Shown here: piece by piece, positions 1-46,957 of the stretch | Layout of the letters: every line of letters starts with the position of its first letter | Numbering within the stretch: position 1 is the stretch's first letter | IMG/VR virus record: IMGVR_UViG_3300032315_002372 | Span: 1 to 46,957 of that record | Origin: a virus | Length of the DNA stretch: 46,957 nt | Direction: 5' to 3' (one strand) | Translations under genes and position numbers: made by a program | Notes under the pieces: model-generated | Told to the model about the DNA's origin: nothing | Seen by the model: the letters and a program-made list of their open reading frames with translations, nothing else | Databases searched by the model: none

Positions 1-252
1 CTACACCGAACGGCCGGAATCCCCGCCAAAGTGGTTGGGCTCTCCGACCTCCGCCGAGGCAGTCGTAATCGTGCCCGTCTCCGACCAGGAGGTGCCGGTC
101 TTGACGATGCGGTTGGCGAACAGATCGTTGGCGGGCTGGGCGCTGACAGGTCCCATCGCCCAGCCGCTTCCGATGGCAAGAGCCAAGTACAGTGAACGAG
201 GTTGGAAGACGGCGTGGGCGACGCGACGGCGACCAGAGTCGGGGGGCATCAC
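1..252 (-). pseudogene. Truncated host exported protein (NDxFANR/GEPNH type)
   Basis: 83 codons with an N-terminal hydrophobic segment (roughly residues 20-38, ending VSAQ) that looks like a signal peptide, followed by PANDLFANRIVKTG and GEPNHFGG. These are signatures of the N-terminal module of large exported proteins in Verrucomicrobiota and Planctomycetota. In that family the module usually continues GG(R/K)SVWW; here the frame reads GRSV and then TAG, exactly where the first conserved Trp codon (TGG) would be. I infer a nonsense mutation and a decayed gene, with the rest lying to the left of the window. It is host flank, outside the prophage. It could also be a genuine small protein, but the ending makes that unlikely. 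Confidence 0.5.
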
Positions 253-336
253 CCCTTGTTAGATGGGTGGCATTGGGTGTCAATCGCTGACTGGGTGGTC
301 GTCGAGGGGCGGGTTGAGTCTTGTGCTGGTCGGGCC

Positions 337-397
337 TGTAGGCCGCCTGTCTTCAGGAGGCGTTGAAGAACCGCCCGCTGAGGGCAGCGGGCCTACA
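337..397. repeat. Cloverleaf-like palindromic element (REP-like)
   Basis: Outer arms TGTAGGCC (337-344) and GGCCTACA (390-397) are perfect inverted repeats. Between them are two smaller hairpins: CCTG-tctt-CAGG (346-357) and CCCGCTG-aggg-CAGCGGG (374-391, the last bases shared with the outer arm). The nested design in an intergenic host region is typical of repetitive extragenic palindromes. Only one copy is visible, so dispersion in the genome cannot be judged here. Confidence 0.45.
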
Positions 398-462
398 ACG
401 GTGACAACAAACTCAAGATGCACCCTCGACGGGCGGGTGCATCCTGAGTGGGTGAAGCCTGC

Positions 463-660
463 ATGAGGTTGCTGCGTTTCCACGGTCAGGCCGGGAAGGT
501 CTATCGAATTCAGGTTCGCGACACGTTGTCGTCCGGGAACTGGAGAACCGCGGCAACCCTGACAGCCAGGGCGGACGGGACCCTCGAGCTGCTCGATCCG
601 GGGGCCATCTTCTCCGTCGAGGGGTTCTATCACTCTGTCCCTGATTCGCCTCGCCTGAGC
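463..660 (+). pseudogene. Remnant of a host secreted-protein C-terminal domain
   Basis: On the plus strand the reading frame gives LLRFHGQAGKVYRIQ, then GNWRTAATLTARADGTLEL and FYHSV. This matches the pattern (G..Y.IQ...L..W.....T...DGT.....P......FY...) of a repeated beta-rich domain found near the C-terminus of many verrucomicrobial extracellular proteins. There is no plausible start with a ribosome site and no upstream partner, and the frame then runs into unrelated low-complexity sequence. I read it as a gene fragment in the host flank. Confidence 0.4.
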
Positions 661-865
661 GGGGATATCCGGCGGCCCGCTGGTACTGGCCTCCACTGCG
701 TCACTGCGGGAGAGTCCCGTTCCAGTTTCCGGGTGCGACCCGATCCGCTTCGTGGGATGCCTTGTGTCCGCAGTCGGTCGTTCTGGTGAGTTTCCGCCTC
801 CTGTCCGGGCCCATGTCCGGGTGACACTGAGGTGACACTGGCGACGTAAGTCGTTGATGGAAAAA

Positions 866-893
866 TGGCGGAAGGGGAGGGATTTGAACCCTG
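866..893 (-). other. Detached tRNA 3' end, probable attL core (tRNA-Ser-like)
   Basis: On the minus strand the sequence reads T-stem CAGGG, loop TTCAAAT, CCCTC, then acceptor strand CCCTTCC, discriminator G and CCA, followed by a run of T. The anticodon and D arms to its right (higher coordinates) cannot be folded into a tRNA, so this is only the 3' part. The G discriminator and the acceptor sequence resemble tRNA-Ser. Tyrosine-recombinase phages commonly integrate into tRNA 3' ends and leave such a fragment on the side away from the regenerated tRNA. The integrase lies at the opposite end of the window, as expected. The T stem has one mismatched outer pair. Confidence 0.6.
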
Positions 894-1202
894 ACTGGTT
901 TCCTCGAAAAAGGCCACTTTACTGCCAAATTCTTCCGACAACATGAAACAGAGGGAAAGCAGAAGAAAGAAATTTGTCCGGCTTTGTCCGGTCGAAAGGC
1001 GGCCAAAGTAGTCATGTGTCCCAAAGGGCAGGAGGCGAGACTGGAATCGGGAGCCGGTGCGGGCGGTAGCCTCGCCGGAAAGTCACGGTGTTACCGATTT
1101 CTCGCCCGAGTCCTTCCGAGATTTCGGGGCCAAGTGCTCGACGATTCGACGAGCTTCCTCGTCGAAGATCGGTGGGGTGGAGCGGGATCGGCCATCGCGG
1201 GC
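894..1202. other. Prophage left-end intergenic region
   Basis: Between the attL core and the restriction gene I see no gene with a convincing start. The minus-strand frame of the restriction enzyme stays open for about 39 codons past its stop (1203), but it has no start codon of its own and no recognisable domain. The only structured elements are the TTTGTCCGG repeats. Confidence 0.4.
973..991. repeat. Tandem TTTGTCCGG repeat, possible integrase arm sites
   Basis: TTTGTCCGG occurs at 973-981 and again at 983-991, a 10-bp period, about 80 bp inside the putative attL core. Phage att sites often carry short direct repeats bound by the integrase N-terminal domain. The assignment is inference from position and form only. 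Confidence 0.25.
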
Positions 1203-2228
1203 TTACCTGATTTGGGAATCTGTCCAACCTCGTAACTTCAGCCCGACCCGAAGCTTTTCCGGGTCGGGATAGAACTCTCGCTTGCTTGGGAGTGTGATGT
1301 CGTCGCGAAGACTTTGCTTGAACCAATCCCATCCGACATCCCGAGAAAGGCGCTTGAGTTCTTCAAGCCTCGATTGGTTGATCAGCACCTTGTAGGTAGG
1401 CCCGACGCCAATCAGCCCCTTATCGAAGGCGACGTGGTGAATGACGGTTAGACAAAGGCCATTCGACAACGAGTCGGTGCCATCCTTGTGCTCAACCGGG
1501 ACTATGTGGGCCGCCTCGATCATGTCGATGTCGTACCCGCTGATAGCGCACCGACGCTGGTAGGCCCCAATGACGTTGGTCCTGAATCTGGCGTCCCGCA
1601 CCTTTCTCTGAAGTTCAACGAGCTTCACCTTTCTCGGACCCTCCGGGATGTCCTTGATCGGGGCCTCGATGTCCTGGCCTACGATTTCTTTGACCACGGG
1701 AGCATCTCCGCCAGCCTCCGGCGTGTTGTGCAAAGTGGCCCACTCAGCAAGATAGGCAGATAGATAGTCGGGCCGGATTGCGACGACGGTTTCTGCATAC
1801 TGGTTTTGCGCATAAGCAAGTCCTGACGATTGAGCCTGTATCAGCGCGGTTTGGGGAACCTGCATGGAAGGCGAACTCCGATGAGCGAAGTCAGTGTCCG
1901 CGTGTCTCGAGTATTCCCAGGCGGCGAAGACTTCGTAGGTGGGACTCCACCCGAAGATGAACGTCGTCGCCCCAGGCACATTTAGAAACCTGCCGGGGAC
2001 TCCCGTGATTTGGATCCGCTGCTCGTGGGCGGGGCGATGCTGTCCGCCGCCGTGAGTGATCTGCCAGATGTAGAACAAGGCCTTCAACCTTCGCTCGCCG
2101 AACGAGAAGCTAATCAGTACCGGATGTTCACGATTGAGGACAATTGCGGTGCCTCCGCAAAGTCGGGCGGAGGCAACAATTTGATCAACGAGCTTGGACT
2201 TTTGCGGGCTCAGCGTCATTCCGCTCAC
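1203..2228 (-). CDS. HNH-type restriction endonuclease
   Basis: 341 residues. The C-terminal third contains an HNH_2-type nuclease: RRCAISGYDIDMIEAAHIVP, then a conserved D, NGLCL, IHH and AFDKG, with the His in AAHI as the probable general base. The N-terminal two thirds are unrecognised and probably recognise DNA. Start GTG at 2228 shares one base with the TAG stop of the methyltransferase upstream (TAGTG), so the two are translationally coupled; an in-frame ATG lies at 2219. Partner and context make it the cleaving half of a type II restriction-modification system at the attL edge of the prophage. Likely role: protection of the lysogen against other phages. The cut site cannot be read from sequence. 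Confidence 0.8.
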   Translation of the reverse strand: MSGMTLSPQKSKLVDQIVASARLCGGTAIVLNREHPVLISFSFGERRLKALFYIWQITHGGGQHRPAHEQRIQITGVPGRFLNVPGATTFIFGWSPTYEVFAAWEYSRHADTDFAHRSSPSMQVPQTALIQAQSSGLAYAQNQYAETVVAIRPDYLSAYLAEWATLHNTPEAGGDAPVVKEIVGQDIEAPIKDIPEGPRKVKLVELQRKVRDARFRTNVIGAYQRRCAISGYDIDMIEAAHIVPVEHKDGTDSLSNGLCLTVIHHVAFDKGLIGVGPTYKVLINQSRLEELKRLSRDVGWDWFKQSLRDDITLPSKREFYPDPEKLRVGLKLRGWTDSQIR

Positions 2229-3250
2229 TATTTCGCCTTTCTCTTTCTGCCTCCGTCAGTCGGAAGTTTCTCGCCGTCATGCCCGTTCCAAAGGGCTCCA
2301 GGATGGCGGATTTGGTAGGTGGTCTCCTTGAGGGATGGCTGCGTCAACTCCCCAACCCCCTCGCCTGCAAATCGGCCCTTCGCCCCTTGGAGATAATCTT
2401 CCCTCAATTCGCAGCACGTCCACCGGCGCTTCAGTCGTTCGCATACCTCTCCTGTGACGCACGAGCCACCAAAAGGATCGACGACATAGTCACCTTCGTC
2501 GGTGAGCATTCGGATGAAGAACTCGGGCAGTGCGGCAGGGAAACGCGCAGGGTGCGGGTTGATCTGATTCTCGACGCAATATCGCAGGTAGGACGAGTTG
2601 CTCTCCGTATGCGCAATCGCGATGAGATTTGGTGGAATCGAAGCTCCGTTGTTCACGGAGAAATTGGCGCTGATGTCGTGTCCAGAAGGTCTCATCTTCG
2701 CCTTGTAGCCGTTCTTCAACAAGGACTGCATTGCGTCGCTGTAAGGGGTGAGGACCCGGCGATTCGATGCCTTCGGCCAAGGCGTCTTGCTGAGCCACCA
2801 CACACAATTCACCGCGTCCTTAACGCGAATCCTCCTGACGGTGACCCACTCAGCAGGGGTTGGAAGCCGGGCTGGGTTCCACCAGAAGAACTCTTGGGCA
2901 AGATGGAATCCGAACTCACGACACAACATGATCAGGAGTTCGTAGTGGTAGAGGCTGCGCGTTGGCTGGCCAGGAATCCACGCCCCTCCGATGTCGATTA
3001 CAAGGGAACCGGATGGCTTGATTACCCGTGCAAGTTCTGCTCCGAACTCCCGAAACCAGTCCACGTACTTGTCGGCGTCGACGTTCCCGTAGTCCTTCTT
3101 TCTGACGAGTCCGAAAGGAGGGCTCGTCATCACAAGATCGACCGAGGAGGAGTCGGTCTGGTCGCGGAGGAAGCCAAGGGAATCCCCAAGAACGGCCCTT
3201 CCGAGAGCGGTTTCGACGAAGTGTTTCTGCTGCTTCGATGACGGAGGCAT
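2228..3250 (-). CDS. DNA methyltransferase (beta-class, N4-cytosine/N6-adenine)
   Basis: 340 residues. The catalytic motif IV TSPPF is near the N-terminus (42-46) and the SAM-binding motif I DPFGGS near the C-terminus (258-263), an order that defines beta-class amino-methyltransferases. A conserved NPHPARFP segment (231-238) precedes motif I. TSPP more often marks N4-cytosine enzymes, but N6-adenine cannot be excluded. It is the modification half of the system and is translated first, so protection can precede cleavage. An inverted repeat 21-47 bp upstream of the start may regulate the pair. Confidence 0.88.
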   Translation of the reverse strand: MPPSSKQQKHFVETALGRAVLGDSLGFLRDQTDSSSVDLVMTSPPFGLVRKKDYGNVDADKYVDWFREFGAELARVIKPSGSLVIDIGGAWIPGQPTRSLYHYELLIMLCREFGFHLAQEFFWWNPARLPTPAEWVTVRRIRVKDAVNCVWWLSKTPWPKASNRRVLTPYSDAMQSLLKNGYKAKMRPSGHDISANFSVNNGASIPPNLIAIAHTESNSSYLRYCVENQINPHPARFPAALPEFFIRMLTDEGDYVVDPFGGSCVTGEVCERLKRRWTCCELREDYLQGAKGRFAGEGVGELTQPSLKETTYQIRHPGALWNGHDGEKLPTDGGRKRKAK

Positions 3251-3270
3251 GTGGCAAACGGATTGGTACC

Positions 3271-3297
3271 CCAGAAGGAAAAATCGTCACCTTCTGG
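3271..3297. promoter_or_regulatory. Inverted repeat upstream of the methyltransferase
   Basis: Perfect 8-bp arms CCAGAAGG (3271-3278) and CCTTCTGG (3290-3297) around an 11-nt centre that is T-rich on the transcribed strand. It sits just upstream of the methyltransferase start. It could be an operator, for example methyltransferase autoregulation, or an RNA hairpin in the leader. A weaker palindrome, CTCCC-n6-GGGAG, is at 3312-3327. Confidence 0.4.
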
Positions 3298-3363
3298 TCA
3301 GGACGGAAGTGCTCCCTCGAGCGGGAGTTGCGGACCTTCTCCGTGGGGTGAGACGATTGCGAA

Positions 3364-3456
3364 CTATTCCTTCCCCTCGGCTTTGGTGCAGAGGTCCTTG
3401 TAGTGCCGGAGTCCCATCGGAGGGGCATTTCTTGGCATGTCGCGGACAAAAGGCAT
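3364..3456 (-). CDS. Possible 30-residue protein
   Basis: ATG at 3456 to TAG at 3364, between the tail-tip gene and the restriction-modification pair. The peptide begins MPFVRDMPRNAPP and ends in a charged helix-like stretch (LRHYKDLCTKAEGKE). It has protein-like composition but no recognised domain and no clear ribosome site. It may be a small gene or the last trace of a longer one. It is the only candidate in the 260-bp gap. Confidence 0.25.
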   Translation of the reverse strand: MPFVRDMPRNAPPMGLRHYKDLCTKAEGKE

Positions 3457-3510
3457 GTGCTGATTATCCTCACTCGGGAGCACCCAAGCAACCCAATCGC
3501 GCCGTCACAT

Positions 3511-5820
3511 TTACGGTCCCGGATTTGCGATGTACGCCCCAGCCACACCGGACGGGCCGGAATCCCCAGCGCCGTTGTACGCGATCACCCGCCAGAACAC
3601 CGTCTGATCGTAAGGCGGCCCCGGGATCGAGGTCGATGTCACGCCGGGCCCTACAGTGCCAGCGCTCGTCCAGGTGGTTCCATCGGTCGAATACTCCACG
3701 CGGAAACCTGCCTCGTTGGTCGCGTTGTCAGACCAACTCAGGACGTAGTCGGTGAGCGTGGTAGAGACGGTCAGACCGCTGGGGGCGGCTGGGACCCACA
3801 GGCCGCCGGAGCCGAAGGCGAAGGTGCGGTTGGGACACTGCACGACATCGGCCAGATCGGCCTCGCGGCCGAAGAGGTTGCGCGCCTGGAGGCGGAAGGT
3901 GGCGGTGGTGCCGGAACTGGCGTAGGCCGGGAAGCTGGCGTGCTGGTGGAGGACAAGCGCGGCCCGTCGGATGATCCAGGCGCGGTCGCCAGCGATAAAT
4001 GCCAGGCGCGAGGTGCCAAATCGAGCCCTTCGCACCTTCAACCGGTAGAAGTCCTCCCCGCTGGCGATCCGGATTTCTTTCAGGGTCAGGATCTCGAACT
4101 GGGTGGGGTTCGAGGCGCGGAGGATGAACACGAGCATCGCATTGTCGTTCACCGCGTCGGCCGACTGGGTCGCCTGGAGAGCGAGCCGATCGGGTTCGAC
4201 GGTGGAGCTGTCCAGATCGATCCGGAGGGCCTCGGTATCGTCCTCGACGGCTACAGAGGAAGAGTAGGCCGCATGAAGCTCTCCGCGGACCGCCCACTGT
4301 GACTGCTGGCCGATCTCGTAGAACAGGTCGCCGTCGGCCTGCCGGAGGTGAACCCGCAACGACACCGTGACGGCCGTGGTCCGGGCGGCGATCACCAGGA
4401 GCGCGGCGTCGGTGCCTGCGAGCTGGGGAGGAGGCTGTACGAACTCGAATAGACTGACGACTTCGGCGGCCGGGGCGTCGGTCACGGAAAGGGATGGAGG
4501 AGACGGAAGCACGGGAGCAGGGGCGAGCGATCGTTCCAGCCGGTACCGCAGCGTGACCCGCATGGCTGGCGGGGGTTCGATGGTCTTGGATTCACACCGG
4601 CAGACCACCGAGAGCCCGAGGTCGGAATGCGTCAGCAGGAATCGCGTCCCCGGCTCGATCTGGGTGCATTTCTCCCGTCGGACGACCAGTGTCCCAGACA
4701 GGCCGGGCTCGCTGGCCAGTCGAGCGATCTCGGCGGCGACGGTTGCAGCCTGTTCCGCGCGGGCGATCCATGGACGATCCACCGACCGGTCGCGGGCGTC
4801 CCCGGTGACAGCCCGATTGAAGACCGAGGTGGCCCGGACGGCGTTGTCCTTGAAGGCCCTCATCCGGTCCTTGAACCGAACGGAGACGGCGGAGGCCGTC
4901 GCGCTCCATCCCTCGGAATCGATTGCCATCTCCTCGATCAGGTCGTGGTGGTCGATCGTGGTCGCCGGAGTGAAGACGGGCGGCGCCATGTGGTGCTCCC
5001 AGCGTCCGGCCACGATGCGGCCAACGGGATCGAAGCGGTGCCAACCGTCGAAGTACTCGAGCAGATCTCCAACGAGGGAGCGGAGGGTTTGTTCCCGGTT
5101 CAAGACCGGGGAAAGATGCGTCGTGGCAGCGCTGTCGGTGAGCGCATCCGCAGTCGCCTGCCACGACGGGGCATCGAGTGAACTTCCATTCAACCCGAGC
5201 CCAAAAACGGGGTCCGTGATGACCTCGGCCTCGAAGGCCAAGGGGTTTGCCTGGTGATCTGCATCGAGCGCGGCAGCCGGTCCGGTGATGACAGACTGGG
5301 CTGGCTCGCGGGTGACGATCACCTCGATGTTCGGTGCGCTGGTGCGTTCGCGCCCAAACAGCCAGTTCTTGAGGATCACGAAGCACTGCCGCCGGTAGGG
5401 CGGATGCACGGCCGCGAAATCCGGTTCGCTCACGGTGTCGAGGACCTGGTCGGCGGTGCCCCAATACAGGATGGCGGTGCCGAACCCGGGCACCGTGATG
5501 ACCACCGGGTTCCCGACGCCAGGATCCGAGCGTCGCAGGATGTACCGCACCCACTCCGGAGCGATGCCAGGCGGGAAATCGGGGTGCGAGGTGTGGTCCG
5601 TGATGCACAGCCACCCAAGTCCGCCGTAGGTGATGATCGTCCCGACGGTGTACCAGTAGCCGTAGTGCGAAATCCATGGCTGAGCACTCGGCCAGATCAC
5701 CTTCTTGTCCTGGATGATCGCGACCAAAGCAGACACAGGCCCAGCGCAGACCAATCCAGCAATCGTGCCGAAGTAGTCGTGGCTGCCTCCTCCTCCGCCG
5801 CCTTTGCCTCCGCTTCCCAT
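3511..5820 (-). CDS. Tail tip / host-specificity protein with fibronectin-like C-terminus
   Basis: 769 residues. It starts with a glycine-rich MGSGGKGGGGGG tract and a hydrophobic segment (FGTIAGLVCAGPVSALVAII), the typical opening of the central tail-tip (lambda J-like) proteins of phages with BR0599-type tails. The middle is beta-rich. The C-terminal part (about 675-765) looks like a fibronectin type III domain (NEAGFRVEYSTDGTTW ... VFWRVIAYNGAGDSGPS). It lies at the tip end of the tail operon after the NlpC/P60 protein, as in related phages. Likely role: tail tip and receptor contact. It is the last structural gene before the accessory end. Confidence 0.75.
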   Translation of the reverse strand: MGSGGKGGGGGGSHDYFGTIAGLVCAGPVSALVAIIQDKKVIWPSAQPWISHYGYWYTVGTIITYGGLGWLCITDHTSHPDFPPGIAPEWVRYILRRSDPGVGNPVVITVPGFGTAILYWGTADQVLDTVSEPDFAAVHPPYRRQCFVILKNWLFGRERTSAPNIEVIVTREPAQSVITGPAAALDADHQANPLAFEAEVITDPVFGLGLNGSSLDAPSWQATADALTDSAATTHLSPVLNREQTLRSLVGDLLEYFDGWHRFDPVGRIVAGRWEHHMAPPVFTPATTIDHHDLIEEMAIDSEGWSATASAVSVRFKDRMRAFKDNAVRATSVFNRAVTGDARDRSVDRPWIARAEQAATVAAEIARLASEPGLSGTLVVRREKCTQIEPGTRFLLTHSDLGLSVVCRCESKTIEPPPAMRVTLRYRLERSLAPAPVLPSPPSLSVTDAPAAEVVSLFEFVQPPPQLAGTDAALLVIAARTTAVTVSLRVHLRQADGDLFYEIGQQSQWAVRGELHAAYSSSVAVEDDTEALRIDLDSSTVEPDRLALQATQSADAVNDNAMLVFILRASNPTQFEILTLKEIRIASGEDFYRLKVRRARFGTSRLAFIAGDRAWIIRRAALVLHQHASFPAYASSGTTATFRLQARNLFGREADLADVVQCPNRTFAFGSGGLWVPAAPSGLTVSTTLTDYVLSWSDNATNEAGFRVEYSTDGTTWTSAGTVGPGVTSTSIPGPPYDQTVFWRVIAYNGAGDSGPSGVAGAYIANPGP

Positions 5821-5823
5821 GGA

Positions 5824-6015
5824 TCACTTTTTCCCGGGGCGCTCGGCCGGAGCCTCCCGGGTGAACTGGTTGTACGGGTTGCAGAGCCAGTGCAAGGCAA
5901 GCGAGGCCTCACCGGCGAAGAGAGGGACGGGCAACGCCTGCTGGTTGGTCGAGACCTCGTTCTCATCGAGGTTCCCGGCGTCTGGCCGCTCACTGGGGAC
6001 GTCTGCGCTCTTCAT
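5824..6015 (-). CDS. Small tail-region protein
   Basis: 63 residues, starting with ATG at 6015 that overlaps the stop of the NlpC/P60 gene (ATGA). It is acidic at the N-terminus, with a central hydrophobic and aromatic stretch (LHWLCNPYNQF) and a basic end. No domain recognised. Its fixed place between the peptidase and the tail-tip protein, with tight coupling, supports a real gene, perhaps a small tail assembly factor. Confidence 0.6.
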   Translation of the reverse strand: MKSADVPSERPDAGNLDENEVSTNQQALPVPLFAGEASLALHWLCNPYNQFTREAPAERPGKK

Positions 6016-6464
6016 GGCTGGATGGGCCTCCAAACATCGGCCAGTCGTGCCCTCCAGGTAGCGTCGGCCAGCGGCCGGAACTGGGCCCCGGCGTCCTCGG
6101 TTGCGCTGACGAAGATTCCTGGGAGAACGAGCACCCCGACATGATGAACCGCGCGAGGGAGCCGGAATGTCAGAAGATCCCCGGGAAGGAGCGGCTCGCT
6201 CTGGGGAACCACGACGAAGTCGGTCCGGCCATGCATCCACTCGGTCACGAGGCTGTCGGTGCAGAACCGGGCGCGGCTCATCGGAGCGTCCGGCACGTCG
6301 AGTGGGCCGAACCCGACCGCCTCGTACAGGGCCCCGGCCAGCTTCTGGCAACTGACGCCCCTGCCTTTCGAGGCCGAGTTCCCGAAGAAGGGTGTGCCGA
6401 CCCAACTCCTGGCCTCGGTCAACAGGGCCTGGCGGCGCTCGGCAGTCTCGAACCATGGCCTCAT
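6012..6464 (-). CDS. NlpC/P60-like tail peptidase
   Basis: 150 residues. It follows the pattern of tail-associated NlpC/P60 cysteine peptidases: W-V-G-T-P-F near residue 21, the nucleophile in GVSCQKL (C39) and the catalytic His in AVHHVG (H107/H108), with a PGDLLTF strand before it. Such proteins sit between the BR0599 protein and the tail-tip protein and are thought to help the tail cross or dock to the peptidoglycan layer. Start ATG 6464 overlaps the preceding stop (ATGA). It is part of the tail, not a free endolysin. Confidence 0.8.
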   Translation of the reverse strand: MRPWFETAERRQALLTEARSWVGTPFFGNSASKGRGVSCQKLAGALYEAVGFGPLDVPDAPMSRARFCTDSLVTEWMHGRTDFVVVPQSEPLLPGDLLTFRLPRAVHHVGVLVLPGIFVSATEDAGAQFRPLADATWRARLADVWRPIQP

Positions 6465-7063
6465 TTCTTCCCTCCGGTGAGCGCGTTTGAGGCCTTGACC
6501 AGCGAGGGGTTGGCGATGGGCCGATAGGGATGGCCCCCAAAGTTCAGCCAGTTGTCGAACTTGGCCTGGCAGGTCGACGCAATCCCGTCGCACCCGGGCC
6601 AGAGGGCGACCGCAAGGCCCACCGTTGGGAACGGGCTGGGATCGCGCGACAAGGTCACGGTCAAGGCCCCGCCAGAGACGGAGCTGGATCGGACGACCGG
6701 AACAGACCTCGACGCGCCTCCTGAACCGATCCGGATCCAGCCACCGGCGAACCAGTCCGGGGCGAAGGTTGGCAGGGCCCCACCGTTCGCTCGGGCTAGG
6801 CCGCTCAGGGCGAACTCGAACGGCCACCCCGGACTGCCGGGGTCAGCGATCACGGCGTCGAACTGCCAGTCCGTGACATCGAGGCTGCACCCCGGTGAGA
6901 ACAGGACGTGATTGCACCCCGGTTGGAGACGCATCCTGGGGAGCATCCGTTCCATCGCGCGGCCGCCCGGGAGGCAGCGGGTCCGAACGACGACTCCGCG
7001 AACGGACACCTGATCGGCCTCGCCGGTGAAGACAACCTCCGGACTGTACGCGAGGAGGCTCAT
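6461..7063 (-). CDS. BR0599-family tail assembly protein
   Basis: 200 residues. The C-terminal segment WPGCDGIASTCQAKFDNWLNFGG matches the BR0599 family hallmark (PGCD....C..KF.N..NFGG). In many phages this domain is fused behind a DUF2163 domain. Here the DUF2163-like half appears to be the separate gene at 12328-13803, and a fibre cassette lies between the two. Likely role: baseplate or hub component that recruits the NlpC/P60 protein. Its start overlaps the stop of the collagen-like fibre gene. Confidence 0.75.
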   Translation of the reverse strand: MSLLAYSPEVVFTGEADQVSVRGVVVRTRCLPGGRAMERMLPRMRLQPGCNHVLFSPGCSLDVTDWQFDAVIADPGSPGWPFEFALSGLARANGGALPTFAPDWFAGGWIRIGSGGASRSVPVVRSSSVSGGALTVTLSRDPSPFPTVGLAVALWPGCDGIASTCQAKFDNWLNFGGHPYRPIANPSLVKASNALTGGKK

Positions 7064-8379
7064 GATATGGTGCCACCGGAGTCAGCGGTGGTGCGATAGA
7101 GTATAGACCGAATAAATCGGCGGCCGGTCAATCGGCTACCAGTGCCTAGAGTTTTCGCCCCTACAAGCCCAGGTTGGAACACAGTGGTCGCTGCCGTGGA
7201 GGTCGTGTCAACGTGGGTAGTGAACCCAGAGCCAAAATCCCCAGCACTGCAAAGCCTGACTCGCCCACGAGTAGCTGCTGGCCCAGTAGGCTCCCAAGTA
7301 GCGACAAGAAACGCCTGCCCAGTTGTCGCGGGGATACCGGTGTCAACCCAATGCGTGGTGGCGGAATTCAAGCGCACCATCGCACGCAGATTCGCCCCGG
7401 AAGCTCCTTGGCCAAGCGAGTTTCTGTCGTCCATGACAAACCCGATCTCGTCAGCCTGTAGCGCGGCAGAAGCCGTAAACAACTGGCTCTGCATAACAAG
7501 ACGCCAATGCCACTCATCAAAGCCGACAGCAGATGTAGCTTCCGGAATGCCAATGTAGGACATGACCAGAGCCGCCTTCCTTGATGGGGCAGCAGTAGAG
7601 TTGGAGAATCCGAACACACACAACCCGCGGAAAGACCCAGTGGATGTAGTCCCGGGAGTCGAATGATACCTAAGCACACGAGGGCCATCCGTGTTGGGAA
7701 CAAACAAGCTAGCGCCTGATCCTGAAGTGTAGGACGTAAGCCCGCTCGAAAAGTTTGCGAATGGAGCGTCTCCAATAGCACTTAGGAAGGGTCCATGCAC
7801 GAGCACTCCAGAGCGTGCTATTTCAAGTGCCCACTGAGGCCAGTTTGGGTCAGCCCACAGGCCGACTCGGTCGCTATAGGTGACCCACCTGTTTCCGATC
7901 CATAGGCATAAATCCCCGACAAGCTGGCCAGTGGTGGCCCCGGAAGTGAAGCAGTCTGAGCAGAAGGCAAAACGGAGTCGGTTGGACTCGGTGGACGATA
8001 ACGCGAGCAGTTGGGCCGTTGTAAATGAGTCTCCAAATCCAAGATTGGCACGGGCGGTGATCTCCTGCGTCAGCGATGGAGATTGCACCAGATCGCACCT
8101 GGGAAAGTCGGTGTCAGATCGGACGGATGCGGTTCCAAGACCGAGAGCGGTGCGCAGGTTGCTGGCATCACCGGCGACTCGGACGGCCAGCGTAGACGGC
8201 GCATCAAGCACCCCTCCGGTGACAGACACAAGCCCAGTACCAGCGGGGGCTGGCCCAGCAGGCCCCTGAGGGCCTTGAGCTCCGGTGCCGCCAGTGGCTC
8301 CGGTTGCGCCAGCCGGGCCTTGAGGGCCGTGAGCATTGACCAGGACCTTGTTTACTTTCTTGCGCACGAAGATGCTCAT
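7060..8379 (-). CDS. Collagen-like tail fibre / receptor-binding protein
   Basis: 439 residues. A basic N-terminus (MSIFVRKKVNKVLV) is followed by a short collagen-like Gly-x-y tract (about 18-43: GPQGPAGATGATG and onwards), then a beta-rich globular region of about 390 residues with no recognised domain. This N-anchor, collagen stalk and adhesive head design is common in phage fibres. Base composition over 7100-8700 is visibly less GC-rich than neighbouring tail genes (judged by eye), suggesting exchange of the receptor-binding part. ATGA overlaps on both sides keep it in the tail operon. Confidence 0.7.
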   Translation of the reverse strand: MSIFVRKKVNKVLVNAHGPQGPAGATGATGGTGAQGPQGPAGPAPAGTGLVSVTGGVLDAPSTLAVRVAGDASNLRTALGLGTASVRSDTDFPRCDLVQSPSLTQEITARANLGFGDSFTTAQLLALSSTESNRLRFAFCSDCFTSGATTGQLVGDLCLWIGNRWVTYSDRVGLWADPNWPQWALEIARSGVLVHGPFLSAIGDAPFANFSSGLTSYTSGSGASLFVPNTDGPRVLRYHSTPGTTSTGSFRGLCVFGFSNSTAAPSRKAALVMSYIGIPEATSAVGFDEWHWRLVMQSQLFTASAALQADEIGFVMDDRNSLGQGASGANLRAMVRLNSATTHWVDTGIPATTGQAFLVATWEPTGPAATRGRVRLCSAGDFGSGFTTHVDTTSTAATTVFQPGLVGAKTLGTGSRLTGRRFIRSILYRTTADSGGTIS

Positions 8380-8723
8380 GGCTGTGGCACCCTCTTATTG
8401 ATTTCGATGACACCCTGGATCAGACGATCGACAACGCCCTGAGGACTCTCGACATCAAGGTCGTACACATATGCTCCGTCCATCCCGTCGGTCTCGTCAG
8501 AGGCGATTGTGATGTCTATTCGTCCGGCAGCGCCGGTGACAACCAATCCTCCGCTGGGACTCGTGAGAGAGAGGATTGGGACCTGATCAGAATACGTCCG
8601 AGCAATGTTCATCCTGGCGGTGTAGCCAGTGATGTTGATCGGCACACCGGAAGGATCAGTCCACTCAACGGACTCCTGGTAAGTAGCCCCCTGGTCAACG
8701 GTGAGTTTGTGCAGCTCAGCCAT
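8376..8723 (-). CDS. Small baseplate/fibre-associated protein (BppU-N-like)
   Basis: 115 residues. The pattern (an early QGATYQESVEWTD, then INITGYTARMNI, a central glycine turn and YVYDLDVESPQG) resembles the N-terminal Ig-like domain of upper baseplate proteins that attach receptor-binding proteins. It lies between two fibre genes, which supports a connector role. The family call is by pattern only. Its stop overlaps the collagen-like fibre start. Confidence 0.55.
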   Translation of the reverse strand: MAELHKLTVDQGATYQESVEWTDPSGVPINITGYTARMNIARTYSDQVPILSLTSPSGGLVVTGAAGRIDITIASDETDGMDGAYVYDLDVESPQGVVDRLIQGVIEINKRVPQP

Positions 8724-8726
8724 GAC

Positions 8727-9611
8727 TCACGGCAGGGTTGCGACTGCCGTAAACGAGTCGGACGCGAACCGGCCGCCAGAACCAAAGGCCGCGTCGTACA
8801 AGGCTTTGTCAGCCGCATCGACAGCGGAGAAGGTTCGCCCGCTCGTGGTCAGGTCCTCCATGTAGATCCGGTACACGATAACGCTGGCGGCAGCGTTGCG
8901 CTGGAAACCCTCGTACGCGCCTCGTGCACCGAACCAAAACACTGCTTCGGACCCGGCAGCGGTTCCGGGGCGCGTTCCGGTCCAGCCATTTTGAGCCCCC
9001 GCTGCATACCAATTTCCCAACGCCCCGGTGGATGGAACCGACCGTTGCCCAACGAAGGTACCGCCGCTGGTGGGTACCCAAAGAGCGCCGCGGTACAGGA
9101 GGTTGACGTAATTGGCTGTCGGGGAGGCGGTCGCGGCGAAATGGGCCATCGCATCGGTGCCCTGAGTGGCCATCCGCGTGTGACGGCCCCAAACCGAGGT
9201 GTAGATCGTGCGTCCCGGGAGGTTGGTCCACAGGTAGTCACGGAGTGCGTTCGGCAGGGTGATGGAGGCGTAACGCCCCGCGCTATCCATGGCCGTTTGC
9301 GAGGTGATGACGTGGAGCCCCTTTTTCGGAGTGCGCTCGACGAGGCCCATGGTTGGCGCACCGACAAACGTATTCTGGAAGGTTGGGCTCAGCGTGGAGA
9401 GCGAGCCAGAACCAAGCACGGCCGCGGCCGTCGCCCACGCGATGTTTCCGATCTGCGCCCCGTGGGCAGGGACGCTATCGAGGGAGTGCGTTTCAGCGCG
9501 TCCGAAATCCACGAGCAGCAGGGTGCCGGGGACGATCAATGGATCCGTCTGTAGGATCGGCAAGGTGGTGTCGGTGAAGTTAGCGCCGGGGATTACGACT
9601 TTAAGGCCCAT
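8727..9611 (-). CDS. Tail fibre / distal tail surface protein
   Basis: 294 residues from ATG 9611, two bases after the stop of the large SGNH fibre. The sequence is rich in Gly, Thr, Ser and aromatic residues, with beta-strand character and no recognised enzyme motif. It starts MGLKVVIPGANF, a style seen at the N-terminus of lectin-like phage adhesins. Context between fibre genes suggests part of the adsorption apparatus. A longer in-frame extension to 9770 exists but overlaps the fibre gene and is rejected. Confidence 0.6.
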   Translation of the reverse strand: MGLKVVIPGANFTDTTLPILQTDPLIVPGTLLLVDFGRAETHSLDSVPAHGAQIGNIAWATAAAVLGSGSLSTLSPTFQNTFVGAPTMGLVERTPKKGLHVITSQTAMDSAGRYASITLPNALRDYLWTNLPGRTIYTSVWGRHTRMATQGTDAMAHFAATASPTANYVNLLYRGALWVPTSGGTFVGQRSVPSTGALGNWYAAGAQNGWTGTRPGTAAGSEAVFWFGARGAYEGFQRNAAASVIVYRIYMEDLTTSGRTFSAVDAADKALYDAAFGSGGRFASDSFTAVATLP

Positions 9612-9613
9612 GG

Positions 9614-12331
9614 TCAGAGGGAGTTGTTGGTCAGGAAGTCGGCGAACGCCTGCGCGAGCACCTGGTTTCCGGTGGTGGTCATGTGCGTGACGTCGTAGGT
9701 GTGTTCGCTCCAGGTCCCGGCCCAACGGACGATCAGCGCCCCAACGGTGCCGCCTCCGGTCCGGAGCCAATAATCGCCATCAGAACCGCCACTCGGCAGC
9801 CCAGCAGCGCTCCGATAACCTTGGAACGTCAAAGCCCCGGCAGACCACGGGACGGCTGCGAAGTTGAAGAAGAATGACAGGGGGAGGATGCCGTAAGCCA
9901 TGGCAACTGCGCCCTCGGTCATCCCGGGGAAGTGAAGGCTAGGGGTGGTGCGGGCCGCGCAGCGGGTCAGCAACTCGGCCCGGCTGTTCACGAGTTGCCC
10001 TGGGAAAGCAGCCTCGTACCAGGCTTCGAGGTCGGAGATGGCATTCGTGCCGGCCTTGGCCTGCTCCAACTGATCGCAGGCGAGCCGCGACCCGTTCCAC
10101 TGCATCACCAGTTGGCCGATCACGGAGAGGAACAGGACCCGGTTGTCGCGGGCCCCGGCGAGGTCCGCCATTGCGAAGGCAGCAGTCCGGACCTGGGCCA
10201 GATCGAGCAGGTTGTTCGTCGCGTGAAAGAAGACCTGGATGCGTCCGCGGTAGGCGTCCGCGCCCCGGACTTCCATCTGGATCATGGCGAGGATCTGCGC
10301 GGACTGGGAACCCGGGTACGAGATGCCGGTGAAGGTCCTGGGAGCGACGAGCGCGGAGATGGCCGCGTCGAGCCCGCCGGTGCTCACCATGGAGTCGCCC
10401 CACATCACAATGGCGTCGCTCGATCGGCGCGCCTTGGTGGTCCGTAGGCCTCGCGCAAGGATGCCAACCCGTGTAGAGCCCTTGTCCTGACGTCTGGCTT
10501 CGACCTGGCGAGCATTGGAGACCGGGAACGAGTAGAAGGCCCCGGCCGCAACCGTGCTCACGGGATCCGACGCGATCCGCCCCCACGTTCCAGCCTCACG
10601 GATGAGCAGGTCGTTCGCGAGGAAGGTGACCCCGGCGAAGACGCCCGAAACCGAGGCCTGCCACAGGTCGCCATCCCGGATGACAGCCGGGGTGTGGCTC
10701 ACCGGATTGAACTCGCCGCAGTAGAACAGTTCCCCGGCGAGTCCTTTCACCCACTGAGCGCCAAGGCCCGCCGCCGTCCCAAGAGCAACCAGACGATCGC
10801 CATTGGTCCAGGTGAGTCCGGCGAAGGTTCCGGAGGCCGTGACGTTCCACCAGTCACCAGGCAAAGGCGCGGCATCGGGCGAACCGGAACCAGGTGTCCA
10901 GGTCCCGCGGTAGCGTGTGCCTCGAATGACCAGACCGGCGGACCGGCGGAATTCCAGGGTGGTGCCCGTCGAGTTGACACCACGGATCGAGCGGGTCGGG
11001 GTTGAGGCGAAGGGAACGAACAGGCTGCCGTCGGTTCCCGTGGTGCATGGGATGTCGAAGGTCCGCCCCCGCCATCCGTCGTCGTCGTCCTCGACGAGCA
11101 CCCGGTCGGCCAGAGACGGCCGGAAGACCCGCAAGACCTCGGACGCCAGGCGCGATTCGGTGACCGCCCCGGAAGCGAGCTTCGATGTGGTGATCGCGTT
11201 GTCTGCCACGGGCACTTTCCCGACAATCGTGCCATCCGTTCGGATGCCGAAGCCAATGCGGCCAGAGGCGTCGAGGATGGTGTATAGGTAGCCAGTGGCT
11301 TCGGACAGATCTTCGGGCAGCACCTCGCCGACTGAGGCAGCCAGCTTCGTCCGGGTCACCACCCCATCTGCCAAGGGCAACTTGCCCACCAGTGATCCGT
11401 CAGTTTTGACCCCGAAGGCGATTCGGTTCTGAGCATCCAACAGGACATACACGTAGTCAGGGCGGTCCATAGTCTCGGGTATGGTGGTAGCCAGTTCGGC
11501 TTCGAGCTTGGCGCGGGTGACTGAGGCGGCAGCAAGCTTTGGGGTGGTGACCGAGCCATCATCGATGGGGAGTTTGCCGACCAGTGATCCGTCAGCTTTG
11601 ACCCCGAAGGCAACCCTGCCAGCAGTGTCCACGATCGCGTAGGTGAGTTCGTAGCCCCCAGCAAAAGTGGTCGGCGTTTCCACGGCCATCGCCGCAGTGA
11701 CGGAGGATGCCAGCTTGGTCAGGGTGACCGATGCATCCGATATCTTCGAGGTGGTGACAGAGCCATCATCGATTGACCACCGACCGAAAAGAGATCCGTC
11801 AGGACGGACCCCGAGGGCAACCCGGCTGTTGGAGTCAACCAGCGCATAGACGAACTCAGGGCTGAAGGTGGGAGCCATAAGGTCGCGGATCTCCGAGGCC
11901 AATTTCTCCCAGACTACGGAGCCATCAGCGATGATGGTCGGTGGAGCAGGCATCCGCTGCCAGATCGTGCCATTACTCCGGATCCGATCCCCGGAAGTGT
12001 AGGTTCCAGCGGCGTTCCCCGTCGCAGTGCCTGCGGACACTGCCAGGTACCAGTTGCCCGTGTTCGGCCCACTGGCGGCGGGAATCGTCGGAGTGTTCGT
12101 GCCCGGTGCCCAACTCCCCTGATACTTCGCCGGGTCAATGCCCCCGCCAAGGACTGCCAGCACGTCTTCGGCAAGCATCGGCAGGCCAATACGGTCAGAC
12201 AGCAGGTTCGGGAATGAGTCCGTAACGTCCGTAAGGACCGCCCGGAGCTGCGATGCACTGATCTCGCCCCGGATGTTGTCACGGATGAGAGCGAGGATTC
12301 GCGCGATGAGATTGGTCCGGTTGAGAATCAT
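9614..12331 (-). CDS. Large tail fibre with four internal repeats and an SGNH-hydrolase-like domain
   Basis: 905 residues. The N-terminal 60 residues are helical (tail attachment). Residues about 158-408 hold four tandem units of 57-67 residues built on (Y)xxxDxxxRxxxGxxxDGS followed by (D)GxVTxxKLAxxxVT. Several carbohydrate-module-like segments (G-x-W...GDxW...G...GD) occur at about 70-126, 474-519, 538-585 and 838-872. An SGNH-hydrolase-like region has GDSM (Ser647), ATNN (Asn706/707) and either DVTH (Asp880/His883) or His800 as the end of the triad. Such esterase domains deacetylate surface polysaccharide during adsorption. First gene of the fibre cassette. Confidence 0.7.
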   Translation of the reverse strand: MILNRTNLIARILALIRDNIRGEISASQLRAVLTDVTDSFPNLLSDRIGLPMLAEDVLAVLGGGIDPAKYQGSWAPGTNTPTIPAASGPNTGNWYLAVSAGTATGNAAGTYTSGDRIRSNGTIWQRMPAPPTIIADGSVVWEKLASEIRDLMAPTFSPEFVYALVDSNSRVALGVRPDGSLFGRWSIDDGSVTTSKISDASVTLTKLASSVTAAMAVETPTTFAGGYELTYAIVDTAGRVAFGVKADGSLVGKLPIDDGSVTTPKLAAASVTRAKLEAELATTIPETMDRPDYVYVLLDAQNRIAFGVKTDGSLVGKLPLADGVVTRTKLAASVGEVLPEDLSEATGYLYTILDASGRIGFGIRTDGTIVGKVPVADNAITTSKLASGAVTESRLASEVLRVFRPSLADRVLVEDDDDGWRGRTFDIPCTTGTDGSLFVPFASTPTRSIRGVNSTGTTLEFRRSAGLVIRGTRYRGTWTPGSGSPDAAPLPGDWWNVTASGTFAGLTWTNGDRLVALGTAAGLGAQWVKGLAGELFYCGEFNPVSHTPAVIRDGDLWQASVSGVFAGVTFLANDLLIREAGTWGRIASDPVSTVAAGAFYSFPVSNARQVEARRQDKGSTRVGILARGLRTTKARRSSDAIVMWGDSMVSTGGLDAAISALVAPRTFTGISYPGSQSAQILAMIQMEVRGADAYRGRIQVFFHATNNLLDLAQVRTAAFAMADLAGARDNRVLFLSVIGQLVMQWNGSRLACDQLEQAKAGTNAISDLEAWYEAAFPGQLVNSRAELLTRCAARTTPSLHFPGMTEGAVAMAYGILPLSFFFNFAAVPWSAGALTFQGYRSAAGLPSGGSDGDYWLRTGGGTVGALIVRWAGTWSEHTYDVTHMTTTGNQVLAQAFADFLTNNSL

Positions 12332-13803
12332 TGGAAGGCGTCGGGTTCGAAGTCGGCACTGAACTGGCGAAGGCGGGTTATCGAGGCTTCGAGGATTCGG
12401 ACACGCACCGGGGCCTCGGAGCGGAGGGCGGCGAGGTCGCGGATCATGTCGAGGTCCTCCAGGGATCCGCGGATCTCCACCTCATCCCGATCCAGGGCGA
12501 TGCCCAGCACGATGGCCCCGTGGTCCACCCGGGCGGCGGTGTAGATGACGCCGTCCAGCTCGATGTCCTCCTCGTGGCTCGTGAGTCGCTCAACCTCGAC
12601 GACGCCGGCCACCGTCCGCGAGAACTCGTAGAGCCAGACCCGATGCCATGCGGCACCGAGGGTGAACCCGATTTCCTCGTCTGCAGGTACAGATGCTTCG
12701 GCGGGTACAGCCCGGACAGGGATCGTGACCGAGGCGATCTCCGCATCCAGCCACTCCACCGAGATCCTGGGACGGGTGAAGCGCACCAGTTCGAGTCTCG
12801 GGATGAACGTCCCGGCGGGGACGGTGCCGGGAGAGGTGGCGAAACGGACAATCTGGCCAGCGACCGATTCGATCTGAACGAAGGTCCGGATTGCCATTCG
12901 GTCGTCCAGGAAGGCCACCCAATCCCCGGCCCGGACTCCGAAGGTATCGGTCGCGATAGCGGCCGTCTGGCCGTCGAACATCGCCTCGGAGATCCGCAGG
13001 GCACTCGTGGGCCGAGGCATCCAGAACGACCTTCCTGCCGCATGATCCACCGCCCAACGGAGGGCAGTAGCGATCTGTGCACCGGTCTCAATACTGGCGG
13101 ACTCCCGCTGCATGGCCCCGATCTCCTGATGGAGTTCCTCCACCGGTTCCCGGCCGAAGCCGATCTCCTCCCGCGACACTGAAACGGTGACGGTCCCAGA
13201 GGGTTGATCGAACTGGGCACCAAGCGGGAACAGCCAAGGAGCGACGCTGTATCCCGCCGGAAGCGGCCCGGATCGCCAGTCGACGGCGGTGACCCTCAGC
13301 GACCACTTCGCCGGAGAAGCCTCGACGTGATTCACCTCGAACTCGCAGGCGTCGGGGTGGATCCAGCGCACGGTGCGGCCTTCGAGCCGTCCGACGACCA
13401 GGGGAACCACCGTGTCGCCATCTGTGGCCCATCCGGGTTCAATTTCCTCGAAAACCTCCCACTGAGACCACCCGGCGCGGATCAAGATTTGGAGGCCTCC
13501 CTTGATCTTTGCGGCGGCCCGATCCTGCCAGAGGACGGCCGTCGGCCACAGGGGCACGGCGACACGGTCCTTGCCGCATGCGTGCAGCGCGGCCTCCAGG
13601 CGTCGGGCATCGGAGTCCTGGGCAATCAGGCTGAACCCGATCCGGGCGCGCAGGTGCGAAGCCAGCGCCCGCCGTTCCTCCCGATTCGAAAGGCCGGTTT
13701 CCACATGCGCCATGACTTCGAAGTCGCATCGGAACGGCCCCCGTCCGTCATGGGGGATGTCCAGGATCCAGAGCGGACGCGATTGGAACGTGGTCTGGAT
13801 CAT
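12328..13803 (-). CDS. Tail hub protein (DUF2163-like)
   Basis: 491 residues from ATG 13803, which overlaps the tape-measure stop (ATGA). The last third (LTSHEEDIELDGVIYTAARVD ... DRDEVEIRGSLED) matches the opening of DUF2163/BR0599 tail proteins. The first two thirds are beta-rich and specific to this phage type. Position directly after the tape measure fits a distal tail or hub protein. The usual C-terminal BR0599 domain is missing and appears as a separate gene at 6461-7063. Confidence 0.65.
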   Translation of the reverse strand: MIQTTFQSRPLWILDIPHDGRGPFRCDFEVMAHVETGLSNREERRALASHLRARIGFSLIAQDSDARRLEAALHACGKDRVAVPLWPTAVLWQDRAAAKIKGGLQILIRAGWSQWEVFEEIEPGWATDGDTVVPLVVGRLEGRTVRWIHPDACEFEVNHVEASPAKWSLRVTAVDWRSGPLPAGYSVAPWLFPLGAQFDQPSGTVTVSVSREEIGFGREPVEELHQEIGAMQRESASIETGAQIATALRWAVDHAAGRSFWMPRPTSALRISEAMFDGQTAAIATDTFGVRAGDWVAFLDDRMAIRTFVQIESVAGQIVRFATSPGTVPAGTFIPRLELVRFTRPRISVEWLDAEIASVTIPVRAVPAEASVPADEEIGFTLGAAWHRVWLYEFSRTVAGVVEVERLTSHEEDIELDGVIYTAARVDHGAIVLGIALDRDEVEIRGSLEDLDMIRDLAALRSEAPVRVRILEASITRLRQFSADFEPDAFQ

Positions 13804-16265
13804 GTCCTGGACCACCTGTTCGACGTTCGCTTTGCCATGTCCACGAACCAGGCCTCGGCATCCTGGGACTCCGCCCAACGTCGGGCATCCTGCCGGCTGT
13901 CGAAGGCGGCGAACGTGACCTGGGTGGGACTGGCCGATGCGGGCGTTCCTCCAGGGGCCGAGCCCATTCCCTGGCCGGCCCGCATGGCTTCGAGGTTGTC
14001 CAGGCCGATGCGGGAGACCGACGCCGCATCGAACACGTACTCCCGACCGTGGACCACCCCGGCAACTTGGTTGGCAGACATGTCGCCCGTGTAACCGCCC
14101 CGGGCGAATCCTCCAAAGGCAGCTACGGCCGCGACCACGGCCGCGAGCCCGACGGCAGCAGCAACACCGTAGGACGAGATGGACGTGAGCACAGCGCCGG
14201 GGGCCTTGGCTGCCGTGTCGACAGCACCTTCCTTGACGGACCAGAACATGTTCTTGAGAGCCATCAACGCCCGCTTCGCGATCCACTCGGTGAACATCCG
14301 AGAGATGGCCGCCGTAACCGCTCCCATGATCGGCCCAGCGATGTTGCCCAACCGGTCCGACCAGTATTCGGTGTCGCCGATCAGCTTCTGGAGGCCGCCA
14401 GACACAGAGTCGACGGCGGTCCCGATCACGGAGGTGAAGGACCTGGCGATAGCTTGGGCAGTCGTTCCGAACTGGTTTTCGAGGCCAGTGATCGAGGACG
14501 CGACTTGGTCACTGACTGAGTTCGGGTCCGCCCCGGCGGTGCCGATTGCCGTGTTCACGGACCCGAGGCGCCCCTGGAAGGAATCCACCCGGGATCCGAT
14601 CTGCTCCCGCTCCTGCTCGGTCAGACCGGGCGCGGCGGCCCTCTGCTGAAGGAGCGCAATGATCCGCTCAATCTCGGCGCGTTCCTGACGCAGGATGGCC
14701 AGCTTCTGGGCGTACTTCTGGGCGTCGTTGAGCCTGAAATCCCCTTCGATCATGGCCCGCTGCCGTTCCAACTCGGCGAGCCGTCCGACTGCCTGGGCCT
14801 CCTGGCGACGGAGGTCGGCCAGAGCGTTGACGATTGGAACCTGGGGCTTCAACCCATCGGCCACCTTCTTCTCGGCCTGGGCAGTAGCCTCCCGTGTCGC
14901 GAGCATCTCCGCCATTTTCGCAGACAACTCGTTGAACGCGCTGAGATCGTCACCGCTCGGGGCCAACCCAATCAGGCTCCGGCCGGCTGAGGTGGAATCG
15001 TCGAAGAATCCTTCGAGCCATCGCTTCGAGGCTTCGGAAGCGTCTTCGATGGCCTTGGTCGAGCGGCCCATGGCAGAGGGATCCACGTCGAGCCGCGGGA
15101 GTTCTACCTGGCCAATCGACTTGCCGAGGGCCGACAGGATCGTGTTCACGGCCCGGACCTGGAGGTTCAGGATGAATTCGATCTGCCCCGAGATCCGGTT
15201 GAACTCGGCGACGACCAGGTACGCGATCGCCCGCATGACGTGGAGAGCGCCCTTGGCGATGCCCTCGACCACCGACACCAAGGCTTTGGCGGCGAGCTTG
15301 GTGCCCTCGTTGATTGCGGTGAGGAGCCCATTGCCGACGGGAGCCCAGAAGGCCTTTGATCCCATCCATTCGCCAAGCCCGGCGAACACCCGCTTGGCTG
15401 CGATCACGCCCAGCTCGAACCCGGCCTCGATGGTGAGCCCGATGAACTCGTCGAACTTGCCTGCCTTCCAGTAGTCGAGAGCGACCATGACGAAGGCCCC
15501 GGCCTTCTGGCCGGCCGCCGTCAGATCGATCCCTGCGAAGCCCTGGACGATCTCATCGAGGGTCGGAGCCAACTGGTCGAGGACCCCGGCAAAGAACTGC
15601 TGGCTCTTGAGCTTCAACTGGCCGAAACCGTCCCCGATCGCGTCCAGGGCACCGGCATTCCGTTCGAGGATTTCGGGTAATCGCCCGAGCGCCCGGTCGG
15701 TGCGGTCAGAGTTGGCGAGGGCATCGAAGACCGGGATCAATTCGAGCCCGCTCTTGCCGAAGACCTGCATGGCGAGTCCGGCCCGTTGGGTCGGGTTCTC
15801 GATCCCGCCGATGGCCTTGCCGATGGCGTCGAACTGCTGGTCCGGAGCCATCGCCGAGAGCTTCCCAATGTCGAGGCCGAGCCGGGAGATGGCTTCGGCC
15901 GCCGGGCCGCCCTGGGTGGCCGCGTCATAAACGGCCTTCTCCATCTTCGCGAAGCTTGGCGTGACGTCATCCGCACTCTTGCCAGCCTCACTGAACACCT
16001 GCCGATACCGCACCAACCGGGCAATCCCGACGCCAGTCGCCGCAGAGATGTCAGCAAGCTTCCCGCCCTCGTCGATCACCTCGGACAAGCCCGAGGCGAC
16101 GGAGCGCAGGCCGATGGCGGTGGCTGCGAGTCCGACGATGGGGAGCGCGAGACGCGAGAGACAAGCGAGGCTGGACTGGGCGACCCCAGCGACCGCCCGG
16201 AGGCCGCCGGTGACGCGCCCGACGCCATCGAGCCCGAGCTGGATCGTAAGTTTCTGGGTGGCCAT
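13800..16265 (-). CDS. Tape measure protein
   Basis: 821 residues from ATG 16265 (MATQKLTIQLG). Long helical and coiled-coil regions (RLAELERQRAMIEGDF, QEREQIGSRV), hydrophobic stretches (LPIVGLAATAIGL; AVGLAAVVAAVAAFGGFA) and the characteristic late segment FARGGYTG...GVVHGREYV are typical of siphovirus tape measures, which set tail length and may act in DNA injection. By the usual rule of about 1.5 angstrom per residue, 821 residues imply a tail near 120 nm. It follows the frameshifted chaperone gene. Confidence 0.9.
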   Translation of the reverse strand: MATQKLTIQLGLDGVGRVTGGLRAVAGVAQSSLACLSRLALPIVGLAATAIGLRSVASGLSEVIDEGGKLADISAATGVGIARLVRYRQVFSEAGKSADDVTPSFAKMEKAVYDAATQGGPAAEAISRLGLDIGKLSAMAPDQQFDAIGKAIGGIENPTQRAGLAMQVFGKSGLELIPVFDALANSDRTDRALGRLPEILERNAGALDAIGDGFGQLKLKSQQFFAGVLDQLAPTLDEIVQGFAGIDLTAAGQKAGAFVMVALDYWKAGKFDEFIGLTIEAGFELGVIAAKRVFAGLGEWMGSKAFWAPVGNGLLTAINEGTKLAAKALVSVVEGIAKGALHVMRAIAYLVVAEFNRISGQIEFILNLQVRAVNTILSALGKSIGQVELPRLDVDPSAMGRSTKAIEDASEASKRWLEGFFDDSTSAGRSLIGLAPSGDDLSAFNELSAKMAEMLATREATAQAEKKVADGLKPQVPIVNALADLRRQEAQAVGRLAELERQRAMIEGDFRLNDAQKYAQKLAILRQERAEIERIIALLQQRAAAPGLTEQEREQIGSRVDSFQGRLGSVNTAIGTAGADPNSVSDQVASSITGLENQFGTTAQAIARSFTSVIGTAVDSVSGGLQKLIGDTEYWSDRLGNIAGPIMGAVTAAISRMFTEWIAKRALMALKNMFWSVKEGAVDTAAKAPGAVLTSISSYGVAAAVGLAAVVAAVAAFGGFARGGYTGDMSANQVAGVVHGREYVFDAASVSRIGLDNLEAMRAGQGMGSAPGGTPASASPTQVTFAAFDSRQDARRWAESQDAEAWFVDMAKRTSNRWSRT

Positions 16266-16266
16266 G

Positions 16267-16853
16267 TCACATGCCCGCCATCCGGCGGAACTCCTTCTGG
16301 ATTCTGCGCGAAACGTGCTCTCCCTGCCGCGACACCATCGGAGCAACGGCGGCAACGGTGGCGTTCGTCTGCATCATCGCCTTCTCGGCCGAGTCCTGGA
16401 CGGCAGCGGCGTCGAGGAACTCCAGCCATGCCAGCGACTCGTCGAGGGCCTGCTCGCGGGTCAGGCCGGTCCGGAAGCAGACTTGGGCGACGAACTTGGC
16501 GATGGATATTCGGGGACCGCCCGGCCGACGCTGCCCGGTACGAGACGTTCCATCCGTGCGGCCCTGCGCCGGAACCAGGGCACGAAAAAACCCGCGTTGA
16601 TGCGTTCGCCCTCCTCGACGATGTGGCCGAGCGAATCAGGCCGGAGCGAGTCGCCCCAGCCTTCGGGTTTGGAACAGAGGAGTTCCGCCATCCGGGGCTC
16701 GTTCTCGAGCACTCGAGCAAAGGCCTCGTACTCGCGTACAGGCAACATCCGGACGGTGACGGACTCGGTGGATCCGTCCCAGAGGACGGCTTCGGCGTTT
16801 TGGATCCCGCCGTGCAGCACCTCGGCGGGGGTTGGTTCGTTTTTCGCGCTCAT
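16267..16853 (-). CDS. Tail assembly chaperone, -1 frameshift product (GT-like)
   Basis: The chaperone frame beginning at 16853 ends at 16461, but the overlapping -1 frame continues with coherent protein (ISIAKFVAQVCF, LTREQALDESLAWLEFL and onwards) to a stop at 16267, two bases before the tape-measure ATG. It has no start codon or ribosome site of its own. A run CCCC (plus-strand GGGG 16512-16515) in the overlap would let the ribosome slip back one base without changing the tRNA pairing. This is the lambda G/GT arrangement; the fusion would be about 195 residues. The exact slip site is inferred. Confidence 0.65.
16461..16853 (-). CDS. Tail assembly chaperone (G-like)
   Basis: 130 residues, lying between the tail tube gene and the tape measure, where lambda-type phages encode the G protein. 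It has an N-terminal beta region (EAVLWDGSTESVTVRMLPV) followed by helices, as expected for this family. The last ~15 residues (PSPSSSPKSASGPA) are out-of-frame-looking and lie in the region overlapped by the GT extension. The unshifted product coats the tape measure during tail assembly together with the shifted form. Confidence 0.7.
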   Translation of the reverse strand: MSAKNEPTPAEVLHGGIQNAEAVLWDGSTESVTVRMLPVREYEAFARVLENEPRMAELLCSKPEGWGDSLRPDSLGHIVEEGERINAGFFVPWFRRRAARMERLVPGSVGRAVPEYPSPSSSPKSASGPA

Positions 16854-16862
16854 GGAGAGGGG

Positions 16863-17408
16863 TTACGAGGCAGGACCGACGGAGCCGCCGTCGACGGTGC
16901 TGTTGAGGACCCGGGCTTCAACCGGGACGGTGACAAGGGCGTCGCCGTAGTTCACTTCGCCAGCGGCCTTCAGAACGACGTAGTAGTAGGCTTCGGAGAT
17001 GACTGCGTCGGTGTGGCTGTAGCGCTTCAGCTCAAGCCACCCCCGCTTGGTCAGCGCCTCAAGAGGAGTGAAAGTCGTCGAGGCTGAATCCAAGGCACCG
17101 GACCGCTCGATCAGTTCAAGGACGAAGGGGCCAAACTCCTGTAGGGTGAGCTTGATCGTGGTCTGACCCTTCGTGTTGATGACATCGTGCAGGACCTTGC
17201 GCCCCGGACTGGGAGCCCAGACCTCAATCTCCTCCTGCTGCGGGTTCTGCCCGGCCTCGGCGATCACGCCGAGCGAGATCCATAGTGGATCTCCAGGACC
17301 TGGCTTGGCGGTCCGGCTCGCGGTGCCAGCAGTGGGGACGGTGAACGCACCGTCCCGGAAGAACCGGGCCTGGGTGCCGATGACGACGGGGCCGAGGGGT
17401 AGAGGCAT
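16863..17408 (-). CDS. Major tail tube protein
   Basis: 181 residues, beta-rich. The sequence TIKLTLQEFGPFVLELIERSG and the segment GWLELKRYSHTD...AYYYVVLKAAGEVNYGD resemble tail tube subunits that polymerise into the siphovirus tail. It sits immediately before the tail chaperone, the standard place. The family call is from context and fold-like pattern; no catalytic motifs are expected. Confidence 0.7.
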   Translation of the reverse strand: MPLPLGPVVIGTQARFFRDGAFTVPTAGTASRTAKPGPGDPLWISLGVIAEAGQNPQQEEIEVWAPSPGRKVLHDVINTKGQTTIKLTLQEFGPFVLELIERSGALDSASTTFTPLEALTKRGWLELKRYSHTDAVISEAYYYVVLKAAGEVNYGDALVTVPVEARVLNSTVDGGSVGPAS

Positions 17409-17454
17409 GGCAGTAAGTCGAGTTCGAACGCTCCGTCAGAGCACGAACGTCAAC

Positions 17455-17835
17455 TCACTTCCCGAACGCAATCCATCCGAACAGCCGAACCGATGCCCAG
17501 ATGGTCACCCGAGTGAATCGGCCGGTACCAGCGACCCGCATCGCTTCGAGGAACACAGCATCGGCAACCGATCGAGGGACGACCGCTTCCCGGTACAGGC
17601 AGTCGTGAACCACGGCAGCGGCGGTGTAGGTCCCATCTGGAGGGAAGAGGTTCCACAGGCCCCGCGGGACGCTGGCAAAATCCGTTTCGGTGCCCTCGGG
17701 GACGAGGATCGACGGCGGCGCGCCCTCGACTGCCGAGGCGTAGACAAGATCCTTGGCGACTCGCCAAGTGCGAGCTTCGACCTTCTCGACGACGAGAGGG
17801 GTCCAGAATCCGGGGATGATGCCGGGCGTGGTCAC
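17455..17835 (-). CDS. DUF1353 family protein
   Basis: 126 residues with the DUF1353 core: VPEGTETDFASVPRGLWNLF, then GTYTAAAVVHDCLYR and a helical end. DUF1353 proteins are common in phage tail or lysis neighbourhoods; the conserved TDFASVPR...VHD motif suggests a peptidase-like or metal-binding role that is not established. Here it is in a coupled trio (ATGA overlaps) with a lipoprotein and an XhlA-like membrane protein, inserted between the neck and tail tube genes. That placement hints at lysis or envelope work. Confidence 0.8.
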   Translation of the reverse strand: MTTPGIIPGFWTPLVVEKVEARTWRVAKDLVYASAVEGAPPSILVPEGTETDFASVPRGLWNLFPPDGTYTAAAVVHDCLYREAVVPRSVADAVFLEAMRVAGTGRFTRVTIWASVRLFGWIAFGK

Positions 17836-18083
17836 GGGACAGGCTTTAACCCTTTTGCGAGCCCGGTGGCCACCCCTTCAGCAATGGAAGCGGCTTCGGA
17901 TCGATAGCCTCTCACCTTCAGGCTGTACGCGCCATTGGTGCTGCCGGTCAGTTCGATGCCTTCGATCTGCTTCTGGAAGATCGTAGATTGGTACTCCCAA
18001 CCGGCGGGAGTCTTGATGGAGGTGCAGCCGACCGTCAGGGCGGCGGTGGCGGCGACGAGTGCGAGGGCCTTCAGCGTCTTCAT
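17832..18083 (-). CDS. Small lipoprotein
   Basis: 83 residues. MKTLKALALVAATAALTVGC is a clear lipoprotein signal peptide with lipobox LTVGC (Cys20). The mature part of 63 residues has a small beta region (IEGIELTGSTNGAYSLKVRGY) and an amphipathic helix. A phage-encoded lipoprotein beside an XhlA-like membrane protein could be an outer-membrane spanin partner, but the mature part is not proline-rich, so this is speculative. Confidence 0.75.
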   Translation of the reverse strand: MKTLKALALVAATAALTVGCTSIKTPAGWEYQSTIFQKQIEGIELTGSTNGAYSLKVRGYRSEAASIAEGVATGLAKGLKPVP

Positions 18084-18277
18084 TTGAGGAACATTTGGAT
18101 TCCGACCTGGGCGATGATTGCGACAACTCCGAATCCGCCCATGACCCGGAGTTGAAAGGATTTGAGCTCATGAACCGATTGCCTCAGTTCCTTGAGCTCG
18201 GACAAAACGCCGCGCTGTTCATCGCCTACGATGGTTTCAAGCCGAATGAGGCGTTCTCTGATTTCCTGGTCACTCAT
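18080..18277 (-). CDS. XhlA-like coiled-coil membrane protein (holin-associated candidate)
   Basis: 65 residues. An N-terminal coiled coil (about 1-40: IRERLIRLETIV ... LSELKELRQSVHELK) precedes one transmembrane helix (about 45-62: VMGGFGVVAIIAQVGIQMF). This is the architecture of XhlA-type proteins, which work with holins in some prophages. It starts with ATG 18277 overlapping the stop of the neck gene. It is the best membrane-lysis candidate besides the single-pass protein at 26851-27093. Confidence 0.65.
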   Translation of the reverse strand: MSDQEIRERLIRLETIVGDEQRGVLSELKELRQSVHELKSFQLRVMGGFGVVAIIAQVGIQMFLK

Positions 18278-18738
18278 GAAAGCACGGGGTTGAGGGTGAT
18301 CTGGATAGAGAGGTTGACGACGTACCGCTGCACGCCGCCGGTGCAGCCGAAGTTCCGGAACCATGGATCGAGCAGCTCGAAGCCGCGGTTGGCCCCGACA
18401 CGCGGATCCGGACGTCCGGTGACAGCCTGGATGACGTGCCGGACCGCCTGTTCCCCTGGGATGCCAGTGCCGCCCGTGGCCCGGTTGACCTTCACGTTCT
18501 CCTCGACGATGACCGGGACGTACACCTCGACGACGGCCGCGCCCGTGGGCGAGGAATCGACGACGCTGCCGGGCTCGATCTGCCAGACGATCAGCAGGAG
18601 GCCCTTGGTCCGAAGGTGTTCCTCCCGGGCCGGGGTCTTCGGGTAGGTGCCGTCTTCCTGGACGACGGGAACCCCGGCGAGGGATGCCGCGGCGACAAGT
18701 CGGGCCGCCACGTAGGCCTGGATCTGTTCGAGGTTCAC
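18274..18738 (-). CDS. Tail terminator / neck protein
   Basis: 154 residues from a GTG start at 18738 that overlaps the TGA of the preceding gene (GTGA), which decides the start. The sequence starts VNLEQIQAYVAARL; the middle contains LLIVWQIEPGSV and a C-terminal strand VNLSIQITLNP. Order (capsid, neck components, then this gene, then the tail tube) fits a tail terminator such as lambda gpU. The function is by position. Confidence 0.6.
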   Translation of the reverse strand: MNLEQIQAYVAARLVAAASLAGVPVVQEDGTYPKTPAREEHLRTKGLLLIVWQIEPGSVVDSSPTGAAVVEVYVPVIVEENVKVNRATGGTGIPGEQAVRHVIQAVTGRPDPRVGANRGFELLDPWFRNFGCTGGVQRYVVNLSIQITLNPVLS

Positions 18739-19463
18739 TTGAACGCTCCTTCCCCGGCGCGGGCCAGCTTGCGGTCGATGTCGCCGAGGATGGCCTTCGC
18801 CCGGCCGGACATGGCGCGAGCCAAGACGCGATCTTCGTCGCCCCGGCCCGCCCACTCGGATTCGTTGTCGGCCCGCAGGTAGGCGAGGATTGGGTTGTCG
18901 AGGCGATCCACGAACTCGCCGGTCTTGGGACCGCCGGAGATCCAGGCCGGAACACTGCCACCAAGAGCGAGGACACCCGCGGCCCATCCGCGCTTGGCGC
19001 GGCCAACGCGGTCCTGGGCACTCCGGATGTAGGCAGCAACCGCCTCGTCATCGAGGGTGAGGACCGGCTCGTGCTTCTCTGGGACGCGGCCGCGGGCGTT
19101 TCGCGCCTCCTGGTGAAGCGCAGGAACGAACGGCACGACACGTTTCCCGGCCAGCGGTCCGTCGGTCAGGCCGTCGAGCGCCGCCTGGAGGCGAGGGTAG
19201 TCGCGGGCGCGGACCAGTTTTCGAAGCCGCTTGTCCTCGAACTCTGAAGCCTTGAGCGGGCGAACCGTGCGCAGCACTTCCGCCTTCACCCGCTTGCGTC
19301 CCTCTCCGCGGGTCCGGGGAGGAGTCAGGCGCATGGCTTCGCGAAGGAGCAACCGCCCCTGGCGTCGCATGACAGCGGTGGGGGCCTGCCGCAGGTCGCG
19401 GATGTACCGGACAACGGCTTGCTGGAAGTCCGCCAACTCGGGAACGTCGACAGTCACATTCAT
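18735..19463 (-). CDS. Tail/neck component (gp10-like)
   Basis: 242 residues from ATG 19463 (MNVTVDVPELADFQQAVVRY), overlapping the stop of the preceding gene. The N-terminal half is basic and helical (LLLREAMRLTPPRTRGEGRKRV), as in HK97 gp10-like head-tail or tail-completion proteins, which carry the LTPxxTG-type segment. The C-terminal half is an extension with no recognised domain. Position supports a connector role. Confidence 0.6.
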   Translation of the reverse strand: MNVTVDVPELADFQQAVVRYIRDLRQAPTAVMRRQGRLLLREAMRLTPPRTRGEGRKRVKAEVLRTVRPLKASEFEDKRLRKLVRARDYPRLQAALDGLTDGPLAGKRVVPFVPALHQEARNARGRVPEKHEPVLTLDDEAVAAYIRSAQDRVGRAKRGWAAGVLALGGSVPAWISGGPKTGEFVDRLDNPILAYLRADNESEWAGRGDEDRVLARAMSGRAKAILGDIDRKLARAGEGAFK

Positions 19464-19789
19464 GCGGGCACCTCTGCGGTCTCGCATCGGAACACGACGG
19501 CGACGTTCACCGGCCGGTTTTCGACCTCGACAATGCGGTAGCTGAAGCCGGTCTCAGCGTCCTCAAAGACATCGCCGAGGCCAGTTCCAGCCGGGACGTG
19601 GGAGCGGAGGATATGCAAGCGATCCCCGATCGCCTCGGGGTCGCCGTGGCGGAACTCCTGCGGGTCCGGAGAATCGCCCTGAACGAGGGCCAAAACGGTT
19701 TGCCCAGTGCGGACCAAGGTCAGGGAAACCCCGCGCTGCCCAAGCGACGCGAGGAAGCCTTCAACCCTGGCCTGCTGGGTCGGAGTCAC
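19460..19789 (-). CDS. Head-tail joining protein
   Basis: 109 residues with a beta-rich pattern (VSLTLVRTGQTVLALVQGD; FSYRIVEVENRPVNVAVVF) similar to small head-closure or stopper proteins. It lies between the capsid-proximal genes and the gp10-like protein, overlapping both neighbours by 4 bases. Family not firmly recognised; role inferred from gene order. Confidence 0.55.
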   Translation of the reverse strand: MTPTQQARVEGFLASLGQRGVSLTLVRTGQTVLALVQGDSPDPQEFRHGDPEAIGDRLHILRSHVPAGTGLGDVFEDAETGFSYRIVEVENRPVNVAVVFRCETAEVPA

Positions 19790-20220
19790 TTCTTGCCAGC
19801 GTTCTTGCGGGGTTTGCCGACCTGGAAGCCGTCAACATCACCAGGCGCCTCGGCTTCCGTCTCGCCTTCGGGGGCGGCTGGAACCTCGACGGCAGGGGAG
19901 ACGGTGGTGACCGGCTTTTCGGCCTTCGTGCCCTTTGCCGGCTTCTTGGCCGACTTCTCCGGAGCCTCTTCCGCAGGCTTCTCGGGAGCGGGTTCAGGTG
20001 CCTTCTCGGCAACGACAGCAACGGGCTCCTTGAACCTGTGGAGCAGGACACGGCCATTCCCGCTATCCCAGAACTCAACCCTCTCGAACTTCTCGTGCCC
20101 CGTCTGAGCGCGGAGTGCCTTGAAGGCCGTCCGTTGCTCGTCGAGAGGGGTGGGGAAGGCGGCGAGAAGCTCGACAATCTCGCCGCCGTGATGAATCCCA
20201 AGGGTGATGGCCGTGCGCAT
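19786..20220 (-). CDS. Hypothetical capsid-proximal protein with Ala/Pro/Lys-rich tail
   Basis: 144 residues. Residues 1-65 look folded (GIHHGGEIVELLAAFPTPLDEQ ... VEFWDSGNGRVLLHRF). The remainder is a low-complexity stretch rich in Ala, Pro, Glu and Lys, likely unstructured and ending in a basic GKPRKNAGKK. Small proteins with such tails next to the capsid gene may decorate heads or help assembly. No family recognised. Confidence 0.6.
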   Translation of the reverse strand: MRTAITLGIHHGGEIVELLAAFPTPLDEQRTAFKALRAQTGHEKFERVEFWDSGNGRVLLHRFKEPVAVVAEKAPEPAPEKPAEEAPEKSAKKPAKGTKAEKPVTTVSPAVEVPAAPEGETEAEAPGDVDGFQVGKPRKNAGKK

Positions 20221-20244
20221 GGGCGGTTCGGTCAGGGTTCAGGA

Positions 20245-21159
20245 TTACGGGGTGACGATGCGCTTGAGCGCGGTCGTCTCCAGCTTGTTGTAGCCGTAGT
20301 TGACCTCGATCACCTCGACGACCTTGTCGAGCTTCGCATCGGCGAAACGGCGGTACTCGAGCGAAAGCCCGGTGTCCGGATCGGTGACGACTTCGTACTG
20401 CAACACGGTCTGGGTGAGGACCGGGTGCGGGCGGATCGGAGAGAAGGCCACAGCGATTGCGGACGGATACACGGCCATGCCGGCAAGCTTCTCAGCACCA
20501 TTGGCAGGAAGCAGAGGGACCTCGTACAAATCGAAGCCGGCCACCCGGGGCACGCGCCCTTCCTTCACCGCGTCCGTGCTGCCGTAGTTCTGGTTGTGAA
20601 CACGGCTGTCGCGCAGCAGGTACTCGTGGAACGTCGAATCGAGGACCACAGAGCGAGGGGACACCGGCCAGTTCGCCTCGCCGCAGAGTCGGCGCATGGT
20701 CGTGAGGTCATCGACATCGAAGGCTGAAGCAGCCATAGCCGCCAGAGTCGTTCCGGGGTAGTTCGCGGCGGTGATGATCGAGAAGACATCCGCCAGGACA
20801 TCGTCCGCGAGCTTCTCCGCCTCCAACCGGACGAACTCTTCCTGGTTCAGGAACGGCTGCCGGTTCCAGTCGACCGAGGAGAATTCAACGGCGCGGTACT
20901 TGCGCTTGTTGACGGTCACATCCCTCGACTGGAGTGCCTGGTTGTTGACGGTGTCGTACCCGTTCGCCGGGACGAAGTCGGTGCTCGCGCCAGTCGCAAG
21001 CGGGAAGTACGGGACGCGGATCCTGTCCGTGCCTTCCAGGGGCGTGCTCTCGAACTTCCGGGCAAAAGCCATGATCGGAAGGATGCGGTTCCGGAACGCC
21101 CGCATTGCCGTCCGCAGGAGGACGTCGCGCTTCAGCTCAGAGGGGATCGTGATGGGCAT
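20245..21159 (-). CDS. Major capsid protein
   Basis: 304 residues. It follows the scaffold-like protein and S49 protease and precedes neck genes, the standard capsid position. Features typical of coat proteins: VNKRKYRAVEFSSVDWNRQPF (N-terminal strand and helix), a spine-helix-like EEFVRLEAEKLADDVLADVF, and a C-terminal domain with VAFSPIRPHPV and LEYRRFADAKLDKVVEVIEV. It most likely has an HK97 fold. The exact coat family was not identified. Confidence 0.8.
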   Translation of the reverse strand: MPITIPSELKRDVLLRTAMRAFRNRILPIMAFARKFESTPLEGTDRIRVPYFPLATGASTDFVPANGYDTVNNQALQSRDVTVNKRKYRAVEFSSVDWNRQPFLNQEEFVRLEAEKLADDVLADVFSIITAANYPGTTLAAMAASAFDVDDLTTMRRLCGEANWPVSPRSVVLDSTFHEYLLRDSRVHNQNYGSTDAVKEGRVPRVAGFDLYEVPLLPANGAEKLAGMAVYPSAIAVAFSPIRPHPVLTQTVLQYEVVTDPDTGLSLEYRRFADAKLDKVVEVIEVNYGYNKLETTALKRIVTP

Positions 21160-21191
21160 GGTGTGATCGGTTCAGTCGTGGAGTTGGGCGC

Positions 21192-21590
21192 TCAGGAATT
21201 GGCAACGAGGGAGCGAAGCTCCTTCTCGTACTTCGCGAGGAAGGCGGCCTTGGCCTTCGGATCCGTGATGGCCTGGTATTGCGCGAGCAGATCCGTGGTC
21301 CCGGCACCGGCGGGAGTGGAGACTCCCTCTTTGCGGATGCCGTGTTGGGCCAGTTCAGCGGACACACGCCGCTCGAAGTCCCGGCTCTCGGCGGCGAGCT
21401 TGTCCCGATCGGCCTTGAGCGCATCCCGCTCGGAGGTCAGGGCGGTGACGGTGGCGGCATGCTTGTCGCGCTCTCCGGTGAGGCGGGTGGTTTCGCCGGT
21501 AAGTCGGGTGACCTCGGCCTTGGCCGTGGTCAGTTCGCCGGTTAGGCGGGTGTTGTCGGCGATGACGTCTTCCTGGCTGGGTTTGCTCAT
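21192..21590 (-). CDS. Scaffold-like coiled-coil protein
   Basis: 132 residues, mostly a long coiled coil with a repeated LTGE(R/T) pattern (NTRLTGEL..., TRLTGET, TRLTGERDK) and LTSERDALKADRDKL, followed by a flexible TPAGAGT linker and a C-terminal helix (LAQYQAITDPKAKAAFLAKY). Small charged coiled-coil proteins between the prohead protease and the coat gene are typically scaffolds. Assignment by architecture and position. Confidence 0.65.
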   Translation of the reverse strand: MSKPSQEDVIADNTRLTGELTTAKAEVTRLTGETTRLTGERDKHAATVTALTSERDALKADRDKLAAESRDFERRVSAELAQHGIRKEGVSTPAGAGTTDLLAQYQAITDPKAKAAFLAKYEKELRSLVANS

Positions 21591-21635
21591 GGCGTGTGAT
21601 GGCGTGGTGCTTCGCGCTTCACCACAGCGGCAACG

Positions 21636-22484
21636 TCAAATGCCGCCCGCGCGACGCACCATCGACCGCAGCACTCCAATGGCGAACTCACGATCCCCGA
21701 CCCGGTCAACAAGCCCCAGCGAGACGCCCTCGCGCCCGGTGAACGTCTGTCCGCGCATGGAGTCGTCCCCGACGGCAGGGCGGGCGGACACAACAGCATC
21801 CCGGAACTCAGCGAAGGTCGCCTGAATCGACGACTGGATCTGCCCGCGCTGTTCCTCGCTCAGGCTCGTGCCGGGGAACCCGGACGCCTTGAAGGTCGCT
21901 TCCCGATTCTTGAACAGCTCCACCTTGATCCCGGCTTCCTCGAACAACTTCGAGTAGTCGTACATTCCGGCGAAGACCCCGATGGAGCCGACCACCGCAC
22001 TGCGCGAGGCGATGACCTCGGTGGCCTGGGATCCAATCCAGTAGGCGAGACTGGCCATCATGCCGCCGGTCCAGGCCACGACCGGCTTCCGGCCGGCAGC
22101 TCGGCGGATGCTGTCGGCCACCTCCGGTCCACCGGTCAGGAACCCGCCGGGCGAATCGATGTCGAGAAGAATGCCGGTGACGTCGGGATTGCGGGCGACG
22201 CTCGACACCATCTCCTGGACGTTCTCGGTCGCCTCGAAGTCGTACCAGAGTAGCTCGGCCACGTCGGGGCGTCGCGCGAGAGTGCCCTGGATGGGGACAA
22301 CGGCGATGTCTCCGACCATGCCCACCTTCGGCTTCAGCTCCTGACGGAGTTCCCGATAGGCCGGATGTTCCGCCGCCTGGATGAGGTCGCCGAGGTTCTG
22401 GCAGACAATCGACGCAAGGCTGCCGTCGGCCATGAAGGGCAGATCGGTGAGCAGTCGGCGGACGGTGTTCGGTGCGATGGTCAT
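21636..22484 (-). CDS. S49-family (SppA/ClpP-like) prohead protease
   Basis: 282 residues with the signal-peptide-peptidase A pattern: ILLDIDSPGG (oxyanion region), WTGGMMASLAYWIGSQ (catalytic Ser within MMASLAYW) and SRSAVVGSIGVFAGMYDYSKL with the Lys general base nearby (SKLFEEAGIKV). This corresponds to the protease part of lambda gpC, which cleaves portal and scaffold during head maturation. It overlaps the portal stop by 4 bases. Confidence 0.88.
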   Translation of the reverse strand: MTIAPNTVRRLLTDLPFMADGSLASIVCQNLGDLIQAAEHPAYRELRQELKPKVGMVGDIAVVPIQGTLARRPDVAELLWYDFEATENVQEMVSSVARNPDVTGILLDIDSPGGFLTGGPEVADSIRRAAGRKPVVAWTGGMMASLAYWIGSQATEVIASRSAVVGSIGVFAGMYDYSKLFEEAGIKVELFKNREATFKASGFPGTSLSEEQRGQIQSSIQATFAEFRDAVVSARPAVGDDSMRGQTFTGREGVSLGLVDRVGDREFAIGVLRSMVRRAGGI

Positions 22485-24103
22485 GGGTCCTCGTCTTCCT
22501 TCTTCGGGTCTTTGCCGCCTGGCTTGCCACTGGAGCCGTCTTTGCCCTCCGGTTGGGGGGCTGGGGCCTTGGCCGCATAGCCGAACCGGGAAAGGATGGT
22601 TTCCACCGGAACGCCGGTCGAAGCGGCGATCTTTGCCGCCTTGTCGATGACGTAGTTTTCCTCCCGGAAAATCTGGTCAACCTCCGTCTGCCAGTCCCGC
22701 CCGCGTCCGCCGTAGTGCTCGGAGCGGGTCATCAGGCCGGACGCCTGATCCTCCCGTTCCTGGGCGGCTTCGCGTCCTGCATCGATGGTCGCCTTGGCAG
22801 GACGATTGAAGGTCACCCGAGCCCATCCGGGAGGAGCGGGAAGGTCGTCGTACTCGATCCCCCAGGCGATGACCCGGACCCAGACGAACTCGACCAACCG
22901 GCAGAGGACATCCCCGCGCTGGTTGAACTTCCGTTGCGCCTTGCCGATGACTCCGCGGACGGATGGCCCGGTCAACTTCGTGTCGAGGATGAAGGCCGGA
23001 GGCAGATCCAGACCCGCTATGAAGCTCGCGGCGAGGGAGTCCAGGAAGTCGATGTAGGCCGCGTTCGGACGGTTGCTCTCCACCCGCTTGAACTCGCGGC
23101 CTTCCGGCAGAACCGGGATGTCGCCGCCAAGCATGTCGTTCCGCGAGAGCTTCTTTTCGCCCTGGGTGGCGTCGTTGGGGGGCTCGCCGTCGCCGAGCGG
23201 TTCACCGTCCTCCCCGTGGCCGGTCCGGGAGAGATTGAAGCCGTGATCGTCATCCAGCGGAGCGCCCTGGATCACGCCCAGGAGCGCCGCGTTGTGCTTC
23301 ACGGCCAACTTCTCGAAGGCCTGGATGTCCTTCGAGTCGCGGATGTCGTTCAGCCCACGACGGAGGGGCGAAATGCCGCGATAGACGGAGGATGGGCTGG
23401 GATCCCGGACGAGCATCATCTGCCCGGCGGGCACGGTGACCGGCTCCGAGTCTTCCCCCTGGATCATGTACCCGGTCACGCGGCCCTTGGAGTCCATGGC
23501 GACGCCGTCAATGGCCCGGGTCTCATTCGGCTCGAACCCGCTGCCGATCCGCCATCCGGGGATGACCTGCACCTGGGGGAAGCCGGACTCGGCCGTCATC
23601 AGCACGCCAACGTCTCCGTCGAGATCCACGCTCTGGCAGATCGCCGCTTGGAGCGCCCAGAAGTCCATCTCCGGGCGGTTGTAGAAGTCGGCTCGCTTGG
23701 CCCACTCGCCGAAGTAGGCCTCGTACACGTCGTTCACGCCGTCGTCCCCGGTGTTGGCCTGGGGCCGGACCGGCCCGGAGTACATCGACAGCAGGTTGAC
23801 CGCCAGGGACGGCAGGCCACCGTTGTCGTACACCGCCCGGGCCAACGACGAGAGCATGGTGCGCTCGATGCCGCTGACGTGGGTGCGAACGCCAGCCATG
23901 ACGCCGAAGGGCGTGAGGGGCGAACGGTCGGAACTCTGGCGTAAGGCCTCGAAGTAAGTACCGAACCCGTTGCCGTAGATCGTCGGGCTGGAGTTGGAAG
24001 CCGAATGCGTACCGGCCCGACGTCCGGACCGGGGAGCCGAGACAGGGGTTGGGGTGACCGGACTGCGCCACGCCCGGGGTAGGATCCTGAGCAGAAGGTT
24101 CAT
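22481..24103 (-). CDS. Portal protein (lambda gpB-like)
   Basis: 540 residues from ATG 24103, which overlaps the stop of the gpW-like gene (TGATG). It shows the gpB-type portal pattern: an early TPFGVMAGVRTHVSG, MYSGPVRPQANTGDDG, YNRPEMDFWALQAAICQSVDLDGDVGVLM, and later SPLRRGLNDIRDSKDIQAFEKLAVKHNAAL. The C-terminus is acidic and low-complexity (GGKDPKKEDEDP). It forms the dodecameric DNA channel at the head vertex and docks the terminase. Confidence 0.9.
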   Translation of the reverse strand: MNLLLRILPRAWRSPVTPTPVSAPRSGRRAGTHSASNSSPTIYGNGFGTYFEALRQSSDRSPLTPFGVMAGVRTHVSGIERTMLSSLARAVYDNGGLPSLAVNLLSMYSGPVRPQANTGDDGVNDVYEAYFGEWAKRADFYNRPEMDFWALQAAICQSVDLDGDVGVLMTAESGFPQVQVIPGWRIGSGFEPNETRAIDGVAMDSKGRVTGYMIQGEDSEPVTVPAGQMMLVRDPSPSSVYRGISPLRRGLNDIRDSKDIQAFEKLAVKHNAALLGVIQGAPLDDDHGFNLSRTGHGEDGEPLGDGEPPNDATQGEKKLSRNDMLGGDIPVLPEGREFKRVESNRPNAAYIDFLDSLAASFIAGLDLPPAFILDTKLTGPSVRGVIGKAQRKFNQRGDVLCRLVEFVWVRVIAWGIEYDDLPAPPGWARVTFNRPAKATIDAGREAAQEREDQASGLMTRSEHYGGRGRDWQTEVDQIFREENYVIDKAAKIAASTGVPVETILSRFGYAAKAPAPQPEGKDGSSGKPGGKDPKKEDEDP

Positions 24104-24423
24104 CAGATCTGAGCCCGGTTGAAGGTCACTCGCAGCCGCCGGATCTCGCGGGGCAGACCAGGGTTGTTGGGATTGGGCCGGGAATCGATCCAACGCAATG
24201 CCCGCCCGGCCAGTTCCGTGACTTCCGCAGGGGAAAGGCCGTCGGGGATGGCGAACTGCACCGAACCCCCGGCTTCAGCCGTCTGGATGATGGTGCGCCC
24301 GTTGCTGACCGAGCTCTGGAACTGCCCGACAAGAATGGCCTCGATCACCGCCTTGGCAGTGGTGGCGGATCGGGTCGCTTGCAGTTGGGCGGCCTGGATG
24401 AACGTCGTGAGGCTGATGGCCAC
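24103..24423 (-). CDS. gpW-like head-tail connector
   Basis: 106 residues between terminase and portal, the position of lambda gpW. A helical N-terminus (TTFIQAAQLQATRSATTAKAVIEAIL) is followed by a central strand pair and the C-terminal LRWIDSRPNPNNPG...RRLRVTFNRA. gpW-family proteins attach at the portal after DNA packaging. The 15-nt gap from the terminase stop and the TGATG overlap with the portal place it in the same transcript. Confidence 0.65.
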   Translation of the reverse strand: MAISLTTFIQAAQLQATRSATTAKAVIEAILVGQFQSSVSNGRTIIQTAEAGGSVQFAIPDGLSPAEVTELAGRALRWIDSRPNPNNPGLPREIRRLRVTFNRAQI

Positions 24424-24438
24424 ACACGAAGGGGGACG

Positions 24439-26184
24439 TCAATTCTTTGGAGATCCAACCAGCCGCGTAACGAGGCCGACCATCATCACCTGCAATTCGC
24501 AGTCCAGGTAGTGGTTGTCCTCGTGCCGCTGGTGCCACCGATACCGGACGTGGCCCCGGACGTCCCGTTCCTCGACGCGATGCTCGGCGGAGAGCTGCTT
24601 CAGGTAGTCGCGCCCGACATCCCTGGGCACGGACCACCCTGGGAAGGTTCCGGTCAGGTACTCGAACAGAAGATCCTTCATTCCGTTCGAGGAGAACCGG
24701 TAGAGCGGAAGCAGCTTCCCGCGTCCGGCCATCGCTGTCCCGGCGGCCGGGTCCACCCGGGACTTGTCCCACAGGCTCCGGAAGGTCTTGTTCGTCCGGG
24801 GATCGCGCCGGAGGAAGAAGTCCGCAGCGTCGCCCTTGGTCGGTTTCCAGCCGGTTTTCCGGCAGAACCGATACACGTCCGACGCCTTGAACCCGGAGTC
24901 GATCAGGCAGTTCGACGCCGGGACGTTCTGGTGTTGGGCGATGGCCTCCAGCTCGATCTGGGAGTTGCATCGGCCGTAGGTAACCAGTCGGGCCTGTCCA
25001 CCGGGGCCGAAGGCGCGGACGACGTAGTAGTAGTGCTCACCGCCCTTCGCTTGGCGATCGACACCCATGAAGCGGCACAGCTCGTCGGGCCAGGTCTCGC
25101 CGAATCGGTACTCGCCCCGGCGCTCGAGCAGGAATTCGAAGTCCTCGATCTCCCCGAGCTCATCCCGCCACGGCTCCCCGAGGCTCTCGTTCACGAAGGT
25201 CTTCATCGGGGAGACATCCCCGTTCTTCGCAGCGGCCCGGGCACGGAGGAACTCTTCGACCAGGGACCGCCACCGAACCCACCAGGGCAAAAGCGCGTTC
25301 CACTTGAACGACACCCGATGCCGGGGGGCGTGTGGATTCATAGCCACGTACCGCCCGCCCCGAGCGAGAGCCTGACGTTCCGCCGGGGTGTCCCGGATGC
25401 CGTGACCGCAGCCTTTGCACTCGTACCGGATCGAGGCCGTCAATCGGTCGAAGTCCCACTGTCCTTGCGGCCGGGTCGTTTCGTTGGTGTCCCACTTGAG
25501 TTGCTCCCAGACCAGCGGTTGGAGCGCGGTGCACTTCGGGCAGGTGATGTGGAACACCCGCTGGTCCCCGGCCTTGTAGGCGCGGTCCACGGCGTCGCCT
25601 TCCCGATCGGGGGTCGAGATGATGACGGTCCGGGCATTCCAGAAGGCGCGCGTGCGTTTCAAGACGGTGTCCAGGGCCCCGGGCGGGTAGTTGCGGACTT
25701 CATCCAAGAAAAGCCACCGGATCGGCTTCGACTGGAGCTTCGACGGGGATCCAGCCCCGACGACGTAGAACGGCATGCTCGTGAACTGGAACTCGCTCGA
25801 TTCGGACGCCAGCAGGGATTCCGTGACCGGCCCGCAGGACTCGAAGGTCGGCCCGAGCCGATCCCGGACGAACTGCTTCGCCTCGTCCTTCGCGGCCATC
25901 ACCCACATGCCTGGGCCTGGATCCTCGGCGATGGCCCAGCAGGCCAGCGCCATGATGGTCTGCGTCTTTGAGCTCTGCGCGCTGCATTGAATAGCGATCT
26001 CCGAAACGTGGTTGTTGCCGAACTCCTCCATGGGTGACCGGACCCACGGGGAGGAGTCCGACCGCCACGGACCGGGCATCGGAGACGTGTTGTCGACGAC
26101 GACATGCTGTTCGCACCACTGCCATGGGGGTCGTCGGTCGGGGGGCCGAAGGCTCGCGGAGAAGCATTCAGCTACCGGGTTCAT
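24439..26184 (-). CDS. Terminase large subunit (GpA family)
   Basis: 581 residues. N-terminal ATPase: Walker A-like CSAQSSKT (67-74) and Walker B RWLFLDEV (156-163). A zinc-ribbon-like pair CPKC (215-218) and CKGCG (256-260) is typical of GpA-type terminases. The C-terminal nuclease begins at RFMGVDRQ (371-378, Asp376), with later acidic residues supplying metal ligands. This lambda-type terminase suggests packaging from unit-length cos ends. The gene overlaps the small-subunit stop by 17 bases. Confidence 0.93.
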   Translation of the reverse strand: MNPVAECFSASLRPPDRRPPWQWCEQHVVVDNTSPMPGPWRSDSSPWVRSPMEEFGNNHVSEIAIQCSAQSSKTQTIMALACWAIAEDPGPGMWVMAAKDEAKQFVRDRLGPTFESCGPVTESLLASESSEFQFTSMPFYVVGAGSPSKLQSKPIRWLFLDEVRNYPPGALDTVLKRTRAFWNARTVIISTPDREGDAVDRAYKAGDQRVFHITCPKCTALQPLVWEQLKWDTNETTRPQGQWDFDRLTASIRYECKGCGHGIRDTPAERQALARGGRYVAMNPHAPRHRVSFKWNALLPWWVRWRSLVEEFLRARAAAKNGDVSPMKTFVNESLGEPWRDELGEIEDFEFLLERRGEYRFGETWPDELCRFMGVDRQAKGGEHYYYVVRAFGPGGQARLVTYGRCNSQIELEAIAQHQNVPASNCLIDSGFKASDVYRFCRKTGWKPTKGDAADFFLRRDPRTNKTFRSLWDKSRVDPAAGTAMAGRGKLLPLYRFSSNGMKDLLFEYLTGTFPGWSVPRDVGRDYLKQLSAEHRVEERDVRGHVRYRWHQRHEDNHYLDCELQVMMVGLVTRLVGSPKN

Positions 26185-26833
26185 TCGCTGGATTCCCGAC
26201 CCGGGCCCCGATCTGGTGCAACTGACGCATGATCTCGTCCTCCAGATCCTTCAACCGGGCTTCGGCCTCGGGGACAGACACCCCGACAACTGAAGGCGCA
26301 ACGAGGTGGATCTGGGTGACAACCTTCCGGACGGCGGACGCCAGTTCGGCGCACCACTTCTGCACCTCGGACCGCGCCCAATACTCCCCCCGGGAAACGC
26401 CAAGGGAATGCTCGATCTTCTCGATCTGCACCGCCACCAGCCGGGCCTTCAGACTGGAAGCGTCTTCGTCCTCGTCCTCGATCGCACCGGCATCCGCGAG
26501 GAAGCGTCTCCAGGCGACCACGTCGTAACGGCCGTCGGCCCGGGTTCCGGGATTGCCTTCGACCTTGAGGTAGCGGGAAACCGTCCGCCGATTGACGCCC
26601 AGGATCGCGGCAAGCTCGACCTGGTTCTTGGCGAAGGGCGGGTCCGTGGATTCACCACCGGAGAGGACCGACATCACCTGCTTCACCGTCGCCGCCGGCA
26701 GGGGCTTGCCCGAGGTGGCGAGCTTGAGGATCGCCCGCTTGTGGGCGCGAAGCAGGAGTTCGGCCTGATCCCTGTCGAGGAATTCAGGCCGGAGGGTGGA
26801 CGGATCAGCCGTTGGCGTGGCGCGCTCGGCCAT
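26168..26833 (-). CDS. Terminase small subunit (Nu1-like)
   Basis: 221 residues from ATG 26833. An internal helix-turn-helix (QVELAAILGVNRRTVSRYLKVEG, about residues 72-94) resembles the DNA-recognition domain of Nu1-type small terminases. A later helical segment (LKARLVAVQIEKIEHSLGVSRGEYW) matches the classic small-subunit oligomerisation region. It recognises the packaging site and recruits GpA. The C-terminus overlaps the start of the large subunit. Confidence 0.82.
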   Translation of the reverse strand: MAERATPTADPSTLRPEFLDRDQAELLLRAHKRAILKLATSGKPLPAATVKQVMSVLSGGESTDPPFAKNQVELAAILGVNRRTVSRYLKVEGNPGTRADGRYDVVAWRRFLADAGAIEDEDEDASSLKARLVAVQIEKIEHSLGVSRGEYWARSEVQKWCAELASAVRKVVTQIHLVAPSVVGVSVPEAEARLKDLEDEIMRQLHQIGARVGNPANEPGS

Positions 26834-26850
26834 ACGCCAACTGCGACACG

Positions 26851-27093
26851 TCAAAGGTACAGCGTCGCGCTACCGGTCACCGGATTGTGCCAGATCGAGC
26901 CGCGGCGCAGTCGCCGGGGACGATGGAGCCGGGCGTAGGCCATCAGCAGCAGAAGGACGAACATCGTCAGCCAGACCCCGGCGAAGGAGGGCGGTGGGAG
27001 CGTGGCTGGGTCCCCGAGGGACCGGGCCGGTGCAGGCTCACGACTCTCCAAAGCGTGAGACCTGCTCCACAAGTAATCCATTTCGGTAGTCAT
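26851..27093 (-). CDS. Single-pass membrane protein
   Basis: 80 residues from ATG 27093 (ATGA overlap with the Xre-like gene). One transmembrane helix (about 38-56: GVWLTMFVLLLLMAYARL) is followed by a strongly basic segment (HRPRRLRRG), so the C-terminus is probably cytoplasmic. It lies directly upstream of the terminase genes, where several phages keep holins or superinfection-exclusion proteins. Function unassigned. Confidence 0.6.
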   Translation of the reverse strand: MTTEMDYLWSRSHALESREPAPARSLGDPATLPPPSFAGVWLTMFVLLLLMAYARLHRPRRLRRGSIWHNPVTGSATLYL

Positions 27094-27335
27094 TGTTTTC
27101 CTTTCATCTGCCGCTCGAGCATCAGGCGCAGCGTGGACCGAGGACTCACCCGGGCAATCTCCCAGTTGCGAAGGGTGGCGTGAGGCACTTCCAGCGCCTC
27201 GGCCGCCTCCTTCTGCGTCAGTCCGCGATCGGCACGCCACACCTTCAGTTGCCGAGCGAAGTCGTCTTTTCGTTTCTGTGGCACCCTTTGACCCATGTAC
27301 GCCAGTAGCGCACCAAAGGGCGCGAAAGTCGTCAA
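27090..27335 (-). CDS. Xre-type helix-turn-helix regulator
   Basis: 81 residues. The C-terminal half holds an Xre/Cro helix-turn-helix: FARQLKVWRADRGLTQKEAA, then EVPHATLRNWE and a following helix. An upstream N-terminal extension of about 20 residues is atypical, and a later start is possible. It is coupled by 4-base overlaps to the amidotransferase before it and the membrane protein after it. It lies at the junction of the accessory block and the packaging genes, so it could control late gene entry. Confidence 0.7.
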   Translation of the reverse strand: MTTFAPFGALLAYMGQRVPQKRKDDFARQLKVWRADRGLTQKEAAEALEVPHATLRNWEIARVSPRSTLRLMLERQMKGKQ

Positions 27336-28102
27336 GAGGCTGATCCCCGCACGCGATCGGCGGTCTTCTTCATTTCATCCGACAGCGTGAACCAAGGAAC
27401 GGCCGGCATCCGATCCGGCAGTTGCCGGGGTTCGGAGCCAGTGGAAGCAGCTCGCCTCCTTACAATGCGCTCTGGGGACGCGATGGTGCCCATCTTGGCA
27501 ACCGGCCGGGGTGAAGGCCTCGGGACGGCCTTTCGGGAGGATGAAGGCGAATCCTTCAGCCAGTACATGTTCGAGTAGAGGCACCCTCGGAACTCCAAAA
27601 ACTGGCCAATGGTCTCGGGCTCTGCCCCGGCTTCCAGGTACACCCAGCGGGACGAATTCCGATGGAGCCAGTGGCGCGACTGGCGGACGTGGATCAACCA
27701 AGCAGCCGCGCGCGCATCTGACATGGCACCATCCGGCAGTTCGAGGCCTTCGGCTTCTGCCGCGTCCAACTGCTCGCGCCATTCGATCCACGTCCCGTTC
27801 TGGAACAGGACCGCAGGCGCACTCCCGGTGGCGGCGATCGAGCACTCGGCAGTTACGGGGAACGGGTGCCGGAGCTCAGGGCGGACACCGCCCACCGACG
27901 CCAACCGGGCATGGATGACAACCGTCCCGGGAATCAGTCCGGCCATCTCGTGGATCTCCTCGACGTCGTCGGACTTGAGCCAGTGCACCGCCCCGGCTTC
28001 GGTCCAGGCGAGGCCGAGGCCGTGGGGATTGCTGGCAATCACTTGGCGGAGGGACTTCAACGACGGCCGCTTCGAGGCCGGACAAACTATCAAGCAACAC
28101 AT
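27332..28102 (-). CDS. Class II glutamine amidotransferase (Ntn-hydrolase)
   Basis: 256 residues. The N-terminus is M-C-C, so Cys2 becomes the N-terminal nucleophile after Met removal, as in all class II amidotransferases. Further signatures: NPHGLGLAW (25-33; family form NPDGxGLAW), VVIHARLASVGGV (the R-x-A-S/T segment that binds glutamine) and a following HPFP. It releases ammonia from glutamine for a partner. The neighbouring amidoligase (28149-29147) is the obvious acceptor enzyme. The C-terminal ~70 residues are basic and unrecognised. Confidence 0.75.
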   Translation of the reverse strand: MCCLIVCPASKRPSLKSLRQVIASNPHGLGLAWTEAGAVHWLKSDDVEEIHEMAGLIPGTVVIHARLASVGGVRPELRHPFPVTAECSIAATGSAPAVLFQNGTWIEWREQLDAAEAEGLELPDGAMSDARAAAWLIHVRQSRHWLHRNSSRWVYLEAGAEPETIGQFLEFRGCLYSNMYWLKDSPSSSRKAVPRPSPRPVAKMGTIASPERIVRRRAASTGSEPRQLPDRMPAVPWFTLSDEMKKTADRVRGSAS

Positions 28103-28118
28103 GGGATGGGGGGGGAAG

Positions 28119-28136
28119 GGGGCGGTTGCCCGCCCC
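28119..28136. other. GC-rich hairpin with GNRA-type loop between amidoligase and amidotransferase
   Basis: On the transcribed strand: GGGGCGG-GCAA-CCGCCCC, a perfect 7-bp stem with a GCAA tetraloop, followed by CCTTCCCCCCCC (an 8-base homopolymer, plus-strand G at 28108-28115). It has no U-tract, so a classical terminator is unlikely. It ends about 16 nt before the amidotransferase ATG and could modulate its translation or protect the mRNA. Confidence 0.4.
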
Positions 28137-28148
28137 AGGGGTTTCGTT

Positions 28149-29147
28149 TCAGAGTTGGGCGTTGGGGAACCGGGCCTCGAACTTCTCGGCCATTGCGAGG
28201 GCGGCTTTGCGGTACTGGCGAAATTCAGAGTGGAGGCTGCCGAACAGGCCGAGCGCGCAGTTGTGCGTCGGGGTCCGGCGGCTCCAGCCCATCACCTTCC
28301 ACAGCCGCTCGACTGCTTCGCGCGAGTTGGCGAGGCGGACGATCTTTTCGGAGCGGAAGAACGGGGGGACTTCCTTGGAGGCGACAACCTTGCGGCAAAG
28401 TCCGAAGGCGGTGGCCAGGTGGTGCATCAGCTTTGCCTCGCTGAGGGTTCCGGCAAACGCCCGGAACTCGACTGCTTCCCTGCGGTTCGGAGCGAAGGCC
28501 TTTCGGAAATTCACCATGCCCCGGCCGGTCATGTCGCAGAGGTTCACCAGCTCAACGCCGTCGGTCACTTCGAGCATCCGCTCGAAAGTCGCCTTCGATT
28601 CCGGGGTGAGCGGGTGGGAGTAGGCGTTCAGGTGACGGTCAGTGCCGGTCTGGGCGTAGATCGCCCAGCGGTGATTGTTCGCGAACCGGGCGAGGCGGCG
28701 GACGAACTTCGCGATGTCGGTCGAGGCAACCGGCTTTCCCGGCATCAGGCTCCGGATACCGATCGTGATGTGGCAGCCGCAGGAATCGTTCACCTTCGCG
28801 CCGATCTGGTTCAGGAACCGGACGAAGTTCACGAGGGCGTTCAGGCCTTCGACACCCTTCAGGACGGGAGAAATGAACTCGGCGGCCATGTAACCGTCAT
28901 CGGCCCGGATGGATCTGTCCCGCTCAGCCTTCCAAGGGGCCCCGCGGAAGGTGGGGGGGGTGACCATTTCGCCGGAGGCGATGCCAGAGAGGACGGACAG
29001 TCCGGAGTGGTAAGGCCCGGGGCGGATGCCGGCGGTGACCGGAACCATCGTTTCGAGTTCGACCCCGAACTCGATGTTTTCGGCTAGGAAGTCGGAGGGC
29101 ATTTTTGCGTTCTTCATGGTCTTGGAGGCGTTGTGTCTGTTGCTCAC
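28149..29147 (-). CDS. Amidoligase (glutamine-synthetase-fold COOH-NH2 ligase)
   Basis: 332 residues. It matches the Amidoligase_2 pattern: FGVELET near the N-terminus (Mg/ATP-binding Glu pair), a later D-RSIRADD, AAEFISPVLKG (acidic ATP-site residue), then GAKVNDSCGCHITIG (conserved His) and EFRAFAGTL. These ligases use ATP to join a carboxylate to an amine. The GTG start (29147) has GAGG five bases upstream; ATG 29117 is an alternative without a ribosome site. With the class II amidotransferase downstream and an AAA+ ATPase upstream it probably forms a small modification pathway. Substrate unknown: peptide, cell-wall precursor or protein. Confidence 0.8.
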   Translation of the reverse strand: MSNRHNASKTMKNAKMPSDFLAENIEFGVELETMVPVTAGIRPGPYHSGLSVLSGIASGEMVTPPTFRGAPWKAERDRSIRADDGYMAAEFISPVLKGVEGLNALVNFVRFLNQIGAKVNDSCGCHITIGIRSLMPGKPVASTDIAKFVRRLARFANNHRWAIYAQTGTDRHLNAYSHPLTPESKATFERMLEVTDGVELVNLCDMTGRGMVNFRKAFAPNRREAVEFRAFAGTLSEAKLMHHLATAFGLCRKVVASKEVPPFFRSEKIVRLANSREAVERLWKVMGWSRRTPTHNCALGLFGSLHSEFRQYRKAALAMAEKFEARFPNAQL

Positions 29148-29217
29148 TACACCTCGTCGCGTGCGCTATTAGCTCACTCCAGACAAATCAAAATCCGGGG
29201 CTGATTTCAGATTTTTC

Positions 29218-29272
29218 CGAGCGTCTGCCGCTCGTCAGAATACGGGCAGCCATGGCCCCGAGGGACCATGGC
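29218..29272. other. Two hairpins between the AAA+ ATPase and the amidoligase
   Basis: The 135-nt gap holds CGAGCG-n5-CGCTCG (29218-29234) and GCCATGG-n10-CCATGGC (29249-29272). Neither is followed by a U-tract on the transcribed strand. They may partly uncouple the amidoligase from upstream genes or stabilise mRNA ends. Confidence 0.35.
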
Positions 29273-29282
29273 CAGCCCATTC

Positions 29283-30221
29283 TCAGTTGGCATGAAGGTC
29301 CAGATCGGGGGTCCCGCCCCGGCCATGGGAACGTTGGGTGTCCTGGACAGCGACAATCTCCGCGCGAAGGTGCGCGTCCCGGATGATCCACCGGGCGGGA
29401 TCCGGGTCCATGCTCGCGGCATAGATCGCGTTCAGGCACACGTTTCGGATGTCGCCTCCCGACAATCCCCTCGACGCCATGGCCAGCGTGCGGAGGTCGG
29501 CTGCGACCCGGTCCCCGCTCGGCAAATGGAGCCGGAACAGGGCCTCCCGTTGCTGCCAGTCCGGCAACCGGAATTCAACGTGGCGGGTGATCCTCCGAAG
29601 CATCGCGGGGTCGTAGTTTTGGAAGAGGTTTGTCGTCAGGACGACGACCCCGTTGAAGCGGTCCAGCTCGGCCATCAGCGTGTTCCGGTTCTGGTTGATG
29701 CTGGAGGAGCACGATTCCCCGGCCGGCACCCGTTTGCTCACGAGGCTGTCCGCCTCGTCGAGGAACAGAACGGCACCCTCTTCGGCAGCTTCGTCGAAGG
29801 CGCGGACGATGTGCTTGGCGGTGTCGCCAAGGAATTTCGAGACGACGGCCGAATAGTCGACCCGGAACAGCGGGCGGTTCAGTCGCCGGGCGATCGCACC
29901 TGCGGTCATGGTCTTCCCGGTCCCCGGAGGGCCGTAGAAATTCAGGACACACCGGCCCGCGTTCGGCTCGATCCGGGACAGGCCCCATACCGCTTCGAGC
30001 TGGTCCGCCACGAGGAACCGGTGGAGGGCGATTTCGACACTCTGCCGGATCTCGTTCGACAGGATCATCCGGTCAAGATCGTGACGCTCATCGGGTGACT
30101 CAAGGGTGCCGACCTCGGTCGCGGCACCATTCCGGCGTCCCCGTCGGGGATTGCGATGGGCTTCCTGTTCAGCCTCACGGCGAGGTAGTTCTACTTCTTC
30201 GTTTTCGTTTTCGTTGGGCAT
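29283..30221 (-). CDS. AAA+ ATPase
   Basis: 312 residues. Walker A GPPGTGKT (97-104), Walker B VLFLDEAD (151-158), sensor-1 TTN (196-198) and an arginine-finger region MLRRITRH (208-214) define an AAA+ ATPase of the classical (CDC48/FtsH-like) clade. The N-terminal 45 residues are highly charged and disordered-looking, likely a substrate- or partner-binding tail. There is no protease or other C-terminal effector domain. Neighbouring genes (amidoligase, amidotransferase, RadC/JAB-like protein) suggest that it remodels a modified protein or complex. The ATG lies 22 bases after a short leader ORF in repeat copy A. Confidence 0.85.
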   Translation of the reverse strand: MPNENENEEVELPRREAEQEAHRNPRRGRRNGAATEVGTLESPDERHDLDRMILSNEIRQSVEIALHRFLVADQLEAVWGLSRIEPNAGRCVLNFYGPPGTGKTMTAGAIARRLNRPLFRVDYSAVVSKFLGDTAKHIVRAFDEAAEEGAVLFLDEADSLVSKRVPAGESCSSSINQNRNTLMAELDRFNGVVVLTTNLFQNYDPAMLRRITRHVEFRLPDWQQREALFRLHLPSGDRVAADLRTLAMASRGLSGGDIRNVCLNAIYAASMDPDPARWIIRDAHLRAEIVAVQDTQRSHGRGGTPDLDLHAN

Positions 30222-30240
30222 ATGTGATTGGTGTTCAAAT

Positions 30241-30318
30241 GTTCAGGCCACACGCGAGCAGCCAACTGCGGAACCCTCAAAACCAAATCCTTCACTGAGG
30301 TTCATTTTGTTTCCTCAG
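30241..30318 (-). repeat. Start-associated repeat, copy A
   Basis: About 75 bp, upstream of the AAA+ gene. It shares with copies B-D the blocks CTGAGGAAACAAAATGAACC, GAAGGATTTGGTTTTGAGGG and GGCTGCTCGCGTGTGG (transcribed strand). This copy has lost one base in the last block (GGCC in place of GGGCAT), which turns the conserved ATG into TGA, so its open frame closes as a separate leader peptide. Confidence 0.8.
30243..30305 (-). CDS. 20-residue leader peptide ORF (repeat copy A)
   Basis: ATG 30305 overlaps the TGA of the zinc-ribbon gene and has GAGGA as ribosome site. It encodes MNLSEGFGFEG and continues to CSRVA, then stops 21 bases before the AAA+ start. The same frame is open in repeat copies B, C and D, where it runs on into the next gene. 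Whether the peptide matters, or only the translation of the leader, is unknown. Confidence 0.4.
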   Translation of the reverse strand: MNLSEGFGFEGSAVGCSRVA

Positions 30319-30619
30319 GTGCAGAGCCGCCCCGGTCGAGCAGCTCGTTGTACGCCTCGGTTTCTTCGAGGCACTTCGGGCAAAGCTGGCCCTCCATCTC
30401 GCAGGCCTTGAAGGGCTCGTTGCAGCAGACGCAGCGGAACCGGATCTCGCGCATCCAGGCGTCCTTGTCGGCGGCGAGCCCGAGGAGGTCGACCGGGATC
30501 CGGGTGATCTCCCTGCCGCAGATCATGGCGAAGCGTTCGCCGGACTCCCGGTTTCGCACGATGGACACGACGACTTCCTTTCCGTCCACGAGGAACCGCT
30601 GATCTTTGGTCGAGTTCAT
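30302..30619 (-). CDS. Small zinc-ribbon protein
   Basis: 105 residues. The C-terminal half has paired cysteines CVCC (about 63-66) and CPKC (about 80-83) around NEPFKACEMEGQL, a treble-clef or zinc-ribbon arrangement. The N-terminal half is a small beta region (FLVDGKEVVVSIVRN; GREITRIPVDLLG). Such mini zinc proteins are frequent in phage accessory operons and may bind DNA or protein. Its stop overlaps the leader ORF of repeat copy A. Confidence 0.65.
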   Translation of the reverse strand: MNSTKDQRFLVDGKEVVVSIVRNRESGERFAMICGREITRIPVDLLGLAADKDAWMREIRFRCVCCNEPFKACEMEGQLCPKCLEETEAYNELLDRGGSAPEETK

Positions 30620-30628
30620 GGCGATTGC

Positions 30629-31216
30629 TCAAAGAAGTTCCTCCTGCTCGGGCTTTCCGGCTCCGGAGACAAGGAGATGGCGGGCGCTGTCCTTGTAGGG
30701 GTCGACGCAGTCCGGGTTTTCGTTCCGGATGACAGCCCCCTCGGCAAAGAAGTGGTCGAACCCCCGCTTCATCCCCCGCCCGCGGCGGGTATGCTTGTCG
30801 AGGGCGAAGTCCGGGATTTCGCGCCTGGGTCTCTGCCCCATGAAGAACACGACGCAGGCGTTGTCGACGACCCGACTCTTCTGAGCGCGAGCCAGCAGAA
30901 TGATGGCGTGCATGAACGGCAGCCGTTCCGGCTTGTGGGTGGCGTCCTTCTTGGAGGCCAAGGCCTGCCAATTCGCGTGCAGTCCGGCGATTTCAGCGAC
31001 GATCCCCGGCTGGCCAGGACCGACATCCTCGGAGCAGACGACGAGCATCCGCTTCCAGGCGTAGCCGACGTAACCGGACAGCTCCAATTCCGACCCCCAG
31101 AACAAGGCCTCCTCCTCCTCTCCGCGGCGGATGCATTTTTGGAAGGCTGAGGCGACCTCTGCCATGGCATAGCCGCCATGGGTGACGATTTCTCCGAACG
31201 ATTTGAACGTGCTCAT
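30629..31216 (-). CDS. RarA/MgsA C-terminal-domain-like protein
   Basis: 195 residues from ATG 31216. The segment AFQKCIRRGEEEEALFWGSELELSGY, then VVCSEDVGPGQPG and AIILLARAQKSRVVDNA closely follows the C-terminal (MgsA) domain of the replication-restart ATPase RarA, but there is no Walker A/B module. Stand-alone versions occur in phages and plasmids. A role in tetramerising with, or blocking, host RarA or clamp-loader proteins is conceivable (inference). Its end (EIPDFALDKHTRRGRG ... FFAEGA) is a phage-specific extension. Confidence 0.7.
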   Translation of the reverse strand: MSTFKSFGEIVTHGGYAMAEVASAFQKCIRRGEEEEALFWGSELELSGYVGYAWKRMLVVCSEDVGPGQPGIVAEIAGLHANWQALASKKDATHKPERLPFMHAIILLARAQKSRVVDNACVVFFMGQRPRREIPDFALDKHTRRGRGMKRGFDHFFAEGAVIRNENPDCVDPYKDSARHLLVSGAGKPEQEELL

Positions 31217-31241
31217 GTGTTGTGCGCTAGTAGCGTAGTTT

Positions 31242-31700
31242 TCAGGCGTGGAAAGAGGGGCGTGGGCGGACGGTGGACAGGGGCGCTGGGACGAAGTGCA
31301 TGTCGAGCTCGACGCCAATGTTGAGCGCACCGCGCAAGGAGGCGAGCTCTCGAATGTTGATGTACCCGACCTCAGCGAAGTCGCCGCAGACAAGGCCGAA
31401 GGCCAGGTCCGCGCCATCCCATTCCGTGATGTACCAAGTCCAGGATCCGGCGGGGTCGAAGAACTTCACGTAAACGGTGGCCTCATCTCCGGACTGGGAA
31501 TCGAGTCCCGTCACGCCGGAGAGGCGAAGGCATTCCTGGAACTGGGCCAGCTTCCGCGGGCCAGGGCCGACGCCGTTCTGGTACGTGGAGCCGAGACCGG
31601 GCTTCCGGTCGTCGAGGAGGGTGCAGAGCGATTTGTTCATGCCCACACGCGAGCAGCCACCTGCGGCACCCTCAAAACCAAATCCTTCACTTGGGTTCAT
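31242..31700 (-). CDS. DUF2958 protein
   Basis: The DUF2958 core is clear: VYVKFFDPAGSWTWYITEWDG, then FGLVCGDFAEVGYINIRELASLRG and LDMHFVP at the end. The domain is common in plasmids and phages near anti-restriction-type genes; its function is unknown. The ATG at 31700 has a strong ribosome site (TGAGGA) and adds the repeat-encoded N-terminus (MNPSEGFGFEG and onwards). The ATG at 31640 (MNKSLCTLL) starts where the family normally does but lacks a good ribosome site. I cannot decide between them. Confidence 0.8.
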   Translation of the reverse strand: MNPSEGFGFEGAAGGCSRVGMNKSLCTLLDDRKPGLGSTYQNGVGPGPRKLAQFQECLRLSGVTGLDSQSGDEATVYVKFFDPAGSWTWYITEWDGADLAFGLVCGDFAEVGYINIRELASLRGALNIGVELDMHFVPAPLSTVRPRPSFHA

Positions 31701-31713
31701 TTTTGTTCCTCAG
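31636..31713 (-). repeat. Start-associated repeat, copy B
   Basis: Second copy, spanning the stop of the 31710 gene, the ribosome site GAGGA, ATG 31700, the conserved 20 codons and the inner ATG 31640 of DUF2958. Compared with copy C, the 20-codon part differs at three positions, two of them synonymous (CCA/CCC, GGC/GGG; the third is GGA/AGA). Confidence 0.8.
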
Positions 31714-32060
31714 CACTGGAAGTCTTCGGTGACAACTCCCTTGGCCGTGAGCGTATAGATTGGGAAGGCTCCAACTCTCGCTGCATTGAGGCGGGCAACT
31801 GCGGAGACTGGATCCACGCCCGGCTTCAATGTAGTCCGGTAGAACTTCTGCTTCCCGCCGAAGGGGTGCCGGATTGTCTTGAACAGCTTGTCGCTTTCGA
31901 CAACCGCTTCAATGGCTTCCCAAAGGTACTCTCTTCTCTGCGGTGCTACGTTCGGTGAGACAGCCCCGACCGACTTGATTTCTGTTGGCTTCGTTTTCAT
32001 GCCCACACGCGAGCACCCACCTGCGGCACCCTCAAAACCAAATCTTTCACTGGGGTTCAT
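31710..32060 (-). CDS. Hypothetical protein with repeat-encoded N-terminus
   Basis: 116 residues from ATG 32060 (ribosome site GAGGA), or 96 residues from ATG 32000 (MKTKPTEIKSVG). The body has an amphipathic helix (RREYLWEAIEAVVESDKLFKTI) and a beta-rich C-terminus (KFYRTTLKPGVD ... FPIYTLTAKGVV). No family recognised. It shares the start-associated repeat with DUF2958 and RadC, so the three may be co-regulated. Confidence 0.6.
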   Translation of the reverse strand: MNPSERFGFEGAAGGCSRVGMKTKPTEIKSVGAVSPNVAPQRREYLWEAIEAVVESDKLFKTIRHPFGGKQKFYRTTLKPGVDPVSAVARLNAARVGAFPIYTLTAKGVVTEDFQC

Positions 32061-32073
32061 TTTGTTTCCTCAG
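31996..32073 (-). repeat. Start-associated repeat, copy C
   Basis: Third copy, between the RadC-like gene (its TGA at 32070 is part of the TGAGGA ribosome site) and the hypothetical gene at 31710. It is the closest match to copy B, in the same spacing and frame. Confidence 0.8.
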
Positions 32074-32579
32074 TTGATGATGCCAATTTCCCGTAGGCTG
32101 ACCCATCCGCGGAGGTTCTCGGGCCCCGGTCGGCCCATGATCAGGTGATCGAGGATTTCGAGCCGCAACACTTGGCCAGCCCTCACCAGGTCGCGGGTCA
32201 CTCTCACGTCGGCTTCGCTCGGGGTTGGGTTCCCGCTGGGGTGGTTATGGATTAGAACGATGCCATGGGCGTTGGCCATGATGGCGGCCCGGAAGACCTC
32301 TCTGGGGTGGACATGCACAGCATCGAGCAACCCAATCGAGACGAGGGAATGCCCAACAACATGCCTCTTGGTCGACAGCATCAGGACGTGGAAATGCTCC
32401 TGCCCTTCCCGGAACAGAGGATCCGACCCGATGTGGGTCTGCCAGTAGGCGGCGGTGGATTCCGGGGTCGAGCAGGTTATACGTTCGGTAGTGGGTGCTG
32501 GCGTCTCGCAGAGCACGAGACTTTCGGACCGGACAATGACTTCGCGGATTCTCCTGCGGGCGACTTTCAACGTCTTCAT
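32070..32579 (-). CDS. RadC-like JAB-domain protein
   Basis: 169 residues from ATG 32579. The JAB metallo-motif is intact: HNHPSG (His111, His113) with Asp124 ten residues on, and an upstream conserved Glu in HPREVFRAAI. The RadC family segment LIHNHPSGNPTPSEAD is textbook. RadC-type proteins are common on mobile elements; proposed roles include DNA repair and peptidase action, none settled. Longer in-frame starts (GTG 32639, ATG 32657) would add the repeat-encoded peptide. Confidence 0.85.
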   Translation of the reverse strand: MKTLKVARRRIREVIVRSESLVLCETPAPTTERITCSTPESTAAYWQTHIGSDPLFREGQEHFHVLMLSTKRHVVGHSLVSIGLLDAVHVHPREVFRAAIMANAHGIVLIHNHPSGNPTPSEADVRVTRDLVRAGQVLRLEILDHLIMGRPGPENLRGWVSLREIGIIN

Positions 32580-32645
32580 GCCCGCACGCGAGCAGTCACC
32601 CTCGGCAGGCCAAAAACCAAATCTTTCACCCCTGTTCACTTTGTG
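32575..32645 (-). repeat. Start-associated repeat, copy D (diverged)
   Basis: Fourth copy, in front of the RadC-like gene. It keeps GAAAGATTTGGTTTTT and TGCTCGCGTGCGGGCATG, but the ribosome site is degenerate (CTCGGGTCACAAA) and the first codon is GTG. The frame remains open into the inner ATG 32579. Confidence 0.7.
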
Positions 32646-32660
32646 ACCCGAGGCCACAAC

Positions 32661-33437
32661 TCACCAAGGCATGTGAAGCGTCACCTTCGTGATTCCCGCA
32701 TAGTCCGCCTTTCGAAGGCCGCGGGTCGAGTTCACCTTCAGGACGCCGCCGTTCGCCACCAGTCCCCACTTCCGGACGAGGATCTTGAGGTCGTTGTCCT
32801 CGGTCTCTGAGTTCCGCAAGCCGGCCTGTCCGCCTGGGGAAGTGAACGTGTCGCCGAACATCAGGCAGTAGCGGTCGTTGCGGAAACACCGTCGGTGCCG
32901 GTAAGCGTTCAGCGCCGACAGGTCGTAGTCCATCTTCCCGACCAGGCGTTCGTCGTTCCGCAGGTTGTGTCCCCGGAGGAATCCCTGAGTGGCACCGAGC
33001 ACGAACCCGGACAGCGCGAACGGCTTCAACCCGGTGTAGAATCGGATGCCGGTCTGGTTCGGAGCGAACCCGAACAGGTAGCACCCGGCGTCAGCCGCCA
33101 TGCGGGCGGTGCCGTCGATGATCTCGTGGACGAGATCCGGATCCTCGACCTTGGCCTTCTCGCCGAGGTTGGTGAAGCACCGGGCCATGTAGAGGACGTC
33201 ATCGTCCATCACCATGAAGGCCGGCTCACCCTCCATCTGCCGGTACATCCAGTTGAGCTTTGGGGCGAGCCCGCGGACGCTGTCGGGGTGCGGGAGCAGG
33301 CTGCTCCGGGGCACCGTCTGGGCGTACTCCTCCACCTGGCTCTCCGGGATGCACACCAGGCACTCCCGCAGCATCCGGTGGGTTGTGATCGTTTTCGCCC
33401 GCGACATCGAGGGCACGACGATTTTGACGTAGGGCAT
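32661..33437 (-). CDS. TET-associated-type glycosyltransferase (GT-A-like)
   Basis: 258 residues from ATG 33437. The N-terminus VKIVVPSMSRAKTITTHRML, a segment resembling LVCIPESQVEEYAQ, and the metal-binding triad in MVMDDDVLYM (Asp78-80) follow the pattern of phage TET-associated glycosyltransferases, a family proposed to glycosylate modified bases in phage DNA. No TET/JBP dioxygenase or hydroxymethylase is visible in the window, so the acceptor could instead be protein or surface glycan. The first 212 bases overlap the ParB-like gene in another frame. Confidence 0.6.
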   Translation of the reverse strand: MPYVKIVVPSMSRAKTITTHRMLRECLVCIPESQVEEYAQTVPRSSLLPHPDSVRGLAPKLNWMYRQMEGEPAFMVMDDDVLYMARCFTNLGEKAKVEDPDLVHEIIDGTARMAADAGCYLFGFAPNQTGIRFYTGLKPFALSGFVLGATQGFLRGHNLRNDERLVGKMDYDLSALNAYRHRRCFRNDRYCLMFGDTFTSPGGQAGLRNSETEDNDLKILVRKWGLVANGGVLKVNSTRGLRKADYAGITKVTLHMPW

Positions 33438-34029
33438 GGAGGAACCTTTTGAACGGGACACACCGGCCGACGCCCACACCGGTTTTCTTGTAGGACTTCT
33501 CGATCTGGACGCCGGAGATCGTTTGGAGGAAGAGGAAGTCGGTCTCGTTGTCCACGAACACGAGGACGTAGTCGTGAGTCTCGCCGAGCTTCGGGGTCAT
33601 CGGGTACTCGGGAGGGGGCGCTGCAGCTGCCTCTTCTTCTTCAGACAGGATGCCGGCCAAGGTTCGGTCGAGGCCCGCGTCGTCGAGCTGCTTCAGGAGG
33701 TCCTTGAGCATCTGACCGTCCTCGTCCGCCAGCTCGGCAATGTGGTTGTCTGCGAGGAGATGGGCCAACTCGTCGGCCTCGGTGGCGAAGTCCTGGACAT
33801 CACACGGCACCTCGGTGAACCCGAGCTTCAAGGCAGCCTCGCGCCGGGCGTGACCCGCCACGATGAAGCCGGACAGGCTCGAAACCACGATGGGTGCACG
33901 CCACCCTTGGTGTTCCAAGATCCGGGACAGCATTTCGATCTGTTCCGGGGGATGCCGGTTCGGGTTCTTGGGGTGCGGTCGCAGGTCGGGGACCGGCACC
34001 ATCTGGGTGAAGGCGCAGTGAATTTTCAT
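33226..34029 (-). CDS. ParB/Srx-fold domain protein
   Basis: 267 residues. N-terminal ParB-like domain: VPDLRPHPKNPNRHPPEQI (7-25), APIVVSSLSGFIVAGHARREAA (GHARREA is the conserved C-R/G-x-R-type box) and LADNHIAEL. Residues 155-195 (DYVLVFVDNETDFLFL ... KTGVGVGRCVPF) are a C-terminal module seen with ParB-like phage proteins. From about residue 198 the frame overlaps the glycosyltransferase gene and becomes proline-, arginine- and glycine-rich, probably a non-functional overrun after loss of the original stop. ParB-fold proteins in phages act in DNA binding, cutting or CTP/ATP-dependent modification. Confidence 0.75.
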   Translation of the reverse strand: MKIHCAFTQMVPVPDLRPHPKNPNRHPPEQIEMLSRILEHQGWRAPIVVSSLSGFIVAGHARREAALKLGFTEVPCDVQDFATEADELAHLLADNHIAELADEDGQMLKDLLKQLDDAGLDRTLAGILSEEEEAAAAPPPEYPMTPKLGETHDYVLVFVDNETDFLFLQTISGVQIEKSYKKTGVGVGRCVPFKRFLHALRQNRRALDVAGENDHNPPDAAGVPGVHPGEPGGGVRPDGAPEQPAPAPRQRPRARPKAQLDVPADGG

Positions 34030-34089
34030 GGGACTTTCAGTTTTCGGTTCCGGCGCACGAAAGGTGGGCTGCTGGAGGACCTGCTCACT

Positions 34090-34584
34090 TCATCGGCGCA
34101 GAAGACTCCTTCCATCATCAACAGGCGCAGCGCAGCGAGCGTTTGCGCGGCCATCCCCGGCGCTGGGAGCGGCCTTCCTGCTCGTTTGATCCGTCCGGGG
34201 TGGCAGGATAGGCCTGAAGACGATCCAGCGGAAGAGAGCGAAGTTCCACGCGATGCCGACGGCCATGGCCGCGAGCTTCGCGAGGTTCGCAGGTCCGACG
34301 GCGACAGCGCCGACGAGCTCGACCGCCGCGGCGAGAACACCGACCTGTACTCCGTACGCGCCAACGATCGTCACCAGGCCGAAGCGCAACGCCTGGCTCG
34401 ATGGCTGGCCGCTCGCTCGGAAGGCCCGACGCTGGCCGATGAAGGACAGAGGGAGGATGATCGAGGTTGAGGCAGCGTGCGCAGGTCCAACACCAATGCC
34501 CAGCGACAGGCCCCAGTTGAACAGGGCGATGTCGAGGGCGGTGGTAAGCGTGCCGACCAGGGCGAAGCGAACGAGGGTGTTCAC
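34090..34584 (-). CDS. gtrA: GtrA-family flippase
   Basis: 164 residues with four predicted transmembrane helices: FALVGTLTTALDIALFN, AASTSIILPLSFIGQRRAF, FGLVTIVGAYGVQVGVL, and LAKLAAMAVGIAWNFALFRW with the family ending WNFALxRxxVF. GtrA proteins move undecaprenyl-phosphate-linked sugars across the membrane in phage serotype-conversion loci. It is translationally coupled (ATGA) to the glycosyltransferase fusion upstream. The C-terminal 35 residues are basic and unusual. Infer lysogenic conversion of surface glycan. Confidence 0.85.
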   Translation of the reverse strand: MNTLVRFALVGTLTTALDIALFNWGLSLGIGVGPAHAASTSIILPLSFIGQRRAFRASGQPSSQALRFGLVTIVGAYGVQVGVLAAAVELVGAVAVGPANLAKLAAMAVGIAWNFALFRWIVFRPILPPRTDQTSRKAAPSAGDGRANARCAAPVDDGRSLLRR

Positions 34585-36320
34585 AGGCCGAGCAGCTTGA
34601 GAACGGTGGGCCGGGGCGGTTCAGGAAAGATCGGGACCGTGGGCAGGGCAAGGAGCGAGGCTTGCCCACGTTGGGCAATCAGTACGTAGCCGTTGGTAGA
34701 TACGTAGCGGGACTGCTCGCCCGTGAGAACCAGCATCTCGGGATGCAGCCGTTCGATGACGTTCGACTGGGCTCGATAGTTGAAGCCCCTCCAGACCCTC
34801 TTGAAGGGGACGATCATCAGGGCAGGATCCGGAGCAACACCGGTGGAGAGGTACACCTGTGGAATGGTCGAGTAGAGCGTCGCAGGTTTCGCCTTCCGGA
34901 TCATCGGGACGAAGTCGGCTGCATAGACATCCCACGGGTCCGTAGAGCTGCGGCTTCGATTGATGTGGAAACCCACAAGGACGAGCGAGGCAATACAGGT
35001 GAGTACGATCATCCAGCGGGAGCGGATGCCCCACACAGCCAAGGCCGCGCCCGGAATCCAGAAGTGCAGATGGTAGTAGCCCCAAGCGGGCTGGTGGACG
35101 CTGAGAACTACGACAGCGAAAGCGAGGCTGCCGACCCAAAGGCCGAAGCCCCGCCGCCCAAGTCCGATGATGGCGAGCGCGCCGATGAGCCCAGCGGAGG
35201 CAGCCTGCCAAGCCTCCCAGACGATCGGCCCTGGCGGCCGGGCGGTGTGCGAATCAAGGAATGCAGTCCAGTTGTGCCCAGGGGGCAAGAAACAGAGGCC
35301 GAGGAAGGTTCCGGCAGCGGAAGCCCCGAGGATCGAAGCGGGGACGGCTCCGGATTGAGCGGCGAGCACTGCGACAGGGACCAAACCGAAGGCAGCAGTG
35401 AACTTGAGCTGAAGAGCCAGAGCGGCGATTGAGCCGCTGAGAACGAGCTTCCAAGTCTTTCGATCTCCGAGGAGGAGCGGAATAGAGGCGAGTGAAGCGA
35501 GACCAACGGCGGGCCCCTCCATAGTCATCGAGGTGAGCAACTCGAAGGCTCCGACTTGGGCGAACACGAGGAGGGAGAAGACGGCGGTGAGGTGAGCGAG
35601 CCCGTGCCTGCGAAGCATGAGTCCGACGACGAGCGGAATTGGGACGGTGAGTGCGAAGGTGATCGAGCGCAGGACGTGAATCTCGCCGCTTCCGTTGGAG
35701 AAGAGGGAAACAATCTGAGTGAAGATCCAGCCTTGGTCGTTCCACGCCTGGGATGCTGCGGACGGATTGAACCGAAGGAGGGCGAGCTTCGACGCTTCGA
35801 GAGCCTCGTCGCCCCCGATGGCCTTGCCGACGTTCAGGTAGATGGAGGCGGACCCGAGCAGGATCCACGCAAAAACACCAATTCCGACCCCGACCTTGCC
35901 ATCCGGGGCCTTCGTCTCGGGGGCCGTGGGGGAATGTTCAAAGCGGGTGAGCCACGCGAGGGTCAGGAGGAGCAGGAGGGTCAGCCCATCAGCGTGAAGC
36001 TCGATCCACGGAAACCAGTCAAGCAGTCGGCCGAGGCATTTGCACGGCTCTTTGATGTCCGCGTAAATGCGTACGGAATGGTAGAGGGAGAGTCCGACGA
36101 GGAAGCTTCGGAGTGCGATGATGGGAACTGACCCGGGCCGGAGAAGGATGAAAGCCAGAGCGAGTTCAACAATCGCAGCCAACGCGGCAACGGCCCAGTT
36201 CTGGACCTGAAGAACCTGGTTGTAGTCTGAGAGCCATTTCGAACCGTGGAAAAGGCCGATAATCTTCAGGAGGGCGGTCGCTGCCAAGAGTCCGGCAGCG
36301 ACCGCTCGGGATGCGCTCAT
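34581..36320 (-). CDS. Fusion of MauE/DoxX-like redox domain with GT-C glycosyltransferase
   Basis: 579 residues, about 13 membrane segments. Residues 1-125 form a four-helix MauE/DoxX-like domain with the cysteine motif CKCLG (93-97) after a helix ending HSVRIYADIKEP; in MauE proteins this motif is tied to disulfide formation in exported partners. From about 150 onwards it is a GT39/ArnT-like GT-C transferase: DEALEA (Asp171-Glu172, the catalytic DE motif), WNDQGW (193-198), many helices and a soluble C-terminal domain ending in LKLLGL. Likely substrate: a polyprenyl-phosphate sugar supplied through GtrA. The fusion is unusual. Confidence 0.7.
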   Translation of the reverse strand: MSASRAVAAGLLAATALLKIIGLFHGSKWLSDYNQVLQVQNWAVAALAAIVELALAFILLRPGSVPIIALRSFLVGLSLYHSVRIYADIKEPCKCLGRLLDWFPWIELHADGLTLLLLLTLAWLTRFEHSPTAPETKAPDGKVGVGIGVFAWILLGSASIYLNVGKAIGGDEALEASKLALLRFNPSAASQAWNDQGWIFTQIVSLFSNGSGEIHVLRSITFALTVPIPLVVGLMLRRHGLAHLTAVFSLLVFAQVGAFELLTSMTMEGPAVGLASLASIPLLLGDRKTWKLVLSGSIAALALQLKFTAAFGLVPVAVLAAQSGAVPASILGASAAGTFLGLCFLPPGHNWTAFLDSHTARPPGPIVWEAWQAASAGLIGALAIIGLGRRGFGLWVGSLAFAVVVLSVHQPAWGYYHLHFWIPGAALAVWGIRSRWMIVLTCIASLVLVGFHINRSRSSTDPWDVYAADFVPMIRKAKPATLYSTIPQVYLSTGVAPDPALMIVPFKRVWRGFNYRAQSNVIERLHPEMLVLTGEQSRYVSTNGYVLIAQRGQASLLALPTVPIFPEPPRPTVLKLLGL

Positions 36321-36375
36321 GCAGGTTCAGTTTGGAGTTAGCACGAAGGGCCAGAGGCGGCCGCTGGGGATGTGC

Positions 36376-36738
36376 CTATGAACACGCCGCGCCGAAGACG
36401 GACGACTCCTGGAACATAAATCGCTCGTAGGAGACATCGGGGTCCCCGCTGCAATCGATGTAGACGCAAGTGTAATTGCACTGGGCCATGTAGTAGGTGA
36501 CCCCGACCTGCCCGGTAGTTTGACCGCAAACCCTGCGAACGAAGCTGTCAGGGGAGGTGCAGCTTCCAAACACTTGCACTCCACCGCAGTAGAGAATCAC
36601 AATGCTCTCGTTAGGGCAGTTGACGACCGTGTTCTTGCAGCAGGATGCGGCTTGCGCCTGCGGAGTCATCAGGACAAGGGCGATGGCAGCGATGACCAAG
36701 CTGCTGATGGCGGACTTGAGTTTTCGAAGGAACTTCAT
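36376..36738 (-). CDS. Cysteine-rich exported protein
   Basis: 120 residues from ATG 36738. A signal peptide (MKFLRKLKSAISSLVIAA to about residue 31, cleavage after AQA) leads to a mature part of about 89 residues with ten cysteines (including a CC pair near the start), enough for five disulfides, and aromatic, Gly- and Thr-rich loops. It lies directly upstream of the MauE-domain fusion, which suggests that its folding depends on the CKCLG redox domain. No family recognised. It may be a surface-displayed target or an exclusion factor. Confidence 0.7.
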   Translation of the reverse strand: MKFLRKLKSAISSLVIAAIALVLMTPQAQAASCCKNTVVNCPNESIVILYCGGVQVFGSCTSPDSFVRRVCGQTTGQVGVTYYMAQCNYTCVYIDCSGDPDVSYERFMFQESSVFGAACS

Positions 36739-36752
36739 TGGTTGAGTAGACT

Positions 36753-37676
36753 TCACCGTTTTTTGAACCAGATCGCGGCGGTGATGACCGCGGCCAGGCC
36801 AACCACGACAAACCAAAACGATCGGGACTCAAACACCGCAGAACCTTCGGCAATAGCCGGAGGAGCCTTCGGTTGAACCTGAATCTCGCCGTCTGGGCCG
36901 ATCACTTGAGCGACCCGGTTGCTGTAGAAGAATGTGAATTCGCGACCGCCCTCATGGAGGAGTGACGGCGTGTAGCCGTCGGAGTCCTTGAACTCTCGCG
37001 AGCCGAACCGGAGGTCGGAGATGCGGATTGTTTTCGGGCTCCGCTTGCCGTCGTTCGAGATCTCGATCGCGATGGGGAACCCGTTCGTGTCGTGGGAGAC
37101 GAAGTTAAACACCCTCTTGTGAGTGCCGTAGTCGTTCTTCCAGTTGGTGACAACCCGCATCGGGATGCCCTGGGAAACCTCGATCTGACCGCTGACGGGA
37201 CCGGATGCAGTCATGGAAGCGGAGCCCTGGCCGTGGAACTCCAATCCGTCCCACTTCAATCCGTTCGTCTCTGCGGAGTGAACGCCGAATCGGGTCACAA
37301 AGTGCAGCATGCCGAGGTCACCTTGACATCGTCCTTCGGGTCCAACTCCGGTGACACTCCCCATGGGAATGAGAGGGCGGGTGTCCTTGATGGGCAAGAC
37401 GTGGACGGAGTTTCCTCCAAATGCCCATGTCATCGAATAGGATTGGCCCGAACTCATCGCAGAATCGCGGGGGCCTTGCGGATTGCGGACGTACCAAGTG
37501 CCCGGTTGAATCCCAATCTCGTAGATCTGGTTCGTCCCGGAATTCGAGACGGTAAAGGTCCCTTCCAGAGGCTGGTTCAGCGAGATCATCCGCTTGATCC
37601 GTTCAACCGATTCGCTTTCGGCTGAGAGGCATCCAAACGACAGGATGAGGCAGAGTGTGGCGGCTTTAAGGTTCAT
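36753..37676 (-). CDS. Exported protein with C-terminal membrane anchor
   Basis: 307 residues from ATG 37676. N-terminal signal (MNLKAATLCLILSFGCLSA), a beta-rich body (TFTVSNSGTNQIYEIGI; SHDTNGFPIAIEISND) and a C-terminal transmembrane helix with a basic end (FWFVVVGLAAVITAAIWFKKR). The N-in, C-anchored exported layout fits a cell-surface protein of verrucomicrobial type. No enzyme motif seen. It shares its strand and neighbourhood with the cysteine-rich protein and the glycosyltransferase fusion, so the four genes (34090-37676) look like one cargo cassette. Confidence 0.65.
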   Translation of the reverse strand: MNLKAATLCLILSFGCLSAESESVERIKRMISLNQPLEGTFTVSNSGTNQIYEIGIQPGTWYVRNPQGPRDSAMSSGQSYSMTWAFGGNSVHVLPIKDTRPLIPMGSVTGVGPEGRCQGDLGMLHFVTRFGVHSAETNGLKWDGLEFHGQGSASMTASGPVSGQIEVSQGIPMRVVTNWKNDYGTHKRVFNFVSHDTNGFPIAIEISNDGKRSPKTIRISDLRFGSREFKDSDGYTPSLLHEGGREFTFFYSNRVAQVIGPDGEIQVQPKAPPAIAEGSAVFESRSFWFVVVGLAAVITAAIWFKKR

Positions 37677-37708
37677 CGCTCTTTTCCTAGTCAAAACGTC
37701 AACAGCAC

Positions 37709-38146
37709 TCAAGGGCTTGGGGTCGAGCCCCTCCTCGGTTTCCTGTTCCAGGCGTGAGACTGAGCCCGGTTGGAGATGCCGAAGACCTTGGACACCTTCG
37801 ATGACGACAGGGAGAGCACTGCCTTGTTCGTGCCGATCTGCTTCGCTAGGGAAGAGAGAGACGGAGATCCCTCTATGATGCTCGGGTCAATCACCCAGGC
37901 GAGGGCGATCACTCGACGCCCGGCGCGGCGATCATCGGGGTTCAGTCTGCCGCCCTCACCGGCCAATACCCAGACCAAGATCGAGCGCAAAGCTTGGCCA
38001 AGGCGCTCGATGTCGTCCTCGGCTAGAGCCCCGGGTTCTCCAAGTGCTCGGCTCAATCCGTCCCAATCGAACTCGCAGACTTTGCCGTCCAAGGGATCGA
38101 GATCGTGGTTACTCTCGCCAGAATCTAGGTCTTTATGGCCAGTCAT
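37709..38146 (-). CDS. Hypothetical protein with helix-turn-helix-like C-terminus
   Basis: 145 residues. The N-terminal half is acidic. The C-terminal half (about 90-135: SPSLSSLAKQIGTNKAVLSL, then SKVFGISNRAQSH) reads like a helix-turn-helix. It starts at ATG 38146 overlapping the stop of the HTH gene upstream. It is the last gene of the replication block before the surface cassette and may regulate either. Confidence 0.55.
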   Translation of the reverse strand: MTGHKDLDSGESNHDLDPLDGKVCEFDWDGLSRALGEPGALAEDDIERLGQALRSILVWVLAGEGGRLNPDDRRAGRRVIALAWVIDPSIIEGSPSLSSLAKQIGTNKAVLSLSSSKVSKVFGISNRAQSHAWNRKPRRGSTPSP

Positions 38147-38373
38147 GAGAGATTGGGATTGGGGCCCGTGCCGGATTTGAACTTGAGAAAAGCCAGAACA
38201 TCAGTCGGACAGTACCGAACGGTCCGGCCGATCCGGATTGACGGGATTTTCCCGGTAAGGTCCCACTCGGCAATGGTTCGGTCAGTAACACCCAATCTGG
38301 CCGCGAGTTGTGGCCGGGTGAGGAGTAACGGTTGGCTATCAGTGGACTCGTTTGGGGATGTGCTTCTTTTCAT
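38143..38373 (-). CDS. MerR/excisionase-type helix-turn-helix protein
   Basis: 76 residues from ATG 38373; an in-frame start at 38409 exists but overlaps the helicase loader. The core LTRPQLAARLGVTDRTIAEW, followed by GKIPSIRIGRTVRY and DVLAFL, is a winged helix of the AlpA/excisionase type. Such proteins regulate phage early genes or excision. A second excisionase-like gene (44922-45146) lies near the integrase, so this one more likely acts in replication or transcription. Confidence 0.75.
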   Translation of the reverse strand: MKRSTSPNESTDSQPLLLTRPQLAARLGVTDRTIAEWDLTGKIPSIRIGRTVRYCPTDVLAFLKFKSGTGPNPNLS

Positions 38374-38384
38374 AAAGGCTCGAT

Positions 38385-39032
38385 TCAACGTCGGCTGGGC
38401 CAGTCGCAATGGATGACGCCCCCGGTTTCGTTGAGGCGTGACGTGATCGAAGGCCCGAGGCTCTCGGCGAGGTCCTGGGGGTTGAGATTTGCGATGACGA
38501 TCGTGTCGGTTTGATCGGCGTATCGGTTGTTGAGCAGCTCGAAGAGCAGGTTGCCTTCCCAGGCGGTTTCGCCCCGCTTGCCAATCTCGTCGATCACGAG
38601 CAAGGACGGCTTACGATGCCGGTCGATCACCTCAAGTTCGGTCTCCTTTGCGTCCTTCCGGTAGGTGGCCTTCAAGGTGGCGAAGAACCGTACCGCGGTT
38701 GTGTAGAGGGCTGTGCGACCGTCCGCTGTGGCCTCGAACATGGCCTGCACAGCCAACTGGGTCTTGCCGTTGCCCCGGGTGCCGCAGAGCGCAAATGAGG
38801 ATCCCCGACCAAGGCCGGAGCGGATGACGGCGAGCTTCTGAGCCCACGGGCCCTCGAACTGCACCTTCGCCTCGGCGTGCCGGGCCGGAGCATTCCAATG
38901 GCGTCGCGCCGCCTCGACGGTGCGCCTCTTGGCCTGCTGTTCCTCGGCCGCCCTTCGCTCTGCGGCCTCGCGGTCGGAGATGACTCGGATGTTGCGGAAG
39001 GCGGGCAGGACTTCTGCGGGGGTGGTGCTCAT
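38385..39032 (-). CDS. DnaC-like helicase loader ATPase
   Basis: 215 residues from ATG 39032 (ATGA overlap with the initiator). Walker A GTRGNGKT (84-91), Walker B SLLVIDEIGKRG, sensor-1 IVIANLN and C-terminal LGPSITSRLNETGG are the signatures of DnaC/IstB-type AAA+ loaders. The N-terminal helical segment (AERRAAEEQQAKRRTVEAA) would contact the replicative helicase. No phage helicase is seen in the window, so the host DnaB is the likely partner. Confidence 0.88.
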   Translation of the reverse strand: MSTTPAEVLPAFRNIRVISDREAAERRAAEEQQAKRRTVEAARRHWNAPARHAEAKVQFEGPWAQKLAVIRSGLGRGSSFALCGTRGNGKTQLAVQAMFEATADGRTALYTTAVRFFATLKATYRKDAKETELEVIDRHRKPSLLVIDEIGKRGETAWEGNLLFELLNNRYADQTDTIVIANLNPQDLAESLGPSITSRLNETGGVIHCDWPSRR

Positions 39033-39775
39033 AAAATGCGCGGTTGAACCCGCTCCTGGATCTCGCGTTGCTCGCCGCCGACGGCCCGGCCGGCATTGCG
39101 GTCCTGGGATCTGCGCTGCTGCTCGTCGGTCCACCACTTCCGGAGCTTTGGCCGCCAGCTCTGGATCGGGTTGCCGTGCCGGTCCACCCAGCCGGAGCTT
39201 TCGAAGTGGTTCCAGAACGCCTCGGCTACGACCGGCGGGACACCGCGCAGCTCCGCCTCCGTCTGCACTTCGGCCAGCGATGGGAAGGTCTCGCGCGCCC
39301 GTTGGGTAAGTAAGGCATCTTGGGTGGGGTGGGTTGGGTTGGGTACGGCAGACGTCTGCTGGACGTCCGCTGGATGTCCGCCGGACGTCCGACGGACAGG
39401 GCTCGGAGATCCGTCGGGAGTCTGTTGGACGGGCTTGCTTCGGGCGTCGCGCTTCCGCTGCCGGTCCTTCGCCCGTTGCTGGATAAGGAATCCGGCGTAC
39501 TCCATCCAGTCGTGGATCATTCCATCAGGGTCTAGCCATCCGCAGGTCTTCAAGGCGGCGACGAACACGTCCCCGGGGCCCGGCCATTCAGCCACTTCGG
39601 CTATTTCTGCGGGGGCGAGCGCGGACAGATCGCCCGTAGGCGCATTGTCCAAGGCCCACCACCAGAGAAAATGCAGATGGCCGATAGCTTGAGCCCGGTG
39701 GACGCGGAGTTCGCGGGCCAACCGGCGGAGCTTGAGGTGAGTCCCGAGAGACTGATGGGATTCGATCCATGCCAT
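39029..39775 (-). CDS. Replication initiator (O-like) with embedded origin
   Basis: 248 residues. The N-terminal winged-helix region (MAWIESHQSLGTHLKLRRLA ... AIGHLHFLWWWALDN) matches phage replisome organiser proteins. A low-complexity linker (about 120-150) is encoded by DNA carrying a G-quadruplex motif and 11-bp iterons. The C-terminal helix (VAEAFWNHFESSGWVDRHGNPI) is the usual partner-binding end. Like lambda O, the gene contains its own probable origin and precedes the helicase loader. Confidence 0.8.
   Translation of the reverse strand: MAWIESHQSLGTHLKLRRLARELRVHRAQAIGHLHFLWWWALDNAPTGDLSALAPAEIAEVAEWPGPGDVFVAALKTCGWLDPDGMIHDWMEYAGFLIQQRAKDRQRKRDARSKPVQQTPDGSPSPVRRTSGGHPADVQQTSAVPNPTHPTQDALLTQRARETFPSLAEVQTEAELRGVPPVVAEAFWNHFESSGWVDRHGNPIQSWRPKLRKWWTDEQQRRSQDRNAGRAVGGEQREIQERVQPRIL
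39322..39343 (+). other. G-quadruplex motif inside the initiator gene
   Basis: Five G-runs (3, 4, 3, 3, 3) separated by one or two T on the plus strand, a classic intramolecular G4-forming pattern. It lies 7 bp from the iteron array and within a codon stretch that encodes Pro/Thr-rich linker (PNPTHPTQ). A G4 on one strand next to iterons is a plausible element of origin opening. Confidence 0.5.
39350..39404. repeat. 11-bp iterons (putative origin of replication)
   Basis: Consecutive 11-mers AGACGTCTGCT, GGACGTCCGCT, GGATGTCCGCC, GGACGTCCGAC, GGACAGGGCTC (last degenerate) at 39350-39404. Most contain the palindrome GACGTC or GGACGTCC. An 11-bp period is one helical turn and is not a multiple of three, so coding constraint cannot explain it; selection on DNA structure or protein binding is likely. 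Fits binding sites for the initiator encoded around it. Confidence 0.65.
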
Positions 39776-39778
39776 AAG

Positions 39779-40162
39779 TCAGGAGGCGGCTTGGTTACCC
39801 GGCATTGCCGCGGCCGGGGCTTGAGATTGGATTGAGGCGATCCGAGTCAGCAGGAAATCCCGGATTCGCTCGATCTCGGGAACGGTGATCTGGGCACCGG
39901 TGAGGCGGAACACAACCCACCCGTAGATCTGGGCCTCGTTGTACTTCTCGCAGTCGCCCTGGTAGCCGTCCCCGCGGTTGTGGCGGCCGTTGGTCCATTG
40001 GCCCCCTTCGACCTCGATCGCGACCTTGGCCGCAACGTGAGCGAAATCGAAGCGCCAGCGCCGGGTGGGGTGGAACCTGTGCTCCGCGACGAGAGGCGCG
40101 CCGTTCACCGCCCGCCAGTAGAGCGAGAACCGCTTTTCGAGAGGGCTGGGTTTCGCGCTCAT
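39779..40162 (-). CDS. VSR/DUF559-like PD-(D/E)XK nuclease
   Basis: 127 residues. The nuclease core is readable: EHRFHPTRRWRFDFA (Asp of motif), VAIEVEGGQW (Glu and following Gln in place of the usual Lys) and a helical end GYQGDCEKYNEAQIYGWVVFRLT typical of VSR/DUF559 folds. Such phage proteins are often Holliday-junction or nick-processing nucleases. ATGA overlap with the gene upstream. Confidence 0.7.
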   Translation of the reverse strand: MSAKPSPLEKRFSLYWRAVNGAPLVAEHRFHPTRRWRFDFAHVAAKVAIEVEGGQWTNGRHNRGDGYQGDCEKYNEAQIYGWVVFRLTGAQITVPEIERIRDFLLTRIASIQSQAPAAAMPGNQAAS

Positions 40163-40377
40163 TCCTCGCCTTCCTCGGTTTCTTCGGCTTCAGGACTTTC
40201 CTTAGCCGCCCTCTTCGCCTTCCCGCTCCGCGCGCCAGCGGCGACCTGCTCCCCGAAGCTCCAGACGCGAATTCCGCGTCTCGACATGGCCCTGCGGAAT
40301 CCGCGGTCAATCATGTCCTTGTCTCGCCTGCTTAACCGCTCAACGAGGAACTCCTGCTGTTTGATGATTTTGCTCAT
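40159..40377 (-). CDS. Small basic hypothetical protein
   Basis: 72 residues from ATG 40377, overlapping stops and starts on both sides by 4 bases. A basic helical body (QQEFLVERLSRRDKDMIDRG, then AMSRRGIRVW) and a Lys/Glu-rich tail ending EETEEGEE. No family recognised. Strong translational coupling in the replication operon supports a real gene. Confidence 0.6.
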   Translation of the reverse strand: MSKIIKQQEFLVERLSRRDKDMIDRGFRRAMSRRGIRVWSFGEQVAAGARSGKAKRAAKESPEAEETEEGEE

Positions 40378-40946
40378 CGTTCCCAAGGCTCCTTGTAGGG
40401 CAGGCCGACGGCGTTGAAGACGTCCCGCTCCGATGTGACCCGGCGAACAAGCCGGTTCTCGCGATCACTGAAACCGGCCCCGTACGGATTCCACTTCCAG
40501 CCCTTCGCGATGGCGGCGTTGCAGATCGCGACGTTGCTTTCGGCGGACCCGGTCCGGCAGACCAGCAGGCACCACCAGTTGGCAGGGTTGGCGGCGAACA
40601 TGTCCACGGGGATGCCGGACGCGACATGGACGGCGAGCTTGATCTGGGATCCCCAGGTGAACGTGCCGTCCTTCTTGGGGCGCTTGGCAAGCACCCCGGC
40701 GGCAACCATCGCGTTGATCTGAAGCTCGGCAGCGTCGAACTCCTTTGGCGTCCGAAGCAGGTCCTCGGGATCCGGCATCGTGACGGTCCGGGGGATGAAC
40801 ACGACCTCGATGTCGCCGACGTCCTGCTTCCGCCGCCGCAGGGATCCAGCGACGATCAGTTCCGAGCACGAGGGTTCGAGGGTGGCCACGATTTCCTTGG
40901 CCGCGGCGAGGGCGGCTGCCCTGGGGAAGCGAGGTCCGCTGCTCAT
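40374..40946 (-). CDS. PolX-like nucleotidyltransferase
   Basis: 190 residues. It carries the family-X signature GSLRRRKQDVGDIEVVF: Gly34-Ser35 and the metal-site pair Asp45/Glu47 (the usual second Asp replaced by Glu), with the third carboxylate at Asp115 (GIPVDMF). The segment NWWCLLVCRTGSAESN and the end SERDVFNAVGLPYKEPWER are typical of phage and bacterial PolX-like proteins. It might fill gaps in repair or add nucleotides; the small size excludes a full lyase domain. Confidence 0.75.
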   Translation of the reverse strand: MSSGPRFPRAAALAAAKEIVATLEPSCSELIVAGSLRRRKQDVGDIEVVFIPRTVTMPDPEDLLRTPKEFDAAELQINAMVAAGVLAKRPKKDGTFTWGSQIKLAVHVASGIPVDMFAANPANWWCLLVCRTGSAESNVAICNAAIAKGWKWNPYGAGFSDRENRLVRRVTSERDVFNAVGLPYKEPWER

Positions 40947-41335
40947 GGTAGGATCTCCGGGTGGAAGAATCCCAAGCGCCCCTTACAGGGAGCAAATGGG
41001 AGAACCTTCGGGCTTCGGAGGACGAAGCCGGTTAACCCATCTTCATGCCACAGAGAGCGTGACCATGGGACGCAATCGACAATCTCGACGGATCCGACGA
41101 TTCCGCCGAGCTGCAGCTCATCGATGGCCGGGAATCGGCACGTGTGCCCGTTCACGAAGTCCGCGAACCGTCGGGCGTACTCGTACTCCTCGCGGGTCAT
41201 GCCTGCCGAGGCGTGGATCAGGATCGGCCCCCTGACCTTCGTAACCCAGGTCCTGTTCTCAACATCCTTCCCTCCGTGCAGGATCAGCCATGCCCACGGC
41301 TGGCGGACTGAGAGCGCGAGCGTGGTGGTGCTCAT
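40943..41335 (-). CDS. ASCH-domain protein
   Basis: 130 residues from ATG 41335. LALSVRQPWAWLILHGGKDVENRTW is the ASCH (PUA-like) opening, followed by GPILIHASAG, GGIVGSVEIVDCVPW and FAPCKGRLGFF. ASCH domains bind RNA or modified nucleotides; some hydrolyse modified cytidines. Phages with DNA or RNA modification systems often encode one. The start is fixed by a 4-base overlap with the micro-ORF upstream. Confidence 0.88.
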   Translation of the reverse strand: MSTTTLALSVRQPWAWLILHGGKDVENRTWVTKVRGPILIHASAGMTREEYEYARRFADFVNGHTCRFPAIDELQLGGIVGSVEIVDCVPWSRSLWHEDGLTGFVLRSPKVLPFAPCKGRLGFFHPEILP

Positions 41336-41415
41336 CGTCTCGCCCTCCGCCAGAGGTGGACGCACGCGAGGGCAATGCAGCCGAGCGCGGTCCAGAGAAT
41401 CGGGTCCGGGTTCAT
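41332..41415 (-). CDS. 27-residue membrane micro-protein
   Basis: ATG 41415 overlaps the TGA of the nuclease gene (ATGA) and its own TGA overlaps the ASCH start (ATGA), so it is coupled on both sides. The peptide starts MNPDPILWTALGCIALACVH, then LWRRARR: one membrane helix with a strongly basic end. Its length and coupling make chance unlikely. Function unknown; possibly a membrane tether or regulator in the recombination operon. Confidence 0.55.
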   Translation of the reverse strand: MNPDPILWTALGCIALACVHLWRRARR

Positions 41416-42503
41416 AGCTCCTCGGTCTTCACCCGCTCTAGGGACGGAGCGGAGGGTTTCGCTTCGGTACAGTCAGCCAAGAGCGTGTCCATGGCCTCGT
41501 CGAGCCCTTTGCCCTTTTTCCCGGTGCCTGCCCGAAGCGCATCTTTCAGCTTCGTCTTGGCGAGGGTGACGCAGGGCATGAACTGGTCCTGGGTGCCCCC
41601 TGCCGCGAGGAATCGGGCGAACACAGTGTTGGGGTCGGTGATGACCTCTCGGCAGGCCCCGGGCTTCAAACGCCACCCGGGAATGGATGCGGGATCAGCC
41701 TCGAGCAACCGGCGAGCCTTGGCCCGGACGGCCTCCATCACTGCCTCGACAGCGGGGAGCTTTTCGAGGAACTCAGCGATGCGCTCGGGAGTGACGACCA
41801 TCTCGCGTCCGTCACGGCTGACCTGCTGAGGAAGGGTCTCGACCAGAGCCCGAGCTTCGGGGCACACAGCCTTGGCTTTGCAGTAGCGACAGCTCGACGC
41901 GGAAGGCACCCGCGGTTGATCCGGCACGATCACGAGGTTCATCAGCGCGTGCACATCGGTGGCCGCCTGCGTCAGATCCCCGGCCTGGTACCGGCACGTC
42001 GTGAGGGGTGGACTGGCGAATGGTTGGATGATCGCGACGGTGATGTCGGTGGCCCCGTAGTGCTCGTGCGTGAGCACTGCGAGGGCGCGGAGTTGGAGGT
42101 TGCCGGTCGCGTGTTCGACATCGCCCCGGCCTGTCTTGTAGTCGATGACAAGCGCTCGGTTGCCTGCGTGATAGATGACGTCAGGCTTGCCGGACCAACT
42201 GCGGTTCAAGTCGTCGTCGTATGCCCAAAGCCGCTCTTCGCGGATCTCGTTGGGAACCATTCCGTCGAAGACTGCGCCCAGGACCTGGCCTTCGAGCTCG
42301 CGGCACCGTTCGGCGGTCCGCTCTTCGTCGTCCGTCAGCTCTTGAGTCTCGCCTGCCAGCACCGCGTGGATCCGGTTGCCGATGACAGCGTCCTGGCCCC
42401 CTTTGTCCTCACCGAACTGCTGCTCCAAGAGGAACGAACCCGGGCAAAGGGCGTAGCGGTGGACCGAGGAGGCCGACGGTAGATTCCGGCGCTCGTCGCT
42501 CAT
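41412..42503 (-). CDS. Cas4/DUF2800-like PD-(D/E)XK nuclease, probable Fe-S
   Basis: 363 residues. Nuclease motifs: SGKPDVIYH (Asp108) and ALVIDYKTG (Asp121, Lys123), with a QLRALA helix motif downstream. Four cysteines in the AddB/Cas4 pattern, Cys20 (YALCPGSF) plus Cys205, Cys208 and Cys214 (SSCRYCKAKAVCPEA), suggest an iron-sulfur cluster. In phages this type pairs with a single-strand annealing protein as an exonuclease for recombination, and such a protein lies two genes upstream. Confidence 0.85.
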   Translation of the reverse strand: MSDERRNLPSASSVHRYALCPGSFLLEQQFGEDKGGQDAVIGNRIHAVLAGETQELTDDEERTAERCRELEGQVLGAVFDGMVPNEIREERLWAYDDDLNRSWSGKPDVIYHAGNRALVIDYKTGRGDVEHATGNLQLRALAVLTHEHYGATDITVAIIQPFASPPLTTCRYQAGDLTQAATDVHALMNLVIVPDQPRVPSASSCRYCKAKAVCPEARALVETLPQQVSRDGREMVVTPERIAEFLEKLPAVEAVMEAVRAKARRLLEADPASIPGWRLKPGACREVITDPNTVFARFLAAGGTQDQFMPCVTLAKTKLKDALRAGTGKKGKGLDEAMDTLLADCTEAKPSAPSLERVKTEEL

Positions 42504-43006
42504 CGGGAACCTCCCTTCCGGGTGTGATGGGTCGATTTTCCGGCGAGGACGAACCGATCGTCACCTGCGGAAACCGTGACCGAATCAGCGCCGGAGACCT
42601 GGGCCAGGTGCCGCGCGAAGTTGCTAACCGCGTCGGGCGTGGCGGCCGAGTCGTCCAAACCCGGCAACCCGGGCTGATTTGGGTCCTCAAGATCGATTGA
42701 CGCCTCGGCGGTCGTCTTCGTGCTGACGCTGGCGGTAACTTCAACGGTGAGCCCGTCAAGGTTCCATTTAACCGAGATCGGAATGGTAAGCACCGGCTTC
42801 ACAGTGCGCGGGGGATCCTCCATCGCAGCGTCCTGCGAATCCTCGATCACGGCGGTGATGGCCTGGGTGATCTTGTCGTGGAGATCTCGAACGAGGGCGG
42901 GCACAACGCCCGCCAAGTGCTGGGCGATCTGGTCGATGCGGTTGATGGCGGCTCCTGCTTTCTCGCGGGTAGCCTCTGCGATCTGCGACTGGCTGGGGGA
43001 GCTCAC
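42500..43006 (-). CDS. Hypothetical protein of the recombination operon
   Basis: 168 residues. The N-terminal third is helical (INRIDQIAQHLAGVVPALV), the middle is a clear beta region (VLTIPISVKWNLDGLTVEV, TASVSTKTTAEASI) and the rest is acidic with GDDRFVLAGK. It overlaps both neighbours (exonuclease and annealing protein) by 4 bases. No recognised family. It could be an accessory factor of recombination. Confidence 0.6.
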   Translation of the reverse strand: MSSPSQSQIAEATREKAGAAINRIDQIAQHLAGVVPALVRDLHDKITQAITAVIEDSQDAAMEDPPRTVKPVLTIPISVKWNLDGLTVEVTASVSTKTTAEASIDLEDPNQPGLPGLDDSAATPDAVSNFARHLAQVSGADSVTVSAGDDRFVLAGKSTHHTRKGGSR

Positions 43007-44058
43007 ACGGCACCGCCTTTCGCCACGTACATCCCGAGTTTCGACACGACTCCGCGCTGGGAGCGCAGCAACCGGGAAGCGACCTCGACAGGCACTTCGT
43101 CGAATCCGGACAGTTCAGCCTTTTCGGGGATGAACTGGTCGTACTTGGCCCAGACCAGGAACTGGTCGAAGTTGTACCCGGCACCGACGATGACGGCTGC
43201 AAGCTGCTCCTGGGGAGATGCCGACGAGGATGCAGGCGGCGGAGTGGGAGCCTTGGCGGTCGATGGCGGAACCTCGGCACCCGGAATCTGGTCGTCGTCG
43301 GGCGCAGTGGTCCGGCCGGCGGCCTTGGTTGTCCCGAGGAAGCGAGGCGACGTTGCCTCGGCAGCGCCCTCCATCCGGGGCGCGCCTTCCTCGGCTTCGG
43401 CCTCCGGGACCGAGATCCCGGACATCTGCTCGTAGCACCTCTTGAGGAACTTCCGGGTCGCCTTGCCGATGATCTGGTCAGCCCCGGAATACTCGTCCAT
43501 TTTGACGGGGATGGTGGAGGCGAACGTGACCGGCTGGCCGGACATTTTCCAAGTGGCCGAGCACTCCACAATGGCCCCGCCGTTGGCGATGCGAGGGACC
43601 TGGATCACGGGCCGGAACTCCGTCACGGCCTTGCACCGCTTGATGAGGTACTCGAAACCCTCCTTCGTGCAGTACATCCGCCCGGTGATGATGTTGAATT
43701 GATTGCCGACCCATTGCAGCCCCCGGAGGGCGGCTTCGAGCGCACAGTCCCGAACGACGGGCCACTCGTAGCGCGGGTTGAACGCGCCCTTCTTCTTGTT
43801 CCAGACCTTCGGGTCGGAGTCCGTACGGAACCCGATGGACGTGTCTTGCAACGCCTCGATGCGGGCCATGACCTCAGGCGTATCGAGCAGGTGCCGGAGT
43901 TGATCGACGCTCTCGGCGACGTCGAGGGCGGTCAGGACGTTCTGGTCTCCGGTGTTCGCCTGGCCGAAGGCGGCGGTTGCTCGCACGGAGACCTCCGAGA
44001 GGGCGGCGACGGTTTTCGGTGGAATGGGTGCCAAGGCACCCGGTTGTTTTGCGCTCAT
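43003..44058 (-). CDS. Putative single-strand annealing (RecT-like) protein
   Basis: 351 residues from ATG 44058. The middle (CALEAALRGLQWVGNQFNIITGRMYCTKEGFEYL, then EFRPVIQVPRIANGG, KMSGQPVTFASTIPVKMDE and GKATRKFLKRCYEQMSG) resembles the core of phage recombinases of the RecT/Bet type, in which A..GL.....N...G..Y recurs. A Pro/Ala-rich linker (about 245-290) joins a C-terminal helical domain. Adjacent exonuclease supports the role. The family match is moderate, so another DNA-binding role is possible. Confidence 0.55.
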   Translation of the reverse strand: MSAKQPGALAPIPPKTVAALSEVSVRATAAFGQANTGDQNVLTALDVAESVDQLRHLLDTPEVMARIEALQDTSIGFRTDSDPKVWNKKKGAFNPRYEWPVVRDCALEAALRGLQWVGNQFNIITGRMYCTKEGFEYLIKRCKAVTEFRPVIQVPRIANGGAIVECSATWKMSGQPVTFASTIPVKMDEYSGADQIIGKATRKFLKRCYEQMSGISVPEAEAEEGAPRMEGAAEATSPRFLGTTKAAGRTTAPDDDQIPGAEVPPSTAKAPTPPPASSSASPQEQLAAVIVGAGYNFDQFLVWAKYDQFIPEKAELSGFDEVPVEVASRLLRSQRGVVSKLGMYVAKGGAV

Positions 44059-44084
44059 GGTGTTTGATGGTTGAGGGGGCGAAA

Positions 44085-44246
44085 TCAACGGACCCGGCGG
44101 AGGCTGCCCGACAGGAGCAGGAGGCGACCGAGACTGTGGCGTCGGCGGTTCTGGTTTGGGGGCGGATTTGGGCTGCGGAGTCCAATCCCGAGCGACGCGG
44201 ACAGGCCAAGCAGGCCGGCGGCAAAGGTCAGGGTTTCAGCGTTCAT
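44085..44246 (-). CDS. Possible 53-residue membrane protein
   Basis: ATG 44246: MNAETLTFAAGLLGLSASLG starts with one hydrophobic helix (about 5-22), followed by a Pro/Asn-rich and then basic tail. It sits 26 bases before the annealing-protein start. Composition is plausible for a small membrane protein, but the tail overlaps a proline-rich alternative frame and there is no clear ribosome site. Confidence 0.35.
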   Translation of the reverse strand: MNAETLTFAAGLLGLSASLGIGLRSPNPPPNQNRRRHSLGRLLLLSGSLRRVR

Positions 44247-44714
44247 CGCGCCTGGGATTCGGGGTGGGCGCGGTGCCGCCGATTGGGAACGGCGTGCCCG
44301 GAGGAGTTCGTCCGGTCCCGGTATCACAGCCGGGTCGCACCGCATTGAGGGAAAAGGCTGTCAGGTGAACACGAGCCAGATTCACACCGGCACCGGTGGC
44401 CAGCGAACGGTTGCGCGCCTGGGCACCGTGGCCCCTTCGTGCGCTGGTCCGCCTGGCTGCGGGGCTGTAGGCCATTCCATGCCCTTGGTACTGCCGTACC
44501 CCGCTTCCGCGATTCCTGAGCCCTGCGGTCTTTCCCGCCGTCCGGCCATCGACCGCCGAAGCGGTTGGTGAGGCCTGCACCGGTCCCGTGATTCTGTTCG
44601 CGGGACGTTGAGCGAACCTCCGGAGGATCCGCCGCGACGGGATCCCTGCGACTCCGGAGTAGCCGGACGCCAAGCGGTCGTGCCGGCCGTCGCCGGGGGC
44701 TTTGCGTCGAAAGT
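44247..44714. other. Leader region without a supported gene
   Basis: No convincing gene in either strand. Long open frames here (for example minus 44236-44958) run through the tRNA gene and have no ribosome site or domain. One short hairpin GGTAC-TGCC-GTACC is at 44487-44500. It may hold the promoter and leader of the recombination operon, but I see no clear -10/-35 pair. Confidence 0.4.
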
Positions 44715-44786
44715 TGGTAGCGGGCCGCGGAGTCGAACCGCGCTGGCTCGGCTTATGAGGCCGTGCAGGTCCCCGACCTGCCCGCA
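44715..44786 (-). tRNA. tRNA-Met-like (anticodon CAT), short D arm
   Basis: 72 nt folding as a tRNA: acceptor TGCGGGC/GCCCGCT (first pair T-T mismatched, as initiator tRNAs have an unpaired 1-72), anticodon stem CGGC with loop CTCATAA and GCCG (anticodon CAT), T arm CGCGG-TTCGACT-CCGCG, discriminator A and encoded CCA. The D arm is unusual: AGGT-CGGGG-ACCT with a 5-nt loop and A instead of U at position 8. It could serve as initiator or elongator tRNA-Met, as a lysidine-modified tRNA-Ile, or be a mimic. It lies between the excisionase and recombination genes. Confidence 0.7.
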
Positions 44787-44921
44787 ATTTGAAATCCACT
44801 GCCCCGCGCGCCTCGGCATCGAGTGAGTCAACAACCTGATCCGATCCCGACCCAGGGACCGGACACCCTTGCGATGGTGCCTTGGCGTTGCGGAGCAGTG
44901 GAAAAGCTGGAGGAAGCAGCG
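44787..44921. other. Spacer between excisionase gene and tRNA
   Basis: No gene with a plausible start. It contains no clear T-run terminator. Probably the untranslated end of the regulator transcript and the tRNA leader. Confidence 0.35.
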
Positions 44922-45146
44922 TCACAGGAGCGAACCCTCCCGGTGGGCGTTGACCCACCTGCGCACTTCGTCCTCTCGAAAGGTGACGACGCCGCCGATC
45001 TTCACCCGGGGCAACCCGCGGCGGGTCCAGTTGTGGACGCTCCGCACGGTCAGCGGGGCACCGTCCGACCGCAGGAGCCTACCAAGCAGGACAGCAACCT
45101 CCTTGCGCGACAGGACCGCTGTTTCGGTGGGTTTGGATGTTTGCAT
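44922..45146 (-). CDS. Excisionase-like helix-turn-helix protein
   Basis: 74 residues from ATG 45146. The core VLSRKEVAVLLGRLLRSDGAPL, then VRSVHNWTRRGLPRVKIGGVV and FREDEVRRWVNAH is a winged-helix of the excisionase/MerR type (first helix with an insertion). An operator-like palindrome (45156-45168) begins 10 bases upstream of the start. Likely role: directionality factor for the integrase or early repressor. Confidence 0.75.
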   Translation of the reverse strand: MQTSKPTETAVLSRKEVAVLLGRLLRSDGAPLTVRSVHNWTRRGLPRVKIGGVVTFREDEVRRWVNAHREGSLL

Positions 45147-45155
45147 GGCTGTATA

Positions 45156-45168
45156 GGTGATTATCACC
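45156..45168. promoter_or_regulatory. Operator-like palindrome 1 (GGTGATTATCACC)
   Basis: Arms GGTGAT and ATCACC around one central base. It lies immediately upstream of the excisionase-like gene and contains the TGA stop of the 45164-45361 gene. An identical 13-mer occurs at 45313 and 45543. Confidence 0.7.
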
Positions 45169-45361
45169 CCTGGGCATACTTTTGCCCGAGTTCGTACGCG
45201 ACCTGCCCACAGAGACTCCGGCGGTTGTCCTTTGCGGCCTGTTTCAAGATCCGGTGCTGCTCGGCCGGAATCCATGTCCCAACGAACACGAGGCCATCGC
45301 GGGACTTAGGTGGGTGATTATCACCCTGAGGCAAAAACTTACGGGCGCTTCGATTGCTCAT
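45164..45361 (-). CDS. Ribbon-helix-helix-like small regulator
   Basis: 65 residues from ATG 45361. The C-terminal two thirds (LVFVGTWIPAEQHRILKQAA, then RRSLCGQVAYELGQKYA) follows the strand-helix-helix pattern of Arc/MetJ regulators. Operator copy 2 lies inside its N-terminal codons (encoding QGDNHPP) and its stop lies in operator copy 1. A shorter GTG start (45289) 23 bases downstream of copy 2 would mirror the spacing of copy 3 to its gene. Overlaps the neighbouring regulator by 23 bases. Confidence 0.6.
   Translation of the reverse strand: MSNRSARKFLPQGDNHPPKSRDGLVFVGTWIPAEQHRILKQAAKDNRRSLCGQVAYELGQKYAQG
45313..45325. promoter_or_regulatory. Operator-like palindrome 2 (GGTGATTATCACC)
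   Basis: Identical to copies 1 and 3, with an extra G/C pair (GGGTGATTATCACCC, 45312-45326). It falls within the coding region of the 45164-45361 gene, so preservation of the exact 13-mer suggests selection on DNA binding. Confidence 0.7.
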
Positions 45362-45521
45362 TTGCGGCTTGTTCACGTTCAGCGATCTCCGCGATCTCAA
45401 TGCGCAGCAACTCGGCGAGGGTGATGCCCCGCCGCTTTGCTTCCGCCTTCAGAGCCTTATGGACCTTTTCGTCCACGAAGGCTCCGATCATCTTGAGACC
45501 CTTTTTTCGCTGGTTTGCCAT
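45339..45521 (-). CDS. Ribbon-helix-helix regulator
   Basis: 60 residues from ATG 45521: MANQRKKGLKMIGAFVDEKV, then HKALKAEAKRRGITLAELLR and a helical Glu-rich end. The beta strand (LKMIGAFVDEKV) plus two helices is a standard ribbon-helix-helix (CopG/Arc-type) repressor. Operator copy 3 lies 22 bases upstream of its start, so autoregulation is likely. With no CI-like gene in the window this is a leading candidate for the lysogeny repressor. Confidence 0.75.
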   Translation of the reverse strand: MANQRKKGLKMIGAFVDEKVHKALKAEAKRRGITLAELLRIEIAEIAEREQAANEQSKRP

Positions 45522-45699
45522 CGCTCGGTTCGTTGACAGGAAGGTGATTATCACCCTTGCCAATCCCAGTAAAGAGCTTGTTTGCGATTCTTTGAATTCC
45601 TTTTTCGGGGCTGTCGGCGATGCGACAGAGACCCTCAACGACGTCCCTAGGCAAGGACACGAACACATCTGGCGTTCGGCTACTCACGATGGGTATCAT
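45457..45699 (-). CDS. Small hypothetical regulator-like protein
   Basis: 80 residues from ATG 45699 (an ATG at 45732 is also in frame). The N-terminal 45 residues (MIPIVSSRTPDVFVSLPRDVV, then GLCRIADSPEKGIQRIANKL) read like a strand and two helices, in the style of the neighbouring regulators. The C-terminal part overlaps the ribbon-helix-helix gene and is basic and low-complexity. It would be the first gene after the integrase in the minus-strand transcript. Confidence 0.5.
   Translation of the reverse strand: MIPIVSSRTPDVFVSLPRDVVEGLCRIADSPEKGIQRIANKLFTGIGKGDNHLPVNEPSDGKPAKKGSQDDRSLRGRKGP
45543..45555. promoter_or_regulatory. Operator-like palindrome 3 (GGTGATTATCACC)
   Basis: Third identical copy, 22 bp upstream of the ribbon-helix-helix gene at 45521 and inside the coding end of the 45457-45699 gene (codons GKGDNHLP). 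The three copies are 157 and 230 bp apart. Confidence 0.7.
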
Positions 45700-45769
45700 C
45701 CTAACTAATCCCGGGTAATTTGGGTATACCATTGCGGCACAAAGTTATCCGCATCTGTTCACACGTTTT

Positions 45770-46957
45770 TCACACTGGAGGAGAAACCTCGAACCAAGCC
45801 TCAGCGGTTTCCTTGGTGGCGATGGCTCGGTAGTGGGCGAAGACCATTCCGGGGGTGTTTCCCATCTCGAGCGCGACCCGTTGCTCGTTTTGCAGGATTG
45901 CCATTCGGTAGGTTCCGAAGGAGTGGCGTAGGCCGTTCCGCTTCCAGGTCACTTTGGCGGTCTTCGCAACCAGTTTGATCTGGTTCTCGATCGTGGCGAA
46001 CGAGGCGATTGGTCCAGAGGCCTGCCGGTATGGGCGGAGCGTCTCGGCAAGGACCGGGAGCAAGGGGGCGAGCCGCCTCTGTCGCGTCTTCGACTTGGCT
46101 GCCTTCACGTCGATGTGGTCGTCGTGGATCTCCGACCAATCGAGCCTGCTGGCCTCCGCACTCCGGAGTCCGGCGTACGCGCACACGGCGAGGTAGGGGA
46201 CCATCTCCGGTCTCGCCGAGCGCAGCAGGGCGTGGAGTTCGTCGGGGGTGAAAACGCCGATCTCTCCAGTATCGCGGGACCGGTCGATCTGGCTCAGATC
46301 AATCAGGCCCCGAGTCAAATACCCGCGCCGCTCGGCGAATCGGATCATGCTCGTCACCGATGCGAGACTGTTGTTCTTGGTGCGGCCCTTCACTTTGAGC
46401 GAGGAGAGCCACCGTTCAACATCAGCCACGCGGATGTCCGATACTGGAACGGAAAACGCGGCGGCAAATTGCTTCAGTCGCCAGGTCAGGTCGTGAAGGT
46501 GGGCTTCGCTCCGACCGGCTGCGGACTTCGCAGCCAGAAACTCCTCCACGACCTGCCGCACCGGCGGGGCCTTGAGGGTGGCGGGGCAAAGCCGGAGGTA
46601 GTCCTGGATTGAGGTGACCAGCGAGGTCGGACCCAGGAGCTTCTTGGCTGCGACGTACTCGATGATTGCGGTATCGACGTCGATCCCGAGCGGCTCGATT
46701 GCTGTCTTGGCCCGGCTGTAGGCCAGCATCTCCTCGCCGGAGAGGGTGAGGGTGGTCGTACCGAGCCGGGCAAGCTCCCTGGCTCGCTTCCGGGCGAAGT
46801 CGGCCGCGTCGTTGAGATTCACGAACGCCTTCCGCTTCCGGTCTGAGCCTTCGTACCAAACGGCAACGAAGGTCTCTCCGGTGCGGGTGGACGTGCGGTA
46901 GATGGGGATCGAGGTGCTGCCCTCGCGTATGGTCTGAATTGGTCCTTTGCGCTTCAT
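45770..46957 (-). CDS. int: Tyrosine recombinase integrase
   Basis: 395 residues. N-terminal arm-binding and SAM-like core-binding domains (about 130-225: VVEEFLAAKSAAGRS ... FAERRGYL) are followed by the catalytic domain with Arg265 (YAGLRSAEASRL), a Lys in KAAKSKTRQRR, Arg344 in the box NGLRHSFGTYR (Asn replaces the usual first His), GNT in place of the H/W position, and nucleophile Tyr376 (AHYRAIA). These substitutions are typical of integrases from Verrucomicrobiota-type hosts. The start codon ends at the window edge, so the att site beyond it is not seen. It should catalyse integration at the tRNA 3' end represented by 866-893. Confidence 0.92.
   Translation of the reverse strand: MKRKGPIQTIREGSTSIPIYRTSTRTGETFVAVWYEGSDRKRKAFVNLNDAADFARKRARELARLGTTTLTLSGEEMLAYSRAKTAIEPLGIDVDTAIIEYVAAKKLLGPTSLVTSIQDYLRLCPATLKAPPVRQVVEEFLAAKSAAGRSEAHLHDLTWRLKQFAAAFSVPVSDIRVADVERWLSSLKVKGRTKNNSLASVTSMIRFAERRGYLTRGLIDLSQIDRSRDTGEIGVFTPDELHALLRSARPEMVPYLAVCAYAGLRSAEASRLDWSEIHDDHIDVKAAKSKTRQRRLAPLLPVLAETLRPYRQASGPIASFATIENQIKLVAKTAKVTWKRNGLRHSFGTYRMAILQNEQRVALEMGNTPGMVFAHYRAIATKETAEAWFEVSPPV

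Follow-up and report, generated by a model that had tools for sequence, protein, structure and literature searches.

Introduction

Joints between phage mosaic modules usually lack recognisable seams, and illegitimate recombination is often assumed for this reason. Boundary sequences have reportedly been proposed for lambdoid phages. Rickettsia palindromic elements (RPEs) are short, palindromic sequences that insert inside genes and are readable in frame with their host genes. In T4-type phages, PeSLs are said to have been described by Arbiol et al. in 2010 as mobile regulatory cassettes carrying an early promoter and a stem-loop. Short conserved boundary sequences have been proposed as a basis of phage mosaicism and are discussed together with the Island3/Brujita repeat, a sequence of ~50-60 bp that lies at gene 3' ends and encodes shared C-termini (PMC3029335). 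The start-associated SAS repeats of Cluster K mycobacteriophages are 13 nt long (GGGATAGGAGCCC), contain a Shine-Dalgarno (SD) core, occur in 11-19 copies, and have no known function; they are often accompanied by 17-nt imperfect inverted repeats upstream, the combination being called Extended SAS (ESAS) (PMC3203893).

Here, we describe a repeated element in the IMG/VR virus record IMGVR_UViG_3300032315_002372, which was analysed over its full length of 46,957 nt (hereafter, the window) and has phage tail, terminase, portal, and integrase genes. A first-pass annotation of the window had reported four repeats of about 75 bp at gene starts, each with an open frame of 20 codons, and had raised the possibility of a selected peptide or shared N-terminal tag. 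We examined the anatomy and distribution of the element, the conservation of its frame, the start codons of the genes behind it, and the gain and loss of those genes.

Results

Copies of the element in the window and in a relative

The whole-record search recovered one element of 73-78 nt in exactly four copies, all on the minus strand and none elsewhere, at the four places first annotated (30241, 31636, 31996, and 32575):

Copy A, 30241..30318, minus strand: outer ATG 30303-30305; 20 codons; TGA 30243-30245; without a fused gene
Copy B, 31636..31713, minus strand: before the DUF2958 gene; outer ATG 31698-31700, inner ATG 31638-31640
Copy C, 31996..32073, minus strand: before the 116-aa gene; outer ATG 32058-32060, inner ATG 31998-32000
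Copy D, 32575..32652, minus strand: before the RadC/JAB gene; outer GTG 32637-32639, inner ATG 32577-32579

In pairwise comparison, the window copies were 74-94% identical to copy B. A 17-nt core was found three times in the window with at most three mismatches, against 0.11 expected occurrences, and a profile built from the seven known copies, these four included, recovered each window copy with E values of 1e-20 to 1e-23.

A search with the DUF2958 protein identified a relative, IMGVR_UViG_3300013132_000134 (L005), with a syntenic block and a terminase 97% identical to that of the window. L005 has three copies: L1 before RadC, L2 before DUF2958, and L3 before a 91-aa ORF at the place of copy A. 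All seven copies (four in the window, three in L005) align gap-free, and the 60 nt from the outer to the inner start are without indel. The genes around the window copies are as follows:

32661..33437, minus strand: TAGT-type glycosyltransferase on the conserved flank upstream of copy D; identity to L005, 93-94%
32070..32579, minus strand: RadC-like JAB protein, from the inner start (Pfam PF04002, E 1.6e-34; PHROG 10276)
31710..32000, minus strand: small protein of no known family in sequence searches (the 116-aa gene), from the inner start; window only
31242..31640, minus strand: DUF2958 protein, from the inner start (Pfam PF11171, E 1.4e-11)
30302..30619, minus strand: conserved 105-aa gene, 75% identical in L005; its stop and the outer start of copy A overlap in ATGA
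29283..30221, minus strand: AAA ATPase, downstream of copy A (Pfam PF00004, E 1.7e-28); its start (30221) lies ~21 nt beyond copy A

Anatomy of the element

The element occupies the whole gap between the upstream stop codon and the inner start. Copies A, B, C, and L2 begin in or just after the upstream stop codon (TGAGGA or ATGA overlap) and end at the inner start; copy B opens with the TGA that ends the 116-aa gene, and copy C with the TGA that ends radC. Copies A, B, and C carry TGAGGA-N6/7-ATG followed by the 20-codon open frame, just as first annotated, and copy D has a GTG start and no clear SD. The conserved core, GTGAARGATTTGGTTTT...CCG...TGCTCGCGT, leaves exactly 6 nt between its 3' end and the inner start codon. 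The arrangement TGCTCGCGT-N6-(A/G)TGA was present at the inner start in all six copies that have a gene, always on one strand and before unrelated genes. In the seven-copy alignment, the longer runs of invariant bases are GTGAA, GATTTGGTTTT, CCG, and TGCTCGCGT; the strings counted as core of the element are TTTGGTTTTG and TGCTCGCGT.

Folding of the element as RNA and of both its DNA strands gave no stable or common structure (z about -2 to +0.8), and there was no Rfam match. In most copies no fold went clearly beyond shuffled sequences, and 17-nt inverted repeats were absent. As a separate observation, the radC copies (window 32575-32652; L005 5345-5422) open with GGTTCACAAAGTGAAC in L005 and GGGTCACAAAGTGAAC in the window, forming a 6+3+6 palindrome across the outer GTG that the other copies do not have. 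This palindrome could be an operator.

Distribution of the element

L005 was the sole other carrier returned when IMG/VR and the GTDB genome contigs were searched for exact and degenerate DNA matches; the remaining matches were at chance level. Low-identity searches of phage records (50,697 records) and plasmid records gave no significant match to the element. A codon-degenerate search for the peptide, in which any synonymous codon was allowed at the residues FGF..A..G..CSR, returned no other viral contig. The element was present in none of the 79 loci of the terminase kin, no other start-associated repeats were seen in the nine kin blocks scanned, and RadC as a single-protein query retrieved no close relatives. 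Because only two genomes are known to carry the element, the tests of selection cover three ortholog pairs with 23 changes.

Conservation of the 20-codon frame

The 20-codon frame (frame 1) is open in 7/7 copies; in the 6/6 that precede a gene, it is in frame with that gene. The frames of copies B, C, and D continue into the inner ATG and the gene; in copy A the frame closes at its TGA with no gene fused, as had been noted. The first-pass annotation would have given up selection on the peptide had most copies in relatives shown frame-breaking indels. All three L005 copies are open and in frame, without indels of any kind, and so do not refute it on this point.

The changes within the frame tell differently. 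Between orthologs, changes at codon positions 1/2/3 numbered 6/10/7 in the element vs 145/100/333 in the gene bodies (chi-square p=0.004). Unchanged degenerate amino acids had a different codon in 2/45 cases in the element vs 255/758 in the bodies (p=9e-6; three ortholog pairs). In the fused RadC and DUF2958 tags, 0/30 identical amino acids had a different codon, and in the RadC and DUF2958 bodies 46% and 33% of identical residues did. Across the three ortholog pairs, 2/15 changed codons were synonymous and 13/15 were non-synonymous. The earlier reading that two of the three differences between copies B and C are synonymous is accurate (CCA/CCC and GGC/GGG are, GGA/AGA is not) but unrepresentative of the ortholog pairs, and the test for synonymous bias suggested alongside it came out against the peptide.

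Elsewhere in the shared genes, 15/2141 comparable 20-codon windows were without synonymous change. These synonymous-poor windows cluster at three places, two of them gene starts, and ordinary constraint near starts could therefore account for some of the low synonymous change. Divergence could likewise be low without any selection if the two lineages had recently exchanged the element. In frame 1, GC by codon position was.62/.61/.49 vs about.62/.46/.80 in genes (third position.65-.87); frame 2 fits the genes better than frame 1, yet is without third-position bias. Because the changes are flat over codon positions, synonymous codons are near zero, and the GC profile of frame 1 does not fit, what is conserved in the element is its bases and not a peptide. 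The open frame that was first annotated stands in all copies, and the sequence comparisons do not support its reading as a selected peptide or shared N-terminal tag.

Start codons of the downstream genes

In kin phages, RadC proteins 42-51% identical to that of the window are encoded at the same place without the element, and their short basic N-terminus corresponds to the inner ATG. The homologue of the 91-aa ORF in Pseudomonas phage ZRG1 begins MKTALKTSRYYASHLKAPRG with no tag upstream, which matches VKTRIDTDKYFASHLKAPRG from the inner GTG of the L005 ORF onward. Since these tag-free homologues start at the inner codon, the inner start is likely ancestral in the RadC and 91-aa families. Plasmid homologues of the DUF2958 protein align only from about residue 30-56.

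SD pairing at the inner start was -1.5 to -2.7 kcal/mol in five of the six copies and -5.7 in one, the background mean being -3.4. At the outer start it was -4.8 to -6.1 kcal/mol in the four computed among the five (of seven) copies with stop-start coupling, and -6 is within the background. Most gene starts of the window phage have weak or absent SD pairing, so TGAGGA before the outer ATG is no strong evidence of its use; the weak SD across the phage hints at a host that rarely uses SD.

Gene gain and loss at the element

Copy C together with its gene, 360 nt flush, is absent from L005. The 91-aa gene behind L3 is present in L005 and missing behind copy A, and the junction is the 3' end of the element. 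Along the block, nucleotide identity was about 0.89 upstream and 0.68 downstream of the best change-point, 32585 (support interval 32686-32565), which falls in the 3' end of copy D. The core of copy D is 43/46 identical and is flanked by a spacer of 57% and a gene start of 71% identity. The right-hand end of the block showed no clear drop in synonymous divergence.

The 5' and middle parts of copy D are nearest to L1 and its last 14 nt are nearest to the window copies, at a handful of informative sites. Homogenisation within each genome was considered for this chimeric-looking 3' end and was set aside, the sites being too few to claim it.

Discussion

Among the described systems, the Cluster K SAS, the boundary sequences, and the Island3/Brujita repeat appear closest to the element in function. 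Like SAS, the element is an asymmetric, one-orientation repeat located a few nt (3-7 in SAS, 6 here) before the starts of unrelated non-structural genes; both are restricted to one phage group and sometimes include the upstream stop codon. The resemblance to SAS that was first annotated is therefore borne out in kind. Unlike SAS, the element is ~73 nt long, has 3-4 copies and an unrelated sequence, fills the entire intergenic gap, and is without an SD before the inner start and without inverted repeats; none of the seven copies contains the SAS consensus. Judged by sequence, length, SD core, and inverted repeats, all of which mismatch, the element is not an SAS.

With boundary sequences it shares a short repeat at gene boundaries that would permit homologous exchange and the gain or loss of genes. 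Two descriptive features of such a boundary or linker are seen here, namely the recurrence of one sequence at several junctions and, at that sequence, gene turnover or breakpoints (two gene presence/absence events and one breakpoint); the element differs in recurring at several boundaries of one genome with fixed spacing to starts. In Island3/Brujita, a roughly 50-bp repeat is likewise common to neighbouring genes, and one gene is lost or gained between close relatives through the repeat, but that repeat lies at gene 3' ends and the element at gene starts. PeSLs are similar in being regulatory units between genes through which accessory genes are shuffled as modules; they differ in carrying an early promoter and a stem-loop, and no stem-loop was found in the element. 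RPEs are similar as short repeated elements readable in frame with host genes, whereas the element is neither palindromic nor inside genes.

We give about even chances to the reading that the element combines two roles, a nucleic-acid start-associated leader or linker 6 nt before the inner start and a recombination seam for accessory genes. It would then be a nucleic-acid feature of ~73 nt that spans from the stop of an accessory gene to the inner, native start of its neighbour. As a leader, it would act on the inner start at the RNA or DNA level and set how the gene behind it is expressed, in translation or in transcription. A start-associated leader is the likeliest local role because the core ends exactly 6 nt before the start. 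As a seam, the element would offer a crossover place because the same sequence precedes unrelated genes; general recombination would cross over at the element, and element-gene units would be gained, lost, or replaced flush. The 20-aa extension would be incidental even if partly translated, and a fraction of the ribosomes may well initiate at the outer codon. One conserved seam at several joints, with fixed spacing to starts, would mark the turnover of accessory genes, and an open in-frame repeat at gene starts can pass for a protein tag and cause starts to be misassigned.

Against the combined reading stand the two-genome basis of the tests, the lack of an RNA or DNA fold, the absence of a clear drop at the right-hand end of the block, and the fact that phage module breakpoints fall at gene boundaries anyway. 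Several features of the element can also be read otherwise. The absence of indels in seven copies, the open in-frame 60 nt, and the TGAGGA-N6/7-ATG or ATGA coupling in 5/7 copies are also expected of a translated leader, in which ribosomes coming off the upstream stop would restart at the outer ATG or GTG and produce fusions with a common 20-aa N-terminus that serves as a targeting, stability, or expression tag. The lack of indels mildly favours this reading, and the outer SD values agree with it, but those values lie within the background of a phage whose genes are mostly SD-weak or SD-less. It is further opposed by the lack of third-position bias, the excess of non-synonymous changes, the GC profile of frame 1, the tag-free homologues that start at the inner codon, and the occurrence of copy A without a gene; we consider it unlikely. 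Quite unlikely is a phage-specific mobile start cassette, a 73-nt unit supplying both a site for translational restart and an in-frame leader of 20 aa that is dispensable. Such a cassette would be copied before incoming genes, express them, and enable the next insertion. An out-of-frame upstream ORF (GTG AAR GAT TTG ..., VKDLV-x8-ARV-x2, TGA) may instead couple translation through its stop, which overlaps the inner start (ATGA/GTGA). This ORF occurs in 6/6 copies with a gene and has a coding-like GC by position (.69/.38/.71); however, it has no SD or good start, its changes by position (10/7/6) carry no third-position bias, and any gene with a second codon ANN yields the ATGA overlap, which makes this alternative very improbable.

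At the other extreme, the element may have no expression role and be purely a recombination linker, the repeat persisting through the homologous exchange that assembles accessory genes. Flush element-gene units that only one of the two phages has, the change-point inside copy D, and the nearness of copy D to L1 except in its last 14 nt would all follow. A crossover site, however, needs neither the strict 6-nt spacing nor the strict orientation, and recombination is read here from few informative sites; a linker of this kind is unlikely in our view. The gene-plus-site units also recall a cassette array, with the element as an integron-like attC or another structured mobile-element end. Such an end has scarcely any probability, since a consistent stem-loop is absent as RNA and on either DNA strand, no copy has a RYYYAAC/GTTRRRY core pair, Rfam gave no match, and the block contains no recombinase. 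An attC identity in particular is largely excluded, as the imperfect-palindrome stem was not found.

Other features of the window

A predicted membrane protein (window 34581-36320; L005 1673-3412) is 42% identical between the two phages and adjoins a flank of ~90% identity; this further mosaic boundary, near 34600, is without the element. Between the DUF2958 and MgsA_C-like genes, both phages have a conserved intergenic string around ACTACGCTACTAGCGCACA (window 31217-31241; L005 6406-6428). An inverted repeat related to it, GTGCGCTGATAGCGCAC, lies upstream of the amidoligase gene in L005 (about 8695). Finally, the protein encoded at window 1203-2228 has a methylase-associated X1 domain and an HNH nuclease domain and is possibly a restriction-like enzyme.

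Follow-up and report, generated by a model that had tools for sequence, protein, structure and literature searches.

Sugars linked to polyprenyl phosphate are flipped by GtrA-type proteins and serve as substrates of GT-C enzymes on the outer face of the membrane. A flippase of this type stands beside a polytopic GT-C-like transferase in the gtr clusters (gtrA-gtrB-gtr(type)) of temperate Shigella and Salmonella phages, where the flippase is conserved and the transferase is variable; for the Shigella phages gtrA and gtrB have been described as conserved and gtr(type) as specific (PMC3259042). MauE (PF07291), a protein of methylamine dehydrogenase maturation, has been speculated to aid disulfide formation and is linked to Cys-rich precursors in Streptomyces, where MauE of the candidate peptide clusters (decRiPPter) is proposed to modify a precursor containing 8 or more Cys (PMC7794033). 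We analyzed a viral sequence of 46,957 nt (IMG/VR record IMGVR_UViG_3300032315_002372; ‘the window’ denotes this whole stretch) and observed a cassette in which relatives of both groups occur together. Judged from sequence comparison, its four-gene set is not a virus invention and is also found on bacterial chromosomes. The set is apparently undescribed so far, and a literature search covering few subscription journals returned no papers on MauE with Verrucomicrobia and glycosyltransferases and none on the gene combination.

Layout of the cassette and its carrier phage

The cassette occupies positions 37676-34090 of the window on the minus strand, in the order anchored protein, ten-Cys protein, fusion and GtrA. 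All four open reading frames claimed in the original prediction were found at their coordinates. The cassette genes and the two genes bordering the insertion site are the following:

37709-38146, minus strand: conserved phage gene, upstream border of the insertion site; its relatives lie near the ParB gene in cassette-free phages
36756-37676, minus strand: exported protein with a C-terminal membrane anchor, 307 aa; alternative TTG start at 37712; no Pfam family
36376-36738, minus strand: small exported Cys-rich protein, 120 aa, ATG at 36738; 10 Cys with C-x-Y-x-C; proposed substrate
34581-36320, minus strand: MauE:GT-C-like fusion, 579 aa; MauE at residues 3-123, GT-C-like part at about residues 140-579 with GGDEALE and WNDQ
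34090-34584, minus strand: GtrA-type flippase of a lipid-linked sugar, 164 aa; PF04138 with E=3.6e-13
33226-34029, minus strand: ParB_N-domain gene, downstream border of the insertion site; PHROG matches; 92% identity in the related phage G001

The genes for the anchored and the Cys-rich protein are separated by about 14 bp and those for the Cys-rich protein and the fusion by about 55 bp, and the fusion and GtrA overlap by 4 bp. From the upstream phage gene through the cassette into the ParB gene the series runs near gapless with no recognisable promoter, and lysogen-specific expression is therefore not indicated. The ParB_N-domain gene is overlapped by a TET-associated-type glycosyltransferase gene (TAGT, PF20691; window 32661-33479), and the two are possibly a DNA base modification pair.

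The virus record contains integrase, terminase, portal and tail genes, by which it is a temperate tailed phage, and the terminase relatives in bacterial genomes are almost all found in Verrucomicrobiota MAGs (two at 97% identity); the window is a phage of this phylum. A second phage, G001 (IMGVR_UViG_3300013132_000134; terminase 97% identical), carries all four cassette genes in the same order and place. In twelve more distant phages and prophages there is no cassette between the relatives of the upstream gene and of ParB. About 3.7 kb separates the border genes in both the window and G001, compared to mostly 0.3-0.7 kb, and 1.7 kb in one case, in the twelve cassette-free relatives. Because both related phages have it and the distant ones lack it between these flanks, the cassette is cargo of a temperate phage at a defined site. 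Scans of viral contigs with individual proteins, and with alignments made for the fusion and the anchored protein, revealed at most the one related phage. The fusion gave no match in annotated phages and plasmids, nor did a chromosomal fusion used as the query against phages.

As in the gtr clusters, the transferase next to GtrA is polytopic and GT-C-like, and the carrier is a temperate phage. The GtrA flippase had been named in the original prediction, and its PF04138 match of 50.2 bits exceeds the curated cut-off of 26.1 bits. However, no gtrB (GT2 polyprenyl-phosphate glucosyltransferase) was found among the window ORFs scanned, the sole glycosyltransferase among the ORFs flanking the cassette being the TAGT-like PF20691 protein, and the integrase gene (45770-46957) is not adjacent to the cassette but about 8 kb away. 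As these two defining features of gtr seroconversion clusters fail, we do not class the cassette among them: of the predicted ‘known core of phage serotype conversion’ the flippase and the GT-C-like transferase are present, whereas gtrB, within the ORFs scanned, and the position beside the integrase gene are not. The cassette further differs in that MauE is fused to the transferase, in the extra Cys-rich and anchored exported proteins, and in that the full set is also chromosomal. A gtr-like modification of surface polysaccharide, in which GtrA and GT-C would add a sugar to a host glycan and the Cys-rich and anchored proteins would be separate cargo, agrees with the pairing of flippase and transferase and with their identities between the two phages (88% for GtrA, 42% for the transferase), as in Shigella phages (PMC3259042). 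Besides the missing gtrB and the distant integrase gene, MauE fused to the transferase and the Cys-rich and anchored genes alongside on chromosomes would be unexpected if only a glycan were modified, and we consider this explanation rather unlikely.

Proteins encoded by the cassette

Scanned whole against Pfam, the 579-aa fusion gave no match. Residues 1-141 alone match MauE (PF07291) with E=1.4e-6 and 29.1 bits, covering residues 3-123 and exceeding the curated cut-off of 27 bits, which supports the MauE-like N-terminus proposed earlier. The domain has four predicted hydrophobic segments and a conserved C-x-C, and a PC-x-CLG motif is kept in the fusions of both phages and in one chromosomal fusion. 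In its segments, its C-x-C and its Cys-rich exported neighbour it resembles the MauE of methylamine dehydrogenase maturation, but it is fused to a glycosyltransferase, and no mau genes or MauD were identified in the cassette. A scan of the cassette and flanking ORFs for Pfam families revealed no MauD/thioredoxin partner beside MauE.

The GT-C half of the fusion has no direct match to any curated Pfam GT-C family. A profile of this half matches a protein of genome G418 (L203:3809-5344) at 5.3e-27, and that protein matches PMT_2 (PF13231) at 8.7e-11; GDE and WNDQ motifs are conserved. The putative transferase half is linked to PMT_2 through this intermediate relative. With the PMT_2/GT39-like GT-C transferases it also shares a DE motif in the first loop, and it differs from them in carrying an N-terminal MauE domain. 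AlphaFold2 models calculated from two-row alignments had a mean pLDDT of 31 for the anchored protein and 35 for the fusion and were unusable.

The Cys-rich protein begins with a signal-like N-terminus and contains exactly ten Cys. In the anchored protein, hydrophobic segments are located at the N-terminus and, towards the C-terminus, at residues 280-299, and the protein ends in a KKR tail. A profile of eight chromosomal-only Cys-rich proteins ranks the Cys-rich protein of the window first of 757 ORFs (E=1e-5) and that of G001 second, the latter weakly (E=0.044), and a profile of seven chromosomal-only anchored proteins retrieves both phage anchored proteins at 1.1e-15. The motif C-x-[YF]-x-C is common to all 10 of the 10 aligned Cys-rich proteins. 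Kept in order in a second phage, and with its small proteins retrieved by chromosomal-only profiles, the four-gene set stands above chance.

The Cys-rich protein is small, exported and diverged (28% identity between the two close phages). These properties would suit a competition cassette with which the phage arms the lysogen, the Cys-rich protein being a secreted, disulfide-bonded and glycosylated antagonist and the anchored protein serving for immunity or tethering; several modules per host genome and the occurrence of MauE near Cys-rich precursors in Streptomyces candidate peptide clusters (PMC7794033) point in the same direction. However, family profile scans returned no toxin match for the cassette proteins, neither a dedicated export ABC transporter nor a protease was identified beside the Cys-rich gene, and the anchored protein is without an assigned function, so that we regard this explanation as distinctly unlikely. 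The likeness to the decRiPPter clusters consists in MauE beside a Cys-rich protein (PMC7794033). In contrast to those clusters, the proteins found here belong to Verrucomicrobiota, carry signal peptides, measure about 75-150 aa and are accompanied by GT-C, GtrA and the anchored protein, and leader-peptide processing was not seen.

Chromosomal modules and proposed function

Within the Verrucomicrobiota genomes searched, full-length MauE:GT-C fusions were observed on no fewer than four chromosomal contigs (G507:C34, G550:C62, G418:C4 and G525:C31). On G507:C34 the anchored, Cys-rich, fusion and GtrA genes follow each other in phage order between clpC and MFS/cinA genes, and the set on G418:C4 adjoins hisG and a D-Ala-D-Ala carboxypeptidase gene. 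The fusions in G550, G418 and G525 each have an anchored-protein gene beside them, and at G550 and G418 there is a Cys-rich gene as well. The fusion had been predicted to be unusual and linked to phages, which these chromosomal copies do not support; at G507:C34 the four genes are located among housekeeping genes, an arrangement of the kind that the original prediction had itself named as counter-evidence.

Unfused MauE and GT-C neighbours were observed at L189, L190 and L073, in the order anchored, Cys-rich, MauE and GT-C. In G550:C115, G551:C22 and G418:C158 GtrA closely follows GT-C, and a GT2 gene is located downstream of the chromosomal GT-C in L073 and L201. GT-C relatives need not act on Cys-rich proteins, since those at L074, L194, L196 and L197 have no detected MauE nearby. 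The fusion profile matches 31 of the 146 genomes of the order, and hosts can have several modules in one genome. Phage and chromosomal fusions cluster together with support (99/96) in a tree built from the GT-C part, the split pair L189/L192 branching outside this group; the topology would fit a single MauE:GT-C fusion event. In this tree the two phage fusions do not nest within the chromosomal ones, and it is the distribution that points to transfer from host to phage. We consider it highly probable that the phage carries a module of host type as its cargo.

A second kind of fusion, in which MauE is joined to a C-anchored exported domain, was found on chromosomes at L107, L108, L109, L111, L112, L113, L114 and L115. 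The view that long chromosomal MauE frames are mainly MauE:GT-C fusions was rejected, as most of those read consist of MauE and a C-anchored exported domain. Several of the loci with this domain adjoin genes for small exported proteins that contain as many as 16 cysteines, and in G505, a single contig of 4.7 Mb, several MauE genes lie within 20 kb.

For the association of MauE with Cys-rich neighbours we considered 32 Verrucomicrobiota loci with phage-like MauE, picked by MauE/GT-C similarity and frame length, partly by hand, the presence of a Cys-rich gene not being a criterion. On these loci, which are not a random sample in that the search profiles included phage sequences, and under a rule for Cys-rich ORFs that was fixed but written after examples had been seen, 20 of 32 have a small exported Cys-rich ORF no more than 1.5 kb away on the same strand, and 1 of 32 has one on the opposite strand. 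Such a neighbour is present at 1 of the 30 strongest general PF07291 loci and in 2 of 134 control segments (Fisher test, 4e-7 and 1e-15, respectively, against 20/32). The pairing of the phage-type MauE with a Cys-rich exported protein, first noted in the original prediction, therefore lies far above the controls. An extension to any MauE gene was rejected on the count among the strongest PF07291 loci.

The two kinds of fusion, MauE with GT-C and MauE with the C-anchored exported domain, tie the parts of the module together, and a MauE:GT-C fusion beside a Cys-rich exported protein suggests that oxidation and glycosylation are coupled. We propose as the most likely explanation that the phage carries a copy of a Verrucomicrobiota chromosomal module for the maturation of a small Sec-exported Cys-rich protein. 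The sequence shows the gene content and order, the MauE and GtrA domains, the relationship of the parts to chromosomal modules, the cargo position and the allele divergence; the whole proposal, substrate and mechanism included, we hold to be about evenly poised between right and wrong. The Cys-rich and the C-anchored protein would be exported, and the MauE domain in the inner membrane would support cysteine oxidation in the Cys-rich protein. GtrA would flip a polyprenyl-phosphate sugar made by a family 2 glycosyltransferase of the host, which would have to supply the donor because gtrB was not found among the window ORFs scanned. The GT-C domain, being one polypeptide with MauE, would transfer the sugar periplasmically, with the Cys-rich or the anchored protein as the most likely acceptor, and display or release of the product would alter the lysogen surface. 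A wider proposal is possible but clearly more tentative: Verrucomicrobiota may possess an undescribed multi-copy system in which one membrane enzyme couples MauE disulfide formation and GT-C sugar transfer on a family of C-x-[YF]-x-C proteins with signal peptides, and of which temperate phages carry exchangeable alleles that reshape the surface or the competitive ability of the lysogen. The module recurs on the chromosomes of a little-studied phylum, and its two gene fusions make the hypothesis of coupled folding and glycosylation directly testable.

Probable exchange of a cassette block

Between the window and G001 the identity at third codon positions is 74-79% for GtrA, ParB and TAGT, compared to 35-42% for the three other cassette genes; at 32%, the phage gene at the upstream border has diverged as well. 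The identity climbs at the first codons of GtrA, and saturation of synonymous sites is seen in the three cassette genes upstream of GtrA but not in GtrA itself. The simplest reading, drawn from this one phage pair, is that the cassette block was probably replaced by recombination and GtrA was retained. Faster protein evolution alone is unlikely to account for the divergence, as the exchanged block is saturated at third positions, unlike GtrA, ParB and TAGT. Most likely, the module would have been picked up by phages and swapped as alleles. In the phage copy the acceptor-side genes would be exchanged as a block and the generic flippase would stay, a pattern also described for seroconversion phages.

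The cassette could also be passenger host DNA, captured by a phage ancestor and having no selected role in the phage, which would agree with the occurrence of this gene set on chromosomes and with its presence in only two phages of the collections scanned. However, the four frames are intact in both phages despite saturated third positions in three of them, which argues that they are maintained, and the cassette genes are packed into the phage operon; we consider a passenger origin of this kind very improbable.

Apart from the cassette, several further features of the phage were observed. A tRNA-Met gene (window 44715-44786, minus strand) lies about 1 kb from the integrase gene. A 78-base direct repeat occurs in four copies (window 30241-30318, 31636-31713, 31996-32073 and 32575-32652), which are 74-94% identical to the reference copy, each lying at the start of a phage gene or between two consecutive ones; the repeat is also found in G001. 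A putative amidoligase (PF12224) is encoded beside an AAA ATPase (window 28149-30221), and an MTaX1-HNH protein adjoins an N6/N4 DNA methylase (window 1203-3250).
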